From positions 1 through 64,000 of the forward strand of contig JASEFA010000001.1 of assembly GCA_030019365.1 (NCBI GenBank): a stretch of 64,000 nt of DNA, given 5' to 3'. Position 1 is the stretch's first letter, and each line of letters opens with the position of its first letter. Of the stretch, positions 1-64,000 are shown in pieces. The position numbers and the translations under genes were made by a program. This DNA comes from Bacillota bacterium (GTDB lineage: Bacteria; Bacillota; Sulfobacillia; JACIYH01). Under the pieces are notes generated by a model. It was not told the DNA's origin and did not search any database. It saw nothing but the letters and a program-made list of their open reading frames with translations.

Positions 1-106
1 TTCTGGTGATGTTCACCTCGGGCGTTCTCGGAGGTGGGCGCTATTTGACGCTTACGGGTTGTCGCCCGGGTGGCCGCCGCGCAGGGTGCTGCTGGGGGGA
101 GGTTTG

Positions 107-1303
107 TTACATCTGGCTGACCACTTTCTTTTGCACCCAGACGTACCAGCCCCGCGCCTTGAGGCGGGGGAAGAAGGGCTCCGGGTCGAGCTGCTCGGGC
201 ACCAGCACCCCCCGCCGGGTGATGTGGCCCTCGGCCATGAGCTCCACACCCACCACCGCGGGGATGGCCGTTTGCCACACGGTGGCGTTCACCCCATGCT
301 GACGGAAGACTTCCTCGTGGTCCAGCAGGTTGTACAGGAAGTACTCCGCCGGCAGCCCGTTCTCGGTGCCGCGCACCAGGGTGCCCACGCACATGTGACC
401 CTTGATGCGGCCCCCCAGTTCCGCCGGTTTGGGAAGGAGGGCGGTCACCACATCGCGGGGTGCCACCAGGGCATCGCCCACCCGGATGGGATCCTTGCTG
501 TGCAGGCCCAGCATGCGCAGCACCTTGAGCACTTCCACGTAGCCGGGGTCGAGGGCGTACTTGAAGTCCACGTACCGCAGCCCCTTTCCGATGTGCAGGG
601 GGAGGGTGCCCACGTCCTCGTGGGGCACGGACCGCACCACCAGGGGACCCACGGGCGGAGGGAAGTCGAATGTCTCCACTCCTGTCTCCAGGGGTTCTCC
701 CAGCACGTACTCGCCGTCCCGGTAGATGTACGAGGGCTGCAGGCATTCCTCGATGGAGGTGTCGGGCGAGAAGTAGATGGCCAGCCGGTACCCTTCCGCC
801 ACGGAGCGGTCGCCGTCACGGATCATGATGGCCTCCACCGTGTCCATACGGTCGGCCGCCCAGCGGGCGAACAACCCGGTGGCGCCCGGGTCCACGCCCA
901 GGCAGAGGATGGCTGTGAGGCCGGCTTCCCGGAAGCGCCCGTCGTACTCCAGCTGCTGCCAGATGGTCACCCGGCCGGGCAGGTTGACGGGACCGTCGGA
1001 GGCCATGTCCAGGTAGTGACATCCCGCCTCCAGGCACGCCTCCATCACCACCAGGTTGAAGCGGGGTATGGCGGCGTTGACCACCAGGTGGAGCCCGGAC
1101 ATGGCCTCCCGGACCTGCTGCCGGTCAGCGGCATTCACCCTTACGGCGGTGGCGCGGTCCCCCAGCCCGGCGGCCACCTGCCGTGCCCGGTCGTGGTCCA
1201 CGTCGCCCACCGCCAGCCTGCCGACGGCGGGCGAGCGCGCCAGCTCGCGGGCGATCACCGTGCCCACCCCGCCCGCCCCCAGTATCAGGACGTCGAACCC
1301 CAT
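107..1303 (-). CDS. Saccharopine dehydrogenase-like NAD(P)-binding oxidoreductase
   Basis: The 398-residue protein opens with a Rossmann motif (LILGAGGVGTVIAREL, residues 5-20) followed by the saccharopine-dehydrogenase/LYS9-type pattern VVNAAIPRFNLVVMEA. It is cytoplasmic, with no signal or membrane segment. The frame stays open upstream of 1303, but ATG 1303 is preceded by GGAGGAGGAAAC and lies about 33 nt below the start expected from a sigma-54 promoter, so that start is preferred. It is a paralogue of the product at 3475-4629 (both carry RFNLVVM). It is divergent from the sigma-54 activator at 1624, which probably controls it. The substrate is unknown; family members act on lysine or other amino-acid-derived imines. 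Confidence 0.85.
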   Translation of the reverse strand: MGFDVLILGAGGVGTVIARELARSPAVGRLAVGDVDHDRARQVAAGLGDRATAVRVNAADRQQVREAMSGLHLVVNAAIPRFNLVVMEACLEAGCHYLDMASDGPVNLPGRVTIWQQLEYDGRFREAGLTAILCLGVDPGATGLFARWAADRMDTVEAIMIRDGDRSVAEGYRLAIYFSPDTSIEECLQPSYIYRDGEYVLGEPLETGVETFDFPPPVGPLVVRSVPHEDVGTLPLHIGKGLRYVDFKYALDPGYVEVLKVLRMLGLHSKDPIRVGDALVAPRDVVTALLPKPAELGGRIKGHMCVGTLVRGTENGLPAEYFLYNLLDHEEVFRQHGVNATVWQTAIPAVVGVELMAEGHITRRGVLVPEQLDPEPFFPRLKARGWYVWVQKKVVSQM

Positions 1304-1346
1304 GATGTTTCCTCCTCCGATAGTGAGATGTCTGCCCAGGGTGGTG

Positions 1347-1363
1347 CGCAAGGTCCGTGCCAG
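1347..1363 (-). promoter_or_regulatory. Sigma-54 (-24/-12) promoter
   Basis: On the minus strand the sequence is CTGGCACGGACCTTGCG, which matches the RpoN consensus YTGGCAC-G-N4-TTGCW at all positions but the last, with exact -24/-12 spacing. Transcription should start near 1336, giving a leader of about 33 nt before the ATG at 1303. A sigma-54-dependent activator is encoded directly upstream in the opposite direction. The rest of the 1304-1623 gap holds a G-rich tract and a candidate sigma-A promoter for that activator; no enhancer palindrome could be assigned. Confidence 0.88.
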
Positions 1364-1438
1364 AGGAACTCCCGGGCGCCATACGGCCCGGGTGAGAGAG
1401 ACCGTGTGCGAGATACGCCCTGGCACCAGAGGGATTAC

Positions 1439-1465
1439 GGGGGGTTGGGCCGGGGGGGGGGGGGG
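1439..1465 (+). repeat. G-rich tract with a run of 14 G
   Basis: Three G runs (6, 3 and 14 bases) are separated by TT and CC. The 14-G homopolymer occupies 1452-1465. The arrangement satisfies a simple G-quadruplex pattern and is a potential slippage site. It lies between the divergent promoters of the two genes flanking it. Confidence 0.8.
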
Positions 1466-1474
1466 CCAGCCCCC

Positions 1475-1504
1475 ATGGCAGGCGAGTCTGTTCTCAGGTA
1501 TGAT
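1475..1504 (+). promoter_or_regulatory. Candidate sigma-A promoter of the sigma-54 activator gene
   Basis: ATGGCA, an 18-nt spacer and TATGAT (-10 at 1499-1504, five of six consensus bases) point toward the activator gene. The leader would be about 113 nt. The -35 is only a four-of-six match, so this is tentative. The 14-G run ends nine bases upstream of it. Confidence 0.42.
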
Positions 1505-1623
1505 AATCGCAGTCGTGCGATCGCGCTTGGCCGCGTAGTGATGAGAACGGCCGGGCCCACCGCAGGGCGGTGGCGAGTGGTCACGAGGACGGGCGAGGCG
1601 ACCGCGGGGCGGGGCCGAGGGGG

Positions 1624-3471
1624 GTGAAGATGGTGTCCGAGCTGTGGTCGATAAGGGTGACGTGCCAGCAGCTGGCCGAGGTCATATCGGCCGCTTTCGG
1701 CGTGGAAGCGGAAATCGTGGACGACGAGCTACGCATAGTCGCCGGGGTGGGGAAGGACGTGGGGCGGGTGGGCCAGCACCGGGAGGGGGGTGATCCCGGC
1801 GCCGGGTACCTGTACGGGCGGGTGCTCCGGACCATGCGGCCGGAGATCGTGACGGACGCGTCCTCGGATCCCACCTACGACCCTTCGGTGTTGCGGGGCG
1901 AGACCGAGGAGCTGGCGGAAATATGCTGCCCCATCCTTCTGGACGGTCAGGCCCTGGGCGTGCTGGCCATGGCCGCCATGACCCCGGCGCAGAAAGCCAT
2001 CCTGATGGAGAGACCGCAGCAGATGCTGGCCTTCCTGGGCAAGGTGGCGGACCTCTTGGCCAGCAAGGTCTCGGAGCTCAGGCACCACTCCCTGCTGCAA
2101 CTCCAGACCCTGCGCCTGGAGGCCATGGTGGACACCCTGGTGGAGGGGGTGATAGCCGTCGACGACCGGGGCCGGGTTACCCACTGCAACCGGGCGGCCC
2201 GCCGCATCCTGCGCCTGGGGGACAGATCCCCCGTGGGCCTTCCTCTCGAGAGCGTCTGGCCGGGTGCTCCCCTGCTGAAGCTGCTGGAAGGACAGCCTGC
2301 CTACCTGGAAAGGGAAGAGGTATTTGCCGCGGGCAAGGGCGAGGTCCACCTGCTGGTGTCGGCGGTGCCCATCGCCGCAGGGGGCAGGACCATGGGCGTG
2401 GTGGCCTCCTTCCGGGACATGCGGGACGTCCACCGGCTGGTGTACAACATGTCCCAGCCCTTCCAGCCCTGTACCTTCGAGGACATCATAGGAGCCAGCG
2501 AAGCTCTGGCCCGGGTCAAGGAGCAGGCGCGACGGGCGGCGGTGGGAAACGCGCCGGTCCTCATCACGGGGGAGACGGGAACGGGGAAGGAGATGTTCGC
2601 CCGCGCCATCCACGGGGCCGGGGCCCGCTCCGCGCGGCCCTTCGTGAGCGTGAACTGCGGGGCCATTCCCGAACCCCTCCTGGAGAGCGAGCTCTTCGGC
2701 TACGAAGCCGGTGCCTTTACGGGCGCCCGCAAGGAGGGCAAGCCCGGGAAGTTCGAGCTGGCCCACCGCGGGACCATTTTCCTGGACGAGGTGGGCGATC
2801 TCCCCCTGCACATGCAGGTGAAGCTCCTCCACGCCCTGCAGAACCGCTGGATCGAGAGGGTGGGCGGGGTGAGGGCGGTGCCGGTGGACGTGCGGGTGAT
2901 CGCCGCCACCAACCGGGACCTGGAGGCCATGTTGCGCCAGGGGGAGTTCCGTGAGGACCTCTACTTCCGGCTCAGCGTCATTCCCCTGCACATCCCGCCC
3001 CTGCGGGAGCGCCAGGGGGACATCCCGTTGCTGGTACACCACTTCGTGGCCAAGCACACGGCCAGGCTGGGCCGGCCGCCGCTGGAGGTGGGCCCCCAGG
3101 CTCTGGAGCTGCTGCGCAGTTACCCCTGGCCGGGAAACGTGCGGGAGCTGGAGAATGTGATCGAATACGCCGTCAACATGGAGGCGGGTCCGGCCATCAC
3201 CGGCCAGAGCCTTCCCCTCCGGATAGGGGGGTCCGGGGGGAGCGGAGCGGCGGTGTCCGGCGGTCGCCTGCAGGAGGAGGTCGAGCGGCTGGAGCGCGAT
3301 CTCATCGGGCAGGCCCTCCGCCTGTATCCAGAGCGCACGCAGGAGAGCAGGAAGAAGGCGGCCAGCCTGCTGGGCATCAGCCCGGCCACGCTGTACCGCA
3401 AGATGCAGAAGTACGACCTGGAGGGCGGCAGGCAGGCGCCCCCCGGTGAAGACCAGAGTGCGGAGGGATGA
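1624..3471 (+). CDS. Sigma-54-dependent transcriptional activator (GAF-PAS-AAA+-Fis HTH)
   Basis: The product is a bacterial enhancer-binding protein of about 615 residues. An N-terminal GAF-like sensor (about 10-150) is followed by a PAS domain (about 175-285), a complete AAA+ domain and a C-terminal Fis-type helix-turn-helix (KKAASLLGISPATLYRKM). The AAA+ part has Walker A GETGTGKE (about 316), the sigma-54-contacting GAFTGA loop (about 363), Walker B GTIFLDEVGD and REDLYFRL. GTG 1624 or ATG 1630 could start translation; both follow the GAGGGGGGTGA stretch. It is co-directional with the saccharopine-dehydrogenase-like gene 3 nt downstream and divergent from a sigma-54 promoter, so it very likely regulates these paired genes. 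The effector is unknown. Confidence 0.93.
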   Translation: MKMVSELWSIRVTCQQLAEVISAAFGVEAEIVDDELRIVAGVGKDVGRVGQHREGGDPGAGYLYGRVLRTMRPEIVTDASSDPTYDPSVLRGETEELAEICCPILLDGQALGVLAMAAMTPAQKAILMERPQQMLAFLGKVADLLASKVSELRHHSLLQLQTLRLEAMVDTLVEGVIAVDDRGRVTHCNRAARRILRLGDRSPVGLPLESVWPGAPLLKLLEGQPAYLEREEVFAAGKGEVHLLVSAVPIAAGGRTMGVVASFRDMRDVHRLVYNMSQPFQPCTFEDIIGASEALARVKEQARRAAVGNAPVLITGETGTGKEMFARAIHGAGARSARPFVSVNCGAIPEPLLESELFGYEAGAFTGARKEGKPGKFELAHRGTIFLDEVGDLPLHMQVKLLHALQNRWIERVGGVRAVPVDVRVIAATNRDLEAMLRQGEFREDLYFRLSVIPLHIPPLRERQGDIPLLVHHFVAKHTARLGRPPLEVGPQALELLRSYPWPGNVRELENVIEYAVNMEAGPAITGQSLPLRIGGSGGSGAAVSGGRLQEEVERLERDLIGQALRLYPERTQESRKKAASLLGISPATLYRKMQKYDLEGGRQAPPGEDQSAEG

Positions 3472-3474
3472 ACG

Positions 3475-4629
3475 GTGAGGATTCTGGTGGTGGGCGGGGC
3501 GGGGGCCATGGCGAGGGTCACCATCCGGGACCTGCTGGCCGATGCTGAGGTGGAGGCGGTGATCGCGGCCGACCGGGACGGGCCTGCCCTGGCGCAACTC
3601 CGTTCCGTCGTGGACGATCACCGCCTCGTTGTGGAGCAGATCGACGTGAGAGACGAGGCGGGCCTGGTTGTGCTGATGAAGAGAGCGGACGTAACCGTCA
3701 ACGCCACCTGGTATCGGTTCAACCTGGTGGTCATGGGGGCGGCCATCAAGGCGCGCGTGCCCCTCATCGACCTCGGGGGCCTCTACCACATGACGCGCAG
3801 GCAGCTGGCCATGGACCCGCAGGTCAGGGAGGCCGGCATCCTGGTGATCCCGGGGATGGGCTCGGATCCGGGCACCTCGAACGTGCTGTGCCGGTGGGCT
3901 GCCGGCAGGCTGGACCGGGTGCGCGAGATCCACATCCGGTACGGGTCGACCGCGGGCGGGCAGACCTTCGGCTTCGCGGCCAGCACCGTCCTGGATGAGG
4001 CCAGCCGGCCCGCCGTGGTGGTCAGGCACGGGCAGGTGGTGGAGGCACCGCCCCTCTCCGATCCCGAGGAGGTCCGGTTTGATCCCCGCCTGGGCCATCT
4101 CACCACCTATACCATCCTCCATTCCGAACTGGCCACCGTTCCCCGCAGCATTCCCGGCCTGCAGGAGATGACCTACAAGGACTCCTGGGATGCCGCCGCC
4201 ATCGCCAGGGTGCGGGCCCTGGTGGAGCTGGGTCTGGCGTCCGAGGAGCCTGTCGCCACCCCCTGGGGCATGGTGGCCCCTAGGGACGTGCTCCTGGGCA
4301 TGCTGCGCCACACCTTGCGGGAAGAGGAGCCTTCACCGGGGTGGGACGAGCTCCTGGTGAGAGCGGTGGGCACAAGGGACGGGGTCGAAACCGAGGTGAG
4401 GGTGGAGGTGGTCTCCGCCGGCGACCTGGAAGGGAACGTCACCGGGCTGGCTTACCTCACCGGGGTTCCCCCGGCCATCGTGGCCCGCATGGTGGCCAGG
4501 GGCGAGGTGAAGGGAGCGGGAGTGCTGCCCCCGGAAGTGTGCGTGCCTCCCGAACCCTACCTGCGGGAGCTGTCCCGGCGCCGGGTCGAGATATTCGAGA
4601 CGGTACGGGCCCGGCGGCGGATTCCCTGA
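3475..4629 (+). CDS. Saccharopine dehydrogenase-like oxidoreductase (second copy)
   Basis: This 384-residue protein has an N-terminal Rossmann motif (ILVVGGAGAMARVTI) and the family pattern VNATWYRFNLVVMGAA, then a long C-terminal domain. GTG 3475 follows the activator's stop by 3 nt, with GGAGGG at 3462-3467 as ribosome site, so the two form an operon. It is a diverged paralogue of the product at 107-1303. The two enzymes bracketing a shared sigma-54 activator suggest two steps, or two substrates, of one amino-acid pathway; that is inference. Confidence 0.85.
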   Translation: MRILVVGGAGAMARVTIRDLLADAEVEAVIAADRDGPALAQLRSVVDDHRLVVEQIDVRDEAGLVVLMKRADVTVNATWYRFNLVVMGAAIKARVPLIDLGGLYHMTRRQLAMDPQVREAGILVIPGMGSDPGTSNVLCRWAAGRLDRVREIHIRYGSTAGGQTFGFAASTVLDEASRPAVVVRHGQVVEAPPLSDPEEVRFDPRLGHLTTYTILHSELATVPRSIPGLQEMTYKDSWDAAAIARVRALVELGLASEEPVATPWGMVAPRDVLLGMLRHTLREEEPSPGWDELLVRAVGTRDGVETEVRVEVVSAGDLEGNVTGLAYLTGVPPAIVARMVARGEVKGAGVLPPEVCVPPEPYLRELSRRRVEIFETVRARRRIP

Positions 4630-4644
4630 GACGGTCGCCCCAGT

Positions 4645-4746
4645 GGCGAGAGGGCGGACATGGTCGTCCTGTCGGACGACATCTACACCGTACCGCGCGA
4701 CAAGATCAAGGACATCCGGGTGGTGGCCACCATCAGGGCAGGCCGG
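4645..4746 (+). pseudogene. Amidohydrolase C-terminal remnant
   Basis: One frame encodes ADMVVLSDDIYTVP, then a stretch rich in K/D/I and VVATIRAGR. This matches the end of metal-dependent amidohydrolases of the YtcJ type (ADLVVLS-D--T-P...V--T--GG). No upstream part of such a gene is present: the saccharopine-dehydrogenase-like gene ends at 4629. The fragment runs into the 3' end of the opposing pucR gene. It is best read as the scar of a deleted gene. Confidence 0.6.
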
Positions 4747-6043
4747 CCCGCGTGGGGCGATCTGCAGGCGGCACTGCCCTCGCCCCCGCCCGGTGTCTCT
4801 CTTCCAGGACGCGGTGGGCCTTGACGGCGAAGGCGAGAGAGACCAGGCGTTCTCCTTCGAAGGCGGGCAGCCGGACGATCTCCCTGATGCGCTTGAGGCG
4901 ATACTTCAGGGAGTTCCGGTGTACGAAGAGCCGGGCCGCTGCCCTCTCCAGATGGCATCCGCTGTCGAGGTACACTTCCAGGGTATGCACCAGCTGGGAG
5001 CCTCGCCTGCGGTCGTATTCGATCAGGGGGCCGATCTCCTCTCTCACGAAGCGCTCCAGCTCGGCCTCCGGCCCGATCCGCGCCAGCAGCCGGTGCATGG
5101 CCAGATCCTGGTAGAAGACGGTGCGGTTGCCTCCCCCCAGGGTCCGCCCCACCGCCAGGGCATCCTGGGCCGCGGCGAAGCTCTCCGCGATCTGGGAGGG
5201 GCGGGTGCACAGGAGCCCTATGCCGAGCGAGACGGTGAGGCCGGGGAGAATGGGGCTGACGGCTTCCCGCACCCGGGCGGCGAGATTCGTCACCGTGGCC
5301 CGCACGTCCCCGGGCAGGGGGTGGGGGTACGACGGCTCGGCGACTGGGAGCCCGCCATCGGGCAGCCGGGCCACGATCACCACGCTGTCGCTGCGGGGAG
5401 CCACCAGGTGGTCACCAGGCAGCCTCCTGCGGACCGTCCCGGTCACCACCTCCAGGAAGCGGTTCTTCAACTCCTGGATGGCCTGCTCGGAAAGCCGCCC
5501 GGACAGGCAGTACGACTGAAAATCATCGATGTCGACGATGAGTACGGTGTGCTTTCCCTCCGGCCGCCAGCCCAGGTACCGGGCCCTCTGCCCGATCACC
5601 TCCTCGGTCAGGGCACCCTGCAGCAGGTCCTCCAGGAAGTCCTGGCGGCTGCGGCGGCGGGTGAACACGGCCTCCAGCACCGGGGTGATGATGTCGATGT
5701 AGCTGGCGCCCTCGGGGATCTCGATGATGGGGAAGTCGCAGGCCTCTGCCACCTGCAGCACTTCCGCAGGGGTACCTTTGAGGAAGCTCTGGGTGTCCAG
5801 CACCAGCCCCGCCGCTCCGTGCCCGGCCAGGTAGCGAATCAGGTCCTGCTGGGCCGGCGGGTTGTTCCTGATGGCGTAGAAGCTGGTCAGGTACAGGATG
5901 TTGGGTCGCACCCAGGGCCGGATGTCCGGCATCTCGATCACGTCCACGTGCTCGATGAGCCTCCCCAGCCCCCGGCGGCCGGCCAGCACTCGGGCCCGTC
6001 CCAGCTTGCCTATGTGCAGCGCTTCCATTACGGTGATGGACAT
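4733..6043 (-). CDS. PucR family transcriptional regulator
   Basis: The 436-residue protein has an N-terminal PucR sensor domain (about 1-125, with GRRGLGRLIEHVDVIEMPDI), a central GGDEF-like region and a C-terminal PucR helix-turn-helix (YLDSGCHLERAAARLFVHRN, then SLKYRL). ATG 6043 is chosen because AGAGGGG lies 6 nt upstream; ATG 6061, six codons earlier, has no ribosome site. It is divergent from the peptide-binding lipoprotein and DUF917 genes. PucR proteins commonly control purine, amino-acid or hydantoin-type catabolism in Firmicutes and Actinobacteria, so control of the 6.4-10.5 kb cluster is a reasonable inference. Confidence 0.92.
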   Translation of the reverse strand: MSITVMEALHIGKLGRARVLAGRRGLGRLIEHVDVIEMPDIRPWVRPNILYLTSFYAIRNNPPAQQDLIRYLAGHGAAGLVLDTQSFLKGTPAEVLQVAEACDFPIIEIPEGASYIDIITPVLEAVFTRRRSRQDFLEDLLQGALTEEVIGQRARYLGWRPEGKHTVLIVDIDDFQSYCLSGRLSEQAIQELKNRFLEVVTGTVRRRLPGDHLVAPRSDSVVIVARLPDGGLPVAEPSYPHPLPGDVRATVTNLAARVREAVSPILPGLTVSLGIGLLCTRPSQIAESFAAAQDALAVGRTLGGGNRTVFYQDLAMHRLLARIGPEAELERFVREEIGPLIEYDRRRGSQLVHTLEVYLDSGCHLERAAARLFVHRNSLKYRLKRIREIVRLPAFEGERLVSLAFAVKAHRVLEERHRAGARAVPPADRPTRAGLP

Positions 6044-6397
6044 GCATGTCCCCTCTGCCATGATTCGCACCCGTCTGCCTGCCTTCCTGTTCAATAGCGA
6101 CAATCTTCCGGCCGCAACTTTGTCCCTAGGGGAGAAGAGGAGGGGAGGGAAGAGGGGCGGGTGCGCCGAATCCGTAACTCCCGAGCAGGTTACCCGCCGG
6201 GTCCCCCGCAGTCGGACCGGTTGTCGGCACAGGCTCCCCATATACACAGAGGGCCGGCCGCACCGGCGAGTGTCCGGCGCGGGGATAGAGCGGAGGTAGC
6301 CGGGCACCTATGAGGGGATCGGTGGGACCTCAGAGTGAGCCGGGCCGTAGGGAGGCCCGGCCACTCTCAAAGTGGGGATAGACACGACAAGGGGGGG
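6044..6397. other. Intergenic region between divergent pucR and binding-protein genes
   Basis: This 354-bp spacer contains no convincing gene. The part next to pucR is AT-richer and should hold its promoter, but no -10/-35 pair with good spacing could be fixed. The part next to the binding-protein gene holds a strong hairpin at 6333-6366. Confidence 0.6.
6333..6366 (+). other. Leader hairpin before the binding-protein gene
   Basis: Arms GAGTG-A-GCCGGGCC and GGCCCGGC-CACTC surround a 7-nt loop, giving 13 base pairs interrupted by one bulged A. It ends about 31 nt before the start codon and has no following T run, so it is not a simple terminator. It could be an mRNA-stabilising or attenuation structure. 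Confidence 0.6.
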
Positions 6398-7990
6398 ATG
6401 ACGGTGAAGACCTGGAGAAGATGGGTGAGCCTGGTGGCGGTCATGTTCCTGTCCCTTTCCCTGCTGGCCGCCTGCAGCAAGCCGGCCGCCAAGGAACCGG
6501 CGAAGCCGCAGGTGGCCGTGTATGCCAACTCCAGCGAGGTCATGGTGTTCTGGGATCCCAGCGACAGTTTCTCGAACGAAATCATCGCCATGAACACCAT
6601 GTATGAGACCCTGCTCCGCTATGACCCCGTTGACGACAAGTTCCTTCCGGTGCTGGCCACCGACTACTCCAAGTCGACGGACGGGCTGGAGTGGACCTTC
6701 CACATCCGCAAGGGGGTGAAGTTCCACACCGGCAACCCCATGGATGCCGTGGCGGTGAAGTACTCCATCGAGCGCACCATCAAGCGGGGCAAGGGGGCGT
6801 CCTTCATATGGGATGCGGTGGATAAGATCGAGACGCCCGACCAGTATACGGTGGTGTTCAGGCTGAAATACCCCGCACCCATGGACATCGTGGTCTCCTC
6901 GGGCTATGGTGCCTTCGTCTTCGACCCCCAGGCCGTGCAGCAGCACGGGGAGGACTGGTTCGCGGCCGGGCACGAGGCGGGCACCGGGCCCTACATGCTG
7001 GAGAGCTACGACAAGGCCGCCGACCTGGTGCTCACCAGGTTCCCGGACTACTGGCGCGGTTGGGAGGGGAAGCACTTCGACAAGGTGGTCTTCAAGCAGG
7101 TGACTGAGCCCACCACCCGGCGGCAGATGATCGAGGCCGGGCAGGCGGACTACGCCAACCAGCTGCCCCTGGATCAGATCGCCGACCTGAAGCAGAACCC
7201 CAGGGTGCGCATCGCGGTGACGCCCTCCTTCCAGAATCTCCTGGGGATGCTCAACACGGCCAAGAAGCCCCTGAGCAATCCGGACGTGCGGCGCGCCATT
7301 TCTTACGCGGTGCCGTACCAGGACATCATCTCTTCGGTCATGCTGGGGTATGCCTTCCAGGCGCGGGGTCCCGTGCCCAAGGGATTGTGGGGTCACTCCG
7401 ACCAGGTTCCGCAGTACACCTATGACCCGGACAAGGCCAGGGCCCTGCTGGAGAAGGCCGGGTACGGCAAGGGCGGCTTCAAGCTGCTGCTCACCTACAC
7501 CAGCGGTGACGAGCAGGAGCGCCGGGTGGCGGAACTGCTGAAGGCTTCACTGGTCAAGCTGGGCATCGACCTGGAGATCCGGGTGATGAACTGGGAGCAG
7601 CAGTGGGATCTGGCCAAGAACCCCGACCCGAACAAGCGCCAGGACATCCTGCTCTTTTACTGGTGGCCCGACTACGCCGACCCGTACAGCTTCCTGGTCA
7701 ACCTGTTCCACTCGGAGCCGGAAGTGGTGTTCAACCTGAGTTACTACAAGAATCCCGACTATGACCGGCTCATCGAGGAAGGCCACCGGGTTTCCGGCAT
7801 CGACCGGCAGCAGGCCATCGCCAAGTACGTGGAGGCGCAGAAGGCCCTGGTGGACGATGCCGGCGCCCTGTTCCTGTACGACCAGCAATACGTGCGGCCG
7901 CTGGCGGCGTCGCTGCAGGGCTTCGTCGACAACCCGGCTTACCCCCACGTGGTCTGGTGGTACGACTGCTACCGCGAGGAGGCCAAATAG
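6398..7990 (+). CDS. Peptide/nickel-type ABC transporter substrate-binding lipoprotein
   Basis: The 530-residue product is an extracytoplasmic solute-binding protein of family 5 (DppA/OppA). It has a lipoprotein signal peptide ending in LAAC (Cys about residue 27) and typical family 5 stretches (MYETLLRYDP, WTFHIRKGVKFHTG, ISYAVPYQDII). ATG 6398 follows AAGGGGGG; the longer frame from 6335 has no ribosome site and would bury the signal. No permease genes lie nearby. Only a fragment of an Opp-type ATPase remains at 10650, so the protein may depend on a transporter elsewhere or be a leftover. It lies divergent from pucR and upstream of two DUF917 genes. Confidence 0.93.
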   Translation: MTVKTWRRWVSLVAVMFLSLSLLAACSKPAAKEPAKPQVAVYANSSEVMVFWDPSDSFSNEIIAMNTMYETLLRYDPVDDKFLPVLATDYSKSTDGLEWTFHIRKGVKFHTGNPMDAVAVKYSIERTIKRGKGASFIWDAVDKIETPDQYTVVFRLKYPAPMDIVVSSGYGAFVFDPQAVQQHGEDWFAAGHEAGTGPYMLESYDKAADLVLTRFPDYWRGWEGKHFDKVVFKQVTEPTTRRQMIEAGQADYANQLPLDQIADLKQNPRVRIAVTPSFQNLLGMLNTAKKPLSNPDVRRAISYAVPYQDIISSVMLGYAFQARGPVPKGLWGHSDQVPQYTYDPDKARALLEKAGYGKGGFKLLLTYTSGDEQERRVAELLKASLVKLGIDLEIRVMNWEQQWDLAKNPDPNKRQDILLFYWWPDYADPYSFLVNLFHSEPEVVFNLSYYKNPDYDRLIEEGHRVSGIDRQQAIAKYVEAQKALVDDAGALFLYDQQYVRPLAASLQGFVDNPAYPHVVWWYDCYREEAK

Positions 7991-8085
7991 GGCCGCTCGG
8001 GCTCTGATAGCAGAACGGGTGTAATGGCGGGGCGGGGTCGACCCCCGCTGCTGGCGGGGCTGGCGCCGCCCCTCTGGGGGGTGAG

Positions 8086-9273
8086 GTGTTGCGCAAACTC
8101 GAGATGAGCGAGGTCAGGGACATGCTGGAGGGCTGCGCCCTCCTCTCCACCGGCGGGGGAGGAGACCCGGCCCGGGGCTGGGAGATGATCAGGCGTGAGT
8201 ATGAGGCCGGGCGCAGCTTCCTGCTGGCCTCGCTGGAAGAGTTACCCGATGATGGCACCACGTGCTCGGTGTATTACACGGGGTCGACCGCGCCGAAGAG
8301 TCCGGAGTTGGTGGTCCGGTTCGCCGGGCTGCCCCGGCCCGAGGACCCGCCCCCCTACCTGGCCCTGCGGGCCCTCGAGCGCCACCTGGGCCGCGCGTTC
8401 GCCGCCCTGGTGTCCATCGAGTACGGGGGCCTGAACACGGCGGTGGCCGTGGCCATGGCGGCGCGGGCGGGAATACCCCTCCTGGACGCCGACGGCGCCG
8501 GCCGGGCGGTACCGGACCTGCAGTTTTCCACTTACTACCTGAAGGGATTGCCCATCCACCCGCTGGCGGTGTGCACCAATTACGGGGAGACGGCCGTGCT
8601 GGAGGACGTGGTGGACGATTTCCGGGCCGAGGACCTGGTGCGCGCGCTGGCGGTGGCCAGCGGCGGACTGGTCGCCACCGCGGATCACCCCGCCCGGGTG
8701 GCCGACCTGCGCCAGGGCGGGGTGATCCCGGGGGCGCTCAGCCGGGCCATGGCGGTGGGCAGGGCGCGCCGGCAGGCGGGAGAAGCCGGCAGGGACCCCG
8801 TGGAGGCGGTGGCGGAGGCAGGCGGGGGCGAGGTGCTCTTCCGGGGGGTGGTGAGAGCGGATCCCCGGTGGGAAGACAGAGAGGGCTTCCTGTTCGGAGA
8901 AATGGAGATCGAGGGGACCGGTGCCTGGGCGGGCAGCTCTTACCGCATCTGGTTCAAGAACGAGAACGTGATCTCGTGGAGGGACGGCCGCGTGGATGTC
9001 ACCGTGCCGGACCTGATTTGCGTGTCGCGCGGGGAAGACGGGGGACCCGTCCTCAATCCCCACGCGCCCCCAGGGACCGAGGTGGCGGTACTGGGCTTCC
9101 CGGCTCCCGAGGAATGGCTGAGCGAGCGGGGCCTGGCCATCCTGGTGCCGCGCTTCTTCGGCTTCGAGGTGGAGTGGGATGCCGGGCGTTTCCCCGGCCG
9201 GTGCCCGCCAGCGCAGGACCACCGCAGCGACGTGAGAGCGAGTGCTGCGGAGCAGGGGGCCGGCCCCGTGTAG
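8086..9273 (+). CDS. DUF917 family protein (first copy)
   Basis: The 395-residue protein has the DUF917 signature near the N terminus (CALLSTGGGGDP) and internal matches such as DADGAGRAVPDLQFSTYY. This Pfam family (S-methyl thiohydantoin desulfurase domain) occurs next to hydantoinase/oxoprolinase and peptide-uptake genes; its chemistry is poorly defined. The start is GTG 8086 or TTG 8089, both directly after GGGGGTGAG; TTG has the better spacing. It lies 95 nt after the binding-protein gene and is followed by a second copy. Confidence 0.87.
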   Translation: MLRKLEMSEVRDMLEGCALLSTGGGGDPARGWEMIRREYEAGRSFLLASLEELPDDGTTCSVYYTGSTAPKSPELVVRFAGLPRPEDPPPYLALRALERHLGRAFAALVSIEYGGLNTAVAVAMAARAGIPLLDADGAGRAVPDLQFSTYYLKGLPIHPLAVCTNYGETAVLEDVVDDFRAEDLVRALAVASGGLVATADHPARVADLRQGGVIPGALSRAMAVGRARRQAGEAGRDPVEAVAEAGGGEVLFRGVVRADPRWEDREGFLFGEMEIEGTGAWAGSSYRIWFKNENVISWRDGRVDVTVPDLICVSRGEDGGPVLNPHAPPGTEVAVLGFPAPEEWLSERGLAILVPRFFGFEVEWDAGRFPGRCPPAQDHRSDVRASAAEQGAGPV

Positions 9274-9378
9274 CCCCGGCCCTTCGGCGGTGCCGGTCCG
9301 TGTGCGGCCGTGAGAAAGGCAACTGCCCGTCCGGCGGCGTGAGCCGCGCAGCCGGCGGGCGGGGGTGGGGGGAAAGCA

Positions 9379-10506
9379 GTGCAGAAGCTCGATTGGGAAG
9401 ACATCCAGGACCTGCTGCTGGGCTGTGCGGCCCTGGCCACCGGGGGTGGGGGCCGGCTGGAGAGCGGGCTGTCCCTGGCTCGCGCCTGCTGGGAACGGTG
9501 GGGTCCGGTGACCATGGCCGATCTGGACGATCTCGGGGAAGACGACCTGGTGGTTTCACCCTACTTCGTGGGGGCGGTCTCGCCCGCCGCGGAAGAGGGC
9601 CGGGAGGATACCCGTCGGCTGGAGACATATGAGCCACTGCTGGCCAGCCAGGCCCTGGAGCGGTTCCTGGGCAGGCCCGTGGCGGCGGTGGTGGCCACCG
9701 AGCTGGGGGGCGGGAACACCGCCGCCGCCGTGGCCGTGGCCCTCATGATGGACCGTCCCCTGGTGGATGCCGACCCCGCCGGCCGGGCGGTGCCGGAGCT
9801 GTTCCACTCCACCTTCTACCTGGACGGGGTGCCCATCGCGCCCTTCGCCCTGGCCAGCTCGATGGGCGACCTGGCCATCGTGGAGAGGGTGGGGGACGAT
9901 TTCCGGGCGGAGGCCGTCGCGCGGGCCTTCGCCGTGGCCAGCGGCGACCGGGCGGGCGTGGCCGACCACCCCGTGCCGGCGGGCGTGGCGCGACGCTCCC
10001 TCCTTCGGGGTACTCTGGGCAGAGCGCGGGAAGTGGGGGCCGCCTTGCGGGGCGCGCGGCGGAGCGGTGCCGACCCGGCGGCGGCAGCCGCGCGGGCCGG
10101 TGGGGGTAGGGTGATCTTCCGCGGTACGGTGGCGGAAGACAGCACGTTCCGTATCGCCGGCGGTCTTACCCAGGGCGAGGTGAGGGTGGCCGGGCGGGGT
10201 ACCTACCGGGGGAGGACCATGGCGGTCCAGTTCCGGAACGAGCACATGGTGGCCAGGCTGGACGGAGCGGTGGTGGCCACCGTTCCCGACCTCATATCGT
10301 TGCTCGCCGAACACGGAGGGGCTCCGGTCCTGAACCCCGTCATCCCGGCCGGCCTGGAGGTGGCGGTGGTGGCGTTTCCGGCGCCGGACAGGTGGCGCAC
10401 GAGCCGCGGCCTGGAAATATTCGGGCCCCGCTACCTGGGGTTGGACGAAGAGTACGTCCCCGTGGAGGAACGGTGCCGCCTGCACGGCCTGGGAGAAGCC
10501 GGTTGA
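9379..10506 (+). CDS. DUF917 family protein (second copy)
   Basis: At 375 residues this is a diverged paralogue of its upstream neighbour. Shared elements include LLGCAALATGGGGRLESG at the N terminus, VDADPAGRAVPELFHSTFYL in the middle and VATVPDLISLL late. GTG 9379 follows GGGGGGAAAG. The end of the frame is intact, followed directly by transporter debris. The tandem pair probably forms a two-subunit or two-specificity system; this is inferred from co-occurrence only. Confidence 0.86.
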   Translation: MQKLDWEDIQDLLLGCAALATGGGGRLESGLSLARACWERWGPVTMADLDDLGEDDLVVSPYFVGAVSPAAEEGREDTRRLETYEPLLASQALERFLGRPVAAVVATELGGGNTAAAVAVALMMDRPLVDADPAGRAVPELFHSTFYLDGVPIAPFALASSMGDLAIVERVGDDFRAEAVARAFAVASGDRAGVADHPVPAGVARRSLLRGTLGRAREVGAALRGARRSGADPAAAAARAGGGRVIFRGTVAEDSTFRIAGGLTQGEVRVAGRGTYRGRTMAVQFRNEHMVARLDGAVVATVPDLISLLAEHGGAPVLNPVIPAGLEVAVVAFPAPDRWRTSRGLEIFGPRYLGLDEEYVPVEERCRLHGLGEAG

Positions 10507-10649
10507 GCGCTGCCAAAGGGCGGCACGGCCTGGAGGGGCTGGCTAAGCGCCCCCTACCAGTGGCTCCTCTACTCGGGGGTATACGAACAGGCCACGTCGG
10601 CCAACGAACGCCTGCGCTACCTGTGCCTGTGCGGCATGACCGCCGACCA

Positions 10650-11024
10650 CTGGCCGACCTGCAGGCCAGGCTGGGGCTCTCCTACCTCCTGATCTCCCAC
10701 GACATCGCCGTGGTGGAGCACATGTGCGACCGCGTCGGGGTGATGTACCTGGGGGTCCTGGTCGAGACCGGACCGGTCGAAAAGGTGCTGGGCCGGCCCC
10801 TGCACCCTTACACCCAGGCCCTCATTGGCGCGGTGCCCGTCCCCGACCCCCACAGGCGAACCATGGGGACTCCCCTCGAGGGTGACGTGCCCGACCCCTC
10901 CTCTCCGCCCCCTGGATGCCGCTTCTGGCCCCGCTGCCTGCGGGCTGAAGACGGGTGCCGTCGCGAAGTACCCGTCCTCCGTCTCTTTGAACCCGATCAC
11001 GAGGTGGCCTGCCACCTGGCGTGA
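10650..11024 (+). pseudogene. Truncated Opp/Dpp ABC transporter ATPase (C-terminal fragment)
   Basis: About 124 residues match the end of OppF/DppF-type ATPases: LADLQARLGLSYLLISHD (the post-Walker-B helix and H-loop), VGVMYLGVLVETGP, HPYTQALIGAVP and the C-terminal oligo_HPY extension with its CRFWPRC cysteines. Walker A, the signature motif and Walker B are missing. The preceding 140 bp carry an open but unrecognised frame with GWLSAPYQWLLYSGVYEQ. It is the remnant of the transporter that once served the binding protein at 6398. Confidence 0.85.
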
Positions 11025-11123
11025 CTGTCGGCTTTCCCCCGCGGCGGGTGGTGCGGAGTCGCCGGGCGCCCCTTCCTGCTTTGCTTCATAAGCTGGTGGG
11101 GAGAGGAGTATGGGGGGACGCGC

Positions 11124-12332
11124 ATGAACGCCACCGTCGTGGTACGTAACAGGGCATCGATTCCGGTTCCTGCCGATTCAATTGCTGCCTGGCGGGCTGT
11201 CTGCCAGGCTCTTGGGCACCGGCTCTTATGGGACGAGGCCGGCGGGATCCTGCACGTCGATTCCCATCTGGACGGGTGGACGGTGGTCCTCGACCCCGCC
11301 CACGGGGGAGGTGACCGGGGCGGCCGCGGGCCCGCCGGTCACTGCGAGGCGGATTTCGTTCTCGACGTCGCCCTGCGCGCCGCACCCCATTTCTCCCGGT
11401 TGGGGGCGTATGTGGTGCTTACCAGGGACCGGGATCATGCCGTTTCCCTGGCGGACAGGGTGGCTGCCGCAAGGGGCGGGGCCCGGAGCCTGTTCATTTC
11501 CCTGCACACCAGCCCTTGCACCGGTGAACACCGGGTTGAGGTGGTGCATCATCTGGCCGGTTGGCCCCGGGCCGGGCAGATGGCCACCCATCTGGCCCGC
11601 TGGCTGAGCCGGCAAACCCAGGTGCCCGACCGCGTGCGGTGCTGCCTGCTGCCCGGGTCGGAAGAAGGGTACGGCGCTGTGCTCTGGCGGGCCGGGGCCC
11701 GGCCCGCGATGCCGTGGTGCCCGCCGGCGAGGCTGGCCGTGCTGGCGTACCTCGGTTGCCATGGTGACGTGCTGGGCGAAAGCAGGCTGGCCGACCCGGT
11801 ATACCGGGAGGCATCCGCCCAGGGCCTGGTCCTTGGTGTCCTGGATTTCCTCATGGAATACCCGCTTGAGGAAAGAGGGGGAATGCGCTTGTTGGAACCC
11901 GCTGGTTCCTCACCTTTGTTCGCCGGTCTGACACCCGGCGCCCCCGCCCCGGCCGACTCCGCCCCAGCGCCTGCCGCCCCCGGCCTGCCGGCTCCCGCTC
12001 CCGCCGGAGCTGCCGCTCCCCCCGCCCATGCAGCGCTCCCCAGCCCCGTCGCTGCTCCCGTCGCGACTCCCGCGGCTGCGTCGCCCGCTACGGGTCCCCC
12101 GGCCCCGGCGCCTTCCGTGCCCCGCCCCGCGCCGCCACCGCAGGTCCCGCGCGTGGTGGGCGGCACCGTGCTGGTGCCGGGGACGCCGCCGGCTTATATC
12201 TTCGCCGCCCGAGTGACGGGCAGCGTGCAGGTTCCCGCCTTGTGGCCGCCTGCCCAGGCGGGCCGTCCTGGGGCGGGTGTCGTCCCCCAGCCGCCTTCAG
12301 GCCAGGTACCCGTGCGGCAGCCCTTCGGCTGA
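11124..12332 (+). CDS. N-acetylmuramoyl-L-alanine amidase-like protein with altered active site and Pro/Ala tail
   Basis: The 402-residue protein begins with a short segment resembling half of a copper-amine-oxidase-like domain, then an Amidase_3 fold (about 50-255). Zinc ligands are visible: His60 (VVLDPAHGGGDRG), Glu75 and His128 (LFISLHTS). The late catalytic glutamate, usually in a V-x-VE-x-GF motif, is replaced by Tyr209 (AVLAYLGCHGD). A low-complexity Pro/Ala tail covers about 270-355. No signal peptide is visible. ATG 11124 follows GGGGGG. It may be a binding or regulatory paralogue rather than an active hydrolase. Confidence 0.78.
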   Translation: MNATVVVRNRASIPVPADSIAAWRAVCQALGHRLLWDEAGGILHVDSHLDGWTVVLDPAHGGGDRGGRGPAGHCEADFVLDVALRAAPHFSRLGAYVVLTRDRDHAVSLADRVAAARGGARSLFISLHTSPCTGEHRVEVVHHLAGWPRAGQMATHLARWLSRQTQVPDRVRCCLLPGSEEGYGAVLWRAGARPAMPWCPPARLAVLAYLGCHGDVLGESRLADPVYREASAQGLVLGVLDFLMEYPLEERGGMRLLEPAGSSPLFAGLTPGAPAPADSAPAPAAPGLPAPAPAGAAAPPAHAALPSPVAAPVATPAAASPATGPPAPAPSVPRPAPPPQVPRVVGGTVLVPGTPPAYIFAARVTGSVQVPALWPPAQAGRPGAGVVPQPPSGQVPVRQPFG

Positions 12333-12428
12333 CACCGGCGCGCCTACGGCCGTGAGCCGGAAGAGACCGCGTGATCCCGAGTACGCCTGGCCGACCGCGA
12401 TCAGTGCCAGTTTCCTCGTGGCACGCGG

Positions 12429-12460
12429 TTGACACGGGGGTTGTCCTCAGCGAGTATATA
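12429..12460 (+). promoter_or_regulatory. Candidate promoter before the ECF S-component gene
   Basis: A perfect TTGACA (12429-12434) is followed after 18-20 nt by AGTATA/TATATA (12453-12460). Spacing is slightly long for sigma-A. The 12333-12491 gap shows no recognisable riboswitch. Confidence 0.42.
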
Positions 12461-12491
12461 GGGGATCGGTTTGGTGGAAAGGAGTTGCGCC

Positions 12492-13061
12492 ATGCCTCAT
12501 GCCACTGGTTCCCGTTCTCGCTCCGTCCTGCCCCTGCGCCTGGTGACCTGGGGGGCGATGCTCATCGCCCTGAGCGTGGTGCTCACCAGGGTGGCCAGCA
12601 TTCGCATCCCCGTGGGGGGCGTGGAGGCCATCCGCATAGGTTTCGGAGCGCTCCCCATCCTGATGGCGGGGGTCTGGGGCGGTCCCGTTTTCGGATTCAT
12701 CGTGGGTGCGGTTGCCGACCTGGTGGGTTACGGGATCAACCCCATGGGAGCGTATGCCCCTCTTATCACCCTGGGTTCGGGGATGCTGGGCCTGGTGCCC
12801 GGCCTGGTGCTTAAGCTGTGGCCGGGTAGGGAGCCCGGATTGGCGCGGATCGCGGCCGCCGTGGGGGTGGCCCAGGTGCTGGTGGGGATGGTGCTCACAC
12901 CCTGGTTCCTGCACCTCAGTTTCATGATCCCATACGCCGTCCTGGTCCCTCCCCGCCTGGTGTCCAAACCCCTGGAAATAATCGTGTTCACTCTCATCAT
13001 CCACCTGGTGTCGGTTCCCCTGGCTCGCCGGGGAACGCTGCCTGCGGTTGCGGGCAGGTGA
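12492..13061 (+). CDS. ECF transporter S component, folate-type (FolT-like)
   Basis: The 189-residue membrane protein has about six hydrophobic segments and the FolT-like stretch YGINPMGAYAPLITLGSG, with GLVPGLVLKLWP after it. ATG 12492 sits 7 nt after AAAGGAG; the frame also extends to 12471 but without a ribosome site. Such proteins bind a vitamin and work with a shared EcfA/A'/T module, which is not encoded here. Substrate assignment to folate rests on motif resemblance. The methyltransferase gene begins 3 nt after its stop. Confidence 0.8.
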   Translation: MPHATGSRSRSVLPLRLVTWGAMLIALSVVLTRVASIRIPVGGVEAIRIGFGALPILMAGVWGGPVFGFIVGAVADLVGYGINPMGAYAPLITLGSGMLGLVPGLVLKLWPGREPGLARIAAAVGVAQVLVGMVLTPWFLHLSFMIPYAVLVPPRLVSKPLEIIVFTLIIHLVSVPLARRGTLPAVAGR

Positions 13062-13064
13062 GCT

Positions 13065-13871
13065 GTGGAGCATCCCCCGTACAGCCGCTTTGCCACCATC
13101 TACGATCAGGTGATGCAGGGTGTGGACTACGAGATGTGGGCCAGGTACGTGGAGGAGTTGCTCCGCGTCCACGACCTCCGCGCGGTCACCCTGGTCGATC
13201 TCTGCTGCGGTACGGGGAGCTCCACCATCCCTTTTGCCCGGCGGGGCTACCGGGTGGTGGGAGTCGATCGCTCCCGCCCCATGCTGGAAGTAGCCAGGAA
13301 GAAGGCGGCCGGCCTGGGGCTGGACATCCCTTTCGTGGAACAGGACGCCAGCTCCATGGACCTGGATGAGGTGGCGCGGGGCGGGGATCCCCCGCTCGCC
13401 CCCGGGGGGTTCGACCTGGTGGTCAGCCTTTTCGACAGCCTGAACTACGTTCCGTCCCTGGACGACCTGGAGGCAGTGTTCGGGCGGGTGGCGCGGGCGT
13501 TGCGTCCCGGAGGGGCGTTCATCTTCGACCTGAACAGCCCGGAGAAGCTGGCCACCATGGACAATTCGGTGAGCCTGCTCGAGGGCGACGGGTATGTCCT
13601 CTTCTGGCGCAACCGGTTCCTGCCCGCCGAGAGCGTGTGGCAGGTCACCCTGGACGGTTTCCTCCGCCAGGGAGGGGGGTGGGAGAGATTCCGCGAAGTG
13701 CACCGGGAGAAGGCGCACCCCCTGGCCGAGGTACGGGAACGCCTGCTGGCAGCCGGCCTGCAGGTATTGGGCCTGTATCACGCGTATACCCTATCACCGG
13801 CGCGCCCTGGCGCCGATCGGGTTTTCTTCCTGGCGCGCCGCCCGTCCCGGCGGGGTTCCCGGCGGCGCTGA
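13065..13871 (+). CDS. Class I SAM-dependent methyltransferase
   Basis: The 268-residue protein shows the glycine-rich SAM loop (VDLCCGTGSSTIPFA, about 45-59), an acidic residue after beta-2 (VVGVDRSRPML) and the late motif FDLVVSLFDSLNYV. GTG 13065 lies 3 nt after the preceding stop, with AGGTGAG just before. The substrate is unknown. It sits between a vitamin transporter S component and the M16 peptidase pair. Confidence 0.88.
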   Translation: MEHPPYSRFATIYDQVMQGVDYEMWARYVEELLRVHDLRAVTLVDLCCGTGSSTIPFARRGYRVVGVDRSRPMLEVARKKAAGLGLDIPFVEQDASSMDLDEVARGGDPPLAPGGFDLVVSLFDSLNYVPSLDDLEAVFGRVARALRPGGAFIFDLNSPEKLATMDNSVSLLEGDGYVLFWRNRFLPAESVWQVTLDGFLRQGGGWERFREVHREKAHPLAEVRERLLAAGLQVLGLYHAYTLSPARPGADRVFFLARRPSRRGSRRR

Positions 13872-13968
13872 GCGGTGCTCCGGGGGGCGTGGCGGTTCCG
13901 GGCGGGGCTGGGCGTTGCGACGGTGCGGGTGGCGGTCCGGATGGGGCGGGGGGACGGGAGTAGCAGGC

Positions 13969-15234
13969 ATGGCGCGATTCGTCAGTGAGGAACTGGGGCC
14001 CGGTGTGCGCTGGCACCATTTCCCCACGGCCAAGTTCAAGGACCTGTCCCTGAGCGTGGCCTGGCGGGTGAACCTGAACCGGGATACGGTTACCAGGGTG
14101 GCCCTGGTGCCCTCCGTGCTGCGCCGGGGCACCAGGTCGTTCCCCACTGCCCGGGAACTGGCCCGGCGCTGCGAGGAGCTGTACGGTTGCAGGATCTCCT
14201 CCCGGGTATACCGGCTGGGCGAGCAGCAGGTGTGGTGGGTGGGCCTGGACTTCCCTCATCCCCGCTATGTGGGGGAACCGGGGTACCTGGACGGTGTGCT
14301 GGGCCTGCTGGCGGAGCTGGTGTGGGAGCCGGTGACGGAGGGAGAGGGATTCCGCCCTGATTACGTGGCGCAGGAACGGGAAGTGCTCCTGCGCGCTCAG
14401 CGTGCCCGCTTCAACAACAAGGCATCCTGGGCCAACCTGCGCTGTGTGGAGGAGATGTGCGCCGGGGAGAGGTACGCCCTGCACCCCCTGGGCCGGGAGG
14501 AAGACCTGGAGGGGATCGATCCCGGGAACCTGTACGCCACCTACCGCGAGGTGCTGGCAGGCGGGTGGCTGGACATGGTGGCGGTGGGCGACTGGGCATC
14601 TGTCCCGGATGGCCTCGCTCCCATGGCCGGGGAGCGGCGCCCCGGGGTACTGGCGCCGGTGGAGGTTAAGCCCGCCCGTCCCGCGGTGCGGGAGGTGGTG
14701 GAGCACCAGCCCGTGAGCCAGGCCCGGCTGGTACTGGGGCTGCGCACTACGGTAACCATGGCCGATGGCCTCTTCCCCGCCCTGCTCTTTCTGGACGGCC
14801 TGCTCGGCCGTTACGCCCATTCCCGGCTTTTCGTCAACGTCAGGGAGAAGGCTGGCCTGGCGTACTACGCCAGCACCATCCTCGACCCGGTGAAGGGCAT
14901 CGTCCTCATGGTGGCAGGCATCGATGCCGCAGCCTTCCCCAAGGCACGGGACCTGTCGCTTGCACAGCTGCACGCGCTGCAGCGGGGTGAGATTTCCGAT
15001 CAGGAGTGGGAGGCCACCTACCGTTCCCTGCGGGCGGAGGTGGCCACCCTGAGCGACGACCCGGGTGGACTGGCCTGGGGGATGATGGAGGGGCTGACGG
15101 TGGGGCGGGAGTTCAGCCCCGGCGATCTGGCAGCCGCCGTGGACCGGGTGACGCGGGAGCACGTGGTGGAAGCGGCCCGGCGGGTGCAACCCGATACCGT
15201 CTACTTCCTCACCAGCGAGGGGGCCGCATCGTGA
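13969..15234 (+). CDS. yfmF: M16 peptidase-like protein, YfmF type (non-catalytic partner)
   Basis: The 421-residue protein belongs to the M16 family but lacks the zinc-binding HxxEH motif; the corresponding N-terminal region reads VLRRGTRSFPTARELARR. It retains the family's downstream glycine/arginine region (RLFVNVREKAGLAYYAS). ATG 13969 follows GGGAG by 8 nt. It overlaps the next gene by 4 nt (GTGA). In Bacillus the YfmF/YfmH pair is linked to 5-aminopentanol modification of EF-P; here the same two-gene order is kept. Confidence 0.88.
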   Translation: MARFVSEELGPGVRWHHFPTAKFKDLSLSVAWRVNLNRDTVTRVALVPSVLRRGTRSFPTARELARRCEELYGCRISSRVYRLGEQQVWWVGLDFPHPRYVGEPGYLDGVLGLLAELVWEPVTEGEGFRPDYVAQEREVLLRAQRARFNNKASWANLRCVEEMCAGERYALHPLGREEDLEGIDPGNLYATYREVLAGGWLDMVAVGDWASVPDGLAPMAGERRPGVLAPVEVKPARPAVREVVEHQPVSQARLVLGLRTTVTMADGLFPALLFLDGLLGRYAHSRLFVNVREKAGLAYYASTILDPVKGIVLMVAGIDAAAFPKARDLSLAQLHALQRGEISDQEWEATYRSLRAEVATLSDDPGGLAWGMMEGLTVGREFSPGDLAAAVDRVTREHVVEAARRVQPDTVYFLTSEGAAS

Positions 15235-16520
15235 ACACGCTGGCCGACCTGGGGGAGAAGCTCATCCACCACCGGTGGGAAGACGATCTGGGCGTGTACA
15301 TACTGCCCCGCCCCGGCTTCGTGCGCAGGTACGCCAGCCTCACCGCCGGATTCGGGTCGGTGGACCTCCACTTTGCTTCTCCCGACGGGCGCACCCGCAC
15401 CGTCCCCGCAGGGGTGGCCCACTTCCTTGAGCACAAGATGTTCGAGGACCCCGACTCGCCGGTGCTGGACCGCTTCGCCCGCCTGGGTGCTTCCGCCAAC
15501 GCCTACACGTCCTACGAGGTCACCAGCTACCTTTTCTCGTGTGCCGACTCGTTTTGGGAGGCGCTGGACCTCCTCCTGGGGTTCGTGCAGGAGGCCCGCT
15601 TCACTCCGGCCGGGGTGGAAAAGGAGAAGCCCATCATAGAGCAGGAGATCCGCATGGGCCTGGACAGCCCCCACCGCACCATCGTCCAGAACCTCAGGCA
15701 GCTTCTCTTCGGGCGGCATCCGGTGCGGGAGGATGTGGCCGGGTCTCTCGAGTCCCTGCGCCAGATCAGCTTCGACGACCTGGAGCTGTGCTACCGTGCC
15801 TTTTACCATCCTTCCAACCTGGTCCTCTACGTGGCCGGCGACCTGGAACCCGGGCAGGTCCTCGAACATGTGGATCGTCACATAGCGGGGCGACGACCCG
15901 GACCGGCCCCCGGGTACCGGCGCCTGGGGGTCACCGACGATCCCCGGGCCGGGAATGGGGATCAGCCGACAGGCGGGTTCGGTCACGTGGAGAAGCGCAT
16001 GGCGGTGGCCGTTCCCCTGCTGGCGCTGGGTTTTCGCGATCCCGCCTTCCCCGGGGGAGGGGACATGCGGGGGCGCCTGGCGGGGGAGCTGGCGCTGGAA
16101 GTCATCTTCGGCCGGGGCTCCGAGCTCTTCCACCGGCTGTATCAGGAAGGTCTCATCGACGACTCCTTCGCCGCGAGCTACGCCTCCGGGCGCGACTGGG
16201 CATTCACCGTGTTCATGGGACGCACGCCCGACCCCGGGAGGCTAGCCGATCATCTCCGGGAGGGATTGGCGGCGGCCCGGCGGAACTGGAGGGAGGAAGA
16301 CGTCCTGCGCTGCCGTCGGGCCGCCGTGGGGCAGTTCGTCTCCCTGTTCGATTCCCCGGAGGCCCCCGCCTATCTGCTACCTGAACTGCACTTCTACGGC
16401 CTGTCCCTGGATGACTACTACCGGACTTTGCAGGTGCTGGACGCCGGCGACGTCGCCACGTACCTGGACCGGGCCCTGGCACCCGAAATGGCCGGTACCT
16501 CGACCGTCCTGCCTATGTGA
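15231..16520 (+). CDS. yfmH: M16 zinc peptidase, YfmH type (catalytic partner)
   Basis: The 429-residue enzyme carries the inverted zinc motif HFLEH (about residue 65) and the downstream glutamate region KPIIEQEIRM, both required for M16 catalysis. GTG 15231 overlaps the stop of yfmF, so the two are translationally coupled and likely form a heterodimer. It is cytoplasmic with no signal peptide. The histidine ammonia-lyase gene begins 56 nt downstream. Confidence 0.92.
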   Translation: MNTLADLGEKLIHHRWEDDLGVYILPRPGFVRRYASLTAGFGSVDLHFASPDGRTRTVPAGVAHFLEHKMFEDPDSPVLDRFARLGASANAYTSYEVTSYLFSCADSFWEALDLLLGFVQEARFTPAGVEKEKPIIEQEIRMGLDSPHRTIVQNLRQLLFGRHPVREDVAGSLESLRQISFDDLELCYRAFYHPSNLVLYVAGDLEPGQVLEHVDRHIAGRRPGPAPGYRRLGVTDDPRAGNGDQPTGGFGHVEKRMAVAVPLLALGFRDPAFPGGGDMRGRLAGELALEVIFGRGSELFHRLYQEGLIDDSFAASYASGRDWAFTVFMGRTPDPGRLADHLREGLAAARRNWREEDVLRCRRAAVGQFVSLFDSPEAPAYLLPELHFYGLSLDDYYRTLQVLDAGDVATYLDRALAPEMAGTSTVLPM

Positions 16521-16576
16521 CAGCGGGCCGCGTGTGTGGGACGACACCTATGGGCTGAGGGGGGCAGAGAAGCGGC

Positions 16577-18103
16577 ATGGAGACGGTGGTGCTCACCGGG
16601 TCTACCCTTACGGCGCTGGAAGTCGAGGGGGTGGCCCGCCGGGGCTGGAAGGTCAAGGTGGGGGAAGAAGCAGCCCGGCGGGTGAAGGCGGCGCGGGACG
16701 AGGTGGAGCGCCTCGTCGCCGAGGGGCGCGTGGTATACGGGGTGACCACCGGGTTCGGGCGGCTGGCCGACGTGGCGGTTGCGCCCGACCAGGCAGCCGC
16801 CCTGCAGCGCAACCTCATCCGCAGCCATGCCGCCGGGGTGGGTGATCCCCTTCCCGAGGACGTGGTGCGGGCCGCCATGACCCTGCGGGTCAACGCCCTC
16901 CTCAAGGGTTACTCGGGCATCCGTCTCGAGGTGCTGGAGACCCTGGTCCAGATGATAAACCGGCGCGTGCACCCGGTGGTGCCGGAAAAGGGATCCGTGG
17001 GCGCCAGCGGCGACCTGGCTCCCCTGGCCCACGTGGCCCTGGTGCTGACGGGGGAAGGCGAGGCATTTTACCGGCGGGAGAGATTGCCCGGAGGAGAGGC
17101 TCTGCGCCGCGCGGGCATCGAGCCCGTGACACCGGAGGCCAAAGAGGGGCTCGCCCTCATCAACGGCACCCAGGTGATGAGCGCCCTGGGATGCCTGCTG
17201 GTGAGCGAAGCCCGCCGGCTGGCGGGCACGGCGGACGTGACCGCCGCGCTCACCCTGGAGGCACTGCGGGGGCAGATCACGGCCTTCCATCCCCTGGTAC
17301 AGGTGGCGCGTCCCCACCCGGGTCAGGAGGAGGTGGCCCGCAACATCCGGCGCCTCACCGAGGGGAGCACGCTGCTCACCGGCCCGGGAGAGGCGCGCGT
17401 CCACGACGCGTACTCATTGCGCTGCATCCCCCAGGTCCACGGGGCCTGCCGCGACGCCCTGGCCCATCTGGCGGAGGTGCTCGAGCGGGAGATCAACTCG
17501 GCCACCGACAACCCGCTGGTGTTCCCCGACGAGCGCCTGGTCATCTCCGGCGGCAACTTCCACGGCCAGCCCGTGGCCATGGCCCTGGACTACGCCGGCA
17601 TTGCCCTGGCCACTTTCGGCGCCATCTCGGAGCGACGGCTGGAGCGCCTGCTCAACCCGGGGCAGAGCGGGCTTCCCGCTTTCCTGACCAGGTCGGGGGG
17701 GCTGTGCTCCGGGTTGATGCTGGTCCAGTACACGGCTGCCGCCCTGGTCTCCGAAAACAAGACCCTGGCCCACCCGGCCAGCGTGGACTCCATCCCCACC
17801 TCTGCCGGCCAGGAGGACCACGTTTCCATGGGTCCCTGGGCGGCGCGCAAGGCCCGGCGGGTGCTGGGCAACGTGGAGTGGGTGCTGGCGGCCGAACTTC
17901 TGGCGGCCGCCCAGGCCGTCGAGTTCCTGGAACCCCGCGGGCTGGGCGCGGGTACCGCCCCCGTGTGGCAGCTCATCCGCCGCCACGTACCCCCCCTGGA
18001 GGAAGACCGCCCGCCCGCACCCGACCTGGCCCGGCTGAAGGACCTGGTTTCCGCAGGCGAGATCCTGCGTGCGGCCGAAGAAGCCGTCGGCCCCGTCGCC
18101 TGA
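16577..18103 (+). CDS. hutH: Histidine ammonia-lyase
   Basis: The 508-residue enzyme converts L-histidine to urocanate and ammonia. The self-processing MIO triad Ala143-Ser144-Gly145 is present in KGSVGASGDLAPLAH. Also visible are VTTGFG near the N terminus, NGTQVMSALG and the later active-site region ATDNPLVFPDE. Length is normal for HutH. ATG 16577 is preceded by GGGGGGCAGAG. It opens the histidine-to-formate gene set running to 24330, although urocanase is missing from that set. Confidence 0.97.
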   Translation: METVVLTGSTLTALEVEGVARRGWKVKVGEEAARRVKAARDEVERLVAEGRVVYGVTTGFGRLADVAVAPDQAAALQRNLIRSHAAGVGDPLPEDVVRAAMTLRVNALLKGYSGIRLEVLETLVQMINRRVHPVVPEKGSVGASGDLAPLAHVALVLTGEGEAFYRRERLPGGEALRRAGIEPVTPEAKEGLALINGTQVMSALGCLLVSEARRLAGTADVTAALTLEALRGQITAFHPLVQVARPHPGQEEVARNIRRLTEGSTLLTGPGEARVHDAYSLRCIPQVHGACRDALAHLAEVLEREINSATDNPLVFPDERLVISGGNFHGQPVAMALDYAGIALATFGAISERRLERLLNPGQSGLPAFLTRSGGLCSGLMLVQYTAAALVSENKTLAHPASVDSIPTSAGQEDHVSMGPWAARKARRVLGNVEWVLAAELLAAAQAVEFLEPRGLGAGTAPVWQLIRRHVPPLEEDRPPAPDLARLKDLVSAGEILRAAEEAVGPVA

Positions 18104-18246
18104 CCACCAGGCGGGCGAGCGCCAATGGCGGTGCGCCCTGTCGGTATTGATCTTGATGTGGTCTCAGGGTGATATTCTCGGGCTTCTCCTGGCCTGAAAA
18201 TAATCCTCCGCCCGGCAGCATAGCTGTAGGGCGAGAGGTGACCGGG

Positions 18247-19290
18247 ATGAGGGGGAGGAGGCGGAGACCGGGGTACACTGCAGCGCTCGTTCTGGTGGCT
18301 CTGGTGGCGGGGGTGTTGGTGGCGGGGGGTCCCGAGCGGTTCAGTCGCTACGAGCACCAGGTGGTCTGGCAGGCGCCCTGGGGGAAGGAAGAGGGCCAGG
18401 TAGCGTGGGCGGAGGGAAAGGACGGGCAGCGCTACGGGCCCCGTTCTTTTGCTCTTCACCCCGATGGGCGCATCCTGGTGCTCGACACCTTCAACCAGCG
18501 CATCCTGGTCCTGGACGAGCGGGGGCAGTTCAGCGGGACGGCGGGGCTGGACGGGATGGGGTACGACGATGTGGCGGTGTCCCCGGCGGGTACCGTGTGC
18601 CTGGCGGACAACGTCAAAGGGGAAGTGGTGTGGCTGGATAGCAGCGGGGCTGTGACCGGGCGGGAAGTCATGCGGCCGGAAGGAATGGACGTCTACCTGA
18701 TCGAAGAACTGGCCGCCGGGCAGAGCTCGGTGTTCGTCCAGGAGGCCGGCTGGACTCCCTCCGGCTTCTTTCGCCGGGTAACCTTCCTGAAGGGGCGGGG
18801 CGAATCCAGGGGGACGCTGGCATCGGTGCTGGTGAACGTTTCGGGCGTGCGGGAAGGCGCGGAAGGGGTTATCTCCGAAGCGGTGCGGGGGACGGCGGTG
18901 GCGCCGGATGGGTGCCTTTACCTGGATCTCCTCTGCACGGACGGGTTCATGCGCCGGGTGCAGGTGCTGTCGCCGCGGCTGGAGCCCTTCGGAGCACTGG
19001 AGCTGCGCACCGGCACGTACATGGGGCAGGGTTCTCTGGTGGGGGTGGACGGGAAGGGCTACCTGTACTACCTGCTGCACACCGGCGAGCGGACGGGGCT
19101 GTATCGCTTCGACCGCAGGGGCCAGCTCACCGAGGTGCTCGATATTCCCGCCTCGGAATATACCCGGCTGAAGAGACCGGTGCGGGTGAGCGCCCGGGGG
19201 GACGTCTACTTCCTGCGGGCGCGCGAGGAGGGCCTCAGCCTGGAATCCTACCGCCTGCACCGGGCGTGGCGGTGGCGCTGGCGGCGCTAA
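18247..19290 (+). CDS. Membrane-anchored beta-propeller (NHL-like) protein
   Basis: The 347-residue product has a basic N terminus and one hydrophobic segment (about 13-30, LVLVALVAGVLVAGG) without a lipobox, then an extracytoplasmic domain. Repeats such as LHPDGRILVLDTFNQRILVLD and VSPAGTVCLADNVKGEVVWL resemble NHL/YVTN propeller blades. ATG 18247 follows GAGAGGTGA by 6 nt. It sits between hutH and ftcD. Its role in histidine breakdown is unclear; it could be an unrelated envelope protein. Confidence 0.7.
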   Translation: MRGRRRRPGYTAALVLVALVAGVLVAGGPERFSRYEHQVVWQAPWGKEEGQVAWAEGKDGQRYGPRSFALHPDGRILVLDTFNQRILVLDERGQFSGTAGLDGMGYDDVAVSPAGTVCLADNVKGEVVWLDSSGAVTGREVMRPEGMDVYLIEELAAGQSSVFVQEAGWTPSGFFRRVTFLKGRGESRGTLASVLVNVSGVREGAEGVISEAVRGTAVAPDGCLYLDLLCTDGFMRRVQVLSPRLEPFGALELRTGTYMGQGSLVGVDGKGYLYYLLHTGERTGLYRFDRRGQLTEVLDIPASEYTRLKRPVRVSARGDVYFLRAREEGLSLESYRLHRAWRWRWRR

Positions 19291-19479
19291 CACCCGCCCG
19301 TGCGCGCGGCGCGCGCCGGCCGGCGCCGCAAGTCTCGGCCCGCCACGAGCGCACCGGCCGGCCTGCGGACGCGGGCGCGGCGGAGGGACGAGCCCGGATG
19401 CAAAGGGTGCCTGCGTGGTCAGGGCGGACCCATTGCCGGGCATTGGATGAGAGTGGGGTGGCTGGAGGGTGGCTGAACG

Positions 19480-20385
19480 GTGGACAAGCTGATCGAGTGC
19501 GTGCCCAACTTCAGCGAGGGGTGTCGCCCGGAAGTGGTGGCCGGCATCGTGGATGCCATGCGCGGGCACGGGGTGATCGTGCTGGACGTGCACTCCGACG
19601 CCGCCCACAACCGCAGCGTGGTGACGGTGGTGGGCACTCCCGCCCAGGTGCTGGATGCTGCTTTTTCGGCCTGCCGGGAGGCGGCCCACCTTATCGACAT
19701 GGAGCGGCATCGGGGGGAGCACCCCCGCATCGGTGCCACCGACGTAATCCCCCTGGTGCCCTTCCAGGGGACAAGCCTGGATGAATGCGTGGGGTGGGCG
19801 CGGGAGCTGGGCAGAAGGATAGGGGAGGAACTTGATATCCCCGTGTACCTTTACGGCGCCGCTGCCACCCGGGCCGATCGGGTACGGCTGGCGGACGTCC
19901 GCCGGGGGGAGTACGAGGGGCTGAAGGAAGCCGTTGCACGCCCCGAACGGCAGCCCGACTTCGGGCCTGCTCGCCTGCATCCCCGGGCGGGAGCGGTGGC
20001 GGTGGGCGCCCGTCCCTTCCTGATCGCCTTCAACGTCAATCTGGAGTGCGACGATCTCGAGGTGGCCCGGTCCATTGCCCGGGCTGTGCGGGAATCCAGC
20101 GGAGGGCTTCCCGCCGTGCAGGCGCTGGGGTTGCGGCGAGAGGATGGCAGCGTACAGGTATCCATGAACCTGCTGGACCACCAGCGCACCTCGCTTGCCG
20201 CCCTATACGCCCGGGTGGAGGAAGAGGCCTACCGGCGGGGGGTGGAGGTGTCGGGGTCCGAACTGGTCGGTCTGGCGCCGGCTGAAGCCCTGCTGGACGT
20301 GGTCCGTCACTTCCTGCGCGCTCCCGGTCTGGCCGTGGATCAGGTGCTGGAGGTGCGTCTCTGGCATGCCGGACACGAGAGCTGA
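19480..20385 (+). CDS. ftcD: Glutamate formimidoyltransferase
   Basis: The 301-residue enzyme transfers the formimino group of formiminoglutamate to tetrahydrofolate. The family opening ECVPNFSEG, the motif DVHSDAAHNRSVVTVVG and GATDVIPLVPFQG are all clear. The cyclodeaminase half found in the vertebrate fusion is absent and is supplied by the separate fchA gene downstream. GTG 19480 follows GGAGGGTGG by 8 nt. Its last 20 nt overlap hutI. Confidence 0.95.
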   Translation: MDKLIECVPNFSEGCRPEVVAGIVDAMRGHGVIVLDVHSDAAHNRSVVTVVGTPAQVLDAAFSACREAAHLIDMERHRGEHPRIGATDVIPLVPFQGTSLDECVGWARELGRRIGEELDIPVYLYGAAATRADRVRLADVRRGEYEGLKEAVARPERQPDFGPARLHPRAGAVAVGARPFLIAFNVNLECDDLEVARSIARAVRESSGGLPAVQALGLRREDGSVQVSMNLLDHQRTSLAALYARVEEEAYRRGVEVSGSELVGLAPAEALLDVVRHFLRAPGLAVDQVLEVRLWHAGHES

Positions 20386-21670
20386 TCTGCTCGTAATCGG
20401 TGCTTCCCAGGTGGTCACCGTGGCGGCACCCCCGGGGGTGCCCTCCGGACCCAGGCGGGGAGGAGCCATGCGGGAGGTGGGCGCCATCCCCGGGGGCGCG
20501 GTGGCTGCTTTCCGGGGGCGCATCGTGGCGGTGGGGGAGGAGGCCGAAGTCCGCCGGCGCGTCGATCTCGAGCCGGGGGCGACCGTGGTGGACGCCGCCG
20601 GGGGAACGGTGTTGCCGGGGCTGCTGGACCCCCACACCCACGCCCTCTTCGCCGGATGGCGGGCGGACGAGTTCCGCCTGCGCCTGCGCGGGGTGCCGTA
20701 TCTGGAGATCCTGGCGGCGGGAGGAGGGATACTCTCCACGGTGCAGGCCACCCGCGCTGCCCCGGCGGAAGAGCTGGCCCGCCTCCTGCAGGGGCGGCTG
20801 CGGTCCATGCTCCTCTCGGGGGTTACCACCGTGGAGGTGAAGAGCGGGTACGGCCTCTCCTGGCCCGACGAGCACAGGCTCCTTTCTGCGATGGCCCGCG
20901 TGGCCCAAACTCAGCCGATTGAGATAGTTCCCACTTTCCTCGGAGCCCACGCTGTGCCGCCGGAATACAGAGGAAACGCCGACGGATACGTAGAACATAT
21001 CGTCCGTGTCATGCTGCCGGAGGTGGCCCGGCAGGGGCTGGCGCGCTTCGTGGACGTGTTTTGCGACGAAGGCGTGTTCAGCCTGGAGCAGAGCCGGCGT
21101 ATCCTGAGCGCCGCCCGGAGGTTGGGGCTCGGGGTCCGGCTCCACGCCGACGAGCTGGCTCCCCTGGGGGGTGCGGAGTTGGCGGCGGAACTGGGGGCGG
21201 CTTCCGCAGACCACCTTCTCCGTTCCTGCCCGGAGGGCTGGAAGCGGATGGCCCAGGCGGGGGTGGTGGCAGTGCTCCTGCCGGGCACAGCCTTGTTCCT
21301 GGGGAAGCCGTACGCGCCGGCCCGCGACATGATCCGGGTGGGGGTGGCGGTTGCCCTGGCCACCGATTTCAACCCCGGCACGTGTCCGATCGCCTCGCTG
21401 CCCCTGGTGATGGGGCTGGCCTGCGTGGGGATGGGCATGGAGCCCGAGGAGGTCGTGGTGGCGGTGACCGCCAATGCCGCCCGGGCGGTCGGGCGCGGGG
21501 ACGACCTGGGCAGCCTGGAAGAGGGGAAGCAGGCGGACCTGGCGGTGTTCGATGTGCCCGGGTACGAGCACATCCCCTACCGCATGGGGGGCGCCCCCGT
21601 TACCTGGGTGGTCAAGCGGGGCAGAGTGGTGGTGGAGCGGGGTCGGCCGGTCGATCCGGCCGGGGGGTGA
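20366..21670 (+). CDS. hutI: Imidazolonepropionase
   Basis: The 434-residue amidohydrolase opens imidazolonepropionate to N-formimino-L-glutamate. The metal-binding motif is HTHALFAG (about residues 90-97); VKSGYGL, HADELAPLGG and ATDFNPGTCP complete the HutI signature. ATG 20366 lies inside the end of ftcD, with GGAGGTG at 20348-20354, implying coupled translation. Its substrate would come from urocanase, which is not encoded in this window. Confidence 0.96.
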   Translation: MPDTRADLLVIGASQVVTVAAPPGVPSGPRRGGAMREVGAIPGGAVAAFRGRIVAVGEEAEVRRRVDLEPGATVVDAAGGTVLPGLLDPHTHALFAGWRADEFRLRLRGVPYLEILAAGGGILSTVQATRAAPAEELARLLQGRLRSMLLSGVTTVEVKSGYGLSWPDEHRLLSAMARVAQTQPIEIVPTFLGAHAVPPEYRGNADGYVEHIVRVMLPEVARQGLARFVDVFCDEGVFSLEQSRRILSAARRLGLGVRLHADELAPLGGAELAAELGAASADHLLRSCPEGWKRMAQAGVVAVLLPGTALFLGKPYAPARDMIRVGVAVALATDFNPGTCPIASLPLVMGLACVGMGMEPEEVVVAVTANAARAVGRGDDLGSLEEGKQADLAVFDVPGYEHIPYRMGGAPVTWVVKRGRVVVERGRPVDPAGG

Positions 21671-21674
21671 TACC

Positions 21675-21881
21675 GTGGAAAGTGGCGAACCGCGCCCAGG
21701 CGAACGCCCAGCCGCTGGGGAGCCCGAGGTTGTCCCGGGCGAGGCTGCGCCGGTCGGAGCACCCGAGCCCCGGGCGGCCGGGCCTGCCCGCGAGCGGAGG
21801 ATGGGGTGGCGGGATTGGGCGCTGCTCTTTCTCATCTTCCTGGTGGGGATGATATCGGCGCGGGCCTGCCGGGGCGGGTAA
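21675..21881 (+). CDS. Small single-pass membrane protein
   Basis: The 68-residue frame begins at GTG 21675 four nt after hutI, with GGGGTGA just upstream. The first 40 residues are rich in Pro/Glu/Ala, followed by RERRMGWRDW and one membrane helix (ALLFLIFLVGMISA). There is no recognisable family. Position and a good ribosome site support its being real. Confidence 0.5.
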   Translation: MESGEPRPGERPAAGEPEVVPGEAAPVGAPEPRAAGPARERRMGWRDWALLFLIFLVGMISARACRGG

Positions 21882-21990
21882 GGCCCCGGCGCGCCGCAGA
21901 CCGCCGGGTGGGCCGGACGTCAGACCGTGGGCGGGCCCGGTGCTCCGGCGTGGGCGGGTGCCGGTACATGGCGCGGGCGGAGGTGGGGAT

Positions 21991-22620
21991 TTGGGGAGTT
22001 TGCGCGAGGTAACGTTGGACGAGTTCCTGGCCCGGCTGGGATCGGACGCTCCCGCTCCCGGGGGAGGGGCGGTGGCAGCCCTGGCGGGAGCGCAGGCGGC
22101 GTCCCTGGTGGCCATGGTCGCCCGCATCACCATGGCAAGGAGGCCCGATGCTGCTGTTGACCTGGGGCCTACCGTGGAGAGGGCGGAAAGCCTGTCCCGG
22201 GAGATGGCAACCCTGGTGGACCGCGACACGGAAGCTTTTCTGGAGGTGATGTCTGCATATCGTCTTCCCAAAGATGATGCCGGGCGGTCGGGGGCCATCC
22301 AGGCAGCCCTGCGGCGGGCGGCCGAGGTGCCCCTGGAGACGGGGCGCCGGTCGGCGGAGGTGATGGACCTGGCCCGCATGGTGGCCGAGCGGGGGATCCC
22401 GAGTGCGCGCACCGATGCCGCGGTGGCCCTGCTCATGGCCCGCGCTGCCCTGGAGGGAGCGGCCCTCAACGTGCTGGTGAACCTGGCGGCGTTGAAGGAT
22501 CGCGGGTTCATGGGTGGGACGATGCGGGAAGTGGCAGAACTCAGGGAAAAGGGTCGGGAGACGGCCGCGCAGTTGGACGCGGTGTTCGCGGGGCTGGTGG
22601 ACAAGCTACCGGAGGTCTAA
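21991..22620 (+). CDS. fchA: Formiminotetrahydrofolate cyclodeaminase (FchA-type)
   Basis: The 209-residue protein matches the cyclodeaminase/cyclohydrolase family: DEFLARLGSDAPAPGGGAVA at the start, then VDRDTEAFLEVM and a helical C-terminal half. It releases ammonia from 5-formimino-THF to give 5,10-methenyl-THF. TTG 21991 is chosen because GGAGGT lies 6 nt upstream and the family motif starts a few residues later. It is followed 12 nt later by fhs. Confidence 0.92.
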   Translation: MGSLREVTLDEFLARLGSDAPAPGGGAVAALAGAQAASLVAMVARITMARRPDAAVDLGPTVERAESLSREMATLVDRDTEAFLEVMSAYRLPKDDAGRSGAIQAALRRAAEVPLETGRRSAEVMDLARMVAERGIPSARTDAAVALLMARAALEGAALNVLVNLAALKDRGFMGGTMREVAELREKGRETAAQLDAVFAGLVDKLPEV

Positions 22621-22632
22621 GGGGGGACTCAA

Positions 22633-24330
22633 GTGAAGAGCGACATCGAAATTGCGCAGGAAGCGAAGATGAAGCCCATCGTGGAAATCGCCCGCGGGAT
22701 GGGCCTGGAAGAAGACGAGATCGAACTGTACGGCAAGTACAAGTGCAAGGTTTCCCTGGACGTGCTCAAGCGCCTGGAGAGCCGGCCCAACGGAAAGTAC
22801 GTCACCGTGACCGCCATCACCCCCACTCCTCTCGGCGAGGGCAAGACGGTCACCACCATCGGGCTGGGCCAGGCCCTGAACCGCATCGGCTACAAGACCG
22901 TGAACTGCATTCGCCAGCCCTCCCTGGGTCCGGTGTTCGGCATCAAGGGAGGCGCCGCCGGCGGCGGCTACAGCCAGTGTGTGCCCATGGAGGACTTCAA
23001 CCTGCACTTCACGGGCGATACCCACGCCGTGGCCCTGGCCCACAACCTGCTGGCGGCGTTCATCGACGCCCATATCCTGCACGGCAACCATCTCAACATA
23101 GACCCATTCTCGATCACCTGGCCGCGCGTGGTGGACGTCTCCGACCGGGCCCTGCGCAAGATCATCATCGGGTTGGGTGGCAATCAGAACGGCTATCCGC
23201 GCGAGACGGGCTTTGACATCGCGGTCGCTTCCGAGGTGATGGCCATCCTGGCCCTCACCACCGGAATGAAGGACCTGCGCCAGCGGTTGGCCCGCATCGT
23301 GATCGGGTTCACCCCGGACGGTAAGCCGGTCACCGCGGAGGACCTCAAGTGCGCCGGCGCCATGACGGTCCTGCTCAGGGACGCCATCAAGCCCAACCTC
23401 ATCCAGACCCTGGAGAACACCCCCGTGTTCGTGCACGCCGGGCCCTTCGCCAACATCGCCCACGGCAACAACTCCATCCTGGCCGACCAGATCGCCCTCA
23501 AGCTGGGCGACTACGTGGTCACGGAGTCTGGGTTCGGCGCCGACATCGGGGCGGAGAAGATGTTCAACATCAAGTCGCGGTACAGCGGCCTGAAGCTGAA
23601 CGCCGCCGTGGTGGTGTGCACCGTGCGCGCCCTCAAGATGCACGGTGGTGCCTTCCGGGTGCGGCCGGGCCGGCCCCTGGACCCCGATCTCATCGCCAAA
23701 GAGAACATGCCCGCCCTCGAGAAGGGCTGTGAGAACCTGGAGAAGCAGATCGAGAACGTGCTCATGCACGGTATCCCGGCCGTGGTGGCCATCAACCGCA
23801 TGACCACCGACCGCGACTCCGAGATCGAGTTCATCAGGCAGAAGGCCCTGGCCGCGGGTGCTTCCGATGCCGTGGTGAGCGAGGTGTGGGCGAAGGGTGG
23901 TGCAGGCGGCGAAGACCTGGCCCGGGCGGTGGCGAAGGCCTGCGAGGGCCCCAGCAACTTCCACCACCTGTACCCGCTGGACATCCCCATCAAGGAGAAA
24001 ATCGAGAGCATCGCCACCCGGGTCTACGGTGCCGATGGCGTGGACTACCTGCCCAGGGCGGAGCAGCAGATCAAGCTTTACACCGGCCTGGGCTACGACC
24101 GGCTGCCTGTCTGCATGGCCAAGACCCACCTTTCCCTGACCGCCGACCCCAACGTGAAGGGGCGCCCGCGCGGGTTCCGTGTTACCGTGCGGGAAGTGCG
24201 GGCCTCGGTGGGTGCCGGCTTCCTGTACCCGCTCCTGGGCGAGATGAGCACCATGCCCGGTCTCCCCAGCGAGCCCGCCGGCCAGAAAGTGGACATCGAC
24301 GAGGAGGGCCGCGTGGTCGGCCTGTTCTGA
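22633..24330 (+). CDS. fhs: Formate--tetrahydrofolate ligase
   Basis: The 565-residue enzyme interconverts formate, THF and ATP with 10-formyl-THF. The ATP-binding motif TPTPLGEGKTVTTIGL and PSLGPVFGIKGGAAGGGYSQ are diagnostic. GTG 22633 follows GGGGGG. At the end of a histidine-degradation set it can run in the formate- and ATP-forming direction, as in purinolytic clostridia; it can also serve one-carbon assimilation. A strong hairpin follows at 24376. Confidence 0.97.
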   Translation: MKSDIEIAQEAKMKPIVEIARGMGLEEDEIELYGKYKCKVSLDVLKRLESRPNGKYVTVTAITPTPLGEGKTVTTIGLGQALNRIGYKTVNCIRQPSLGPVFGIKGGAAGGGYSQCVPMEDFNLHFTGDTHAVALAHNLLAAFIDAHILHGNHLNIDPFSITWPRVVDVSDRALRKIIIGLGGNQNGYPRETGFDIAVASEVMAILALTTGMKDLRQRLARIVIGFTPDGKPVTAEDLKCAGAMTVLLRDAIKPNLIQTLENTPVFVHAGPFANIAHGNNSILADQIALKLGDYVVTESGFGADIGAEKMFNIKSRYSGLKLNAAVVVCTVRALKMHGGAFRVRPGRPLDPDLIAKENMPALEKGCENLEKQIENVLMHGIPAVVAINRMTTDRDSEIEFIRQKALAAGASDAVVSEVWAKGGAGGEDLARAVAKACEGPSNFHHLYPLDIPIKEKIESIATRVYGADGVDYLPRAEQQIKLYTGLGYDRLPVCMAKTHLSLTADPNVKGRPRGFRVTVREVRASVGAGFLYPLLGEMSTMPGLPSEPAGQKVDIDEEGRVVGLF

Positions 24331-24375
24331 GCGCGCGTCAGCCGGCTTTCTCGCGCAGCGTGCGCACCGTGGCGG

Positions 24376-24401
24376 GAGCCCGGGAAGGACAGCCCGGGCT
24401 C
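24376..24401 (+). terminator. Terminator-like hairpin after fhs
   Basis: A perfect 9-bp GC stem (GAGCCCGGG / CCCGGGCTC) encloses an 8-nt loop. It lies 46 nt after the fhs stop and directly before the restriction gene. No T run follows, so termination may be weak or Rho-assisted. Confidence 0.6.
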
Positions 24402-24408
24402 CTCGCCC

Positions 24409-25065
24409 GTGAACCGCGAAAGGAAGCGCGCAAATAAGATCGTTTGCGTTGAGCCGCTCCTTGATGTTGACGTAGAATCCTATATCCTGGAGCAAGTGCT
24501 GGACGACATCGGCGCTGCTATCAGGAGTGTGGAGTGGCCACCAGGCTCCGGTTCCTTCACCCTTCGGGACGAACCGGGCAAGAAGAGGGGCCAGGGAAAT
24601 GGAGTCAAACCCATCAAGGAACGCTGCATGAAGGAGCTGGAGTCGCGGGGCTGGCAGCGGGAGGTGCGGGTGAAGTTGTCGGGGGTCCGGGGCCAGATGG
24701 GTCCGGTAGCGGGGGAGCGTCGGCCGGGGCCGTTGGACGCCACGAAAGTGACGACCGCGGGGCTCTTTGGTGTGGAGTGGGAAACGGGGAACATATCCTC
24801 CAGCCACCGGGCCGTGAACAAGATGGCTCTCGGCATACTCAACGGAGTGCTCACCGGCGGCATCCTGATCTTGCCCACGCGGAGCATGTACAGGTACCTC
24901 ACGGACCGGGTCGGGAACTTCCCCGAGTTCGCGCCCTACTTCCCGCTCTGGCGGTCCTTGAGGGTCAAAAGGGGCTTTCTCGCTGTGATCGCCGTGGAAC
25001 ACGACGCCGTCAGCAAGCTCGTGCCCCGCATACCCAAGGGAACGAACGGCAGAGCTTTGTGGTGA
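24409..25065 (+). CDS. Type II restriction endonuclease, BglII/BstYI-like
   Basis: The 218-residue product shows features of BglII/BstYI-type nucleases: SVEWPPGSGSF and GNGVKPIKERCMKEL in the N-terminal half, a candidate PD-(D/E)xK-type core Asp110 with Glu123-Trp-Glu125 (GVEWETGNISSSHRAVNKMA), then LILPTRSMYRYLTDRVGNFP and a C-terminal IPKGTNGRAL. It would cut unmodified DNA; the target is not deducible here. GTG 24409 is the only usual start before the conserved region and has a poor ribosome site. The gene faces the methyltransferase, with 14 bp between stops. Its GC is visibly lower than its neighbours'. Confidence 0.82.
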   Translation: MNRERKRANKIVCVEPLLDVDVESYILEQVLDDIGAAIRSVEWPPGSGSFTLRDEPGKKRGQGNGVKPIKERCMKELESRGWQREVRVKLSGVRGQMGPVAGERRPGPLDATKVTTAGLFGVEWETGNISSSHRAVNKMALGILNGVLTGGILILPTRSMYRYLTDRVGNFPEFAPYFPLWRSLRVKRGFLAVIAVEHDAVSKLVPRIPKGTNGRALW

Positions 25066-25079
25066 TGACTGACGCCACG

Positions 25080-26468
25080 CTAGCGTCGCTGCAGCATCAG
25101 GATGTACTCGCTGCGCATGGTGTTGGCAATCCCGGTGATCTGCCGGCTCAATTTCCGCACCGGGCGAAGGCCGTGACTCGTGGCCAGCTCCGCCAGGAGT
25201 TCGTCCGTCCCTGGGACGGCATCGGGTGCTACACCCAGGGCCTTGGACAGCTGGTTGTTGTTGGTGCCCACCACGACAGTGCATACGCGGCCGGGGCGGA
25301 GCACCCGTGCGCACTCCGAGAGTACCTTGTCCATGTCTGACCTGTACAGCTCGTATTTCTGGGGCAAGGTCTTCCCTCTCAGGCCCACCATCTTTTCGCG
25401 CAGCTTCGCCGTATCCACCCCCAGGAATCCCAGGTGAAACGAGTCGTTCTCCAGGTAATCGATGGCAAAGCTATAGGGAGGGGAGAACAAGACGCCATCG
25501 ACGCTCCTGTCCGGGAGGGGCAAAGACCTAGCGTCCCCCTCTAAAGCTGTGGCTTCGGCCAGCTCGGACTCCGTCCCCGAGAGGACCCTCTGGATTTTCT
25601 CGCAAACGAAGAGGTACCGCCCAAGTACGGCACGGAACTGGTCATATGGGGCCTTGCGGTTGCTGCGTTCGGCATAGCCAGCGCTGTCGAGGTATGCCAG
25701 CAGTAGAAGGTTGTACACCTCCGGTACTTCGCATCCCTCCGGAAGCTGGTGGTCGGCGCCGCTCAGGGGGGACTCCGGAGTATCACCTTCTCCCAGGAAC
25801 CACTGCATCTGAGCTTCGCGATAGCGAGCCTTGCCCCCGCCTTCGGGACGCCCGGCTACCTTCGTGAAGTATTCGAACACTGCCCTGCTCTCTTTCGACG
25901 CGGCTCTCACCGGGCGAAGAGGCACCGTGAGGGCGTCCAGCTTGGCCTGGGTCATGAAGCGGCAGAAGGGGCTGGCGTCCAGGCCGACGGACTTGATGCC
26001 CATGAGGCGAGCTTCGATCAGCACTGTTCCTGAACCCATCATGGGGTCGAGGATGGTGTCGCCCGGTTTGAGACCCATCGCGTTCACGAGCCCTTTGACC
26101 ATCTGGGGATGGAATTTCCCACGGTAGGGGAAGAGCCCGTGGGTGGCATAACCGGTCTTGAATTGGTTGCTTTCGAAAAAGGACTTCAGTCGCGATGAGG
26201 AGTACTGGGGGAGGCGGACAGGCTCGCCTCTGCACATCAGGAAATGTCTGGTCAAGGTGTTGCCCACCCGCGCGAAATAGGCGCCGTTGCGGATTATCTC
26301 CTCTAGCGTCAGTACGCGGCTCTCATAAAATGCCAACTCTAGCTCGTAAACCTCGTTCAGCTGGGGGACAAGTTCCAGGTGATCCGGGAACAGATGCGAA
26401 GATACGGACATCGACAGGACCTCGGCCACGTCTCGACAGGCTGCTACATCTTTCGCCGGCAGTACCAA
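25080..26468 (-). CDS. Site-specific DNA methyltransferase (probable N4-cytosine type)
   Basis: The 462-residue protein has a motif X-like stretch (YRGKFHPQMVKGLV, about 115), motif I DPMMGSGTVLIEARLMG (about 141) and motif IV SPPY (329-332). Motif order is X-I-variable region-IV, and SPPY is typical of N4-cytosine methylases. The variable region between I and IV is the likely target-recognition part. TTG 26468 follows GGGGGGA and fits the promoter at 26516-26544; ATG 26411 with GAGG upstream is an alternative. It should protect host DNA from the convergently encoded nuclease. Confidence 0.88.
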   Translation of the reverse strand: MVLPAKDVAACRDVAEVLSMSVSSHLFPDHLELVPQLNEVYELELAFYESRVLTLEEIIRNGAYFARVGNTLTRHFLMCRGEPVRLPQYSSSRLKSFFESNQFKTGYATHGLFPYRGKFHPQMVKGLVNAMGLKPGDTILDPMMGSGTVLIEARLMGIKSVGLDASPFCRFMTQAKLDALTVPLRPVRAASKESRAVFEYFTKVAGRPEGGGKARYREAQMQWFLGEGDTPESPLSGADHQLPEGCEVPEVYNLLLLAYLDSAGYAERSNRKAPYDQFRAVLGRYLFVCEKIQRVLSGTESELAEATALEGDARSLPLPDRSVDGVLFSPPYSFAIDYLENDSFHLGFLGVDTAKLREKMVGLRGKTLPQKYELYRSDMDKVLSECARVLRPGRVCTVVVGTNNNQLSKALGVAPDAVPGTDELLAELATSHGLRPVRKLSRQITGIANTMRSEYILMLQRR

Positions 26469-26504
26469 GATGCCCGTCCCCCCAACTGCTACATTTTCCC
26501 ACAG

Positions 26505-26517
26505 CTGTTACCAACAG
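26505..26517. repeat. Inverted repeat at the methyltransferase start site
   Basis: CTGTT-ACC-AACAG is a perfect 5-bp inverted repeat overlapping the -10 box and the predicted start of transcription. An 8-bp palindrome ACAGCTGT overlaps it at 26501-26508. Its position suits an operator, but no dedicated controller gene is present. Confidence 0.45.
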
Positions 26518-26544
26518 TATACCGGGCGGCAGTGCGGACGTCAA
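26516..26544 (-). promoter_or_regulatory. Sigma-A promoter of the methyltransferase gene
   Basis: On the minus strand TTGACG (26539-26544), a 17-nt spacer and TATACT (26516-26521) form a near-consensus promoter. The predicted start near 26509 gives a leader of about 41 nt to TTG 26468. Confidence 0.75.
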
Positions 26545-26626
26545 CGTGTGTCGGTTGGCGTTGGTCCGCCCAGTCGGTTGCGCCAGGCTACAACTGCGCG
26601 CAACTTCACAGGCGAAAGTCAGTTGG

Positions 26627-26652
26627 GCTGGCCCGTGCCGGCAGGGTTTTTT
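26627..26652 (+). terminator. Intrinsic terminator in the gap upstream of the D-aminoacylase
   Basis: A 6-bp stem (GCTGGC / GCCGGC, one G-U pair) with CCGT loop is followed by AGGG and six T. It points along the plus strand although no plus-strand gene precedes it within 1.5 kb, so it probably belonged to a gene now lost or to a leader transcript. Confidence 0.6.
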
Positions 26653-26688
26653 AGTTTGAGTACAGAATTGACGCGTTGGTAAGCATAG

Positions 26689-26820
26689 CTCAAAGTCCAG
26701 AACTACTCACGGCACGTGGGAAGGGAGGAACTGAGCCTGGTGGCGGAAGGGGAACTGGAGCTCGTAGTAGGCAATGAGATCTACCGGCTGGGGCGCCGTG
26801 ATCTGACCTGGCTGATCCGG
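26689..26820 (+). pseudogene. Cupin-domain gene remnant
   Basis: A frame open from 26689 to about 26820 encodes GREELSLVAEGELELVVGNE followed by IYRLGRRD, matching the central strands of small cupin domains such as those of XRE-cupin regulators. The N-terminal part is missing and the frame then dissolves into unrelated residues. The 26469-26845 gap otherwise contains the methyltransferase promoter and a terminator. Confidence 0.5.
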
Positions 26821-26845
26821 CAAGAGGCGGGAGGAGGGAACGCGG

Positions 26846-28546
26846 TTGCTCGACCTGCTCATCAAGGACGCCAGAATCGTGGATGGATCGGGAAACCCCT
26901 GGTTCCGGGGTCAGGTGGGGGTCTGCGCGGGTCGGATTGAGACGGTGTGGCGGCGGGAGCGTGAGGTCCCGGCCGCACGGGTGCTCGATGCGGCAGGAAT
27001 GGTACTGTGTCCCGGGTTCATCGACCTGCACAGCCACTCTGACTACAGCATCTGGGTGCACAACCGGGCGGAGAGTGCCCTCCGCATGGCGGTTACCACG
27101 GAAGCCGTGGGCCAGTGCGGCATGACGGTGCACACGCTGGCCCGCGAACTGGGCGAGAAGGTCCGGCGCACCATAGCGACCTTTGCTCTGGTCGACGCGG
27201 ATGAAGTGGACGTGTCCTGGGGTACCCTGGGCGAATGGCGGTCGGCACTGGAGTCCCGCAGGATAGGGATCAACCTTGCTCCCTTTATCGGCCACGGCAC
27301 CGTGCGCGAGTCGGTGATGGGCCTGGAGGGAAAGGGCGGGGAGCGGTGCGAGCCGGGGCTCGAAGAGCTGGAGAAGATGAAGGCCCTGGTAGCTGAGGGC
27401 ATGGAGCAGGGCGCATTCGGTCTTTCCACGGGCCTGCGCTATGCCCCCGGTCGGAATGCGTTCACCGAAGAGGTGATCGAGCTCGCCCGGGTGGTGGCCC
27501 GGTACGGCGGAGCGTACACGTCGCACATACGCAGCGAAGAGGAATACCTGGTGTGGGCGGTCGGCGAGCTGATCCGCATCGGCCGGGAGGCGGGCCTGCC
27601 CGCCTGCGTGTCCCACCACAAGGCCATGCTGCCCGAGAACTGGGGGAAGGTCTTCGAGACCGTCCGCATGCTTGAGCGGGCCCGGGCGGAGGGCGTGGAT
27701 GTGATCTGCGACCTTTACCCGTGGACGCTTGCCCGCCAGGCCAACCTGGGAAGCTGGTTTGCCGGGCACATCCTGTCTCCGGACAGCGCGACGGTCGCAA
27801 GGGAAGAGCTGCTCTCCCGGCTGGGTGACGACGGCCGCTGGGCAGAGGTGAAACAGGCCGCCCGGGCAGCCTTTGCCAGGGAAGTGGAGGTCAACGGACA
27901 CCGGCGGCGGTTCCTCGCCCGCCGGGGGGTGATGGTGCCGGACATCTGGGACCCCGAGACCTTTGACTACATCGTGTGGTCTCCCGGCCACCCGGAGGTC
28001 GAGGGGAAGAACTTCCGGCAGGCGGCGGCCGTCCTGGGGTACCAGGATTACTGGGATGCGGTGCGGCGGGTCTACCTCGACGATCGGGGATTCACCCAGG
28101 TGGCGGCGGGCGGGATGGCCGAAGAAGACGTGGGGCACGTCCTGCGCTGGCCCTGGTCGTGTGTTTCCACGGATGGGTTCGTGCTCGATTCGCCTCCCGA
28201 TCTGGGTAACCCCGGTTGCGGCGTGCACCCGCGGCAGTACGGAACTTACCCGAAGGTGCTAGGCCAATACGTGCGGGAGACGGGGGGCCTGCGGCTGGAA
28301 GAGGCCGTCCGGAAGATGACCTCCCTGCCGGCCGGGTTCCTGGGACTGCGGGACCGGGGGGCGGTGCGGGAAGGGATGTGGGCTGACCTGGTGATCTTCG
28401 ACCCGGAGACAGTGGCCTGCACGGCCAGCTATCACGAACCTGCCCGCTACCCTGTGGGGATCGAGTACGTGCTCGTCAACGGGGAGGTAGTGATCGATCG
28501 GGGGCGGCACACCGGGGCCCTGGTGGGCAGGGTCCTGGCCCGCTAA
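26846..28546 (+). CDS. D-aminoacylase (N-acyl-D-amino-acid deacylase)
   Basis: The 566-residue amidohydrolase carries the metal motif GFIDLHSHSDY (about residues 58-68), CGMTVHTLARE in place of the usual zinc-bridging CG segment, YTSHIRSEEEYLVWAVGELI and SHHKAM. The family removes acyl groups from N-acyl-D-amino acids. TTG 26846 follows GGAGGAGGG. The next gene encodes an octopine-dehydrogenase-like enzyme, suggesting opine or D-amino-acid use. A truncated cupin frame runs into its start. Confidence 0.92.
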   Translation: MLDLLIKDARIVDGSGNPWFRGQVGVCAGRIETVWRREREVPAARVLDAAGMVLCPGFIDLHSHSDYSIWVHNRAESALRMAVTTEAVGQCGMTVHTLARELGEKVRRTIATFALVDADEVDVSWGTLGEWRSALESRRIGINLAPFIGHGTVRESVMGLEGKGGERCEPGLEELEKMKALVAEGMEQGAFGLSTGLRYAPGRNAFTEEVIELARVVARYGGAYTSHIRSEEEYLVWAVGELIRIGREAGLPACVSHHKAMLPENWGKVFETVRMLERARAEGVDVICDLYPWTLARQANLGSWFAGHILSPDSATVAREELLSRLGDDGRWAEVKQAARAAFAREVEVNGHRRRFLARRGVMVPDIWDPETFDYIVWSPGHPEVEGKNFRQAAAVLGYQDYWDAVRRVYLDDRGFTQVAAGGMAEEDVGHVLRWPWSCVSTDGFVLDSPPDLGNPGCGVHPRQYGTYPKVLGQYVRETGGLRLEEAVRKMTSLPAGFLGLRDRGAVREGMWADLVIFDPETVACTASYHEPARYPVGIEYVLVNGEVVIDRGRHTGALVGRVLAR

Positions 28547-28590
28547 CCTCCGGCGCGCTCCCGATCCAGTCTCAAGAGGAGGTGCACGCG

Positions 28591-29685
28591 ATGGAAAAAC
28601 CACTGGCAGTACTCGGTGGCGGCAACGGGGGTCACTGCATGGCGGCGGATCTGAGCCTGGCCGGTCACCCGGTGAACCTGTACGAGCTACCCGACTTCGC
28701 CAGCCGCATCGACAGGGTATTGAAGACGGGGGAGATCAGGCTCACCGGGATAGGACGCCAGGGAACGGCCCGGTTGCACAAGGCCACCACGGACATGGCC
28801 GAAGCCCTGCAGGACGTGGAGATGGTCAACGTGGTGGTTCCCGCCTTTGGCCACCGCCGCATGTTCCAGGAGATGCTTCCCCACCTGCGAGACGGCCAGA
28901 TCGTGGTGATGTGGGCGGCCGACTTCGGTTCGCTGGAGCTGGCCCGCTTCCTGGGCCAGAACGCCCCTGGCCTGAAGCTGGACGTGGTGGAGACCAACAC
29001 CCTACCGTACGGCACCCGGCTGGTGGAGCAGGGATGGGTGGACCTTCTCCTGGTGGCGCCCCTCATCACGGCCTCCGCCCTGCCGGCCAGCAGGAACGGA
29101 TCGGTGCTGCCGCGAGTCCAGCGGTACTTCCCCATGGTGCAGGGCGCCCCCGACGTGCTCTCGTGCGCGTTGAGCAACCCCAATCCCATCGTACATCCCC
29201 CCGGATCGCTCCTGAACGTGGGGCGCATCCAGTACAGCGGTGGCGACTTCTACATGTACCGGGAGGGGATAACGGAGGCGGTGGCCCGGGTGATCCGGGT
29301 ACTCTTCGACGAAGTCGCGAAGGTGGCAGAGGCTTACGGGACGACCGTCCTGGAGTACGAAGACCGGGACTTCCGCACCACCGGCAGTATCATGGCGGTG
29401 GCATTCCAGGCGCCGTTCGACACCCTGGGCGTGATCGGCCGCATCAAGGGCCCCAGCACCATCGGCGACCGCTACATCACCGAGGACCTGCCCCAGGGTC
29501 TGGTGCCCATCTCCGAGCTCGGTCGCAAGGCGGGGGTGAGCACCCCGCTCGTCGACGCCATCATCACCCTGGGCTCGGCCGTGTGCGGCCGGGAGTTCTG
29601 GGCCGAGGGCAGGACCCTGGCCAGTCTGGGCATCCACGACCTCTCGCCGGCCGAGATCATGCGGCTGGTCAGGGAAGGCGGCTAG
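28591..29685 (+). CDS. NAD/NADP octopine/nopaline dehydrogenase family protein
   Basis: The 364-residue protein has an N-terminal Rossmann motif (LAVLGGGNGGHCMAADLSLA) and the family's C-terminal substrate domain with SNPNPIVHPPGSLLNVGRIQ. ATG 28591 follows GAGGAGGTG by 6 nt. Family members oxidise or form N-(carboxyalkyl)amino acids (opines). It lies 44 nt after the D-aminoacylase gene and was probably co-transcribed with it. Confidence 0.9.
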   Translation: MEKPLAVLGGGNGGHCMAADLSLAGHPVNLYELPDFASRIDRVLKTGEIRLTGIGRQGTARLHKATTDMAEALQDVEMVNVVVPAFGHRRMFQEMLPHLRDGQIVVMWAADFGSLELARFLGQNAPGLKLDVVETNTLPYGTRLVEQGWVDLLLVAPLITASALPASRNGSVLPRVQRYFPMVQGAPDVLSCALSNPNPIVHPPGSLLNVGRIQYSGGDFYMYREGITEAVARVIRVLFDEVAKVAEAYGTTVLEYEDRDFRTTGSIMAVAFQAPFDTLGVIGRIKGPSTIGDRYITEDLPQGLVPISELGRKAGVSTPLVDAIITLGSAVCGREFWAEGRTLASLGIHDLSPAEIMRLVREGG

Positions 29686-30010
29686 GAGGGAACGCGGTAG
29701 GCAGCGAGCACCGGGATTCGTACACCTTCGTACCCGTCTGGCTGGGTGTGAGCGTTTGGGGAAACAGCAACCGCATCGTTCGACTGTGGCGCTCAAGAGC
29801 TTTGGCGGCATTTTGGGGTGATATGTCTCGGCGCTGAAAAAGGACAAACTCCGCAGGCTCCTGAGTACGGGTGTCAGGGAGGCCCGGCTTCGGTCGTCTG
29901 GCCCGAGATCGTGCTCGGCGGATGCTGCTGGGAATCCTGCGGCGATGTGGGTTTGCAACGCGCCGGGCGCCGGGGACGTCTTACCTGGTGGGAGCGACGG
30001 GGAAGGGGGG
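29686..30010. other. Intergenic region with no recognisable gene
   Basis: This 325-bp gap between the opine-dehydrogenase-like and SIMPL genes contains no supported gene, riboswitch or clear promoter. The part around 29750-29850 is AT-richer and may hold the promoter of the downstream gene. Confidence 0.5.
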
Positions 30011-30760
30011 ATGGGTGTGACGAAGAAGCTGGTGGCAGGTGTAGCGGTGGTGGCCGTACTGCTGGCAGCGGTGCTGGCGTTGCGCGGGCCCACCGTGGCG
30101 GCGGCGGACGAGACCAAGGTGGATCGGCTGATCCAGGTGAGCGGCACGGGGAGGGTGGACGTGACGCCCGACACGGCCACCCTGGAGGTGGCCGTGGAGA
30201 CCACGGGGGACACGGCCCGGGCCGCCCAGGAGGAGAACGCGCGGGCCATGCGGGGGGTCATCGACACCCTCAAGAAGCTGGGGATTGCGGAGAAAGACGT
30301 ACAGAGCACGCAGCTTTCCCTGTACCCCGTTTACGACTCGGCGAAGCCCCAGCGGCCGGAGGAAGAACAGAAGCCGCCCCGCATTGTGGGCTTCCGGGCC
30401 CAGAACAGCGTCCAGGTGACCGTGCGCAAGCTGGACGACGTGGGCAAGGTGGTGGACGCGGTGGTGGGCTCGGGTGCCAACCGCATCCAGGGGATCTCCT
30501 TCGGCCTGAGTGACCCCAAGCCCTGGCAGGACAAGGCGCTGGAGCAGGCCATCGCGGACGCGCGCAGGCAGGCCGAACTGGCGGCCAGGGCGGCCGGGGT
30601 GCAGATCAGGGGCGTGCGCAACATCAACGTCTACGGCGGAGGTGTCCCCATCATCCGCAGTGCCAAGTTCGCGGAAGTGGAGGGTCTGGCGGCCCCACCG
30701 CCCGTGATGCCGGGTGAGATGACCATCCAGGTCAACGTGAGCATGACCTTCGAGTTCTAG
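30011..30760 (+). CDS. SIMPL (DUF541) domain secreted protein
   Basis: The 249-residue protein has an N-terminal signal segment (VAVVAVLLAAVLAL, cleavage near AAA) followed by a SIMPL domain: VSGTGRVDVTPDTATLEV, the strand RAQNSVQVTVRKLDDVGKVV and NRIQGISFGLSDP. ATG 30011 follows GGAAGGGGGG. SIMPL proteins are periplasmic or surface proteins with roles in stress responses and surface structures; specific function is unknown. A strong terminator follows. Confidence 0.9.
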   Translation: MGVTKKLVAGVAVVAVLLAAVLALRGPTVAAADETKVDRLIQVSGTGRVDVTPDTATLEVAVETTGDTARAAQEENARAMRGVIDTLKKLGIAEKDVQSTQLSLYPVYDSAKPQRPEEEQKPPRIVGFRAQNSVQVTVRKLDDVGKVVDAVVGSGANRIQGISFGLSDPKPWQDKALEQAIADARRQAELAARAAGVQIRGVRNINVYGGGVPIIRSAKFAEVEGLAAPPPVMPGEMTIQVNVSMTFEF

Positions 30761-30800
30761 CAGAGCTGGTCGGCGCGAGGGATTGGCGATGGGGGGGGAC

Positions 30801-30833
30801 GAGGCGGCGGATCATCCGCCGCCTCACTGTTCC
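30801..30833 (+). terminator. Terminator hairpin after the SIMPL gene
   Basis: A perfect 11-bp stem (GAGGCGGCGGA / TCCGCCGCCTC) with a 3-nt TCA loop lies 41 nt after the stop. The following ACTGTTCCC has only a weak T content. Confidence 0.65.
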
Positions 30834-30963
30834 CGCACGCCACGACAGGGAGCGATGGGGGCGGGGCAACGTGGACCGGCAGGCTGACGTAGAGGGCGCA
30901 GGGCAGGGAGCGGTGGCCGGGTGTGGAATAACTATCTGCGAACGCAAGCGGGAGGTGGTGACG

Positions 30964-31635
30964 GTGGAGATCCAGTGGTTGGGGCACGCCTGCTTCCTGC
31001 TCACCAGCCCGGGGGGGACGCGGGTGGTAACCGATCCCTTTGACCAGCAGGTGGGGTACAAGGTGAAGACGGTGGGAGCCGACCTGGTGACAGTGAGCCA
31101 CGAGCATTTCGACCACAACCACGTTCAGACGGTGAGCGGTTCGCCGCAGGTGGTGAGGGCGTTGACGCCGGCGGGGGATTGGGCGAGCCCGGCAGCCTCG
31201 GTGGGGGACGTGACGGTGAGCATGGTGCCCACCTATCACGACGCCGAGAAGGGGGCGAAGCGGGGGAAAAACGGGTGCTTCATCCTGGAGATGGGTGGCC
31301 GGCGGGTGGTGCACCTGGGTGACCTGGGACACCTCCTGTCCCCCGAGCAGGCGGGGGCTTTCGGCTCGGTGGATGTCCTGCTGACCCCTGTGGGGGGCTT
31401 CTACACCATCGGTCCGGCCGAGGCCGACCGGGTGATCGGGTTGCTCCGGCCGCGCGTGGTCATCCCCATGCACTTCAAGACGGCGGCGAACGCCGGCTGG
31501 CCCATCGGGGGCGTGGAGGATTTCCTGCGCGGCAAGCAGGGCGTGAGGCGGATGGGTGGTTCGGTGGCAAAGGTGGAGAAGGCTGAGCTACCTGCCGGTA
31601 CCGAGTACTGGGTGCTCGAGCCGGCCTGGCTATGA
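30964..31635 (+). CDS. MBL-fold metal-dependent hydrolase (UPF0173-like)
   Basis: The 223-residue protein opens with IQWLGHACFLL and carries the metallo-beta-lactamase metal motif SHEHFDHNH (about residues 44-52), HLGDLGHLL and VVIPMHFKT. GTG 30964 is preferred because GGAGG lies 8 nt upstream; the frame extends to 30871 without support. It overlaps the MFS transporter gene by 4 nt (ATGA). Substrate is unknown. Confidence 0.9.
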   Translation: MEIQWLGHACFLLTSPGGTRVVTDPFDQQVGYKVKTVGADLVTVSHEHFDHNHVQTVSGSPQVVRALTPAGDWASPAASVGDVTVSMVPTYHDAEKGAKRGKNGCFILEMGGRRVVHLGDLGHLLSPEQAGAFGSVDVLLTPVGGFYTIGPAEADRVIGLLRPRVVIPMHFKTAANAGWPIGGVEDFLRGKQGVRRMGGSVAKVEKAELPAGTEYWVLEPAWL

Positions 31636-32861
31636 AGGAGGCGGAACCGGCGGCGTCACCCGCGTGGGGCGATCAGGTGAAACGGGCGGGGCACCACCTG
31701 CCCCTGCTGGTGGCGCTCAGTATCGGCCATCTCCTGACCGACGTGAACCAGGGCGCGGTGCCCGCTCTGCTCCCCTACCTGCGGGAGGCCTTCGGCCTCT
31801 CCTATGCCGCGGTGGGGAGCCTGCTCATGGTGTCCAACATCACTTCGTCGGTGGTGCAGCCCCTCTTCGGCTTCTACAGCGACCGCGCCCACCGCCGCTG
31901 GCTGCTTCCTCTGGGGATCGCTATGGCCGGGCTGGGCGTGGCGGCGGCGGGCTGGGTGCGTCCGCCCCTGGTCTACCTGGCCGTGGCGCTGAGCGGGCTG
32001 GGGGTGGCCTCCTACCACCCGGAAGGGTCGCGGATTGCCCGTTACCTGGGGGGAGAGCGCCGGGCCACCGGGATGTCGGTGTTTTCCATAGGAGGGAACG
32101 TGGGATTTGCCCTGGGGCCGGTGGCGGTGACGGTGGTGCTGGGGGCGGGTTGGGGGATGCGGGGTACCGCCCTCATGATCCTGCCCGCCCTGGCGGGCGT
32201 GCTTGCCTTCACGGCCCTGCTGCCCGCCCTGGGGCACTGGGAGGAAGCCATGGCCGCCCGCATGGCGCGGACGGAGGGTATGAAGACCAGGCCGCGCTGG
32301 CGCGCGGAGGTGCTGCTCCTCACCATCGTCATGCTCCGGTCCCTGTTCCAGTTCGGGCTGATAGCGTATCTGGCCTTCTACTACGTAGAGGTGCTGGGGG
32401 GCACCAAGGAGATGGCGGGCCGGTTGCTGTTCGTCTTCCTGGCCAGCGGCGCCCTGGGCACCCTGCTGGGGGGACCCCTCGCCGACCGGGTGGGCATGCG
32501 CACGGTGCTGGTGGGATCGCTCGCCCTGATGTCCCTCCTGCACCCCCTGCTCCTGCACGCGGGGAGAGTCCTCATCTTCCCGGTGGCGGCCCTGATGGGG
32601 CTGGCCGTGGTTTCCACGTTCAGCATCACCCTGGTCATGAGCCAGGAGTTCCTGCCCCACCACGTGGGGATGGCCTCCGGGCTGAACATCGGCCTCTCCA
32701 TCGGCCTGGGCGGGGTGGGGGCAGCCATGCTGGGCGCCATTGCCGACAGGTGGGGCATCCCCGCCACCTTGTGGCTGCTGGAAGCATTCCCCCTGCTGGC
32801 TGTGGTGCTGGGGCTCCTCCTGCCCGAACCCCGGCCTCGCTGGCGGCGGGCGGCGTCGTGA
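31632..32861 (+). CDS. MFS transporter, fosmidomycin-resistance (Fsr)-like
   Basis: The 409-residue integral membrane protein has about 12 hydrophobic segments. LSIGHLLTDVNQGAVPALLP and GLGVASYHPEGSRIARYLGG are characteristic of the Fsr branch of the major facilitator superfamily. ATG 31632 overlaps the MBL-hydrolase stop, so the pair is translationally coupled. It is likely a drug or metabolite exporter; substrate unknown. Confidence 0.9.
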   Translation: MKEAEPAASPAWGDQVKRAGHHLPLLVALSIGHLLTDVNQGAVPALLPYLREAFGLSYAAVGSLLMVSNITSSVVQPLFGFYSDRAHRRWLLPLGIAMAGLGVAAAGWVRPPLVYLAVALSGLGVASYHPEGSRIARYLGGERRATGMSVFSIGGNVGFALGPVAVTVVLGAGWGMRGTALMILPALAGVLAFTALLPALGHWEEAMAARMARTEGMKTRPRWRAEVLLLTIVMLRSLFQFGLIAYLAFYYVEVLGGTKEMAGRLLFVFLASGALGTLLGGPLADRVGMRTVLVGSLALMSLLHPLLLHAGRVLIFPVAALMGLAVVSTFSITLVMSQEFLPHHVGMASGLNIGLSIGLGGVGAAMLGAIADRWGIPATLWLLEAFPLLAVVLGLLLPEPRPRWRRAAS

Positions 32862-32865
32862 GGCT

Positions 32866-34125
32866 GTGAAGGAGGGGGCCATCGTAAACACGGATCGCGA
32901 TCTGGAGCTGGCCAGAGACCAGGTAAGGGGCGGGCTGGCATCGGTGGCCCTGGCCGGTGGGGGAGTCCTGCTGGGCCGGGCGGGCGGTAACGGTCTCATT
33001 CCCCTCGTGCAACTGCTGGCCCGGCTGGGCTGGGAGCCCGCACGGGGAGGCTCGGCCTGGCCGGTTGCCCCCGCCCTGGCCGACCGCGTGGTGGGCAGGG
33101 CGGCAGCCGTGTTGGCGGCTCAGGCCGGGGTGAAAGCGGTGTGGGGAAGGACGATGAGCGCGCCGGCTCGCGATCTCCTGATGGAGCGGGGTGTGTACGT
33201 CGAGGCGGAGGAGGTCGTGGCCTTCGTGTGGGGACGCCGGCGCGGGGAGATGTGCCCCATGGAGGGCCTGGTGGCTCTGGCGGGGGACCCCGCCGACGGC
33301 AGCGCGATCCTGTGGGCCGCGCTGGGCAGGTCTGGGCGACCCCCGTGGGTGGAGGAGATCGGGGCTCGCCTGCGGAGCGAGCCGGCGGGGGAGCGGGTGC
33401 TGGGTCGCTTGCTGCTGGGCTACGAGGAATGTGCCTCCACCAACGATGTTCTGGCCCGGCTGGCCCGCCGGGGCTACCCGGAGGGCACGGTGGTGATGGC
33501 CCGGTGCCAGACGGCGGGACGCGGTCGCCTGGGCCGGCGCTGGGAATCGCCTCCGGGCGGCATCTGGATGTCGGTGCTGCTGCGGCCGCCCCCGGAGTTG
33601 CTCTGCACAGGGGGGGTGCTGCTGGCCACGGCCTCCGTGGCCGCGTGCCGCTCCCTGGCCGGGGTGGTGGGCCTGGAGGCGGGGATCAAGTGGCCCAACG
33701 ATGTCTACTGGGCGGGACGGAAGCTGGGCGGGGTGCTCGCCGAGGTGGGGGCGGGCCATGTGGTGCTGGGGATCGGCCTCAACGCCGACTTCCCCCTGGC
33801 AGCCCTGCCGGTCCCCGAGCAGGAACGGGCCACCACCGTGCTGGAAGCGACCGGAGGGGCTCCTTTGCCCGATTTGGCCGCTTCCCTTCTGGACCATCTG
33901 GACCGGGCGTACCGGGAGGTGCGAGCCGAGGGCCCGGGTGCCCTGTTGCGGGAGTGGCGGCGTCGTGGTACGGTGCTGGGTGAGGAAGTAATCGTCGGGG
34001 GCAGAGAGACCTTGACCGGGGTGGCGGAGGACATCGACGAGGAGGGCGCCCTTCTGGTGCGCAGGCCCGACGGTGAACTGGTGCGGGTGATAGCGGGGGA
34101 TGTATCCCTGCGCACTGTCTGCTGA
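32866..34125 (+). CDS. birA: DUF1893 - biotin protein ligase fusion
   Basis: The 419-residue protein joins two domains. Residues about 10-135 resemble DUF1893 (GGNGLIPLVQLL, LADRVVGRAAAVLAA, then GEMCPMEGLV). Residues about 185-419 form a BirA catalytic core: ECASTNDVL, TAGRGRLGRRW, KWPNDVY and GIGLNADFP, plus the C-terminal SH3-like part. The usual DNA-binding domain of BirA is missing. GTG 32866 is assumed, but GGAGGGGG lies after it and before an ATC at 32881, so the true start is uncertain. coaX follows 18 nt later. Confidence 0.88.
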   Translation: MKEGAIVNTDRDLELARDQVRGGLASVALAGGGVLLGRAGGNGLIPLVQLLARLGWEPARGGSAWPVAPALADRVVGRAAAVLAAQAGVKAVWGRTMSAPARDLLMERGVYVEAEEVVAFVWGRRRGEMCPMEGLVALAGDPADGSAILWAALGRSGRPPWVEEIGARLRSEPAGERVLGRLLLGYEECASTNDVLARLARRGYPEGTVVMARCQTAGRGRLGRRWESPPGGIWMSVLLRPPPELLCTGGVLLATASVAACRSLAGVVGLEAGIKWPNDVYWAGRKLGGVLAEVGAGHVVLGIGLNADFPLAALPVPEQERATTVLEATGGAPLPDLAASLLDHLDRAYREVRAEGPGALLREWRRRGTVLGEEVIVGGRETLTGVAEDIDEEGALLVRRPDGELVRVIAGDVSLRTVC

Positions 34126-34143
34126 GGGAGTTGATGAACAGGG

Positions 34144-34971
34144 ATGCTGCTGGCGGTAGACGTGGGCAACACCAATATCGTGTGGGGGGTGTACCGGGGT
34201 CGGGAGCTGGCTTTCCACTGGCGCACCACCACCACCCGTCAGGCGACGGCCGACGAGTTCGGCATGCTGCTGCACCAGCTGTGCAGCTTTCACGGCCTGG
34301 GGCTGGCTGCCGTGCGGGCCTGCGCCATATCGTCGGTGGTACCGCCCCTTACGCCAGCCCTGGAGGAGATGGCCCGTCGCTACCTGTGCATCGCGCCTCT
34401 GGTGGTGGGTCCGGGCATCGAGACCGGGATGGAGATCCGGTACGACAATCCCCGCGAGGTGGGGGCGGACCGCATAGTGAACGCGGTCGCCGCCTTCGCC
34501 CTGTACGGCGGGCCCTGCATAGTGGTGGACCTGGGCACGGCCACCACCTTCGACGTGGTGTCGGCGCAGGGCGAGTACCTGGGGGGCGCCATCGCCCCCG
34601 GCATCGAGATCTCGACCGAAGCCCTTTTCGAGCGGGCGGCCCGGCTTCCCCGCATAGAGCTGGTGAGGCCCCGCGCCGCCATCGGCAAGAACACGGTGGC
34701 CAGCATGCAGGCCGGCATCGTGCTGGGCTTCGCCGGCATGATCGACCAGCTGGTGGGGCGCATCAAGGAGGAACTGGGCGGGGAGGCGCGGGTGATCGCC
34801 ACCGGCGGGCTGGCGGAACTGGTGGCGCAGGAGGCCCGTACCGTGGAGGTGGTCAACCCCCTCCTGACCCTGGAAGGGTTGCGCCTGGTGTACGAGCGGA
34901 ACTGTCCCCGGGAGGGGGAGGCGCGGATAGGGGCTGGCAATGTGGACCGGGCGGGACCCGCAGCCGGCTGA
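34144..34971 (+). CDS. coaX: Type III pantothenate kinase
   Basis: The 275-residue kinase phosphorylates pantothenate in CoA synthesis. ASKHA-fold motifs are visible: DVGNTNIVWGVY (phosphate 1), GADRIVNAVAAF and DLGTATTFDVV (phosphate 2). Length is typical for CoaX. ATG 34144 follows the ligase stop by 18 nt. The birA-coaX order is common in Firmicutes. Confidence 0.96.
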   Translation: MLLAVDVGNTNIVWGVYRGRELAFHWRTTTTRQATADEFGMLLHQLCSFHGLGLAAVRACAISSVVPPLTPALEEMARRYLCIAPLVVGPGIETGMEIRYDNPREVGADRIVNAVAAFALYGGPCIVVDLGTATTFDVVSAQGEYLGGAIAPGIEISTEALFERAARLPRIELVRPRAAIGKNTVASMQAGIVLGFAGMIDQLVGRIKEELGGEARVIATGGLAELVAQEARTVEVVNPLLTLEGLRLVYERNCPREGEARIGAGNVDRAGPAAG

Positions 34972-35003
34972 ACGATAGGAAACCCGGGGAGGGCGAAACT
35001 GAA

Positions 35004-35732
35004 TTGCCGCTGCGATACGAAGCTGTGCTGTTTGACCTGGATGGTACCCTGATCGATACCCGCGACCTGATCCTGGCTTCGTTCCACCACGCCCTGCGCC
35101 GGGTGCTGGGCCGGGACCTGCCCGACGAGGTGCTGCTGGCCGGGCAGGGGACAACGCTCATCGACCAGATGCGCTGCTTCGATGGGGACCGGGCGGAAGA
35201 GTTGACCCGCGTGTATACCGAGTTCAACCTGCGGGAGCACGATGCCCTGGCCCGGGAGTTCCCGGGTGTGCAGGAGTTGCTGCGTGACCTGTACGCCATC
35301 GGGGTCCACCTGGGCGTGGTGACTTCCAAGAGGAGGGAAGGAGCCCTGCTGGGGCTGCGCCGGTTCGGCATCGCCCCCTACCTTACGGCGGCCGTGTTCA
35401 TGGAGGATACGCGGGAGCACAAGCCCTCGCCCGCGCCGGTGCGCGAGGCGCTCCGCCGGCTGGGGTGCGCACCCGCGCGGGCGGTGATGGCGGGTGACAG
35501 CCCCTACGACGTGCAAAGTGCGCGCAGTGCTGGGGTCGAGGCGGTGGGTGTGGCCTGGGGCTCCCATCCCCCCGCGTCCCTGCGGGAAGCGGGGGCAACG
35601 GTGGTAGTACACGACTTGGGAGAGCTACGCAACTATCTCTGGAAGAACGTTACGGGGCAGGGCAGAAGGGCTTCAGAGTACGGCTGGCTGACTGCGAGCC
35701 CGTGTCGACCCGCAACCCGTCGACGGTGCTGA
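35004..35732 (+). CDS. HAD hydrolase, PpaX/phosphoglycolate phosphatase-like
   Basis: The 242-residue protein has HAD motif I FDLDGTLIDT, motif II TSKRREG, the lysine region HKPSPAPVREA and motif IV GDSPYDVQSARSAG, with an alpha-helical cap after motif I. TTG 35004 is the most plausible start, with GGGGAGGG about 10 nt upstream. The last 25 residues are arginine-rich and not conserved. It may hydrolyse pyrophosphate or phosphoglycolate. Confidence 0.87.
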   Translation: MPLRYEAVLFDLDGTLIDTRDLILASFHHALRRVLGRDLPDEVLLAGQGTTLIDQMRCFDGDRAEELTRVYTEFNLREHDALAREFPGVQELLRDLYAIGVHLGVVTSKRREGALLGLRRFGIAPYLTAAVFMEDTREHKPSPAPVREALRRLGCAPARAVMAGDSPYDVQSARSAGVEAVGVAWGSHPPASLREAGATVVVHDLGELRNYLWKNVTGQGRRASEYGWLTASPCRPATRRRC

Positions 35733-35815
35733 AGTCCGCCCCCGCTGTGTCCGCGCCGCTGGGGATGGCGGATACGTTGTGCACACATACTGGCGCCGGG
35801 CGGAATCCTGCCGTC

Positions 35816-35867
35816 CAAAGCTGCGTTTGCGCCGCCGAAATCGCGGTGGTCCTGCGAAGAATATAAG
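35816..35867 (+). promoter_or_regulatory. Candidate promoter(s) upstream of the riboswitch
   Basis: Two weak options precede the riboswitch: CAAA-N14-GCCGAAAT (35816-35841), resembling a motility-type sigma-D/sigma-28 site with one base less spacing, and TATAAG (35862-35867), a -10-like hexamer without a matching -35. Neither is proven. Confidence 0.28.
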
Positions 35868-35880
35868 GGGACCAGCTATT

Positions 35881-35972
35881 AGCCCCCAAAAAAGGCAAAC
35901 CCGGCGAAAGCCGGGGGCGCAAAGCTACGGGGCCTAAGGCGTAATGCTATGGCAGCCCGGCCGCTGGGGGAT
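35881..35972 (+). promoter_or_regulatory. Cyclic di-GMP-I (GEMM) riboswitch
   Basis: The aptamer core is plain: GGCAAACCCGGCGAAAGCC forms the P2 hairpin with a GAAA tetraloop, then GCGCAAAGCTACGG, GGCCTAAGG and CTATGGCAGCCCGG give the junction and P3 with its tetraloop receptor. A P1 helix can form between CCCCC (35883-35887) and GGGGG (35966-35970). The G aligned with the ligand-contacting G20 of the Vc2 RNA appears retained, favouring c-di-GMP over cyclic AMP-GMP. A terminator-like hairpin follows, then the gene at 36124. Confidence 0.93.
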
Positions 35973-35986
35973 CTTGTGATTCCCTA

Positions 35987-36039
35987 CCGGCCTGCTGGCT
36001 GCCGCTGGGAGGTGGTTGGCAGGTCGGTTCTCTTGTTCT
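35987..36039 (+). terminator. Riboswitch expression platform (intrinsic terminator)
   Basis: CCGGCCTGC (35987-35995) pairs with GCAGGTCGG (36019-36027) over 9 bp with one G-U, followed by TTCTCTTGTTCT. It starts 15 nt after the aptamer and ends about 85 nt before the regulated gene, suiting transcriptional control. Confidence 0.65.
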
Positions 36040-36123
36040 GAGCAGTTGGCCAGGCTTCCCAACCCAAGCCCCTCTCCATGGGCGGGAGTGGGGGCCAGTT
36101 CGATCCGGGAAGGAGTGAGGAGG

Positions 36124-37248
36124 ATGAACAAGCGAGCTCGGGGGTTCCTGGTCCTGTTGCTGGTAGCCGTTTTCCTGCTCGGGGCGGTGCACACGGCGCT
36201 GGCAACCGGAGACGAGCCGGTGGTTGGGTCGGGTGGCGAGCAGAGCCCCGGGACCGCCGGCGCCGACGCAACGCTGGCATCCGGCGAGGACGAGCACGAG
36301 GACGATGACGCAACGCTGGCATCCGGTGAAGACGAGCAGGAGGACGAGGGGAGTGACTCCGCGTCTCTTGCGGCCGAGCCCGGCGACGAAGAAGAGGAAT
36401 TCCGCTTGCAGGTCGAAGCAAATTTGGAACAGGCGGTGGCCTCGGACGAGGAGAGCGAAGACGAGCCTGACGAGCCTGATGCGGGAACGCCGGCGGGTCT
36501 TGCGAAGCGAATAGCAAAGCTGGAGCAGCAGCGAGATCAGAAACCTGAAGATGCCCGGATACTATGGAAGTTGGCTATGGCATACAGGGCGGCGGGCGAG
36601 TACGACAAAGCCATATCGGTGCTTAAGGACATGAAGAACCTGCCCGGTTCCGGCGCCAAGGTAGCCGTCATGCTGGCCCTGTGCCTGCGGGCCACAGGTG
36701 ACGCACAAGCCGCTCTGACCGAGCTAGAGAGCCTGGACTCTACGGTTCCGGGGGCAGTGTATGCCTACCGGGCGATCCTGAAGGATCAGGTGGGCGAGGT
36801 CGAGGAAGCACTCGAGGACATGGAGGACGCGGTCGCTGCCGAGCCGGAGCAGGACGGCATGTACGCCAAGCTCGGTGAGCTCTACGAGAAGACGGGCCGG
36901 CACGGTGTCAAGGTCTTCGTGAAGGGCAAGAAAGTTCCGTTTGACGTTGAGCCCTTCATAACGCCCCAGGGTAGGACCATGGTACCCTTGCGGGCCATTG
37001 TCGAGTCGCTGGGCGCGGACGTGAAGTGGGATGGCGAGCTGCGGCTGGTGACTGTGGCCAAGGGGGATGTCACCGTCGTGCTGCCCGTGGGCTCGCTACG
37101 GGCCATGGTAAACGGCACGGAGGTCGCGCTCGACGTGCCGGCCGTAATCGTGGGGGACAGAACCATGGTACCTGTCCGCTTTCTGTCCGAGAGCCTCGGG
37201 GCTAAGGTGGGATGGTTCACGCAGGGACAGGTTGTGTCGGTCAACTGA
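36124..37248 (+). CDS. Secreted acidic-repeat, TPR and copper-amine-oxidase-N-domain protein
   Basis: The 374-residue product has a Sec signal peptide (cleavage near HTALA-TG, residue 27), a very acidic low-complexity segment (about 28-125) containing two 14-residue repeats beginning DATLASGEDE, a helical TPR-like region (about 130-245, AMAYRAAGEYDKAISVLKDM) and a C-terminal copper-amine-oxidase-like domain (about 258-374, MVPLRAIVESLGADVKWDG then MVPVRFLSESLGAKVGW). ATG 36124 follows GAGTGAGGAGG. It is the gene behind the c-di-GMP riboswitch, so surface or extracellular function tied to c-di-GMP is inferred. Confidence 0.85.
   Translation: MNKRARGFLVLLLVAVFLLGAVHTALATGDEPVVGSGGEQSPGTAGADATLASGEDEHEDDDATLASGEDEQEDEGSDSASLAAEPGDEEEEFRLQVEANLEQAVASDEESEDEPDEPDAGTPAGLAKRIAKLEQQRDQKPEDARILWKLAMAYRAAGEYDKAISVLKDMKNLPGSGAKVAVMLALCLRATGDAQAALTELESLDSTVPGAVYAYRAILKDQVGEVEEALEDMEDAVAAEPEQDGMYAKLGELYEKTGRHGVKVFVKGKKVPFDVEPFITPQGRTMVPLRAIVESLGADVKWDGELRLVTVAKGDVTVVLPVGSLRAMVNGTEVALDVPAVIVGDRTMVPVRFLSESLGAKVGWFTQGQVVSVN
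36265..36348 (+). repeat. Two tandem 42-bp coding repeats
   Basis: Units at 36265-36306 and 36307-36348 each begin GACGCAACGCTGGCATCCGG and encode DATLASGEDE plus four acidic-rich residues. They differ at only a few positions, implying recent duplication. Confidence 0.85.
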
Positions 37249-37272
37249 GCGTATGGCCGTGGAGCATCGACC

Positions 37273-37304
37273 GGGTCCGGGGCATCGTTGCCCCGGACCC
37301 TTCC
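37273..37304 (+). terminator. Strong terminator-like hairpin before sigI
   Basis: A perfect 12-bp stem (GGGTCCGGGGCA / TGCCCCGGACCC) with a TCGT tetraloop lies 25 nt after the stop of the secreted-protein gene. It is followed by TTCC only, so read-through into sigI is possible. Confidence 0.7.
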
Positions 37305-37371
37305 GCTCTGGCAATGCCTTCTCGATCTAATCATAGAGCTACAGCCACTACCTGTGAAGGGATGTGTGAGG

Positions 37372-38109
37372 GTGAATCCCGGCCCCGACCACCTCGTAGC
37401 GCGCGCCCAGGCCGGGGATGCGTGCGCCCGGGAAACCCTCTTGCGGGATTACCAGCCCTTGGCGCTGCGCCTGGCGGCACAGGTGCGAGGGAGGTTCGTA
37501 ACGGAATCCAGCGACGACGCGTCGGTAACCCTGGTCGCCTTCAACGAAGCGATCGACAGCTACCGGCCGGATCGCGGGGCCGGCTTCCTCAGTTTCTGCG
37601 AGACCGTGATCAGGCGCCGGCTGATTGACCACTACCGGCGCCAGTCCCGGCAAGCCCGGGAGATCCCGCTTTCGGCTCTGGAGCAGGACGACGACGAGGG
37701 GAACAGTTACTCACCGCAGCAGATGCAAGCATCCCAAGCCGCGCACCAGGCCTACGTGGAGGCCTGGGAGAGGCGGGAAGAGATGGCCCGCTTCGAGGCC
37801 AGGCTGAGGCAGATCGGACTTGGCCTGGGGGAACTGGTTCGAGTGTCTCCCAGGCACCAGGACAGCCGGCAGCGCGCGCAACGGGTGGCCCGCTATCTGG
37901 CCGAGCACAGGGAGCTGGCCAGGCAAGCACTGGCTCAGCGCAGGCTGCCGGTCCGTGAACTCGAGAAGGCGCTGGGGTTGGGACGTGACATGCTGCAGCG
38001 CAATCGCAAGTACATCCTGGCTCTGACCCTCGTTCTGACTGAGGAATTTCCTTACCTGCAGGACTACCTGCGCCCGCGATCACCCTCGCTGAAGGGGATG
38101 GCGAAGTGA
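37372..38109 (+). CDS. sigI: RNA polymerase sigma-I factor
   Basis: The 245-residue protein matches the SigI family: a sigma region 2-like N-terminal half with VTLVAFNEAIDSYRPDRGAG and FLSFCETVIRRRLIDHYRR, then a distinct C-terminal DNA-binding domain (VSPRHQDSRQRAQ, LPVRELEKALGLGRDMLQRN). GTG 37372 or 37366 may start it, with AAGGGA upstream. It overlaps rsgI by 4 nt (GTGA). In Clostridia SigI factors answer to envelope-spanning RsgI sensors of extracellular polysaccharide or heat. Confidence 0.92.
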   Translation: MNPGPDHLVARAQAGDACARETLLRDYQPLALRLAAQVRGRFVTESSDDASVTLVAFNEAIDSYRPDRGAGFLSFCETVIRRRLIDHYRRQSRQAREIPLSALEQDDDEGNSYSPQQMQASQAAHQAYVEAWERREEMARFEARLRQIGLGLGELVRVSPRHQDSRQRAQRVARYLAEHRELARQALAQRRLPVRELEKALGLGRDMLQRNRKYILALTLVLTEEFPYLQDYLRPRSPSLKGMAK

Positions 38110-39311
38110 AACAGGGAACCGTGCTGAAGATACAGGGGAAGAGGGCCATCGTGCTCACGCCCGACGGCGAGTTCCTCCGTACCCCCACTGGCCGGGAAGG
38201 CTGGTGGCCGGGGCAGGAAGTAACCTGGCCGGACCGGGAGCCGCGGGCCTGCTTGCGCCCGGCCGTGGCCCTGGCCTGCGTGCTGGTTCTCCTTGTGGCC
38301 TGGAGCGGGTTGGCGTACCGCCACTGGCGGGGACTGGGCCCGGTGGTGGCTTACGTGTCGGTGGACATCAACCCCAGCCTGGAACTGGGCGTAGACGCCC
38401 GCGAGAGAGTGTGCAGCGCCTGGGCGTTCAATCCTGACGGGGAAAGGCTGCTGGCGGGATTGGCGTACCGGCGCCGGAGCCTGCTGAAGACGCTCTCCGA
38501 TCTCACCCTCCGCGCCGTGGAGCAGGGTTATCTCGGCGGGGACCGTCCGGGGGCGGTGCTGGTTGCGGTCGTGCCTGCCGAAACGACAGCAGGGGTAGAT
38601 CCTGCCCGGTTGCGCGAGGAAGCCGTAACTACCGCTCGCCTGGTGCTCGAGCAACGGGGTCTCAAAGTCGATGTCAAAGGATGGACTGCCGACCGGCAGG
38701 TCCACGAGGAGGCCAGGCGTCACCACATCTCGGCCGGGCGGATGGCCCTCTATCTGGCGGCTCGTCGCGCCGGGGCGGAAGTCACCCTGGAACAGGTCTG
38801 CCGGGAACCGATATCCCACGTGCTGAGCCTGGTCACGGAGCGTGCCGGCCAGAGAGAGCAGGGCATACGGGAGTCCGCCCGGGGTGAAGGCCGGCACGGG
38901 GAAGGTGATCGATCCCCGGCCGTGCCGGGCAACAAGCCGGACTCACCGGCCGGGCAGAAGACGCGCTCGAAGCACGGGCCGAGTCCTTCTGGAGGAAAGC
39001 CCGGCCCCGGCTCGGATGAAGGCGCACCCGCTCTGGAGAGCGGCCCTGGCACGGCTTCCCCGCCGCCGGAGCAGGCAACCGAGGAACCACCGGCTGACGA
39101 AGACGAGAGCGGCGCTCAGGGTACCCAACCACCCCCGTACCCGGAAACGCAACCGGACGACGACGGTCAGACGGGAGTCTGCCCGGACGGGACATCCCAG
39201 GAGCAGACCGAGGAGCAGACCGAGGAGCAGACCGAGGAGCAGGCCGAGGAGCCGCCCCATTCCATGAATGACCCGCTGCCGCCGGAAAGCGGCGAGGGGC
39301 ACGGCAGGTAG
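38106..39311 (+). CDS. rsgI: RsgI-type anti-sigma factor, membrane-spanning
   Basis: The 401-residue protein has the RsgI N-terminal sigma-binding domain (residues 1-45, GTVLKIQGKRAIVLTPDGEF), one membrane helix (about 50-71) and the conserved extracytoplasmic region starting VVAYVSVDINPSLELGVD. The C-terminal 130 residues are Pro/Glu/Gly-rich with EEQT repeats instead of a carbohydrate-binding module. GTG 38106 overlaps the sigI stop. It should hold SigI at the membrane until signalled; the ligand is not evident. Confidence 0.92.
   Translation: MKQGTVLKIQGKRAIVLTPDGEFLRTPTGREGWWPGQEVTWPDREPRACLRPAVALACVLVLLVAWSGLAYRHWRGLGPVVAYVSVDINPSLELGVDARERVCSAWAFNPDGERLLAGLAYRRRSLLKTLSDLTLRAVEQGYLGGDRPGAVLVAVVPAETTAGVDPARLREEAVTTARLVLEQRGLKVDVKGWTADRQVHEEARRHHISAGRMALYLAARRAGAEVTLEQVCREPISHVLSLVTERAGQREQGIRESARGEGRHGEGDRSPAVPGNKPDSPAGQKTRSKHGPSPSGGKPGPGSDEGAPALESGPGTASPPPEQATEEPPADEDESGAQGTQPPPYPETQPDDDGQTGVCPDGTSQEQTEEQTEEQTEEQAEEPPHSMNDPLPPESGEGHGR
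39201..39248 (+). repeat. Four tandem 12-bp coding repeats in rsgI
   Basis: The unit GAGCAGACCGAG occurs four times (last copy with one substitution), encoding repeated EQTE. It lies in the low-complexity tail of RsgI and is a likely site of length variation. Confidence 0.85.
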
Positions 39312-39419
39312 GAAGTTCCACCTGTGGTGGCGGGTCGCCAGGGCTTCTCCGGCGATTGTTGTTGCTGACACCTGGGTGGCCGGGGGCCGACCGCATGGCA
39401 GGGCCCCGACCGCGTTGCG

Positions 39420-39448
39420 TTGACTGCCGGCATCCCCCGCAGTACCAT
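39420..39448 (+). promoter_or_regulatory. Sigma-A promoter of the folate operon
   Basis: TTGACT (39420-39425), a 17-nt spacer and TACCAT (39443-39448) precede folE by 26 nt. The -35 is strong and the -10 fair. Confidence 0.6.
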
Positions 39449-39474
39449 TAACGCGGGACGGGGGTGAGATGTGG

Positions 39475-40032
39475 ATGGACAGTAGCAAGATCGAACGAGC
39501 GGTGCGCATGATCCTCGAGGCGATCGGCGAGGATCCTGCTCGCGAGGGACTGCGGGACACCCCCCGGCGGGTCGCGGCGATGTACGAAGAGGTCCTGTCC
39601 GGTATCGGCCGCGACCCGGGGGAGGAACTGCTGGTCGAGTTCGACGAGCGACACGAGGAGATGGTACTGGTAAAAGACATCCCGTTCTACTCTGTATGTG
39701 AGCATCACCTGCTCCCCTTTTTCGGCCGTGCCCACGTTGCCTATATCCCCAAGGGGAAGATTACCGGCCTGAGCAAGCTGGCCCGGGTGGTGGACGTGGC
39801 AGCCCGGAGACTTCACGTGCAAGAGCGTTTGACTTCATCCATCGCGGATATGATCATGGGTAAATTGCAGCCACAGGGAGTTGTCGTAGTGGTGGAAGCG
39901 GAGCACCTGTGCATGAGCATGCGGGGAGTTAACAAACCGGGGGCCCTGACCGTCACTTCAGCGGTGAGGGGGATATTCCGGCGCAATCCCGCCTCAAGGG
40001 CGGAAGCTTTCATGCTCCTAAGGGGACGGTGA
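39475..40032 (+). CDS. folE: GTP cyclohydrolase I
   Basis: The 185-residue enzyme forms dihydroneopterin triphosphate from GTP. Zinc ligands and family motifs are visible in [20 protein letters not shown] and [19 protein letters not shown] is present near the N terminus. ATG 39475 is preferred over ATG 39469 because GGGGGTGAG would abut the latter. It overlaps folP by 4 nt and starts the folate operon. Confidence 0.97.
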
Positions 40033-41264
40033 AGGCGTTGGATGCATATAATCCCAGGGTCGTGATCATCCCCGATCTCCCCCACGCTGGCGTCGAGATG
40101 GACCTGGTGGGCGTGGACGAGATAGGCAAGAAGTTGATGATGCCCAAGGCCGTGCACCGGGTGGCAAAGGTTGAAGGCCTGACCCCCAAAGCCGCCAATG
40201 TCCTCAAGCAGGAGATGCTGGCGCGAGGAGGGGATGCAGCAGTGGCTCACGGCACGGCCGACTGGTCCGTGGGTACCACTGACGTACTGCTGATGGGCAC
40301 CCTGCGCCAGTACCAGCACCTGGTGAAGAAGCTAAAAATCCAGCCCTTTGGTTTGGCCCGCCTGGCTGCGGAGCTGGAAGCGTTGCTGGACCATTGGGAG
40401 AATGCGGCCGGTCCGCGGCGTCTCAGCTGTCGTTCGCACACCCTCGAGTTCGGTTCCCGGACGCTGGTCATGGGCGTCCTGAACGTGACCCCGGACTCAT
40501 TTTTCGACGGTGGGCGATACTCCCATGTGGAAGCCGCTGTGGTGCGGGCAAGGCAGATAGTATCCGAAGGGGCAGACATAGTGGACGTGGGAGGAGAGTC
40601 AACCCGTCCCGGGTCCGAACCGGTGACAGCGCAGGAGGAAATGGACCGGGTGTTACCGGTGATCGAGCGTTTGGTCGAAGAGCTGTCCGTCCCCCTATCC
40701 ATCGATACCTGCAAAGCTAGCGTGGCCATGGAAGCCCTGCGGCTGGGAGCCCACATGGTCAACGACGTGGGCGGCCTGCAGTTCGATCCCGAGATGGCCG
40801 CAGTGGTGGCCACGCACCAGGTTCCCGTGGTAATCATGCATGGGTTGGCCGAGCACCGCGGTCGGGATTGGCCGGAGTACAGTTCGGTGATGAGCGCCCT
40901 GTGCCGTTTCTTCCGGGAAAGCATCGACCGTGCGATCCAGGCCCGTATCCCGGAGGAACTCGTCATTGTCGATCCCGGCATTGGCTTCGGCAAGAAGCTC
41001 CCGTACAACCTGGAGATCATCGCCCGGCTGCGAGAGTTGAAAAGCTTGGGCAGGCCCATCCTGCTGGGGACCTCGCGCAAAAGCCTTATCGGGCAGGTGC
41101 TCGACCTGCCGGTCGGAGAACGGCTGGAAGGAACTGCAGCTACGGTGGCCCTCGGCATTGCCAACGGCGCCGACATCGTCCGGGTGCACGACGTACGAGA
41201 GATGGTGCGCGTCGCTCGCATGACTGATGCTATCGTGCGCTGCAACCCGGCGAAGCCAGATTGA
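40029..41264 (+). CDS. folP: Dihydropteroate synthase with N-terminal extension
   Basis: The 411-residue protein has a DHPS core from about residue 135: [43 protein letters not shown] and GTSRKSLIG. About 130 extra N-terminal residues ([20 protein letters not shown]) form a domain seen in other anaerobic Firmicute DHPS proteins, function unclear. GTG 40029 overlaps folE. It condenses p-aminobenzoate with the pterin pyrophosphate. Confidence 0.96.
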
Positions 41265-41334
41265 CCCCGCCCCGTAACCGGGATCGGGCCGAGAGGCAGG
41301 CGTGGCCGCGACGGGGGAGGCAGTGAGGGGCGAA

Positions 41335-41706
41335 GTGGTTGACCGCATAATCCTGAAGGGTATGACGTTTTACGGGAGGCACGGAGTGCTTCCGGAGGAA
41401 AAGGACAAGGGGCAACCTTTTGTGGTGGACCTCGTACTGTATCTCGACCTGGAACAGGCGGCGCTGGCTGATGATCTGGGCTGCACGGTGGATTACTCGC
41501 GGGTCTTTGAAGCGGTGAGGCAAATCGTGGAGGGCGACCGTTTCGACCTCATAGAGGCCATGGCCCGGGACATATCCGAGCAGGTGATGGCCCGCTTCCC
41601 CGTCACAGGGGTCCGGGTTCGGGTGAAGAAACCGAAGGCTCCCCTGGGAGGGATTATCCAGTATGTAGCGGTGAGCATGCGGAGGTGGCGGGGGCGGGAT
41701 CGTTGA
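41335..41706 (+). CDS. folB: Dihydroneopterin aldolase
   Basis: The 123-residue enzyme starts DRIILKGMTFYGRHGVLPEE, the usual FolB opening, and ends with VKKPKAPLGG. The frame extends to GTG 41302, but GTG 41335 places TGAGGGG at proper distance and matches the family N terminus. It overlaps folK by 4 nt (TTGA). Confidence 0.94.
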   Translation: MVDRIILKGMTFYGRHGVLPEEKDKGQPFVVDLVLYLDLEQAALADDLGCTVDYSRVFEAVRQIVEGDRFDLIEAMARDISEQVMARFPVTGVRVRVKKPKAPLGGIIQYVAVSMRRWRGRDR

Positions 41707-42251
41707 CTGTGGCTTACCTGGGCCTGGGGGCAAACCAGGGCGAGCGCGAGACCATGCTGGCCCGGGCGGTGGCCCGCCTGCACGCCCACCCGGCCGTACG
41801 CATAGTCCGGTGGTCTTCTCTGTACGAGACGGAGCCGGTTGGACCTGAAGGCCAGGGATGGTACCTGAATGCCGTCCTGGAGGTGGAAACATCACTGTGT
41901 CCCGTCGAGCTGTTGGGCGCCTGCAAGCAGATTGAGCGGGACCTGGGAAGGCGGCCGGGGGTGCGTTGGGGGCCGCGTCTCATAGACATCGACATAGAGC
42001 TCTTCGGGCGTTTGCGCACCCGGACCCGGGAGCTCGAACTCCCCCACCCCGAACTGCCCAAAAGGGCTTTTGTGCTCGTGCCTCTGGCCGAGGTTGCTCC
42101 AGAGGCCGAGATTCCCGGCCTGGGCAGCGTGAGATCCGTCCTGGCTGGCTGTAATGATCCACACCGCGTGAGGTTTCACCGCGGCCCGGTATGGCTGGAC
42201 TTGAACGAGGCGTTTTGTTCTCTCTGTGGAAGAGGGGGAGCTGAGAGTTGA
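41703..42251 (+). CDS. folK: 2-amino-4-hydroxy-6-hydroxymethyldihydropteridine pyrophosphokinase
   Basis: The 182-residue kinase shows YLGLGANQGERETMLARAV, SSLYETEPVG, RWGPRLIDIDIELFG and LPHPEL, all HPPK hallmarks. TTG 41703 overlaps the folB stop and gives the standard N terminus. The stop again overlaps a TTG start (42248), coupling it to the decarboxylase beta subunit. Confidence 0.96.
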   Translation: MTVAYLGLGANQGERETMLARAVARLHAHPAVRIVRWSSLYETEPVGPEGQGWYLNAVLEVETSLCPVELLGACKQIERDLGRRPGVRWGPRLIDIDIELFGRLRTRTRELELPHPELPKRAFVLVPLAEVAPEAEIPGLGSVRSVLAGCNDPHRVRFHRGPVWLDLNEAFCSLCGRGGAES

Positions 42252-43348
42252 ACGGACTTCTGGCCGGGCTGGCAGGCATGACGGCGGGGCACCTGATCAT
42301 GATCGGGATCGGAGGCCTGCTCATCTGGCTCGCCATCCGCAAGGAGTATGAACCGACGCTGCTTTTGCCCATCGGCTTTGGGGCCATTCTGGCCAACATC
42401 CCCTTTTCGGCGGCGGTCATGCCGGGGGGCGTGCTGGAGCTGCTGCACCGGGCCGGGATTGCCACCGAGCTGTTCCCGGTGCTCATCTTTGTGGCGGTGG
42501 GGGCCATGATGGACTTCTCCCCCGTGCTGCAGAATCCCATCCTGATGGTGTTCGGGGCCGCCGCTCAGTTCGGCGTATTCTTCACCATGCTGCTGGCGGC
42601 TACGGCTGGCTTCCCGCTGAAGGAGGCGGCCGCTATCGGGGTGATCGGGGCCGCCGACGGTCCCACCTCCATCTACGTGGCCTCGGTGTTTGCCCCGCGT
42701 CTGCTGGGTCCCATCTCGGTGGCGGCATACTCGTACATGTCTCTGGTACCCATCATCCAACCGCCTGTCATCAGGTTCCTCACTTCCCGGGCCGACCGGC
42801 GCATCTCCATGACTTACCGGCGCCAGGACGTTTCCCGCACGGCGCTCATCCTCTTCCCCGTCGCGGTGACGGTGATCGCCGGCCTGGTGGCGCCCATCAG
42901 CGTCCCCCTCATAGGCATGCTCATGTTCGGTAATCTGATCCGGGAATGCGGGGTGGTGGAGCGGCTGTCGCGGGCCGCCCAGGAGGAACTGGCCCACCTG
43001 GTGACCCTGCTCCTGGGGATCACCATCGGGTCCACCATGCGGGCGGACACCTTCCTCACGCCGGGCACCCTGCTCATCCTGCTCATGGGGCTGGCTGCCT
43101 TCGTCATGGACACCGCCGCGGGAGTGGTGTTTGCCAAGCTCCTCAACCTGTTTCTTCCCGAGAAGATCAACCCCATGGTGGGGGCGGCGGGGATATCGGC
43201 CTTCCCCATGTCGGCCCGGGTGATTGCCCGCATGGCATTGAACGAAGATCCTCAGAACTACATCCTCATGCACGCGGCAGGGGCCAACGTGGCCGGGCAG
43301 ATCGGTTCCATCATGGCGGGCGGGCTCATCCTCGCCCTGGTGAGGTGA
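42248..43348 (+). CDS. Sodium-pump decarboxylase beta subunit (OadB/MmdB type)
   Basis: The 366-residue membrane protein has about nine to eleven hydrophobic segments and the conserved GAMMDFSPVL, GVIGAADGPTSIYVAS and MVGAAGISAFPMSARV regions of the beta subunit of oxaloacetate/methylmalonyl-CoA/glutaconyl-CoA decarboxylases. It couples decarboxylation of carboxybiotin to sodium export. TTG 42248 overlaps folK. The gamma-like subunit follows, but no alpha or biotin-carrier subunit is present in the window. Confidence 0.95.
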   Translation: MNGLLAGLAGMTAGHLIMIGIGGLLIWLAIRKEYEPTLLLPIGFGAILANIPFSAAVMPGGVLELLHRAGIATELFPVLIFVAVGAMMDFSPVLQNPILMVFGAAAQFGVFFTMLLAATAGFPLKEAAAIGVIGAADGPTSIYVASVFAPRLLGPISVAAYSYMSLVPIIQPPVIRFLTSRADRRISMTYRRQDVSRTALILFPVAVTVIAGLVAPISVPLIGMLMFGNLIRECGVVERLSRAAQEELAHLVTLLLGITIGSTMRADTFLTPGTLLILLMGLAAFVMDTAAGVVFAKLLNLFLPEKINPMVGAAGISAFPMSARVIARMALNEDPQNYILMHAAGANVAGQIGSIMAGGLILALVR

Positions 43349-43557
43349 CGGCCGTGGCCTGGATCAACTGGGATACGGTGCTGGCCAGCCTGCGGGTGAC
43401 GGGGTTGGGGATGGCCGGGATTATGCTCACGGCCCTCGCCTTCTGGGGGGCCATCGTCATCCTGCGGCGGGCGTTTCCCCCCCGACCCTCCGGGGGATCA
43501 CCCGGCCGGTACCAGGAGGCGGATGGCACCCTCCAGCACCCGCAGGGTGAGAGGTAG
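43345..43557 (+). CDS. OadG-like small gamma subunit
   Basis: The 70-residue protein has one membrane helix (LGMAGIMLTALAFWGAIVIL) followed by a basic RRAFPPRP stretch, as in sodium-pump decarboxylase gamma subunits. GTG 43345 overlaps the beta-subunit stop by 4 nt. Its last 60 nt overlap the convergent diacylglycerol-kinase gene. Confidence 0.75.
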   Translation: MTAVAWINWDTVLASLRVTGLGMAGIMLTALAFWGAIVILRRAFPPRPSGGSPGRYQEADGTLQHPQGER

Positions 43558-44412
43558 CTGGAAGGGAACGGGGTCGCCGTCGATGTGCACGGGCAGGGGG
43601 CGTTCGGCGCTGATGACCGCCTCTCGCCCCGAGAGCAGGTGGATGCCGGGACGCCCGGCGTGCTTGCCCTGGAAAGAGAGGACCATCATCTCGAGGATGC
43701 GCGGCGCCGATATCCCGGATGCCACGCACAGGTTCAGGCGCCCGTCCCCCGCATTCGCCCCCGGGCATATCTTCATGCCCCCGGCCAGGCGCTCGGTGTT
43801 GGTGCAGGCCACCAGCCAGGTGCCGTCAGAGTGCACCGGGACGCCGTCCAGCACCACCCGGCTGTCGGTAGGGCGGAAGGTGACCAGGCCGCCCACGGCC
43901 CCGAAGGCGTACGCCAGGGGCCCCAGGCGCTTCAGCCAGCGCCTGGAGTGGGCGAGGTGGGCCACGTGGGCGTCGAAGCCGATTCCCACCGAGTTGATGG
44001 CATAGCGCCGGTTGCCGCGGGCGTCTTCTACCGCGAAGGCATCCACCGGGTTGGGCCGGGAGCTTTCCAGGATGGCGCGCAGCACGCTTTCCCAGGACAG
44101 GGGGAAGCCCTGCCCGCGCACGAAATCGTTGCCGGTGCCCGTGGGGATCGCCCCTATGGGCGTGTCTGGCCGGGTGCTGGACAGCACGCCGTTCACGATT
44201 TCTCCGGTGGTGCCGTCCCCCCCCACCCCCACGATGGCCGCACTCCCCTCATGGGCAGCCCGGGCCGCCAGGTCGCGGGCTTCGTCGGGCGCGGTGGTGA
44301 AGGCGGCCCGGAAGGGAATCCCTTTGTCGGTGATGATGCGTTCCATGAGGGGCCAGAGGCGGGCCGTGCGGTTGCGCCCCGCTACGGGATTCACGATGAA
44401 GTACCAGTCCAC
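43498..44412 (-). CDS. Diacylglycerol kinase / YegS-LCB5 family lipid kinase
   Basis: The 304-residue kinase has FIVNPVAGRNRTARLW, the nucleotide motif GVGGDGTTGEIVNGV, PTGTGNDFVRG and GIGFDAHVAH. GTG 44412 is chosen over GTG 44424 because GAGGAGG directly abuts the latter. It is cytoplasmic or peripheral at the membrane and acts on diacylglycerol or a related lipid. Confidence 0.93.
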   Translation of the reverse strand: MDWYFIVNPVAGRNRTARLWPLMERIITDKGIPFRAAFTTAPDEARDLAARAAHEGSAAIVGVGGDGTTGEIVNGVLSSTRPDTPIGAIPTGTGNDFVRGQGFPLSWESVLRAILESSRPNPVDAFAVEDARGNRRYAINSVGIGFDAHVAHLAHSRRWLKRLGPLAYAFGAVGGLVTFRPTDSRVVLDGVPVHSDGTWLVACTNTERLAGGMKICPGANAGDGRLNLCVASGISAPRILEMMVLSFQGKHAGRPGIHLLSGREAVISAERPLPVHIDGDPVPFQLPLTLRVLEGAIRLLVPAG

Positions 44413-44490
44413 CCTCGGCGCCACCTCCTCACCCGGGCGACTGTACCCTACCAGTCCAGCATTCGTTGCTGGCGGGCAAAAACCTCTCGT

Positions 44491-45060
44491 CTAGAAAGAG
44501 GGCGGCGACATGACCGTCAGCATGACTGCCTCCTGGTCACCCTCGTTAGCGTACTTATGCGGTACCAGCGAATTGAAGTGAACGCTGTCGCCCTCTGCCA
44601 GCTCGAAAGCCTCGTCCCCCAGAAAAAGCTTGATCCGGCCGGTTATCACGTATGTGAACTCCTCCGCCGGGCCGTATCCATGGGCGAGAGGCTGATCGCA
44701 GCTGTGGGCTCCGGGGGGCAGATGGGTCATGGCCGCCTCCAGGTTGACGGGTCCGTGATTTCCGGAAAGCAGTTCGAAGGCAACGTTCAGCTGCGGCCAC
44801 TTCACTATCTTGCGGTCGCCCGGCCTGACCACGGTCGAATAGCGCTGGCCCCCGCACGCCAGCAGCCCGAAAAGCGAGGTGCCCAGACCCTGGGCGATCT
44901 TGCGCAGGGAGGAGAGGGAGGGGAGGGTCTGACCGTTTTCCACCTGGGACAGGAACCCCAGGCTGAGCCCGCACTGAGAGGCGAGCTCCTGCAGGGTGAG
45001 ATTCTGCTCCTTGCGCTTCTGGCGGATGACCTTTCCGAGCTGAGGGTACTCAGCACTCAC
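44491..45060 (-). CDS. XRE-family regulator with cupin sensor domain
   Basis: The 189-residue protein has an N-terminal XRE helix-turn-helix (LTLQELASQCGLSLGFLSQV, about 21-40) and a C-terminal cupin (EEFTYVITGRIKLFLGDEAF, ELAEGDSVHFNS). GTG 45060 follows GGAAGGTGATG. It is divergent from the GNAT-racemase pair and is a plausible regulator of it. The 173-bp divergent gap shows the short repeat CGAT-N9-ATCG at about 45137-45153. Confidence 0.92.
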   Translation of the reverse strand: MSAEYPQLGKVIRQKRKEQNLTLQELASQCGLSLGFLSQVENGQTLPSLSSLRKIAQGLGTSLFGLLACGGQRYSTVVRPGDRKIVKWPQLNVAFELLSGNHGPVNLEAAMTHLPPGAHSCDQPLAHGYGPAEEFTYVITGRIKLFLGDEAFELAEGDSVHFNSLVPHKYANEGDQEAVMLTVMSPPSF

Positions 45061-45233
45061 GCCGCATCACCTTCCTTTCCCCAGATTCGCCATTATGTTC
45101 CCGCCCTCCTGCGCCGGCAGATCCCCCTCCTGGTTTCGATTTATGTTTCATCGGGGGCAGGGATTTTGCGTGTCGCGAAGAAAAGTGGGCACCAGGGACG
45201 CCATGATTGCGTGGGGAGGTTGGCAGGCTGACC

Positions 45234-45995
45234 GTGCCGGTAAGATCGTTGCAGTCGCCGTGGGAGTTCCGGCGCCTCGAGGAGCTCCAGGGGGAGATCT
45301 GGGGTCTCCCCGAGCGTGAGGTGGTGCCCTACCACCAGTTCGTCGCCGCTGGCAAGGCGGGCGGGGTGGTGCTGGGGGCGTTCGAGGGTGAAATCATGGT
45401 GGGTTTTTCGTACGGGTTCCCCGCCTGGGAGCAGGGACGGGCTTATCTGTGGTCCCACATGACGGGGGTTCTGCCCGGGTACCAGGGCAAGGGATGGGGA
45501 CCCCTCCTCAAGTGGGAGCAGCGGCGGCAGGCTCTGGCCCGCGGTTACACCCTGATCAGGTGGACCTTCGATCCCCTGCAGGCCCACAACGCCTACTTCA
45601 ACCTGCGTAAGCTGGGCGCGGTGGTCACCTCTTACCTGCCTGACTGCTACGGAGAAATGGGAGATCGGGTGAACCGGGGGCTGCCCTCGGACCGCCTGCT
45701 GGCCGAATGGTACCTGGATTCCCCGTGGGTGAAGGTGCGCTGCGGAGAAGAACGGGGCAGGGAGGTCGCTTCGTGGCCCGGGGTACGGCGGGTGGTGGTG
45801 CCGGAGCGGATCGGTGACCTGAAGGGCAACGACATGATGGCGGCGCAGGGGGAGCGATTGCGCGTGCGTCAGGAACTGTCGAACCTGCTCGGGGCCGGCT
45901 ACGTGGCATGCGGATTTGCGCGGGGAGCCTACCTGCTGGTGCCGGCACCGGTGCCGGAGATCGTCAGCAAAAGGGTGCACGAGGTGCGGGGGTGA
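45234..45995 (+). CDS. GNAT-family N-acyltransferase
   Basis: The 253-residue protein carries a GNAT acyl-CoA site (HMTGVLPGYQGKGWGPLLKW, about 75-94) and FNLRKLGAVV. It resembles the GNAT proteins encoded beside N-acylamino-acid racemase/OSBS genes. The start is unsettled: GGGGAGG is at 45213-45219, GTG 45234 is 14 nt later and CTG 45228 is better spaced. It probably supplies the N-acyl (succinyl) amino acid substrate of the downstream racemase. Confidence 0.82.
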   Translation: MPVRSLQSPWEFRRLEELQGEIWGLPEREVVPYHQFVAAGKAGGVVLGAFEGEIMVGFSYGFPAWEQGRAYLWSHMTGVLPGYQGKGWGPLLKWEQRRQALARGYTLIRWTFDPLQAHNAYFNLRKLGAVVTSYLPDCYGEMGDRVNRGLPSDRLLAEWYLDSPWVKVRCGEERGREVASWPGVRRVVVPERIGDLKGNDMMAAQGERLRVRQELSNLLGAGYVACGFARGAYLLVPAPVPEIVSKRVHEVRG

Positions 45996-46026
45996 ACGGG
46001 CCGGTCCGGGGAAGGAGGTCGGCAAC

Positions 46027-47139
46027 ATGAAGATCGAGCGGGTGGAAATGCGCCTGGTGAGCATGGTGCTGAAGGAGTCCTTCACCACCAGCTTCGGTAC
46101 CGTGGAGCGCAAGGAGTTTATCGTGATCACGGCCCATGCCGGCGGGATACGTGGCTACGGCGAGGTGGCTGCCCTGCCGGCGCCGCTGTACAGCTACGAG
46201 ACCACGGGTACCTCCTGGGTGATACTGGAGCAGTTCCTGGTGCCGGCCGTCCTGGACCGGGAGTGGTCTCATCCCGCCGAACTGCCCCGCTTCTGGAAGC
46301 ACCTGCGGGGGCACGGCATGGCCAAATGCGGCCTGGAACAGGCGGCCTGGTGCGCCTGGGCGGAGGCGCAGGGTGTTTCCCTGGCCCGCGCCCTGGGAGG
46401 GACGCACGAGCGGGTGGAGGTGGGCGTCAGCATCGGCATCCAGCTTACCCCGGCCAGGCTTCTCCAACTGATCGAGGATTACCTGGGGCAGGGTTACCGG
46501 CGCATCAAGGTCAAAATCAAGCCGGGCTGGGACGTGGGGGTGGTGCGGGAAGTCCGCCGGCGCTTCGGCGACATCCCCCTCATGGTGGACGCCAACTCCG
46601 CATATACGCTGGCGGACGCCGCCCACCTGCAACGGCTGGACGAGTTCGGCCTCATGATGATCGAGCAGCCCCTCGAGGAAGACGACCTGGTGGACCACGC
46701 CACCCTGCAGCGCAGCCTGCGCACGCCCGTGTGCCTGGACGAGAGCATCACCAGCCCCGCTGCCGGCCGCAGGGCCCTGGACCTGGGGAGCTGCCGCACC
46801 ATCAACATCAAGGTGGGGCGGGTGGGAGGGCCCACGGCAGCCCGGGAGCTGCACGACCTGGCCCGGGCGGCGGGGGCCCCGGTCTGGTGCGGAGGCATGC
46901 TGGAATCGGGCATCGGGCGGGCCCACAACCTGGCCCTGGCTTCCCTGCCCGGATTCACCCTGCCGGGTGACATCTCCGCTTCTGACCGCTACTGGCACCG
47001 GGACCTCATCGTTCCCCCGGTGGCGATGGCCACCGATGGAACTATTCCCATCCCCGACGGTCCCGGCCTGGGGTTCGCGGTGGACGAGGAATACCTGGAG
47101 ACCCTCACCCTGAAGAAGGTGGCCATGAAGGGCGGCTAG
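46027..47139 (+). CDS. menC: N-acylamino-acid racemase / o-succinylbenzoate synthase (enolase superfamily)
   Basis: The 370-residue enzyme has the paired catalytic lysines RIKVKIKPG and INIKVGRVGG and metal ligands in MVDANSA, MIEQPLEE and LDESI. ATG 46027 follows GGAAGGAGG. No menaquinone genes are near. Its partner is a GNAT acyltransferase, which in Firmicutes and actinobacteria points to N-succinylamino-acid racemase activity in D- to L-amino acid conversion. Its last 35 nt overlap the opposing hydrolase gene. Confidence 0.9.
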   Translation: MKIERVEMRLVSMVLKESFTTSFGTVERKEFIVITAHAGGIRGYGEVAALPAPLYSYETTGTSWVILEQFLVPAVLDREWSHPAELPRFWKHLRGHGMAKCGLEQAAWCAWAEAQGVSLARALGGTHERVEVGVSIGIQLTPARLLQLIEDYLGQGYRRIKVKIKPGWDVGVVREVRRRFGDIPLMVDANSAYTLADAAHLQRLDEFGLMMIEQPLEEDDLVDHATLQRSLRTPVCLDESITSPAAGRRALDLGSCRTINIKVGRVGGPTAARELHDLARAAGAPVWCGGMLESGIGRAHNLALASLPGFTLPGDISASDRYWHRDLIVPPVAMATDGTIPIPDGPGLGFAVDEEYLETLTLKKVAMKGG

Positions 47140-48094
47140 GGGAGGCCCCCGCCGCCCGCCCCCGGCCCCGGACCCACTCCGACACCCGGGCCGCCATCCC
47201 CTGGGGATCTTCCAGGAACAGGGCGTGGGCGTGGCCGGAGAACTCCTCCCAGGTGCGGTGGTCCTCACCCAGGCGCGAGAATACCTCCCGGCCCGCGCCG
47301 TTGTCGACCACCGGGTCCTCGTGCGAGATCAGGAAGAGGACGGGGACGTCGAGGCGTGGAGCCAGGCGAGCAGCCTCTTCCCCGGCCCGCACCAGTTCCG
47401 CCGCGTAAGCTGCGGTCAAGCGCCGGTTGAGCAGAGGATCCCGCCGGACGATTTCCCCCGCCACGGGGTTGCGGGTGAATGCCAGAGGGGTCCCCCGGGG
47501 AAGCCGGAGGCGGGGCAGCACCCGCGCTAAGACCCGCACTGCCGCCAGGGCCCGGTGGGACACCCCCGCCACCCGGAAGGCGGGGGCCGAAAGCACCAGT
47601 CCGGCCACGTCCCCGATTCGCGCAGGCGCGTCGGCGGGGCCACGCCCACCGCCCGTCGGCCCGCAGGGTAAGTCGCCTGCGGTGGAAGCGTCGCGTCCCG
47701 CGGGCACAGCGGCCGGGGCGGCCGGGCCGGCCGAGCCGCGTCGGGCGGTGTGGAGCAGGGCCAGCACCGCGCCGTAGCTCTCCCCTGCCAGGAAGGTGGC
47801 GGGGGCCGGGCAGACGGCCTGCGCCCAGGAGAGGGCCACGTCGATGGCGTCCAGGTACGTGCGGTAGGAGCGCGTATGGGCGGCTACGCCGTCGGAGAAG
47901 CCGTGGCCGGGGAGATCCAGTAGAGCGGCAGCGATTCCCCGGGCGGCCACCTCCCACGCGAAAGGAAGGTACGGTCCCAGGTACGATCCTGCCCCGTGTA
48001 CCACCAGTACCAGGGCCTGGGGCTGTTCGGGGGCTATCAGGCTCACGAAAACCATGTGGCCGGGTGGTCCGGCAAATGCGGTCAGGTAGCGCAC
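47105..48094 (-). CDS. Alpha/beta hydrolase (lysophospholipase-like)
   Basis: The 329-residue protein shows VLVVHGAGSYLGPY, the nucleophile elbow LAGESYGAVL (Ser in GESYG), a candidate acid in SHEDPVVDNG and histidine in EFSGHAHALFLED. A Pro/Ala/Gly-rich insertion sits around residues 115-150. GTG 48094 follows GGAGGGGAG. Substrate is unknown; esterase or monoacylglycerol lipase is likely. Confidence 0.88.
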   Translation of the reverse strand: MRYLTAFAGPPGHMVFVSLIAPEQPQALVLVVHGAGSYLGPYLPFAWEVAARGIAAALLDLPGHGFSDGVAAHTRSYRTYLDAIDVALSWAQAVCPAPATFLAGESYGAVLALLHTARRGSAGPAAPAAVPAGRDASTAGDLPCGPTGGGRGPADAPARIGDVAGLVLSAPAFRVAGVSHRALAAVRVLARVLPRLRLPRGTPLAFTRNPVAGEIVRRDPLLNRRLTAAYAAELVRAGEEAARLAPRLDVPVLFLISHEDPVVDNGAGREVFSRLGEDHRTWEEFSGHAHALFLEDPQGMAARVSEWVRGRGRAAGASPSRPSWPPSSG

Positions 48095-48204
48095 CGGCTC
48101 CCCTCCTGCGGCGCGGGCGATTGGTGGCGGGCCTCAGACCCTGCCACCCCACTCATGATAGCATAGGAAGGGCGTCCCGGCGGCAATCTACCCATTGATT
48201 CCCG

Positions 48205-48225
48205 CACCTGGTTCCTGGCCAGGTG
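48205..48225. other. Short hairpin upstream of the DUF2892 gene
   Basis: CACCTGG and CCAGGTG form a perfect 7-bp stem with a 7-nt loop, 30 nt before the start at 48256. Function unknown. Confidence 0.4.
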
Positions 48226-48255
48226 GCGTGGGTGTGTCAAGGGGGAGGGGTGGAT

Positions 48256-48477
48256 GTGCAGAACAACCTGGGCGCCTCCGACCGCACGGTGCGCATCGTG
48301 GTGGGGGTAGTGCTGCTCGCCCTGCGTTTCTTTATCCCGGTGACGGGGTTCCTCGGGGGCCTTTTCGTCTTGGTGGGAGCCTATCTGCTGGTGACGGCCG
48401 CCATCGGCTTCTGCCCCGTCTACCGGCTGTTCCGCTACTCAACCGTCGGGGAGGAACGGCAGCAACCCACCGGCTGA
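48256..48477 (+). CDS. DUF2892 small membrane protein (YgaP-like)
   Basis: The 73-residue protein starts QNNLGASDRTVRIVVGVVLL and has two membrane helices, then CPVYRLF; this is the YgaP_TM/DUF2892 pattern (N-x-G--DR--R). GTG 48256 is favoured over GTG 48250 for spacing from GGGGGAGGGG. Confidence 0.85.
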   Translation: MQNNLGASDRTVRIVVGVVLLALRFFIPVTGFLGGLFVLVGAYLLVTAAIGFCPVYRLFRYSTVGEERQQPTG

Positions 48478-48628
48478 GGGCCGACGGTACCGTCGCAGTG
48501 CCTATCCACTCCGGCCCCGGAACTGGGCGGGCGTGGTGACGCTCTGCCACCGCCCCGGAAGTGGGCGGTGGGGAGGGCGGGGAGGACACCGAGACGAAGG
48601 GAGCGAATTAGCCCCCGGGGGGTTTGGG

Positions 48629-49159
48629 TTGGCTGTTTCGCGCCGGGAACAGATCCTGGCTCTCCTCAGGCAGGCCCGGGGACCGGTGACCGGGTCCGAG
48701 CTGGCACGCCGCCTGGGTGTGAGCCGGCAGGTGATCGTGCAGGATATTGCCCTCCTGCGCGCCGCCGGGGAGGATGTCCTGGCCACCCCCCAGGGGTACC
48801 GGTTGGGTCCGGGTATGCCCGCCCGGCCATACCGGGCCGTGATTGCGGTGGGACATACCCCCGCGCAAACCGGGGATGAGTTGTACACCCTGGTGGACGC
48901 GGGGGTTCGCGTTCTGGACGTGGTTGTTGACCATCCCATTTACGGGGAGCTGAGGGGCCTTCTCCTCCTGGACACCGCGGAGGACGTGGCGGCATTTCTG
49001 GAGCGGGTGGCGGGCTCGGGGGCGGCCCTGCTCTCCAGCCTCACCGGCGGCGTGCACCTGCACACTTTGGAGGCTTCCCACCCCGACGCCATCGAAATTG
49101 CCCGCACCCGGCTGCGCGAGAAAGGTTACCTCCTCGAGGGCTCCTCCGTAGCGCCGTGA
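48629..49159 (+). CDS. niaR: NiaR niacin-responsive transcriptional repressor
   Basis: The 176-residue protein has an N-terminal winged helix (RREQILALLRQARGPVTGSE, LARRLGVSRQVIVQDIALLR) and a C-terminal 3H domain with its spaced histidines (VDHPIYGEL, LTGGVHLHTLEASH). NiaR represses niacin uptake and NAD genes when niacin is plentiful. TTG 48629 fits the usual N terminus. A matching operator overlaps the promoter of the next gene. Confidence 0.93.
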   Translation: MAVSRREQILALLRQARGPVTGSELARRLGVSRQVIVQDIALLRAAGEDVLATPQGYRLGPGMPARPYRAVIAVGHTPAQTGDELYTLVDAGVRVLDVVVDHPIYGELRGLLLLDTAEDVAAFLERVAGSGAALLSSLTGGVHLHTLEASHPDAIEIARTRLREKGYLLEGSSVAP

Positions 49160-49171
49160 GCTCCTGGGGTC

Positions 49172-49200
49172 TTGTCATCTGTAAAGACACCTGCTATACT
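49172..49200 (+). promoter_or_regulatory. Sigma-A promoter of niaX
   Basis: TTGTCA (49172-49177), a 17-nt spacer and TATACT (49195-49200) are close to consensus. The leader to ATG 49237 is about 30 nt. The NiaR-like operator fills the spacer. Confidence 0.82.
49175..49192 (+). promoter_or_regulatory. NiaR operator
   Basis: CATCTGTAAAGACACCTG lies in the niaX promoter spacer and overlaps the -35. It closely resembles one strand of the Firmicute NiaR motif recalled as ACACCTGTAAAGACAGGTGT. The regulator gene ends only 15 nt upstream. Confidence 0.7.
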
Positions 49201-49236
49201 GAGGTCCGCAGATCCAGGGGTGACGGAGGTGGGACC

Positions 49237-49752
49237 ATGCGGGCAAAGGAAATCGTGGTTGGTGGGCTGCTCACGGCACTGGCCCTTTTGATTCCCATCG
49301 TTTTCCGAGGTTACCTTCAGGTGGTGATACCGCCCTTTTCCGCCACACTCTTTTCCCACGTACCGGAGATGCTGGCCATGCTGGTGAGTCCGGCGGTGGC
49401 CGTCTTCGTGGGGCTGGGTTCTACATTCGGCTTCCTCGTGACGTTGGGGCCGGTGGTGGCGGGACGGGCTTTCGTGCACGTTTTCTGGGGTGTCCTGGGC
49501 GCCGTTCTGGTGAGGCGGGGCTGGCCGCTTTGGTCGGCCCTCGCGGTGGCTCTTCCCGTTCATGCCCTGGGCGAGGCCCTGGTGGTGCTGGCCTTCGGTT
49601 TTCCCGCAACCTTTGCTCTCATCCAGGTGGGGGTGGGGACGGCACTGCACCACACCGTGGACGCCGTGGCCACCCTCGCGCTGGCCAGAGTGCTGGGTAC
49701 GGCCCTTGCCTCCACGGCTCTGCCCGTGCAGGCGGCCGTCCGGCATCGCTAG
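49237..49752 (+). CDS. niaX: ECF transporter S component, niacin-type (NiaX-like)
   Basis: The 171-residue membrane protein has about five to six hydrophobic segments. FSATLFSHVPEMLAMLVSP and VGLGSTFGFLVTLGPVVAGR resemble the NiaX niacin-binding component. ATG 49237 follows GGAGGT by 5-6 nt; the longer frame from 49156 would ignore the promoter. Location after niaR and a NiaR-like operator support niacin as substrate. Confidence 0.88.
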   Translation: MRAKEIVVGGLLTALALLIPIVFRGYLQVVIPPFSATLFSHVPEMLAMLVSPAVAVFVGLGSTFGFLVTLGPVVAGRAFVHVFWGVLGAVLVRRGWPLWSALAVALPVHALGEALVVLAFGFPATFALIQVGVGTALHHTVDAVATLALARVLGTALASTALPVQAAVRHR

Positions 49753-49820
49753 TTCCCGCCCGGGCGGTGGTGGGGATGAAATAGAACGGCAGAGGGCCGT
49801 TCGCGCAGGCGAAAAACAGA

Positions 49821-49851
49821 GAAGGCGTGGCTCGATACCGGCCACGCCTTC
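49821..49851. terminator. Bidirectional terminator between niaX and hsp20
   Basis: An 11-bp stem (GAAGGCGTGGC / GCCACGCCTTC) encloses a 9-nt loop between two convergent genes. On the minus strand it is followed by TCTGTTTTT, on the plus strand by TGCTTT, so it can serve both. Confidence 0.88.
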
Positions 49852-49869
49852 TGCTTTACAGCCCGGCCG

Positions 49870-50331
49870 TTACTTCCTGGGCTTTTCCACGTCGACGGTA
49901 AGGCGACGCGGCTTTGCCGCCGGCTGGTAGGGCACCGTGATCTCCAGGACGCCGTTGCGGTAGGCGGCCTTGATCTTCTCGGTGTCGGCCTCGGCGGGCA
50001 GGGTCAGGCACCGCTCGAACGAGCCGTAGCGCAACTCACGACGCAGCCAGTTCTCCTTTTCGACCTCCACCTGCTCCTTGCGCTCACCCCTGATGGTGAG
50101 GCGATTGTCCTCCACCGTCACCTCGACCTGCTCCGGGTCCACGCCGGGCAGTTCCGCCCTGATGAGGAGCTCTCCTTCCTTCTGGATCACGTCCAGGGCG
50201 GGCGCCCACCCGGTGGCTCGCACCGGCGCCAGGGGTTGGTCCCAGGTGCTGAAGGTCCGCCGGAACAGGTCCTCCAGGTTCCGCTGAATCTCCACCAGGT
50301 CGCGGAAGGGATCCCACCGCATCAACGACAT
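49870..50331 (-). CDS. Hsp20 small heat-shock protein
   Basis: The 153-residue chaperone has an alpha-crystallin domain (about 45-140) with IRAELPGVDPEQVEVTVEDN, the ELRYGSFERCLTLP strand and AAYRNGVLEITVPY, followed by a short tail. The N terminus SLMRWDPFRDLVEIQ is typical. ATG 50331 follows GGGAGGAGG. Confidence 0.96.
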   Translation of the reverse strand: MSLMRWDPFRDLVEIQRNLEDLFRRTFSTWDQPLAPVRATGWAPALDVIQKEGELLIRAELPGVDPEQVEVTVEDNRLTIRGERKEQVEVEKENWLRRELRYGSFERCLTLPAEADTEKIKAAYRNGVLEITVPYQPAAKPRRLTVDVEKPRK

Positions 50332-50371
50332 GCTAGATACCTCCTCCCTGAGAGGATCTTTCTTCTGATGG

Positions 50372-50400
50372 ACATTATATGCATGCTCTCCGTCTTCGTC
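50372..50400 (-). promoter_or_regulatory. Sigma-A promoter of hsp20
   Basis: On the minus strand TTGACG, 17 nt, TATAAT is nearly perfect; the start of transcription would be about 35 nt before ATG 50331. No CIRCE or CtsR repeat was seen next to it. Confidence 0.85.
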
Positions 50401-50561
50401 AAGAGATCTATATCAAGTGCGATAGGGCTCTGCTGTGGCGGAGGAAGGATTTGCGGCAGGAGCTAGCTGCTTCCAGGGCGAATACCCGGTAGGAGGTGGT
50501 GCCCTGCCCGGTAGAGCAGGCTGAGGTTCGGGTGACCAGGCCAATGCGAGGAGGGCGGGAC

Positions 50562-51704
50562 ATGAGCGTGGCAATAGTGGGCGTGGGCGCCACGCCGCTG
50601 CGGTCGCTATCTCCGTCTGCTTCCTTCCGGGAGCTGGTTTACGAGGCAGCGGTCAGGGCTTACCAAGACGCCGGCATCGCGCCCGAAGACGTGGACACCT
50701 TTGTGGCCGTATCCGAGGACTACTGGGAAGGCACGGCCATCTTCGACGAGTACGTGCCAGACCAGCTGGGGGCTGTCCTCAAGCCCGTGCACACCATCTG
50801 CGCCGACGGCATCACCGCTGTCGGGGCGGCGGTGATGCAGCTTGAGACGGGGCGGTTTCGCATCGCCGTGGTGGAGGGGCATGCCAAACCGTCCAACGTG
50901 CTCTACCCTTCCCATATCGAGGCCTTCGCCCTCGACCCCGTCTTCGTGCGTCCCCTGGGGCTGAACCCGCGCTTCGTGGCCGGGCTGGGGATGCGCCGCT
51001 TCCTGGCCGAGCGCGACTACACGGAGCTGGATTGCGCCCGGGTGGTGGCCAAGAACCGCCGGCACGCCCTGGATAACCCCTGGGCCGCCCACCCGGCCGC
51101 GGTCGAGCCGGAGGACGTGCTGGCCTCCGAGCCGGTGGCGGAGCCCCTCAAGGAACTGGACGTGTCCCCTTACGCGGACGGGGCAGTGGTGCTGGTGCTG
51201 GCCACGGAGGAGGTGGCCCGGGAACTGCGGGACGACCCCGTGTTCATCCGGGGGATCGGCTGGGCCCAGGACACGCCCGACCTCAGTCAGCGGGACTGGG
51301 GACGGGCGGTGTACTGCGAGCTGGCCGCCGCCCGGGCCTACCGCAGGGCCGGCATCCGGGACCCGGTCCGGGAGCTGGACCTGGCCGAGGTGGATGACAC
51401 CTTCTCGTACAAGGAACTCCAGCACCTGGAGGCCCTGGGGCTGGCCCGGCCGGGGGACGCGGCGGCCATGTTGCAGGAAGGTTTCTTCTCGCGGGGCGGC
51501 CAGCTGCCCGTGAACCCCTCCGGCGGCAACCTGGGCGCTGGTAACCTGCTGGATGCCTCCGGGTTGCGGCAGGTGGCGGAAGTGGTCTGGCAGTTGCGCG
51601 GCGAGGCGGGCGCCCGCCAGGTGCCGGGTGCCGAAGTGGGGCTGGCCCAGTCGTGGCGAGGCATTCCCACCGCCGCCGGTGCCGTGGCAGTCCTGGCCCG
51701 CTAG
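50562..51704 (+). CDS. Thiolase-like protein, first of pair (Cys present, His replaced)
   Basis: The 380-residue protein belongs to the SCP-x/archaeal type thiolases (VAIVGVGATPLRS at the start). The nucleophile position is Cys80 (HTICADGITAVGAA). The later GHP motif is changed: NPSGGNLGAGNLLDASG has Asn328 where the catalytic histidine usually stands. ATG 50562 follows GAGGAGGGCGGG. It is followed by a second thiolase-like gene and two DUF35 genes, which as in other DUF35-linked thiolases probably form one complex. Substrate unknown. Confidence 0.88.
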   Translation: MSVAIVGVGATPLRSLSPSASFRELVYEAAVRAYQDAGIAPEDVDTFVAVSEDYWEGTAIFDEYVPDQLGAVLKPVHTICADGITAVGAAVMQLETGRFRIAVVEGHAKPSNVLYPSHIEAFALDPVFVRPLGLNPRFVAGLGMRRFLAERDYTELDCARVVAKNRRHALDNPWAAHPAAVEPEDVLASEPVAEPLKELDVSPYADGAVVLVLATEEVARELRDDPVFIRGIGWAQDTPDLSQRDWGRAVYCELAAARAYRRAGIRDPVRELDLAEVDDTFSYKELQHLEALGLARPGDAAAMLQEGFFSRGGQLPVNPSGGNLGAGNLLDASGLRQVAEVVWQLRGEAGARQVPGAEVGLAQSWRGIPTAAGAVAVLAR

Positions 51705-51720
51705 GAGGGGGTGAGGCGCA

Positions 51721-52893
51721 ATGGGATATCAGAACAGGGTAGCAGTCGTGGGCGCCGGCCTCACCCGCTTCATGCGCCGGGCCCAGGAGACGGGTAAGGA
51801 GCTGTGCTTTGAGGCTGCCCGCATGGCCCTGGACGCGGCCGGCCTGCGCCCGCGGGACGTGGAGGCCGTGGTCATGGCCACCGCGCCCGACGTCTTCGAC
51901 GGGGTGCACATGAAGGGAGAGTACCTGGCCGACGGGGCGGGCGGGTTCCGCAAGCCCTACATGCGCTCCTTCGTGGGGGGCGGGTCAGGCGTGTTCGCCG
52001 CCATCCACGGGTGGTACCATGTGGCCTCCGGCCACTTCGACACCGTGCTGGTGGTGGCCGAGGAGAAGATGTCCTCCTGCCTGCCCCACCCGCAGGCTGC
52101 CTTCAACGGCATCTACGACCAGTTCCTGGAGCGGCCCCTGGGGGTGAACCTCCTCTGGATATTCGCCCTGGAGATGAACCGCTACATGCAGGTGCACAAG
52201 ATCCCCCAGGAGACCATCGCCCTGGTCTCGGCCAAGAACAAGAAGAACGGCCTGGACCACCCCTGCGCCCAGGACGGCATTCCCGGTGATTACACGGTGG
52301 AAGAGATCGTGGGCTCCGAGGTGATGGTGTGGCCGGTGACCCGGCTCATGGTGTCGCCGGTGACCGATGCGGCCGCTGCCATGGTCATGGTCTCCGAGCG
52401 GGTGGCCAAGCGTATCACCGACAAGCCGGTGTGGGTCAAGGGAGTGGGGTGGCACCTGGATTCTTCCTACTGGACGAACCGCGACCTTTACTATCCCAAG
52501 TACGTGGAGTACGCCGCCCGCATGGCCTACGACATGGCCGGGATCACGGATCCCAGGCGGGAGATCGACGTGGTGGAGGCCTACGACCCCTTCGCATACA
52601 AGGAGCTGCACCACATGGAGGGGTTGCTCCTCTGTGACAAGGGCGAGGCACCCCGCCTGCTCGACAAAGGCGTCACGCAGCGCAACGGCGAGCTGCCGGT
52701 GTGTCCCTCGGGCGGCCTGCTGGGGGTGGGCAACCCCATCGCCGCCGCCGGCTTGATGAAGGTGGCGGAGATATTCTGGCAGCTGCGGGGCGAGGCGGGG
52801 GCACGACAGGTCTCCCGGCCCGTGCGCACCGGGCTGGCTCAGGCCTGGGGTGACCTCATGCAGGTGGGCACCGTGGTGGTACTGGGGGTGTGA
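51721..52893 (+). CDS. Thiolase-like protein, second of pair (catalytic Cys and His both lost)
   Basis: The 390-residue paralogue keeps the fold (VAVVGAGLTRFMRRAQETGK at the start, VVAEEKMSSCL) but the nucleophile region reads MRSFVGGGSGVFAA, with no cysteine (Phe84 aligns with Cys80 of its partner). The later motif is CPSGGLLGVGNPIAAAG, again Asn for His. ATG 51721 follows GGAGGGGGTGAGG. It is likely a structural or substrate-binding subunit of a heteromeric enzyme with its neighbour. Confidence 0.87.
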   Translation: MGYQNRVAVVGAGLTRFMRRAQETGKELCFEAARMALDAAGLRPRDVEAVVMATAPDVFDGVHMKGEYLADGAGGFRKPYMRSFVGGGSGVFAAIHGWYHVASGHFDTVLVVAEEKMSSCLPHPQAAFNGIYDQFLERPLGVNLLWIFALEMNRYMQVHKIPQETIALVSAKNKKNGLDHPCAQDGIPGDYTVEEIVGSEVMVWPVTRLMVSPVTDAAAAMVMVSERVAKRITDKPVWVKGVGWHLDSSYWTNRDLYYPKYVEYAARMAYDMAGITDPRREIDVVEAYDPFAYKELHHMEGLLLCDKGEAPRLLDKGVTQRNGELPVCPSGGLLGVGNPIAAAGLMKVAEIFWQLRGEAGARQVSRPVRTGLAQAWGDLMQVGTVVVLGV

Positions 52894-52895
52894 AG

Positions 52896-53435
52896 ATGAG
52901 CGTGCATATACACGACTATCCCGGAGTCCCCCTCAAAGACCGCGACATCGGGGATGGAAGGGTGCTCACCACCGAGTGGCACGTCAAGGCCCAGTACGCC
53001 TGGGACACCGGCGCGGCCCTCAGCAAGTTCTTCCGCGGTCTCAAGGAAGGGAAAATTTACGGGCGCTGGTGCCCCGGCTGCGACCGAGTAATGGTGCCGC
53101 CCCGCATGTTCTGCGAGTGGTGCTTCCGCCCCACCGTGCGCTGGGTGGAGGTGGGCGACACCGGGCGGGTGAACACCTTCTCGGTGTCGTACGTGAACTG
53201 GGATGCCAGCCGCTCCGCCGTGCCGCGCGTGCCGGCGGTGGTCGAGCTGGACGGGGCCAGCCCGGGGATGGGCATCATGCACCTCCTGGGCGGGGTGGGT
53301 GATACCCTGGAGGAGATCCTGGGCCGGGTCAAGGTGGGCATGCCCGTGCAGGCGGTGTGGAAGCCGCCGGCCGAGCGGCAGGGGGCCATCACCGATATCC
53401 TGTACTTCGCGCCGCGGCCGGGAGGTGAGGAGTGA
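52896..53435 (+). CDS. DUF35 zinc-ribbon/OB-fold protein, first of pair
   Basis: The 179-residue protein has an N-terminal rubredoxin-like zinc ribbon (CPGC and CEWC, about residues 57-76) and a C-terminal OB-fold. Such proteins bind acyl-CoA and bridge to thiolases in archaeal HMG-CoA synthesis and in BbsAB of toluene degradation. ATG 52896 lies 3 nt after the thiolase stop; GTG 52890 would overlap it. It shares CPxC-R---PPRM-C with the next gene. Confidence 0.92.
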   Translation: MSVHIHDYPGVPLKDRDIGDGRVLTTEWHVKAQYAWDTGAALSKFFRGLKEGKIYGRWCPGCDRVMVPPRMFCEWCFRPTVRWVEVGDTGRVNTFSVSYVNWDASRSAVPRVPAVVELDGASPGMGIMHLLGGVGDTLEEILGRVKVGMPVQAVWKPPAERQGAITDILYFAPRPGGEE

Positions 53436-53911
53436 TGGCCGGCCTGGAGAAGCCGTCCCGCAGGCAGGACGCGCCGCCCCTCTACGGCGACCAGGGGGTG
53501 TGGCACCAGTATACGTACGGTATCGCGGGGGAGAAGTTCTTCCGCGGCCTAATCGACCAGAAGCTGCTGGCCGCAAGCTGCCCGGAGTGCGGGCGCCGCT
53601 ACCTCCCCCCCCGGATGTACTGCGCCGAGTGCTTCCGCCGGACGGAAGAGTGGGTGGAGGTGAAGCCGCCCGGGGTGGTGCAGAGCTTCACCGTGCTGCA
53701 CCGGGACCTGGAGGATGCCCCCCTGACCGAGCCGCAGGTGGTGGCGTTCATCTCCTTCCCCGGTACCTGCGGGGGCATCATCCACCTGCTGCGCGAGGTG
53801 CCCCGCGACGAGATCTGTATCGGCCTCCTGGTGGAGCCGGTGTTCGCCGGCGAACGAAAGGGGAACTGGCAGGACATCCGCTACTTCCGCCCTGCCCGCT
53901 CTTCCCGCTAA
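53435..53911 (+). CDS. DUF35 zinc-ribbon/OB-fold protein, second of pair
   Basis: The 158-residue paralogue has cysteines CPECGRRYLPPRMYCAEC and an OB-fold tail. ATG 53435 shares one base with the preceding stop (TGATG), with GGAGGTGAGG upstream. Two thiolases plus two DUF35 proteins in one operon suggest matched pairs assembling as a larger complex. A 132-bp gap with a 7-bp hairpin (53958-53977) follows. Confidence 0.92.
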   Translation: MAGLEKPSRRQDAPPLYGDQGVWHQYTYGIAGEKFFRGLIDQKLLAASCPECGRRYLPPRMYCAECFRRTEEWVEVKPPGVVQSFTVLHRDLEDAPLTEPQVVAFISFPGTCGGIIHLLREVPRDEICIGLLVEPVFAGERKGNWQDIRYFRPARSSR

Positions 53912-54043
53912 CCAGCCCTTCGCTCCGGTGGGCGTCTGTCCAGGCAGTCGCGCAGTCCCACCGGGCGGGTCCGGTGGAAAGGCATAAACTGCCCCCGCTG
54001 GGAGCATCCTCAGCACAGAGATACTCCCCACGGGGGTGATGGA

Positions 54044-54487
54044 GTGGGAAGCAGAATTGGAGCAGGGGTCCTCGGGGGGTTGCTGGGGACCGTCGTCATG
54101 CTGATCGTGTTCTCGGCGGCGTTTTACCTGGGGGCCATTGCTCTCAACTATCCCGCGTCCCTGGGAGGCTGGATCATCCCCCACGCGGGCACGATGGCCA
54201 GGTTCTGGGTAGGAGTGGGCCTGGCCGTGGCCATCGGGGTGGTCCTGGGCCTGCTGTTCGGGGTCATATTCCCGGCCCGGGCTGCCACCTCGGTGGGAAT
54301 ACTGTACGGAGCGGTGTGGTGGCTGATCGCCGGCCTGGTGCTCTCGGCGTTCGGGGTGATGAGTGCCTTCTGGCGCCTGGGCCCGGCCGTGGTCGCCATA
54401 TCCCTGGTGGGCTACATGATCTACGGTGGGCTCACCGGCTATCTCGTGGAACTCACCGCCCGGCGCCGGGTGGGTGCCGCTACCTGA
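54044..54487 (+). CDS. Membrane protein of unknown function (four helices)
   Basis: The 147-residue protein is almost wholly hydrophobic with four to five membrane segments and small glycine motifs (GVGLAVAIGVVLGLLFGV). No family was recognised. GTG 54044 is preceded by GGGGGTGATG. It is convergent with the PgpA-like gene. Confidence 0.65.
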   Translation: MGSRIGAGVLGGLLGTVVMLIVFSAAFYLGAIALNYPASLGGWIIPHAGTMARFWVGVGLAVAIGVVLGLLFGVIFPARAATSVGILYGAVWWLIAGLVLSAFGVMSAFWRLGPAVVAISLVGYMIYGGLTGYLVELTARRRVGAAT

Positions 54488-54573
54488 GCGGCGGGTGGGT
54501 GCGGCCGACTGATCATCCGGCCGGGGTGCGGAGGATTTCCGCAAGGGGAAGCCGGCCGTCCGGAGGAGCGCGA

Positions 54574-55080
54574 TCAAGGGGACGGTCCCCGCCGGTGGGC
54601 GATGCGGGCGGCTGCTGCTGCCACCAGGGCGGAGATGAGATCATCCAGGAACGTGTTCACCTGGCCCACCCGGCGGTCGGCCCCGCCAATGGGCCCGGGC
54701 TTCACCTTGTCCAGGTAACCGAAGTTGGTGAGGCCGATGCTGCCGTACACGTTGACGATGGAAAGGGGTAGGATCTCGTCTATCCCGTAGAGAGGGTCGT
54801 CCCTCCGGACCATGCTCCCCAGGGGCTCGGGAAGCAAGTCCTTTTCCGCCAGCATGTCCAGGGCCAGGCCGGTGAGCACCGCGTTCTGGACCTCCCGTTT
54901 GTCCAGCACGTGCCACAGGGAATCCTCGCACTCGTCCAGGGTGAGGTCGGGCGCATACGGCCTCTGCAGATCCAGGACCACCTGGGCCAGGGCGGGGATA
55001 CTCACCCCCCGCCGGGCCAGCAGGGCGGCCACCACCTGCCGCGCGGGTAGGGAAGCCGGTTGGGGCTGAGATACTGCCAC
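54574..55080 (-). CDS. Phosphatidylglycerophosphatase A-related protein (YutG-like)
   Basis: The 168-residue protein matches the Firmicute YutG branch of the PgpA family: RRGVSIPALAQVVLDLQRPY, LDKREVQNAVLTGLALDMLA, YGIDEILPLSIVNVYGSIGL, TNFGYLDKVKPG and TFLDDLISALVAAAAARIAH. GTG 55080 has GAGGAG upstream; the open frame continues to 55290 without family similarity. The role is phosphatidylglycerol synthesis or a related phosphatase. Confidence 0.9.
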   Translation of the reverse strand: MAVSQPQPASLPARQVVAALLARRGVSIPALAQVVLDLQRPYAPDLTLDECEDSLWHVLDKREVQNAVLTGLALDMLAEKDLLPEPLGSMVRRDDPLYGIDEILPLSIVNVYGSIGLTNFGYLDKVKPGPIGGADRRVGQVNTFLDDLISALVAAAAARIAHRRGPSP

Positions 55081-55261
55081 GTTCGCACACTCCTCGGGCG
55101 AGCATTCGTCACGGGAGAGCCTCTTACCTCTTGGTAGGACCTGTGCGGGAGCAAAAGGCCGGCGCCCCCGGGAACGGGGACCCGGCCGGGCGGGACAGAT
55201 GCTTACCACGCCTTTCCTGCGCAGCATAGTCCTCTTTCCTTCCAAAGCAGAGGCCAGGGTG

Positions 55262-55276
55262 AGGTTAACATAACCT
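55262..55276. repeat. Palindrome in the divergent gap before the LmbE-like gene
   Basis: AGGTTA-ACA-TAACCT is a perfect 6-bp inverted repeat, operator-like, 19 nt upstream of a terminator hairpin. Confidence 0.5.
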
Positions 55277-55294
55277 TGAGGGCGACGCAAACGA

Positions 55295-55321
55295 AATTCC
55301 TGCCCGAGCAGGAATTCTTTT
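55295..55321 (+). terminator. Orphan intrinsic terminator upstream of the LmbE-like gene
   Basis: AATTCCTGC-CCGA-GCAGGAATT (9-bp perfect stem, 4-nt loop) is followed by CTTTTT. It points to the plus strand, yet the nearest upstream plus-strand gene ends 800 bp away and the intervening gene is on the other strand. It may end a small leader RNA. Confidence 0.82.
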
Positions 55322-55382
55322 TCCGCTCGCGAAGCCGTGATAGGGCTTCCCCCGGTTGATGGGGGGAGGGCATGCGGGAAAG

Positions 55383-56123
55383 ATGGGGGATGGGAAGGTG
55401 CCGGGACGTACGATAGTGGTGGTGCAGGCCCACCAGGACGACGCCGACTTTTACTGCGGCGGCAGCGTGGCCAGGTGGTGCCGTCAGGGTGATCGGGTCC
55501 TGTATGTGACCGTGACCGATGGCAGCAAGGGTACTCTTGACCCGGAGCAGGACCCTGCCGCTCTGGCTGCCACCCGGCGGGAGGAGCAGCAGCGGGCGGC
55601 CGAGGTGCTGGGCGTGGCGGAGTGTGTGTTCCTGGGTCATCCCGACGGCGACCTGGTTCCCGACCTGGCCCTGCGCGAGAAGCTGGTCGCCATCTTCCGC
55701 CGCCACCGCCCGGACCTGCTGGTGACCCATGATCCCTCCTGGAAGAGCTACCTCCTTCACCCCGACCACCGGGCCACAGGGGAGATGGCCATGTATGCCG
55801 CCCTGGCGGCGGCGATGCCCCTGTTTCACCGCGAGCATCTGGACCAGGGGCTGGTGGCCCACGAGATACCGGAAGCCCTCCTCTTTCACTCGCCCGATCC
55901 CGACTACATGGAAGACGTCAGCGATTACGTGGGGATAAAGGTCAAGGCGCTGATGTGTCACCGGAGCCAGTTCTACCTGCTGGGACAGGCCGAGGCGGCC
56001 CTGGGGATTTCGCTTGACCAGTTGCAGGCTGTGTTCCAGAGGGGGCCGGAGAACCTCCCCGTGGGAGTGGTCAAAGAGAGGTTCAAGCGGGTGCCCATGA
56101 GCGCGGGCGGCCCCGCCCTCTGA
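55383..56123 (+). CDS. LmbE/PIG-L family N-deacetylase
   Basis: The 246-residue protein has the zinc motif variant AHQDDADFYCGG (usual form AHPDDE) and the second histidine motif LHPDHRATGEMAM. Family enzymes deacetylate GlcNAc-linked substrates, including bacillithiol precursors. ATG 55383 is used; GTG 55398 is another option. It lies downstream of an orphan terminator that could attenuate it. Confidence 0.9.
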   Translation: MGDGKVPGRTIVVVQAHQDDADFYCGGSVARWCRQGDRVLYVTVTDGSKGTLDPEQDPAALAATRREEQQRAAEVLGVAECVFLGHPDGDLVPDLALREKLVAIFRRHRPDLLVTHDPSWKSYLLHPDHRATGEMAMYAALAAAMPLFHREHLDQGLVAHEIPEALLFHSPDPDYMEDVSDYVGIKVKALMCHRSQFYLLGQAEAALGISLDQLQAVFQRGPENLPVGVVKERFKRVPMSAGGPAL

Positions 56124-56200
56124 GCGGCTTCGGCCGGGCCGCTTCGCGCCTGTCATGGGGGCACCGCGCCGCGGCTCCGGCCGCGCGCGGGATGGTCACC

Positions 56201-57292
56201 TCAACCCGAGTGGTGCGGCAGAAGGGCCACGGTGGCGCGCGCGTTTTCCCACGCCAGGTTGCGGAAGCTTACGGTCTTCTCCTGCACGTGCCGGTGGAGG
56301 TCCCCGTCGGCGAGCACCCGCCGGGAGGTCTCCACCAATCTGTCCCCGTGCAGGTCTGAAGGAGTGCCCGCCTGCGGGCATCCCAGCTCGGCCAGGAAGC
56401 TATCCACCTTGGGATCGTAGCTGATTCCCACCACCGGTACCCCCGCTGCGGCGGCAAAGACGAGCGCGTGCAGGCGCATGCCGATCACCAGGTCGAGGTG
56501 ACCCATCAGCCCCAGCAGCTCGCGGGGCCCATAGCGCGCGGCCAGGACCCGCGCGGGCTCCTCCATGGCGGCGCGGATCTCCTCTATGGCGGCAGTGTCC
56601 TGGGGGTGCTGCATGGGGATGAATACCACCGAGGCACCCTCTGCGGCCAGGCGGTCGAGGGATGCGCCCATCTCGGTGACGAAGCCCGGTGAGGCCGGCC
56701 ACGAGCGGGGGGCAACCCCCACCCGGGGACGGGGCAGGCTGTCCCACCCCTCGGCCTTCAACGTCCGGGACAGGTCACCCTCAGGTGTGGGAGACAGGAG
56801 GAAAGCGGGGTCGGCGGTGAGCAGGGGGGCGCGCGCACCGAGGCGGAGGGCTTCCTGCCAGGAGTGCCGATCCCGCAGGCTGACCAGGCGGGCGCGGCGG
56901 AGCAGGGCCGCCGTCACCGTGCGACCCAGGCGGGAACGGATGGGTCCCAGGCCGTTGGCGTAGACCACCACCGGTTTGCCCAGGGCCAGGGCCAGGGCGA
57001 ATACGGCCTGGTAGTATAGCAGGGAGCGGAAGCTGGTGACGTCCTGCAGCAGGCTGCCCCCGCCGAAGACCAGCAGGTGGCAGCGGGCCAGGGCCCCCAG
57101 CAGGGCGGGAGGAGAGAACCGGTCAACGGTATCGACACCGAGGCGGGCGCGGGTGCGGGCCGGCTGACCCGAGAGGACGGTGAGGTGGACGTCGGGCGCC
57201 AGGGTACGGAAGGCGTACACCACGGCCTCGGCAATGGCCTCGTCGCCGGCATTGTCGTATCCATAGTACCCCGCTATCACTACCCGGTCCAA
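56201..57292 (-). CDS. csaB: Polysaccharide pyruvyl transferase CsaB
   Basis: The 363-residue enzyme begins RVVIAGYYGYDNAGDEAIAE, the CsaB hallmark, with LLVFGGGSLLQDVTS and IGMRLHALVFAAAAGVPVVG later. It adds pyruvate ketals to a secondary cell-wall polymer that anchors SLH-domain S-layer proteins. TTG 57292 follows GGTGGGA. It lies downstream of a glycosyltransferase gene on the same strand, 76 nt apart. Confidence 0.95.
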   Translation of the reverse strand: MDRVVIAGYYGYDNAGDEAIAEAVVYAFRTLAPDVHLTVLSGQPARTRARLGVDTVDRFSPPALLGALARCHLLVFGGGSLLQDVTSFRSLLYYQAVFALALALGKPVVVYANGLGPIRSRLGRTVTAALLRRARLVSLRDRHSWQEALRLGARAPLLTADPAFLLSPTPEGDLSRTLKAEGWDSLPRPRVGVAPRSWPASPGFVTEMGASLDRLAAEGASVVFIPMQHPQDTAAIEEIRAAMEEPARVLAARYGPRELLGLMGHLDLVIGMRLHALVFAAAAGVPVVGISYDPKVDSFLAELGCPQAGTPSDLHGDRLVETSRRVLADGDLHRHVQEKTVSFRNLAWENARATVALLPHHSG

Positions 57293-57368
57293 GTTCCCAC
57301 CTGCACAATCCCCGGTCCAGGCTCCCACCGGCGTATCCCCGGGTGAGTATGGTGCTGTCGGCCCCCGC

Positions 57369-58517
57369 TTACGTCCTCCGGGTCCGCACCGCCCGAAGGT
57401 ATGTCTCTTCGACGCGGGTGGACACCGCCGCCAGGGAATACCTGGATTCCACCAGGGCGCGTCCTTCCCGACCCAGGCGCGCTGCCAGTTCGGCATTCTC
57501 AAGTACCGACCTTACCCCCCGCACTACGGTGGTCAGGGGGTCGAGGTGTCCGTACCCGCGGGCGCAGAAGTTGGTGGCCACCAGGTCTTCGCAGGCCGCT
57601 GGCTCGGCCAGCCCTGCTACCTCCGCCAGGCCGCGCGCCCTTTCGCTTCCCTGGCCGCCCACGATGATCACCGGGCGGGCGCAGGCCATGGCTTCCAGGG
57701 CCACCCGGCCACTGCCCAGTACCAGGGCGGCCAGGCTGTACCAGCGGGGCATCTCCTCCTGGCGCCCCATCCACCTCACTGCCGGCCGGCCCACCTCCCG
57801 GTTCACCCGGTCCATCTCGGCGAGAACGCGCTCCCGCTCGGGACCGTCGCCCAGGACCAGGAGGGATAGGCGGGGGTCGGCGAGGAACGCAGGGGCAGCC
57901 CTGAGGACGGTGAGGGTTCCTGCCACCACGTCTCGTTCCAGGCGGCCGGCGTGCAGGATGGCGATGTCGCCGGGAGAAAGGCCGGCCCGGAGACGCACGG
58001 GGGAGGGGTCCAGGTCGGGTCGAAAGGCGGATACGTCTATGCCGTTAGGGATTACCAGCACGCGCCCGGGGTCCACCCGAAACCGCTGGCAGATATACCG
58101 GCGCACGTCCTCGCTTACCGCGATGGTCAGGTCACCGGCCCGGGTGACGAGGGACCAGGGGAAACCGGCTGCGTAGATGCCGTGATAGGTGGTGACCAGG
58201 GGCACCGGGCCCCGGACCAGGTCGCACAGGAAGGCGGGGATGCGGGCGTGGGCGTGCACCACGTCGGGAGGGAAACGATCCATGAGGCGCCGCAGGCCCC
58301 GCGCTCCCCTGAGGAGGTGGAGGGGATGCCGTGAGCGAAGGGGAACCAGCTCGTGGGGCACGCCGGCTTGCCCGAGCCGGTCCACCAGGCTGCCCCCGGC
58401 CGATGCCACCACCACCTGGTGTCCGCGTTCCCTGAGGGCTGCGGCCAGGGAAACCACGTGGGTTTCCGCCCCGCCCAGCTCCAGAGCCATGGTGGTGAGG
58501 AGTATGCGCACCGGCAT
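57369..58517 (-). CDS. Glycosyltransferase family 4
   Basis: The 382-residue GT-B enzyme has LELGGAETHVVSLAAALRER at the N terminus, VVHAHARIPAFL, VIPNGIDVSAFRP and the donor-site glutamate in GSGRVALEAMACARPVI. ATG 58517 is preferred over ATG 58529. With csaB downstream it probably works on a cell-wall polymer. A TATACT hexamer lies just upstream at 58548-58553 on the minus strand, without a good -35. Confidence 0.92.
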   Translation of the reverse strand: MPVRILLTTMALELGGAETHVVSLAAALRERGHQVVVASAGGSLVDRLGQAGVPHELVPLRSRHPLHLLRGARGLRRLMDRFPPDVVHAHARIPAFLCDLVRGPVPLVTTYHGIYAAGFPWSLVTRAGDLTIAVSEDVRRYICQRFRVDPGRVLVIPNGIDVSAFRPDLDPSPVRLRAGLSPGDIAILHAGRLERDVVAGTLTVLRAAPAFLADPRLSLLVLGDGPERERVLAEMDRVNREVGRPAVRWMGRQEEMPRWYSLAALVLGSGRVALEAMACARPVIIVGGQGSERARGLAEVAGLAEPAACEDLVATNFCARGYGHLDPLTTVVRGVRSVLENAELAARLGREGRALVESRYSLAAVSTRVEETYLRAVRTRRT

Positions 58518-58639
58518 CACCGCCGCCATAGTGAAAGGCCCGGTCCAGTATAACACAGCAGGCCCCGGCGCTGGGGAATCCGGGGCCCGCAGTCAGGGAA
58601 TAGGTTCGGGGTTGACCGCCCGATACGGGATGGCATCAA

Positions 58640-59167
58640 TCAGGTGGTGCGCTCGGCAGGGACCCCCCGCGTGCGCGCGAGCACCCGGGCCAGGGCCGTC
58701 TTGAGATACGGCAACAGGAAGCGGTCGACCCCCCAGTAGTAGGCTGCCGGCCCGGCGATGATGATCAGGATGGCGGCCGTGTACATCACCGGGTTGGTGC
58801 TGGCGGTTCCGGCCAGCATGTAGTTCAGGTTCATGAGGGCACCGAAGAAGGCGGCCACCAGCGTCAGGCCCCCCACGATGAGCCCAACGCCCACCAGGAG
58901 TTCCCCCAGGGCCACCAGCTTGGCGAACCAGACCTGTTGCCCGCTCTCGGCCAGCCAGCGGATGAACGTCTCGTACCAGCCGTACTTGATCGCAGGCTTG
59001 GCACCGGGCAGCAGGCCGGCTGCCCTCATCCAGTAGCCGCGGATGGCTTCGCCCGTGACCATCCACTTGGGGTCCGCTACCTTGTGTAGCCCGGCCTCCA
59101 GCCACTGATACCCCAGCCACAGGCGCAGGAGCAACCACACCGGGCGCCAGCGCTGATCACGGAACAC
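58640..59167 (-). CDS. DoxX family membrane protein
   Basis: The 175-residue protein has four membrane helices and the DoxX opening LLLRLWLGYQWLEAGLHKV. FAKLVALGELLVGVGLIVGG matches the family core. GTG 59167 follows GAGGAGG. It lies 13 nt after the SufR-like regulator gene, so both are one operon. DoxX proteins are linked to thiosulfate or quinone redox and oxidative stress. Confidence 0.9.
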   Translation of the reverse strand: MFRDQRWRPVWLLLRLWLGYQWLEAGLHKVADPKWMVTGEAIRGYWMRAAGLLPGAKPAIKYGWYETFIRWLAESGQQVWFAKLVALGELLVGVGLIVGGLTLVAAFFGALMNLNYMLAGTASTNPVMYTAAILIIIAGPAAYYWGVDRFLLPYLKTALARVLARTRGVPAERTT

Positions 59168-59180
59168 GATCGTGACCTCC

Positions 59181-59810
59181 TCAGGAGGGAGGCAGTTTGA
59201 TGCGATAGCGGCACACGTCGGCCCCTTCCGCCATGCAGGCGTCCCGGACCAGGGGGAGGTCGATGAGACGTTCCAGGAGTGTGAGTTCGTTGTGGCAGAT
59301 CTCGGGGAATTCCCGGGACACGCGGGCGATGGGGCAGTTGTGTTCGACGATCACCGCTTCGTCCCCGGCTTGGGAGAATTCCACCATGTGCCCGGTCTGC
59401 TCCAGCAAGTCTGCCAGCGCCCTCACCCGCGCGCGCGGGGGCAGCTGCCGGAGCTGGGGACCGTGCAGGTGATCGGTGTACTCCGTCCGCCAGTCCCAGA
59501 TGGCCTGGAGGCCTTCCTCGTCGTACTGTTCCCGGATGGCCTTCAGGACCAGGATCAGGAAAGCATCGTAGAGGCGGGGGAAAGTCTCCTGGCCCTTTTC
59601 CGTGAGGCGGTAGACGCTGCTCGGGCGTCCCACCCCGCTGCGGCGCAGGTTGGCTTCCACCAGGCCCTCGGCCTCCAGCACGGCCAGGTGCTGCCGTGCC
59701 GCCATGGGGGATACGCCCAGCTCCCTTCCCAGGTCGGCAGCGGTCATGCCGCCGGAGCGCTTGAGGAACTCCAGGATGCTGCCCCGGGTGCCGGTCGGTT
59801 GAGCCGCCAT
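59181..59810 (-). CDS. Winged-helix regulator, SufR-like (probable Fe-S sensor)
   Basis: The 209-residue protein has an N-terminal winged helix (MTAADLGRELGVSPMAARQH, then RPSSVYRLTEKG) and a C-terminal domain with cysteines in EHNCPIARVSREFPEICHNE and RDACMAEGADVCRY. This spacing resembles SufR-type regulators that bind a 4Fe-4S cluster. ATG 59810 follows GGGAGGG by 6 nt. The promoter just upstream is flanked by a CATCTT/AAGATG inverted repeat, suggesting autoregulation. Confidence 0.88.
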   Translation of the reverse strand: MAAQPTGTRGSILEFLKRSGGMTAADLGRELGVSPMAARQHLAVLEAEGLVEANLRRSGVGRPSSVYRLTEKGQETFPRLYDAFLILVLKAIREQYDEEGLQAIWDWRTEYTDHLHGPQLRQLPPRARVRALADLLEQTGHMVEFSQAGDEAVIVEHNCPIARVSREFPEICHNELTLLERLIDLPLVRDACMAEGADVCRYRIKLPPS

Positions 59811-59829
59811 CGGATTCCCTCCCATGTGC

Positions 59830-59857
59830 ATCTTATCACATTACTATAGTTTGTCAA
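59830..59857 (-). promoter_or_regulatory. Sigma-A promoter of the SufR-like gene
   Basis: On the minus strand TTGACA (59852-59857), a 16-nt spacer and TAAGAT (59830-59835). The arms CATCTT (59829-59834) and AAGATG (59856-59861) bracket it. The -35 lies inside the last codons of the M67 gene upstream. Confidence 0.75.
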
Positions 59858-60305
59858 GATGTATGATGCGTAAGGGCACGGCCCCCACCGCGGTATCGAC
59901 CGGGGGGCCGCACCCCGGGAGGCGCCAGGCGCGGGCCTGTGGCCGCCGCCCGGCGAAAGAGACGACCACGTGGACCACCCCGGGCCACAAAGCCTGCTCC
60001 CGGTCGCGGGCGGACAGGGCGGGCGAGCCGGTGGGATGGGAGTGGTAGATGCCTAACATTTCCTCGCCCCGCCTTTCCACCTCCGCGAGAGCCCGGTAGA
60101 GGCACTCCGGTTCGGCCAGGTAGCTGTGCTGGGGATCGGGCGCAACGTTGGGCAGGGGGAGGGCACACGCCACCGTGTTCCCCAGGCCCGACAGCAAACC
60201 GCACGCTTCGCGCGGCATCTCCCGCCGGCAGTGGTCCAGGACGGCCTCCCAGACGGGCTCGGGAACGTACAGTATCTGGCGATTGCCAGCCGGCTCCCTT
60301 TTCAC
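59844..60305 (-). CDS. M67/JAMM-family metallopeptidase
   Basis: The protein of about 153 residues has the JAMM glutamate in REACGLLSG and the motif HSHPTGSPALSARDRE (H-x-H-x7-S-x2-D). In bacteria such peptidases (Mec+ type) release cysteine from small sulfur-carrier proteins. GTG 60305 is a weak start choice; the frame continues upstream. It is divergent from a fold-type II PLP enzyme. No sulfur carrier gene is seen here. Confidence 0.87.
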   Translation of the reverse strand: MKREPAGNRQILYVPEPVWEAVLDHCRREMPREACGLLSGLGNTVACALPLPNVAPDPQHSYLAEPECLYRALAEVERRGEEMLGIYHSHPTGSPALSARDREQALWPGVVHVVVSFAGRRPQARAWRLPGCGPPVDTAVGAVPLRIIHLDKL

Positions 60306-60444
60306 GGGCAGGACCCGGAGCCTCCCCTGGGGAATTGCTAGAGGAACTCCAATTGATAATGGGTTTCGCCATGGTTCCCCAGGATACCTGCCATATTTGC
60401 GCGAAGGACCAGCCGATGTGTGAAATCGGAGGAGGGAAGCAGTC

Positions 60445-61452
60445 GTGGCGGCAAGGGACGGGGCGTGCGCTGCCGGGACAGGCGCTGGGGCAGAGGTGGA
60501 CCGGGAGGCATTGCTCAGGGCGTGGCAGAGACTGGCGGGGAGGGTGAGGGAAACTCCTCTCGTCCCCGCTCCCGAGTTGGGGGAGCGGGCCGGGGGCGCG
60601 GTGTGGCTGAAGGCCGAGAACCTGCAGGCCGAGGGTTCCTTCAAGCTGCGCGGGGCCACCAACCGCATGCTGGCCCTCGAGGAGGGGGGCTGGCGGGGCG
60701 GAGTCGTGACCGCCTCGTCGGGCAACCACGGCCGGGCGGTGTCCCGGGCCGCGCGCGAGTTGGGCTGGCAGGTGGTGGTGGTGATGCCGGAGGATGCGCC
60801 CCCGGTCAAGGTGGAAGCATGTGGCCGCCTGGGTGCGCGGGTGGTGCTCCACGGCACCAGCTCCACGGCGCGGGCCGAGCTGGCCGAGCGACTCGCCCGC
60901 GAGGAGGGCCTGGCCTTCGTGCCCTCCCACGACGACCCCGATGTGGTGGCCGGCCAGGGCACGGTGGCCATGGAGATCCTCGGGCGCCTTCCTTCGTGCC
61001 GGGTGATCCTGGCCCCCGTGGGGGGTGGCGGGCTGGCGAGTGGAGTGGCGCTGGCGGCGCACCACTTCAGCAGCGGTGTGGAGGTGTGGGGGGTGGAGCC
61101 GGAGGGCTCGGCGTGCATGTACCGGTCGCTGCAGGCGGGTGAGCCGGTGACCCTGGAGGCGGTGAGCACGGTGGCGGACGGACTGCGGTCGCGCCGCCCG
61201 GGGAGCATCCCCTTCGCCCTTGCCCGCCGCTACCTCAAGGGAGTGCTGCTGGTTAGCGAGGAGGAGATCCTGGCCACCATGAGGTACCTCGCCCGGGAGT
61301 GCCACCTGGTGGTGGAGCCCTCGGGAGCGGTGGCAGCCGCCGCCCTGTGGGCGGGAAAGCTAGACCTGGAGGGACGGGTGGCGGTGGCGGTTTTGAGCGG
61401 GGGGAACGTGGACGCGGCATTGCTCTGCCGCGTGGTCGGGGAAGGGGCATAG
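60445..61452 (+). CDS. Threonine/serine dehydratase-like PLP enzyme
   Basis: The 335-residue fold-type II enzyme has the PLP lysine in SFKLRGATNR, the phosphate loop GGGGLASG, ASSGNHGRA and the late SGGNVD. This matches threonine ammonia-lyase and serine dehydratase without a regulatory ACT domain. GTG 60445 follows GGAGGAGGG. It is followed 2 nt later by a small membrane protein gene and is divergent from the M67 peptidase. Confidence 0.92.
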   Translation: MAARDGACAAGTGAGAEVDREALLRAWQRLAGRVRETPLVPAPELGERAGGAVWLKAENLQAEGSFKLRGATNRMLALEEGGWRGGVVTASSGNHGRAVSRAARELGWQVVVVMPEDAPPVKVEACGRLGARVVLHGTSSTARAELAERLAREEGLAFVPSHDDPDVVAGQGTVAMEILGRLPSCRVILAPVGGGGLASGVALAAHHFSSGVEVWGVEPEGSACMYRSLQAGEPVTLEAVSTVADGLRSRRPGSIPFALARRYLKGVLLVSEEEILATMRYLARECHLVVEPSGAVAAAALWAGKLDLEGRVAVAVLSGGNVDAALLCRVVGEGA

Positions 61453-61454
61453 AG

Positions 61455-61748
61455 TTGCGGAGCCTGAAGGACATGCTGGCGCGGATGTTCCTGGGACGCC
61501 GGTCCCTCGACTGGCCTGGCCTGGACGAGCGCGCGGAGGGTCATCGTCAACTCGGGGAAGAGCCCGGGCGGGAGGAGAGCGAGGAACGGGGCGAAAGGGC
61601 GGGCGGAGGACTGCCCCCGCTGCGGCCGGACTGGCGGGATATAGTGGCCTTCACCATTGCCATGTACCAGATCCTGGCGGTACCCTTCCTGTTGTTCTGC
61701 GGGGTGGCGCTGTTCATCTACCTGTTGCTCTGGCTGTGGGCGCGCTGA
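61455..61748 (+). CDS. Small C-terminally anchored membrane protein
   Basis: The 97-residue frame starts at TTG 61455, 2 nt after the dehydratase stop, with GAAGGGG upstream. A charged N-terminal 60 residues are followed by WRDIVAFTIAMYQILAVPFL and a second hydrophobic stretch. No family was recognised. Coding potential and tight spacing support it. Confidence 0.55.
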   Translation: MRSLKDMLARMFLGRRSLDWPGLDERAEGHRQLGEEPGREESEERGERAGGGLPPLRPDWRDIVAFTIAMYQILAVPFLLFCGVALFIYLLLWLWAR

Positions 61749-61886
61749 CCGGGCCTGCGGTCATGCCGGCGTGCCAGTAGGAATGGCAGGGGCCGGTGGT
61801 GAATCTAGTAAGCTCGGGAGGTGGGACCTGCCCTTTGCCAGAAGAGAATACGCCGCCCGAGTCTCGCCTTCATGGAGGGATGATAC

Positions 61887-62675
61887 TTGCGCATCGTGGT
61901 ATGTGCCAGGCAGGTGCCGGACACCGAGGCGAAGGTTGCAGTGGGCAAAGACGGCAGGTCCATAGACGAAACCGGGATAACCTTCATCATCAATCCTTAC
62001 GACGAGTTCGCCCTGGAAGAGGGGCTGCGCATCAGGGAGAGGCTGGGGGGGCAGGCCACGGTCACCATGGTGTGCGTGGGACCGCCCCGGGCCGAGGAAG
62101 CGCTGCGCACCGGGCTGGCCATGGGTGCCGACGGGGCCGTCCACATCTGGGATGATATGTTGGCGGGCACCGATGCCGCCGCTCTGGCGGTCGTGCTGCA
62201 GGCGGCGGTGACGCAGGTCGGTTTCGACCTCATCCTGTGCGGACGGGTGGCCATCGACGACGCCTCCGCCCAGGTGGGGCTGCGCCTGGCCGAGAGGCTG
62301 GGGATTCCCCATGCCAACGCGGTGACCCGACTGGAGATCCAGGGCCAGAAGCTGGCGGCCCACCGGGAAGTGGAAGGCGGGGTGGAGGTGGTGGAAGTGC
62401 CTCTGCCCGCGGTGGTCACCGCCCAGAAGGGTCTCAACGAGCCCCGCTATCCCACCATTCCCGCCATCATGAAGGCGCGGCGCAAGGAGATCGGGCGACC
62501 CGGCCTGGCCGGGCTGGGCCTGGATGCGCAGGCGGTCGCCGGCGCCTGCCGCAGCGAGGTGCTCTCCCTGGCCCCGGCGCCGGCGCGCAAGGGTGGCCGC
62601 CTGGTGGCGGGCGAGCCCGAGGAGGCGGCCCGCACCCTGGCCCACCTCCTGCGCGAAGAAGCAAAGGTGCTGTAG
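61887..62675 (+). CDS. etfB: Electron transfer flavoprotein beta subunit
   Basis: The 262-residue protein begins RIVVCARQVPDTEAKVAV and has the EtfB pattern INPYDEFALEEGLRI; ALVVLQAA, GRVAIDDASAQVG and AKRLGIPH-like regions follow. TTG 61887 has GGAGGGATGA upstream. It pairs with etfA 12 nt downstream and carries electrons from dehydrogenases to a membrane acceptor. Confidence 0.94.
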   Translation: MRIVVCARQVPDTEAKVAVGKDGRSIDETGITFIINPYDEFALEEGLRIRERLGGQATVTMVCVGPPRAEEALRTGLAMGADGAVHIWDDMLAGTDAAALAVVLQAAVTQVGFDLILCGRVAIDDASAQVGLRLAERLGIPHANAVTRLEIQGQKLAAHREVEGGVEVVEVPLPAVVTAQKGLNEPRYPTIPAIMKARRKEIGRPGLAGLGLDAQAVAGACRSEVLSLAPAPARKGGRLVAGEPEEAARTLAHLLREEAKVL

Positions 62676-62687
62676 GGGGTGGGGAGT

Positions 62688-63674
62688 ATGACCGGCATAT
62701 ACGTGTATGCTGAAACCAAAGAAGGTGAGTTCCGCAAGGCGACCGGAGAAATCCTCTCCCGCTGCCGGGCGGTGGCGGACGCCACCGGCCAGCCCCTGGT
62801 GGCGCTGGTGGTGGGTCCCGCTCCCGATGATGCGCCCGCGCGCCTGGCCCCCTTCGGCGCCGACCTGGTTCTCCATGTGGACGGGCCCGGTCTGGACGTG
62901 TACACCAGCCAGGGCTACGTCTGGGCACTGGCCTCCTGCCTGAAGGACCGCGAGCCCATGGCAGTGTTCTTCGGCAACACCCCCCTGGCCCGCGACCTGG
63001 CTCCCCGGGTGGCGGAGCGGTTGGGGGCGGCCCTGCACGGCGACTGTACCGGGCTGGCCTGGGAGGGCGGTCGCTTCGTCTTCACGCGGCCCGTGTATGG
63101 AGGCAAGCTCTACGCCCGGGCAGTGTCCAAGCCGGGGTACCCCGTGCTGGCCACTTTCCGGCCTAACTCCCTGGGGATGGCGCCGGCGAACGCTACCTCC
63201 CCTGCCTGCGAGCGGGTGCAGGTGGAAGTCCCCGCCGGTACCGTCACCGCGGTGGTGAAGGAGACGGTACGCCAGGTGGCCGGCCGGGTGAGCCTGCAGG
63301 AAGCGGAGATCATCGTGTCCGGGGGCCGGGGGGTGGGCGGACCCGAGGGCTTCCGGGTAATCGAGGAGCTGGCCGACGCGCTGGGAGCGGCGGTGGGGGC
63401 TTCCCGGGCCGCCGTGGACGCCGGTTGGATCAGCTATGACCATCAGGTGGGCCAGACCGGTAAGGCGGTATCGCCCAACCTGTACATCGCCTGCGGCATA
63501 TCGGGGGCCATCCAGCACCTGGCGGGGATGTCGTCGGCACGCTGCATCGTGGCCATCAACAAGGACCCGGACGCTTACATCTTCAAAGTGGCCGACTACG
63601 GTATCGTGGGAGACCTGTTCCAGGTGGTGCCGGCCCTCGCCCGGGAGCTGCGCGAGATGCTGGCCAGGGCCTAG
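62688..63674 (+). CDS. etfA: Electron transfer flavoprotein alpha subunit
   Basis: The 328-residue protein has the EtfA FAD-binding C-terminal half: [49 protein letters not shown] and [17 protein letters not shown] 62688 follows GGGGGTGGGG. It forms the heterodimer with EtfB; the following gene begins a membrane oxidoreductase likely to accept its electrons. Confidence 0.96.
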
Positions 63675-63686
63675 GAGCTGGTGGTC

Positions 63687-64000
63687 ATGCCCGCACGCAC
63701 CATATACTGGAACATACCCGGGCATCCTTGGTTGTACCTGTTCTTCGTCATCGCCGTCGTGGTGCTGGCCTGGGGTCTGTGGGGACGTTACCGGGTGATC
63801 CGCCGGGGTCCGCGTCAGCCCCTGTGGGACCAGGCCGGCCGGCGGCTGTGGTCCCTGGTGGTGGACGGCCTGTTCGAGCGCCGCTTCTGGACGGACCCCT
63901 ATGCCGCGGTCATGCACCTCTGCATCATGGGGGGCATGCTGGTGCTCCTGTTCGGAACCGCCGTCGTCCTCCTGCAGGCCGACTTCCACCTGCCCGTCTT
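63687..64000 (+). CDS. Membrane (Fe-S) oxidoreductase, N-terminal part (cut by window end)
   Basis: About 104 residues are visible from ATG 63687. Two membrane segments (YLFFVIAVVVLAWGLWG and MHLCIMGGMLVLLFGTAVVL) flank a basic loop, as in the nitrate-reductase-gamma-like N terminus of Hdr/EtfAB-linked Fe-S oxidoreductases. Location after etfBA supports an ETF:quinone oxidoreductase role. The 3' part is outside the window. Confidence 0.75.
   Translation, partial: MPARTIYWNIPGHPWLYLFFVIAVVVLAWGLWGRYRVIRRGPRQPLWDQAGRRLWSLVVDGLFERRFWTDPYAAVMHLCIMGGMLVLLFGTAVVLLQADFHLPV

Follow-up and report, generated by a model that had tools for sequence, protein, structure and literature searches.

A class I c-di-GMP riboswitch predicted to act as OFF switch of a secreted TPR-stalk protein in a member of the Sulfobacillia

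Background

The 64,000-nt stretch of DNA analysed here (the window; contig JASEFA010000001.1, positions 1–64,000, of a Bacillota bacterium affiliating with the Sulfobacillia) harbours a putative riboswitch upstream of a gene for a protein composed of tetratricopeptide repeats (TPRs) and a stalk domain. This locus raises the questions of which ligand the leader responds to, whether the ligand turns the gene on or off and what kind of protein is controlled in this way. The reading favoured here, at a probability of roughly 70 %, is that a class I c-di-GMP riboswitch, once ligand is bound, turns off transcription of a single gene, that of a secreted TPR-stalk protein; this protein would be an exported scaffold of the motile (low-c-di-GMP) state.

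Results and discussion

Aptamer and expression platform

An initial annotation had proposed a GEMM-I aptamer followed by a terminator-type platform, and both were recovered (Table 1). The full-length aptamer matches RF01051 with 70.8 bits (E 7.7e-14 in a search of one genome; gathering cut-off 35). In the 64-kb window it is the site of the one RNA family, c-di-GMP-I-GGC, that Rfam reports at gathering score. Downstream of it, an 18-bp terminator-like hairpin (−31.5 kcal/mol, z −4.05, equalled by 0 of 200 shuffles) is followed by UCUCUUGUUC. The antiterminator hairpin, formed from the aptamer 3′ strand and the terminator 5′ arm, reaches −41.0 kcal/mol (z −4.65) and was likewise equalled by none of 200 shuffles. 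By computation, the two hairpins have one strand in common and are mutually exclusive, and both folds are possible in the ortholog of the relative G001 and in the G000 paralog. All of the 11 outer terminator pairs, counted directly on the three sequences, pair in window, ortholog and paralog, two of them with changes on both sides and three with a change on one side; as judged from this comparison, compensatory changes preserve the terminator stem in ortholog and paralog.

Table 1 Features of the locus (positions refer to the window)
Feature	Position	Strand	Basis
Possible promoter, stretch resembling AAATCGCGGTGGTCCTGCGAAgAATA	35840–35880		common to window, ortholog and paralog
c-di-GMP-I (GEMM-I) aptamer	35885–35969	+	cmscan, RF01051 genome search, alignment with relatives and Vc2
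Aptamer position G20	35894	+	alignment numbered on Vc2
P2 GAAA tetraloop	35906–35909	+	
Aptamer position A47	35921	+	alignment numbered on Vc2
Aptamer position C92	35964	+	alignment numbered on Vc2
Predicted antiterminator hairpin	35947–36008	+	fold energy, shuffles, equivalents in ortholog and paralog
Predicted intrinsic terminator hairpin	35986–36028	+	fold energy, shuffles, pair changes in ortholog and paralog
U-tract	36029–36038		
Target gene (374 aa; signal peptide, acidic linker, TPR solenoid, Cu_amine_oxidN1 stalk domain)	36124–37248	+	Pfam, AlphaFold2, Foldseek
42-bp tandem duplication (acidic repeat DATLASGEDE(H/Q)ED(D/E))	36265–36348	+	read from sequence
Hairpin 3′ of the target gene	37273–37300	+	z −4.77 for 37255–37315; also in G001
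sigI-rsgI genes	37372–39311		

The platform is thus coupled to the aptamer by computation, and since the aptamer is compatible with the terminator and not with the antiterminator, ligand binding should favour termination. At low c-di-GMP, the aptamer 3′ strand would pair with the terminator 5′ arm, the antiterminator would form and the gene would be transcribed. With c-di-GMP bound, this strand would be held by P1 and P3, allowing the terminator to form and transcription to end upstream of the start codon. The same strand logic has been published for the Cd1 OFF switch of Clostridioides difficile (PMC9262584), and class I switches of this organism were tested to be OFF switches (PMC6200980). 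Overall, a transcriptional OFF design is well supported.

Several observations count against this explanation. For an intrinsic terminator, the U-tract is weak, and no sigma-70-like promoter was found on the + strand at this locus. The computed energies alone do not decide, as the best fold varies with the stretch folded and ligand and tertiary contacts lie outside the model. Moreover, in C. difficile the output of one class I locus increased with c-di-GMP (PMC6200980). Window, ortholog and paralog (L070, L071) have in common a stretch like AAATCGCGGTGGTCCTGCGAAgAATA 5′ of the aptamer, which is possibly a promoter outside the sigma-70 consensus.

An ON switch, by which c-di-GMP would boost the target as an adhesion or matrix component, is rather unlikely. 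Class I switches of either sign are known, pilM being an ON switch for cGAMP (PMC9262584), surface proteins are common among c-di-GMP targets, and the weak U-tract would allow for another platform; against this stands the terminator that is compatible with the aptamer, next to an antiterminator that draws on an aptamer strand. The initial suggestion of a new c-di-GMP-controlled envelope or matrix component is accordingly weakened insofar as it implied promotion by c-di-GMP. Judged by its anatomy, the leader should be an OFF switch; the target would then belong with the flagellar operons, made at low c-di-GMP, and is better seen as a motile-state product.

Aptamer-associated genes in the genome and its relatives

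The genome (2.94 Mb, 27 contigs) contains five aptamer loci detected with RF03167 (c-di-GMP-I-GGC), and the identical five were detected with RF01051. They precede flgB, a flgF/G-type gene, an operon of a pilin and a GspF-like gene, the target gene and its paralog; the genes at the four loci other than that of the window were named by eye from their translations. The paralog (57 % protein identity to the target; 86 % for the G001 ortholog) has the same domain architecture and its own aptamer. The leaders of the pilin and flgB genes (L001, L002) have a near-identical platform, in which the aptamer is followed by GCTTCCGCACCGGCGGAAGCATTTT and which gives the impression of a copy. Under the OFF reading, the target would be made alongside flagella in the low-c-di-GMP state.

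Aptamers of the c-di-GMP-I type were detected in 58 of 61 genomes, comprising this one and its relatives. A rough survey, in which the automatic choice of the downstream gene sometimes picks the wrong frame, yielded many flagellar genes as well as pilins, sigma factors and secreted proteins. Tandem arrangements also occur: a pair of aptamers lies ahead of flgB at L139 (G003:C56), and G019:C69 and G012:C16 each carry two aptamers within ~300 nt.

Outside the genus, two of nine TPR-stalk loci have an upstream aptamer (G019, 77.7 bits; G028, 47.2 bits), while the other seven lack one even at permissive settings, which counts against the proposed explanation. With ~200 aptamers per ~155 Mb, the chance of an aptamer on the same strand within 400 nt is ~3e-4 per gene, and by our own arithmetic two of nine would be expected by chance at ~2e-6. 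By these sequence matches, the pairing of aptamer and TPR-stalk gene recurs in three families of the class, and chance neighbourhood is therefore unlikely. The platform of G028 comprises a terminator-like hairpin and a U-run ~120 nt past the aptamer. At G019, 43 nt separate aptamer and start codon, and a hairpin encloses the Shine-Dalgarno sequence; this different, translational-looking platform counts against the OFF-terminator explanation. A search of the genome contigs for related loci returned distant stalk-domain relatives only.

Downstream sigI-rsgI genes

Genes for a SigI-type sigma factor and an RsgI-type anti-sigma factor, overlapping head to tail, are located directly downstream of the target gene. 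That the riboswitch chiefly serves this pair via read-through from the TPR-stalk gene agrees with the order of aptamer, TPR-stalk gene, sigI and rsgI, which is kept in G001, but is made improbable by the strong intervening hairpin, also present in G001. This hairpin is probably the terminator of the target gene, which is probably monocistronic. Furthermore, the genes of the paralog, G019 and G028 are linked to aptamers without need of sigI (neighbours checked for the paralog only).

Ligand class

In cmscan, the aptamer spans the full RF03167 model with 68.3 bits (E 4.8e-14), above the gathering cut-off of 59, and scores fewer bits than with the ordinary family RF01051. An alignment was compiled from the aptamers of the window, the ortholog, the paralog, three other loci of the same genome and one G019 locus, plus Vc2; its numbering of G20, A47 and C92 rests on the Vc2 sequence. 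These three ligand-contacting positions are invariant across the seven aligned aptamers. The printed consensus of RF03167 has a G where all of them have A47, and the GGC variant is disfavoured on this account, with G47 as its diagnostic being our interpretation of the variant name and the printed consensus. The cGAMP (GEMM-Ib) type is disfavoured as well, as it carries A20 (for the role of G20A in cGAMP-type riboswitches, see PMC6274999). Between c-di-GMP and cyclic AMP-GMP, both of which the initial annotation had considered, the retained G20 favours c-di-GMP. Retention of G20, A47 and C92 therefore argues against both types, and ordinary c-di-GMP is the predicted ligand. The genome encodes four GGDEF, one EAL and two PilZ domains, and c-di-GMP is therefore probably made by the host. 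The RF03167 model ranking first by cmscan E-value speaks for cGAMP, or for whatever ligand the GGC variant class may have, as the true effector; given G20, A47, the higher RF01051 score and the GGDEF, EAL and PilZ proteins, this is very improbable. The GGC variant takes this first rank despite the deviating position 47 and the higher bit score of the parent family, and loci of this kind may be mislabelled by annotation pipelines.

Target protein

The target had been described as a secreted protein with acidic repeats, TPRs and an amine-oxidase-like domain. A predicted signal peptide (MNKRARGFLVLLLVAVFLLGAVHTALA, read by eye), the acidic linker, the TPRs (PF14559, E 1.5e-10) and Cu_amine_oxidN1 (PF07833, E 5.7e-38; 129.6 bits versus a curated cut-off of 24.2) bear this out; the amine-oxidase part is confined to the N1 stalk domain. 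The G001 ortholog carries only once the 42-bp unit that is duplicated in the window. In an AlphaFold2 model built on 8 aligned relatives (mean pLDDT 79.6), residues 22–85 are disordered, 123–257 form helical hairpins and 263–373 a beta domain corresponding to the stalk. Foldseek matched the model to TPR proteins (consensus TPR, MamA) and to E. coli amine oxidase (72 columns, 35 % identity). The sequence match to the enzyme covers residues 286–356 only and falls within the N-terminal domain of the enzyme. No Pfam match to the catalytic domain of copper amine oxidases was obtained in the target, and such an activity was ruled out on the grounds that the non-catalytic N1 stalk domain alone is present.

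The protein would be exported by Sec and looks like a secreted scaffold: TPR solenoid and stalk domain would most likely provide a protein-binding scaffold outside the membrane. Within 36009–36123, GGAGGTG lies in the terminator loop, as it does in all three leaders, and the in-frame TTG 36016 opens a 410-aa frame in the window. It is highly implausible that this GGAGGTG is the ribosome site of a longer protein starting at TTG 36016 and controlled by the hairpin at the level of translation, since the extension is out of frame in the paralog, and since a separate ribosome site serves ATG 36124, from which a proper signal peptide is read.

The domain mix, initially regarded as unusual, is indeed present; it is not unique to this protein and defines a small family of the bacterial class, several members of which have a similar riboswitch. 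Firmicutes PF07833 proteins share the C-terminal domain by sequence and fold, whereas the target combines this stalk with an acidic linker and a TPR solenoid; of the PF07833 proteins found in the class, most possess neither such a TPR match nor an aptamer. The magnetosome protein MamA has a TPR solenoid like that of the target in fold and, with a match of 8e-15 that stays below the curated cut-off, in sequence. This likeness is a general TPR one; MamA lacks the stalk domain and is cytoplasmic.

Comparison with known riboswitches

Cd1, located before the flagellar operon of C. difficile (PMC9262584, PMC6200980), resembles the window in its class I aptamer, the 3′ strand of which forms the antiterminator; it is a transcriptional OFF switch, as predicted for the window. 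The two differ in sequence, organism and target, here a secreted TPR-stalk protein, and activity in the window is a prediction. Bc1 of Bacillus thuringiensis, located before cbpA (PMC11218506, PMC7423583), is likewise a class I c-di-GMP switch of a Firmicute ahead of a secreted surface protein, but its long platform contains two terminators, and cbpA encodes a collagen-binding adhesin. Among the open-licence literature, no c-di-GMP riboswitch with a copper-amine-oxidase-domain target was found, which is a weak sign of novelty.

Conclusions

The riboswitch itself is canonical and routine; a modest new lead comes from its repeated use on a protein family that is uncharacterised. Tentatively, secreted TPR-stalk proteins may be an unrecognised c-di-GMP output in this class of Firmicutes, having come under class I riboswitch control more than once and by differing platforms, with a terminator in this genus and in G028 but sequestration of the Shine-Dalgarno sequence in G019. 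They may serve the envelope of the motile state, e.g., as a scaffold outside the cytoplasm on which pili or flagella are assembled. A secreted family without assigned role would thereby gain a testable one, the predicted riboswitch linking TPR-stalk proteins to the decision between motile and sessile life.
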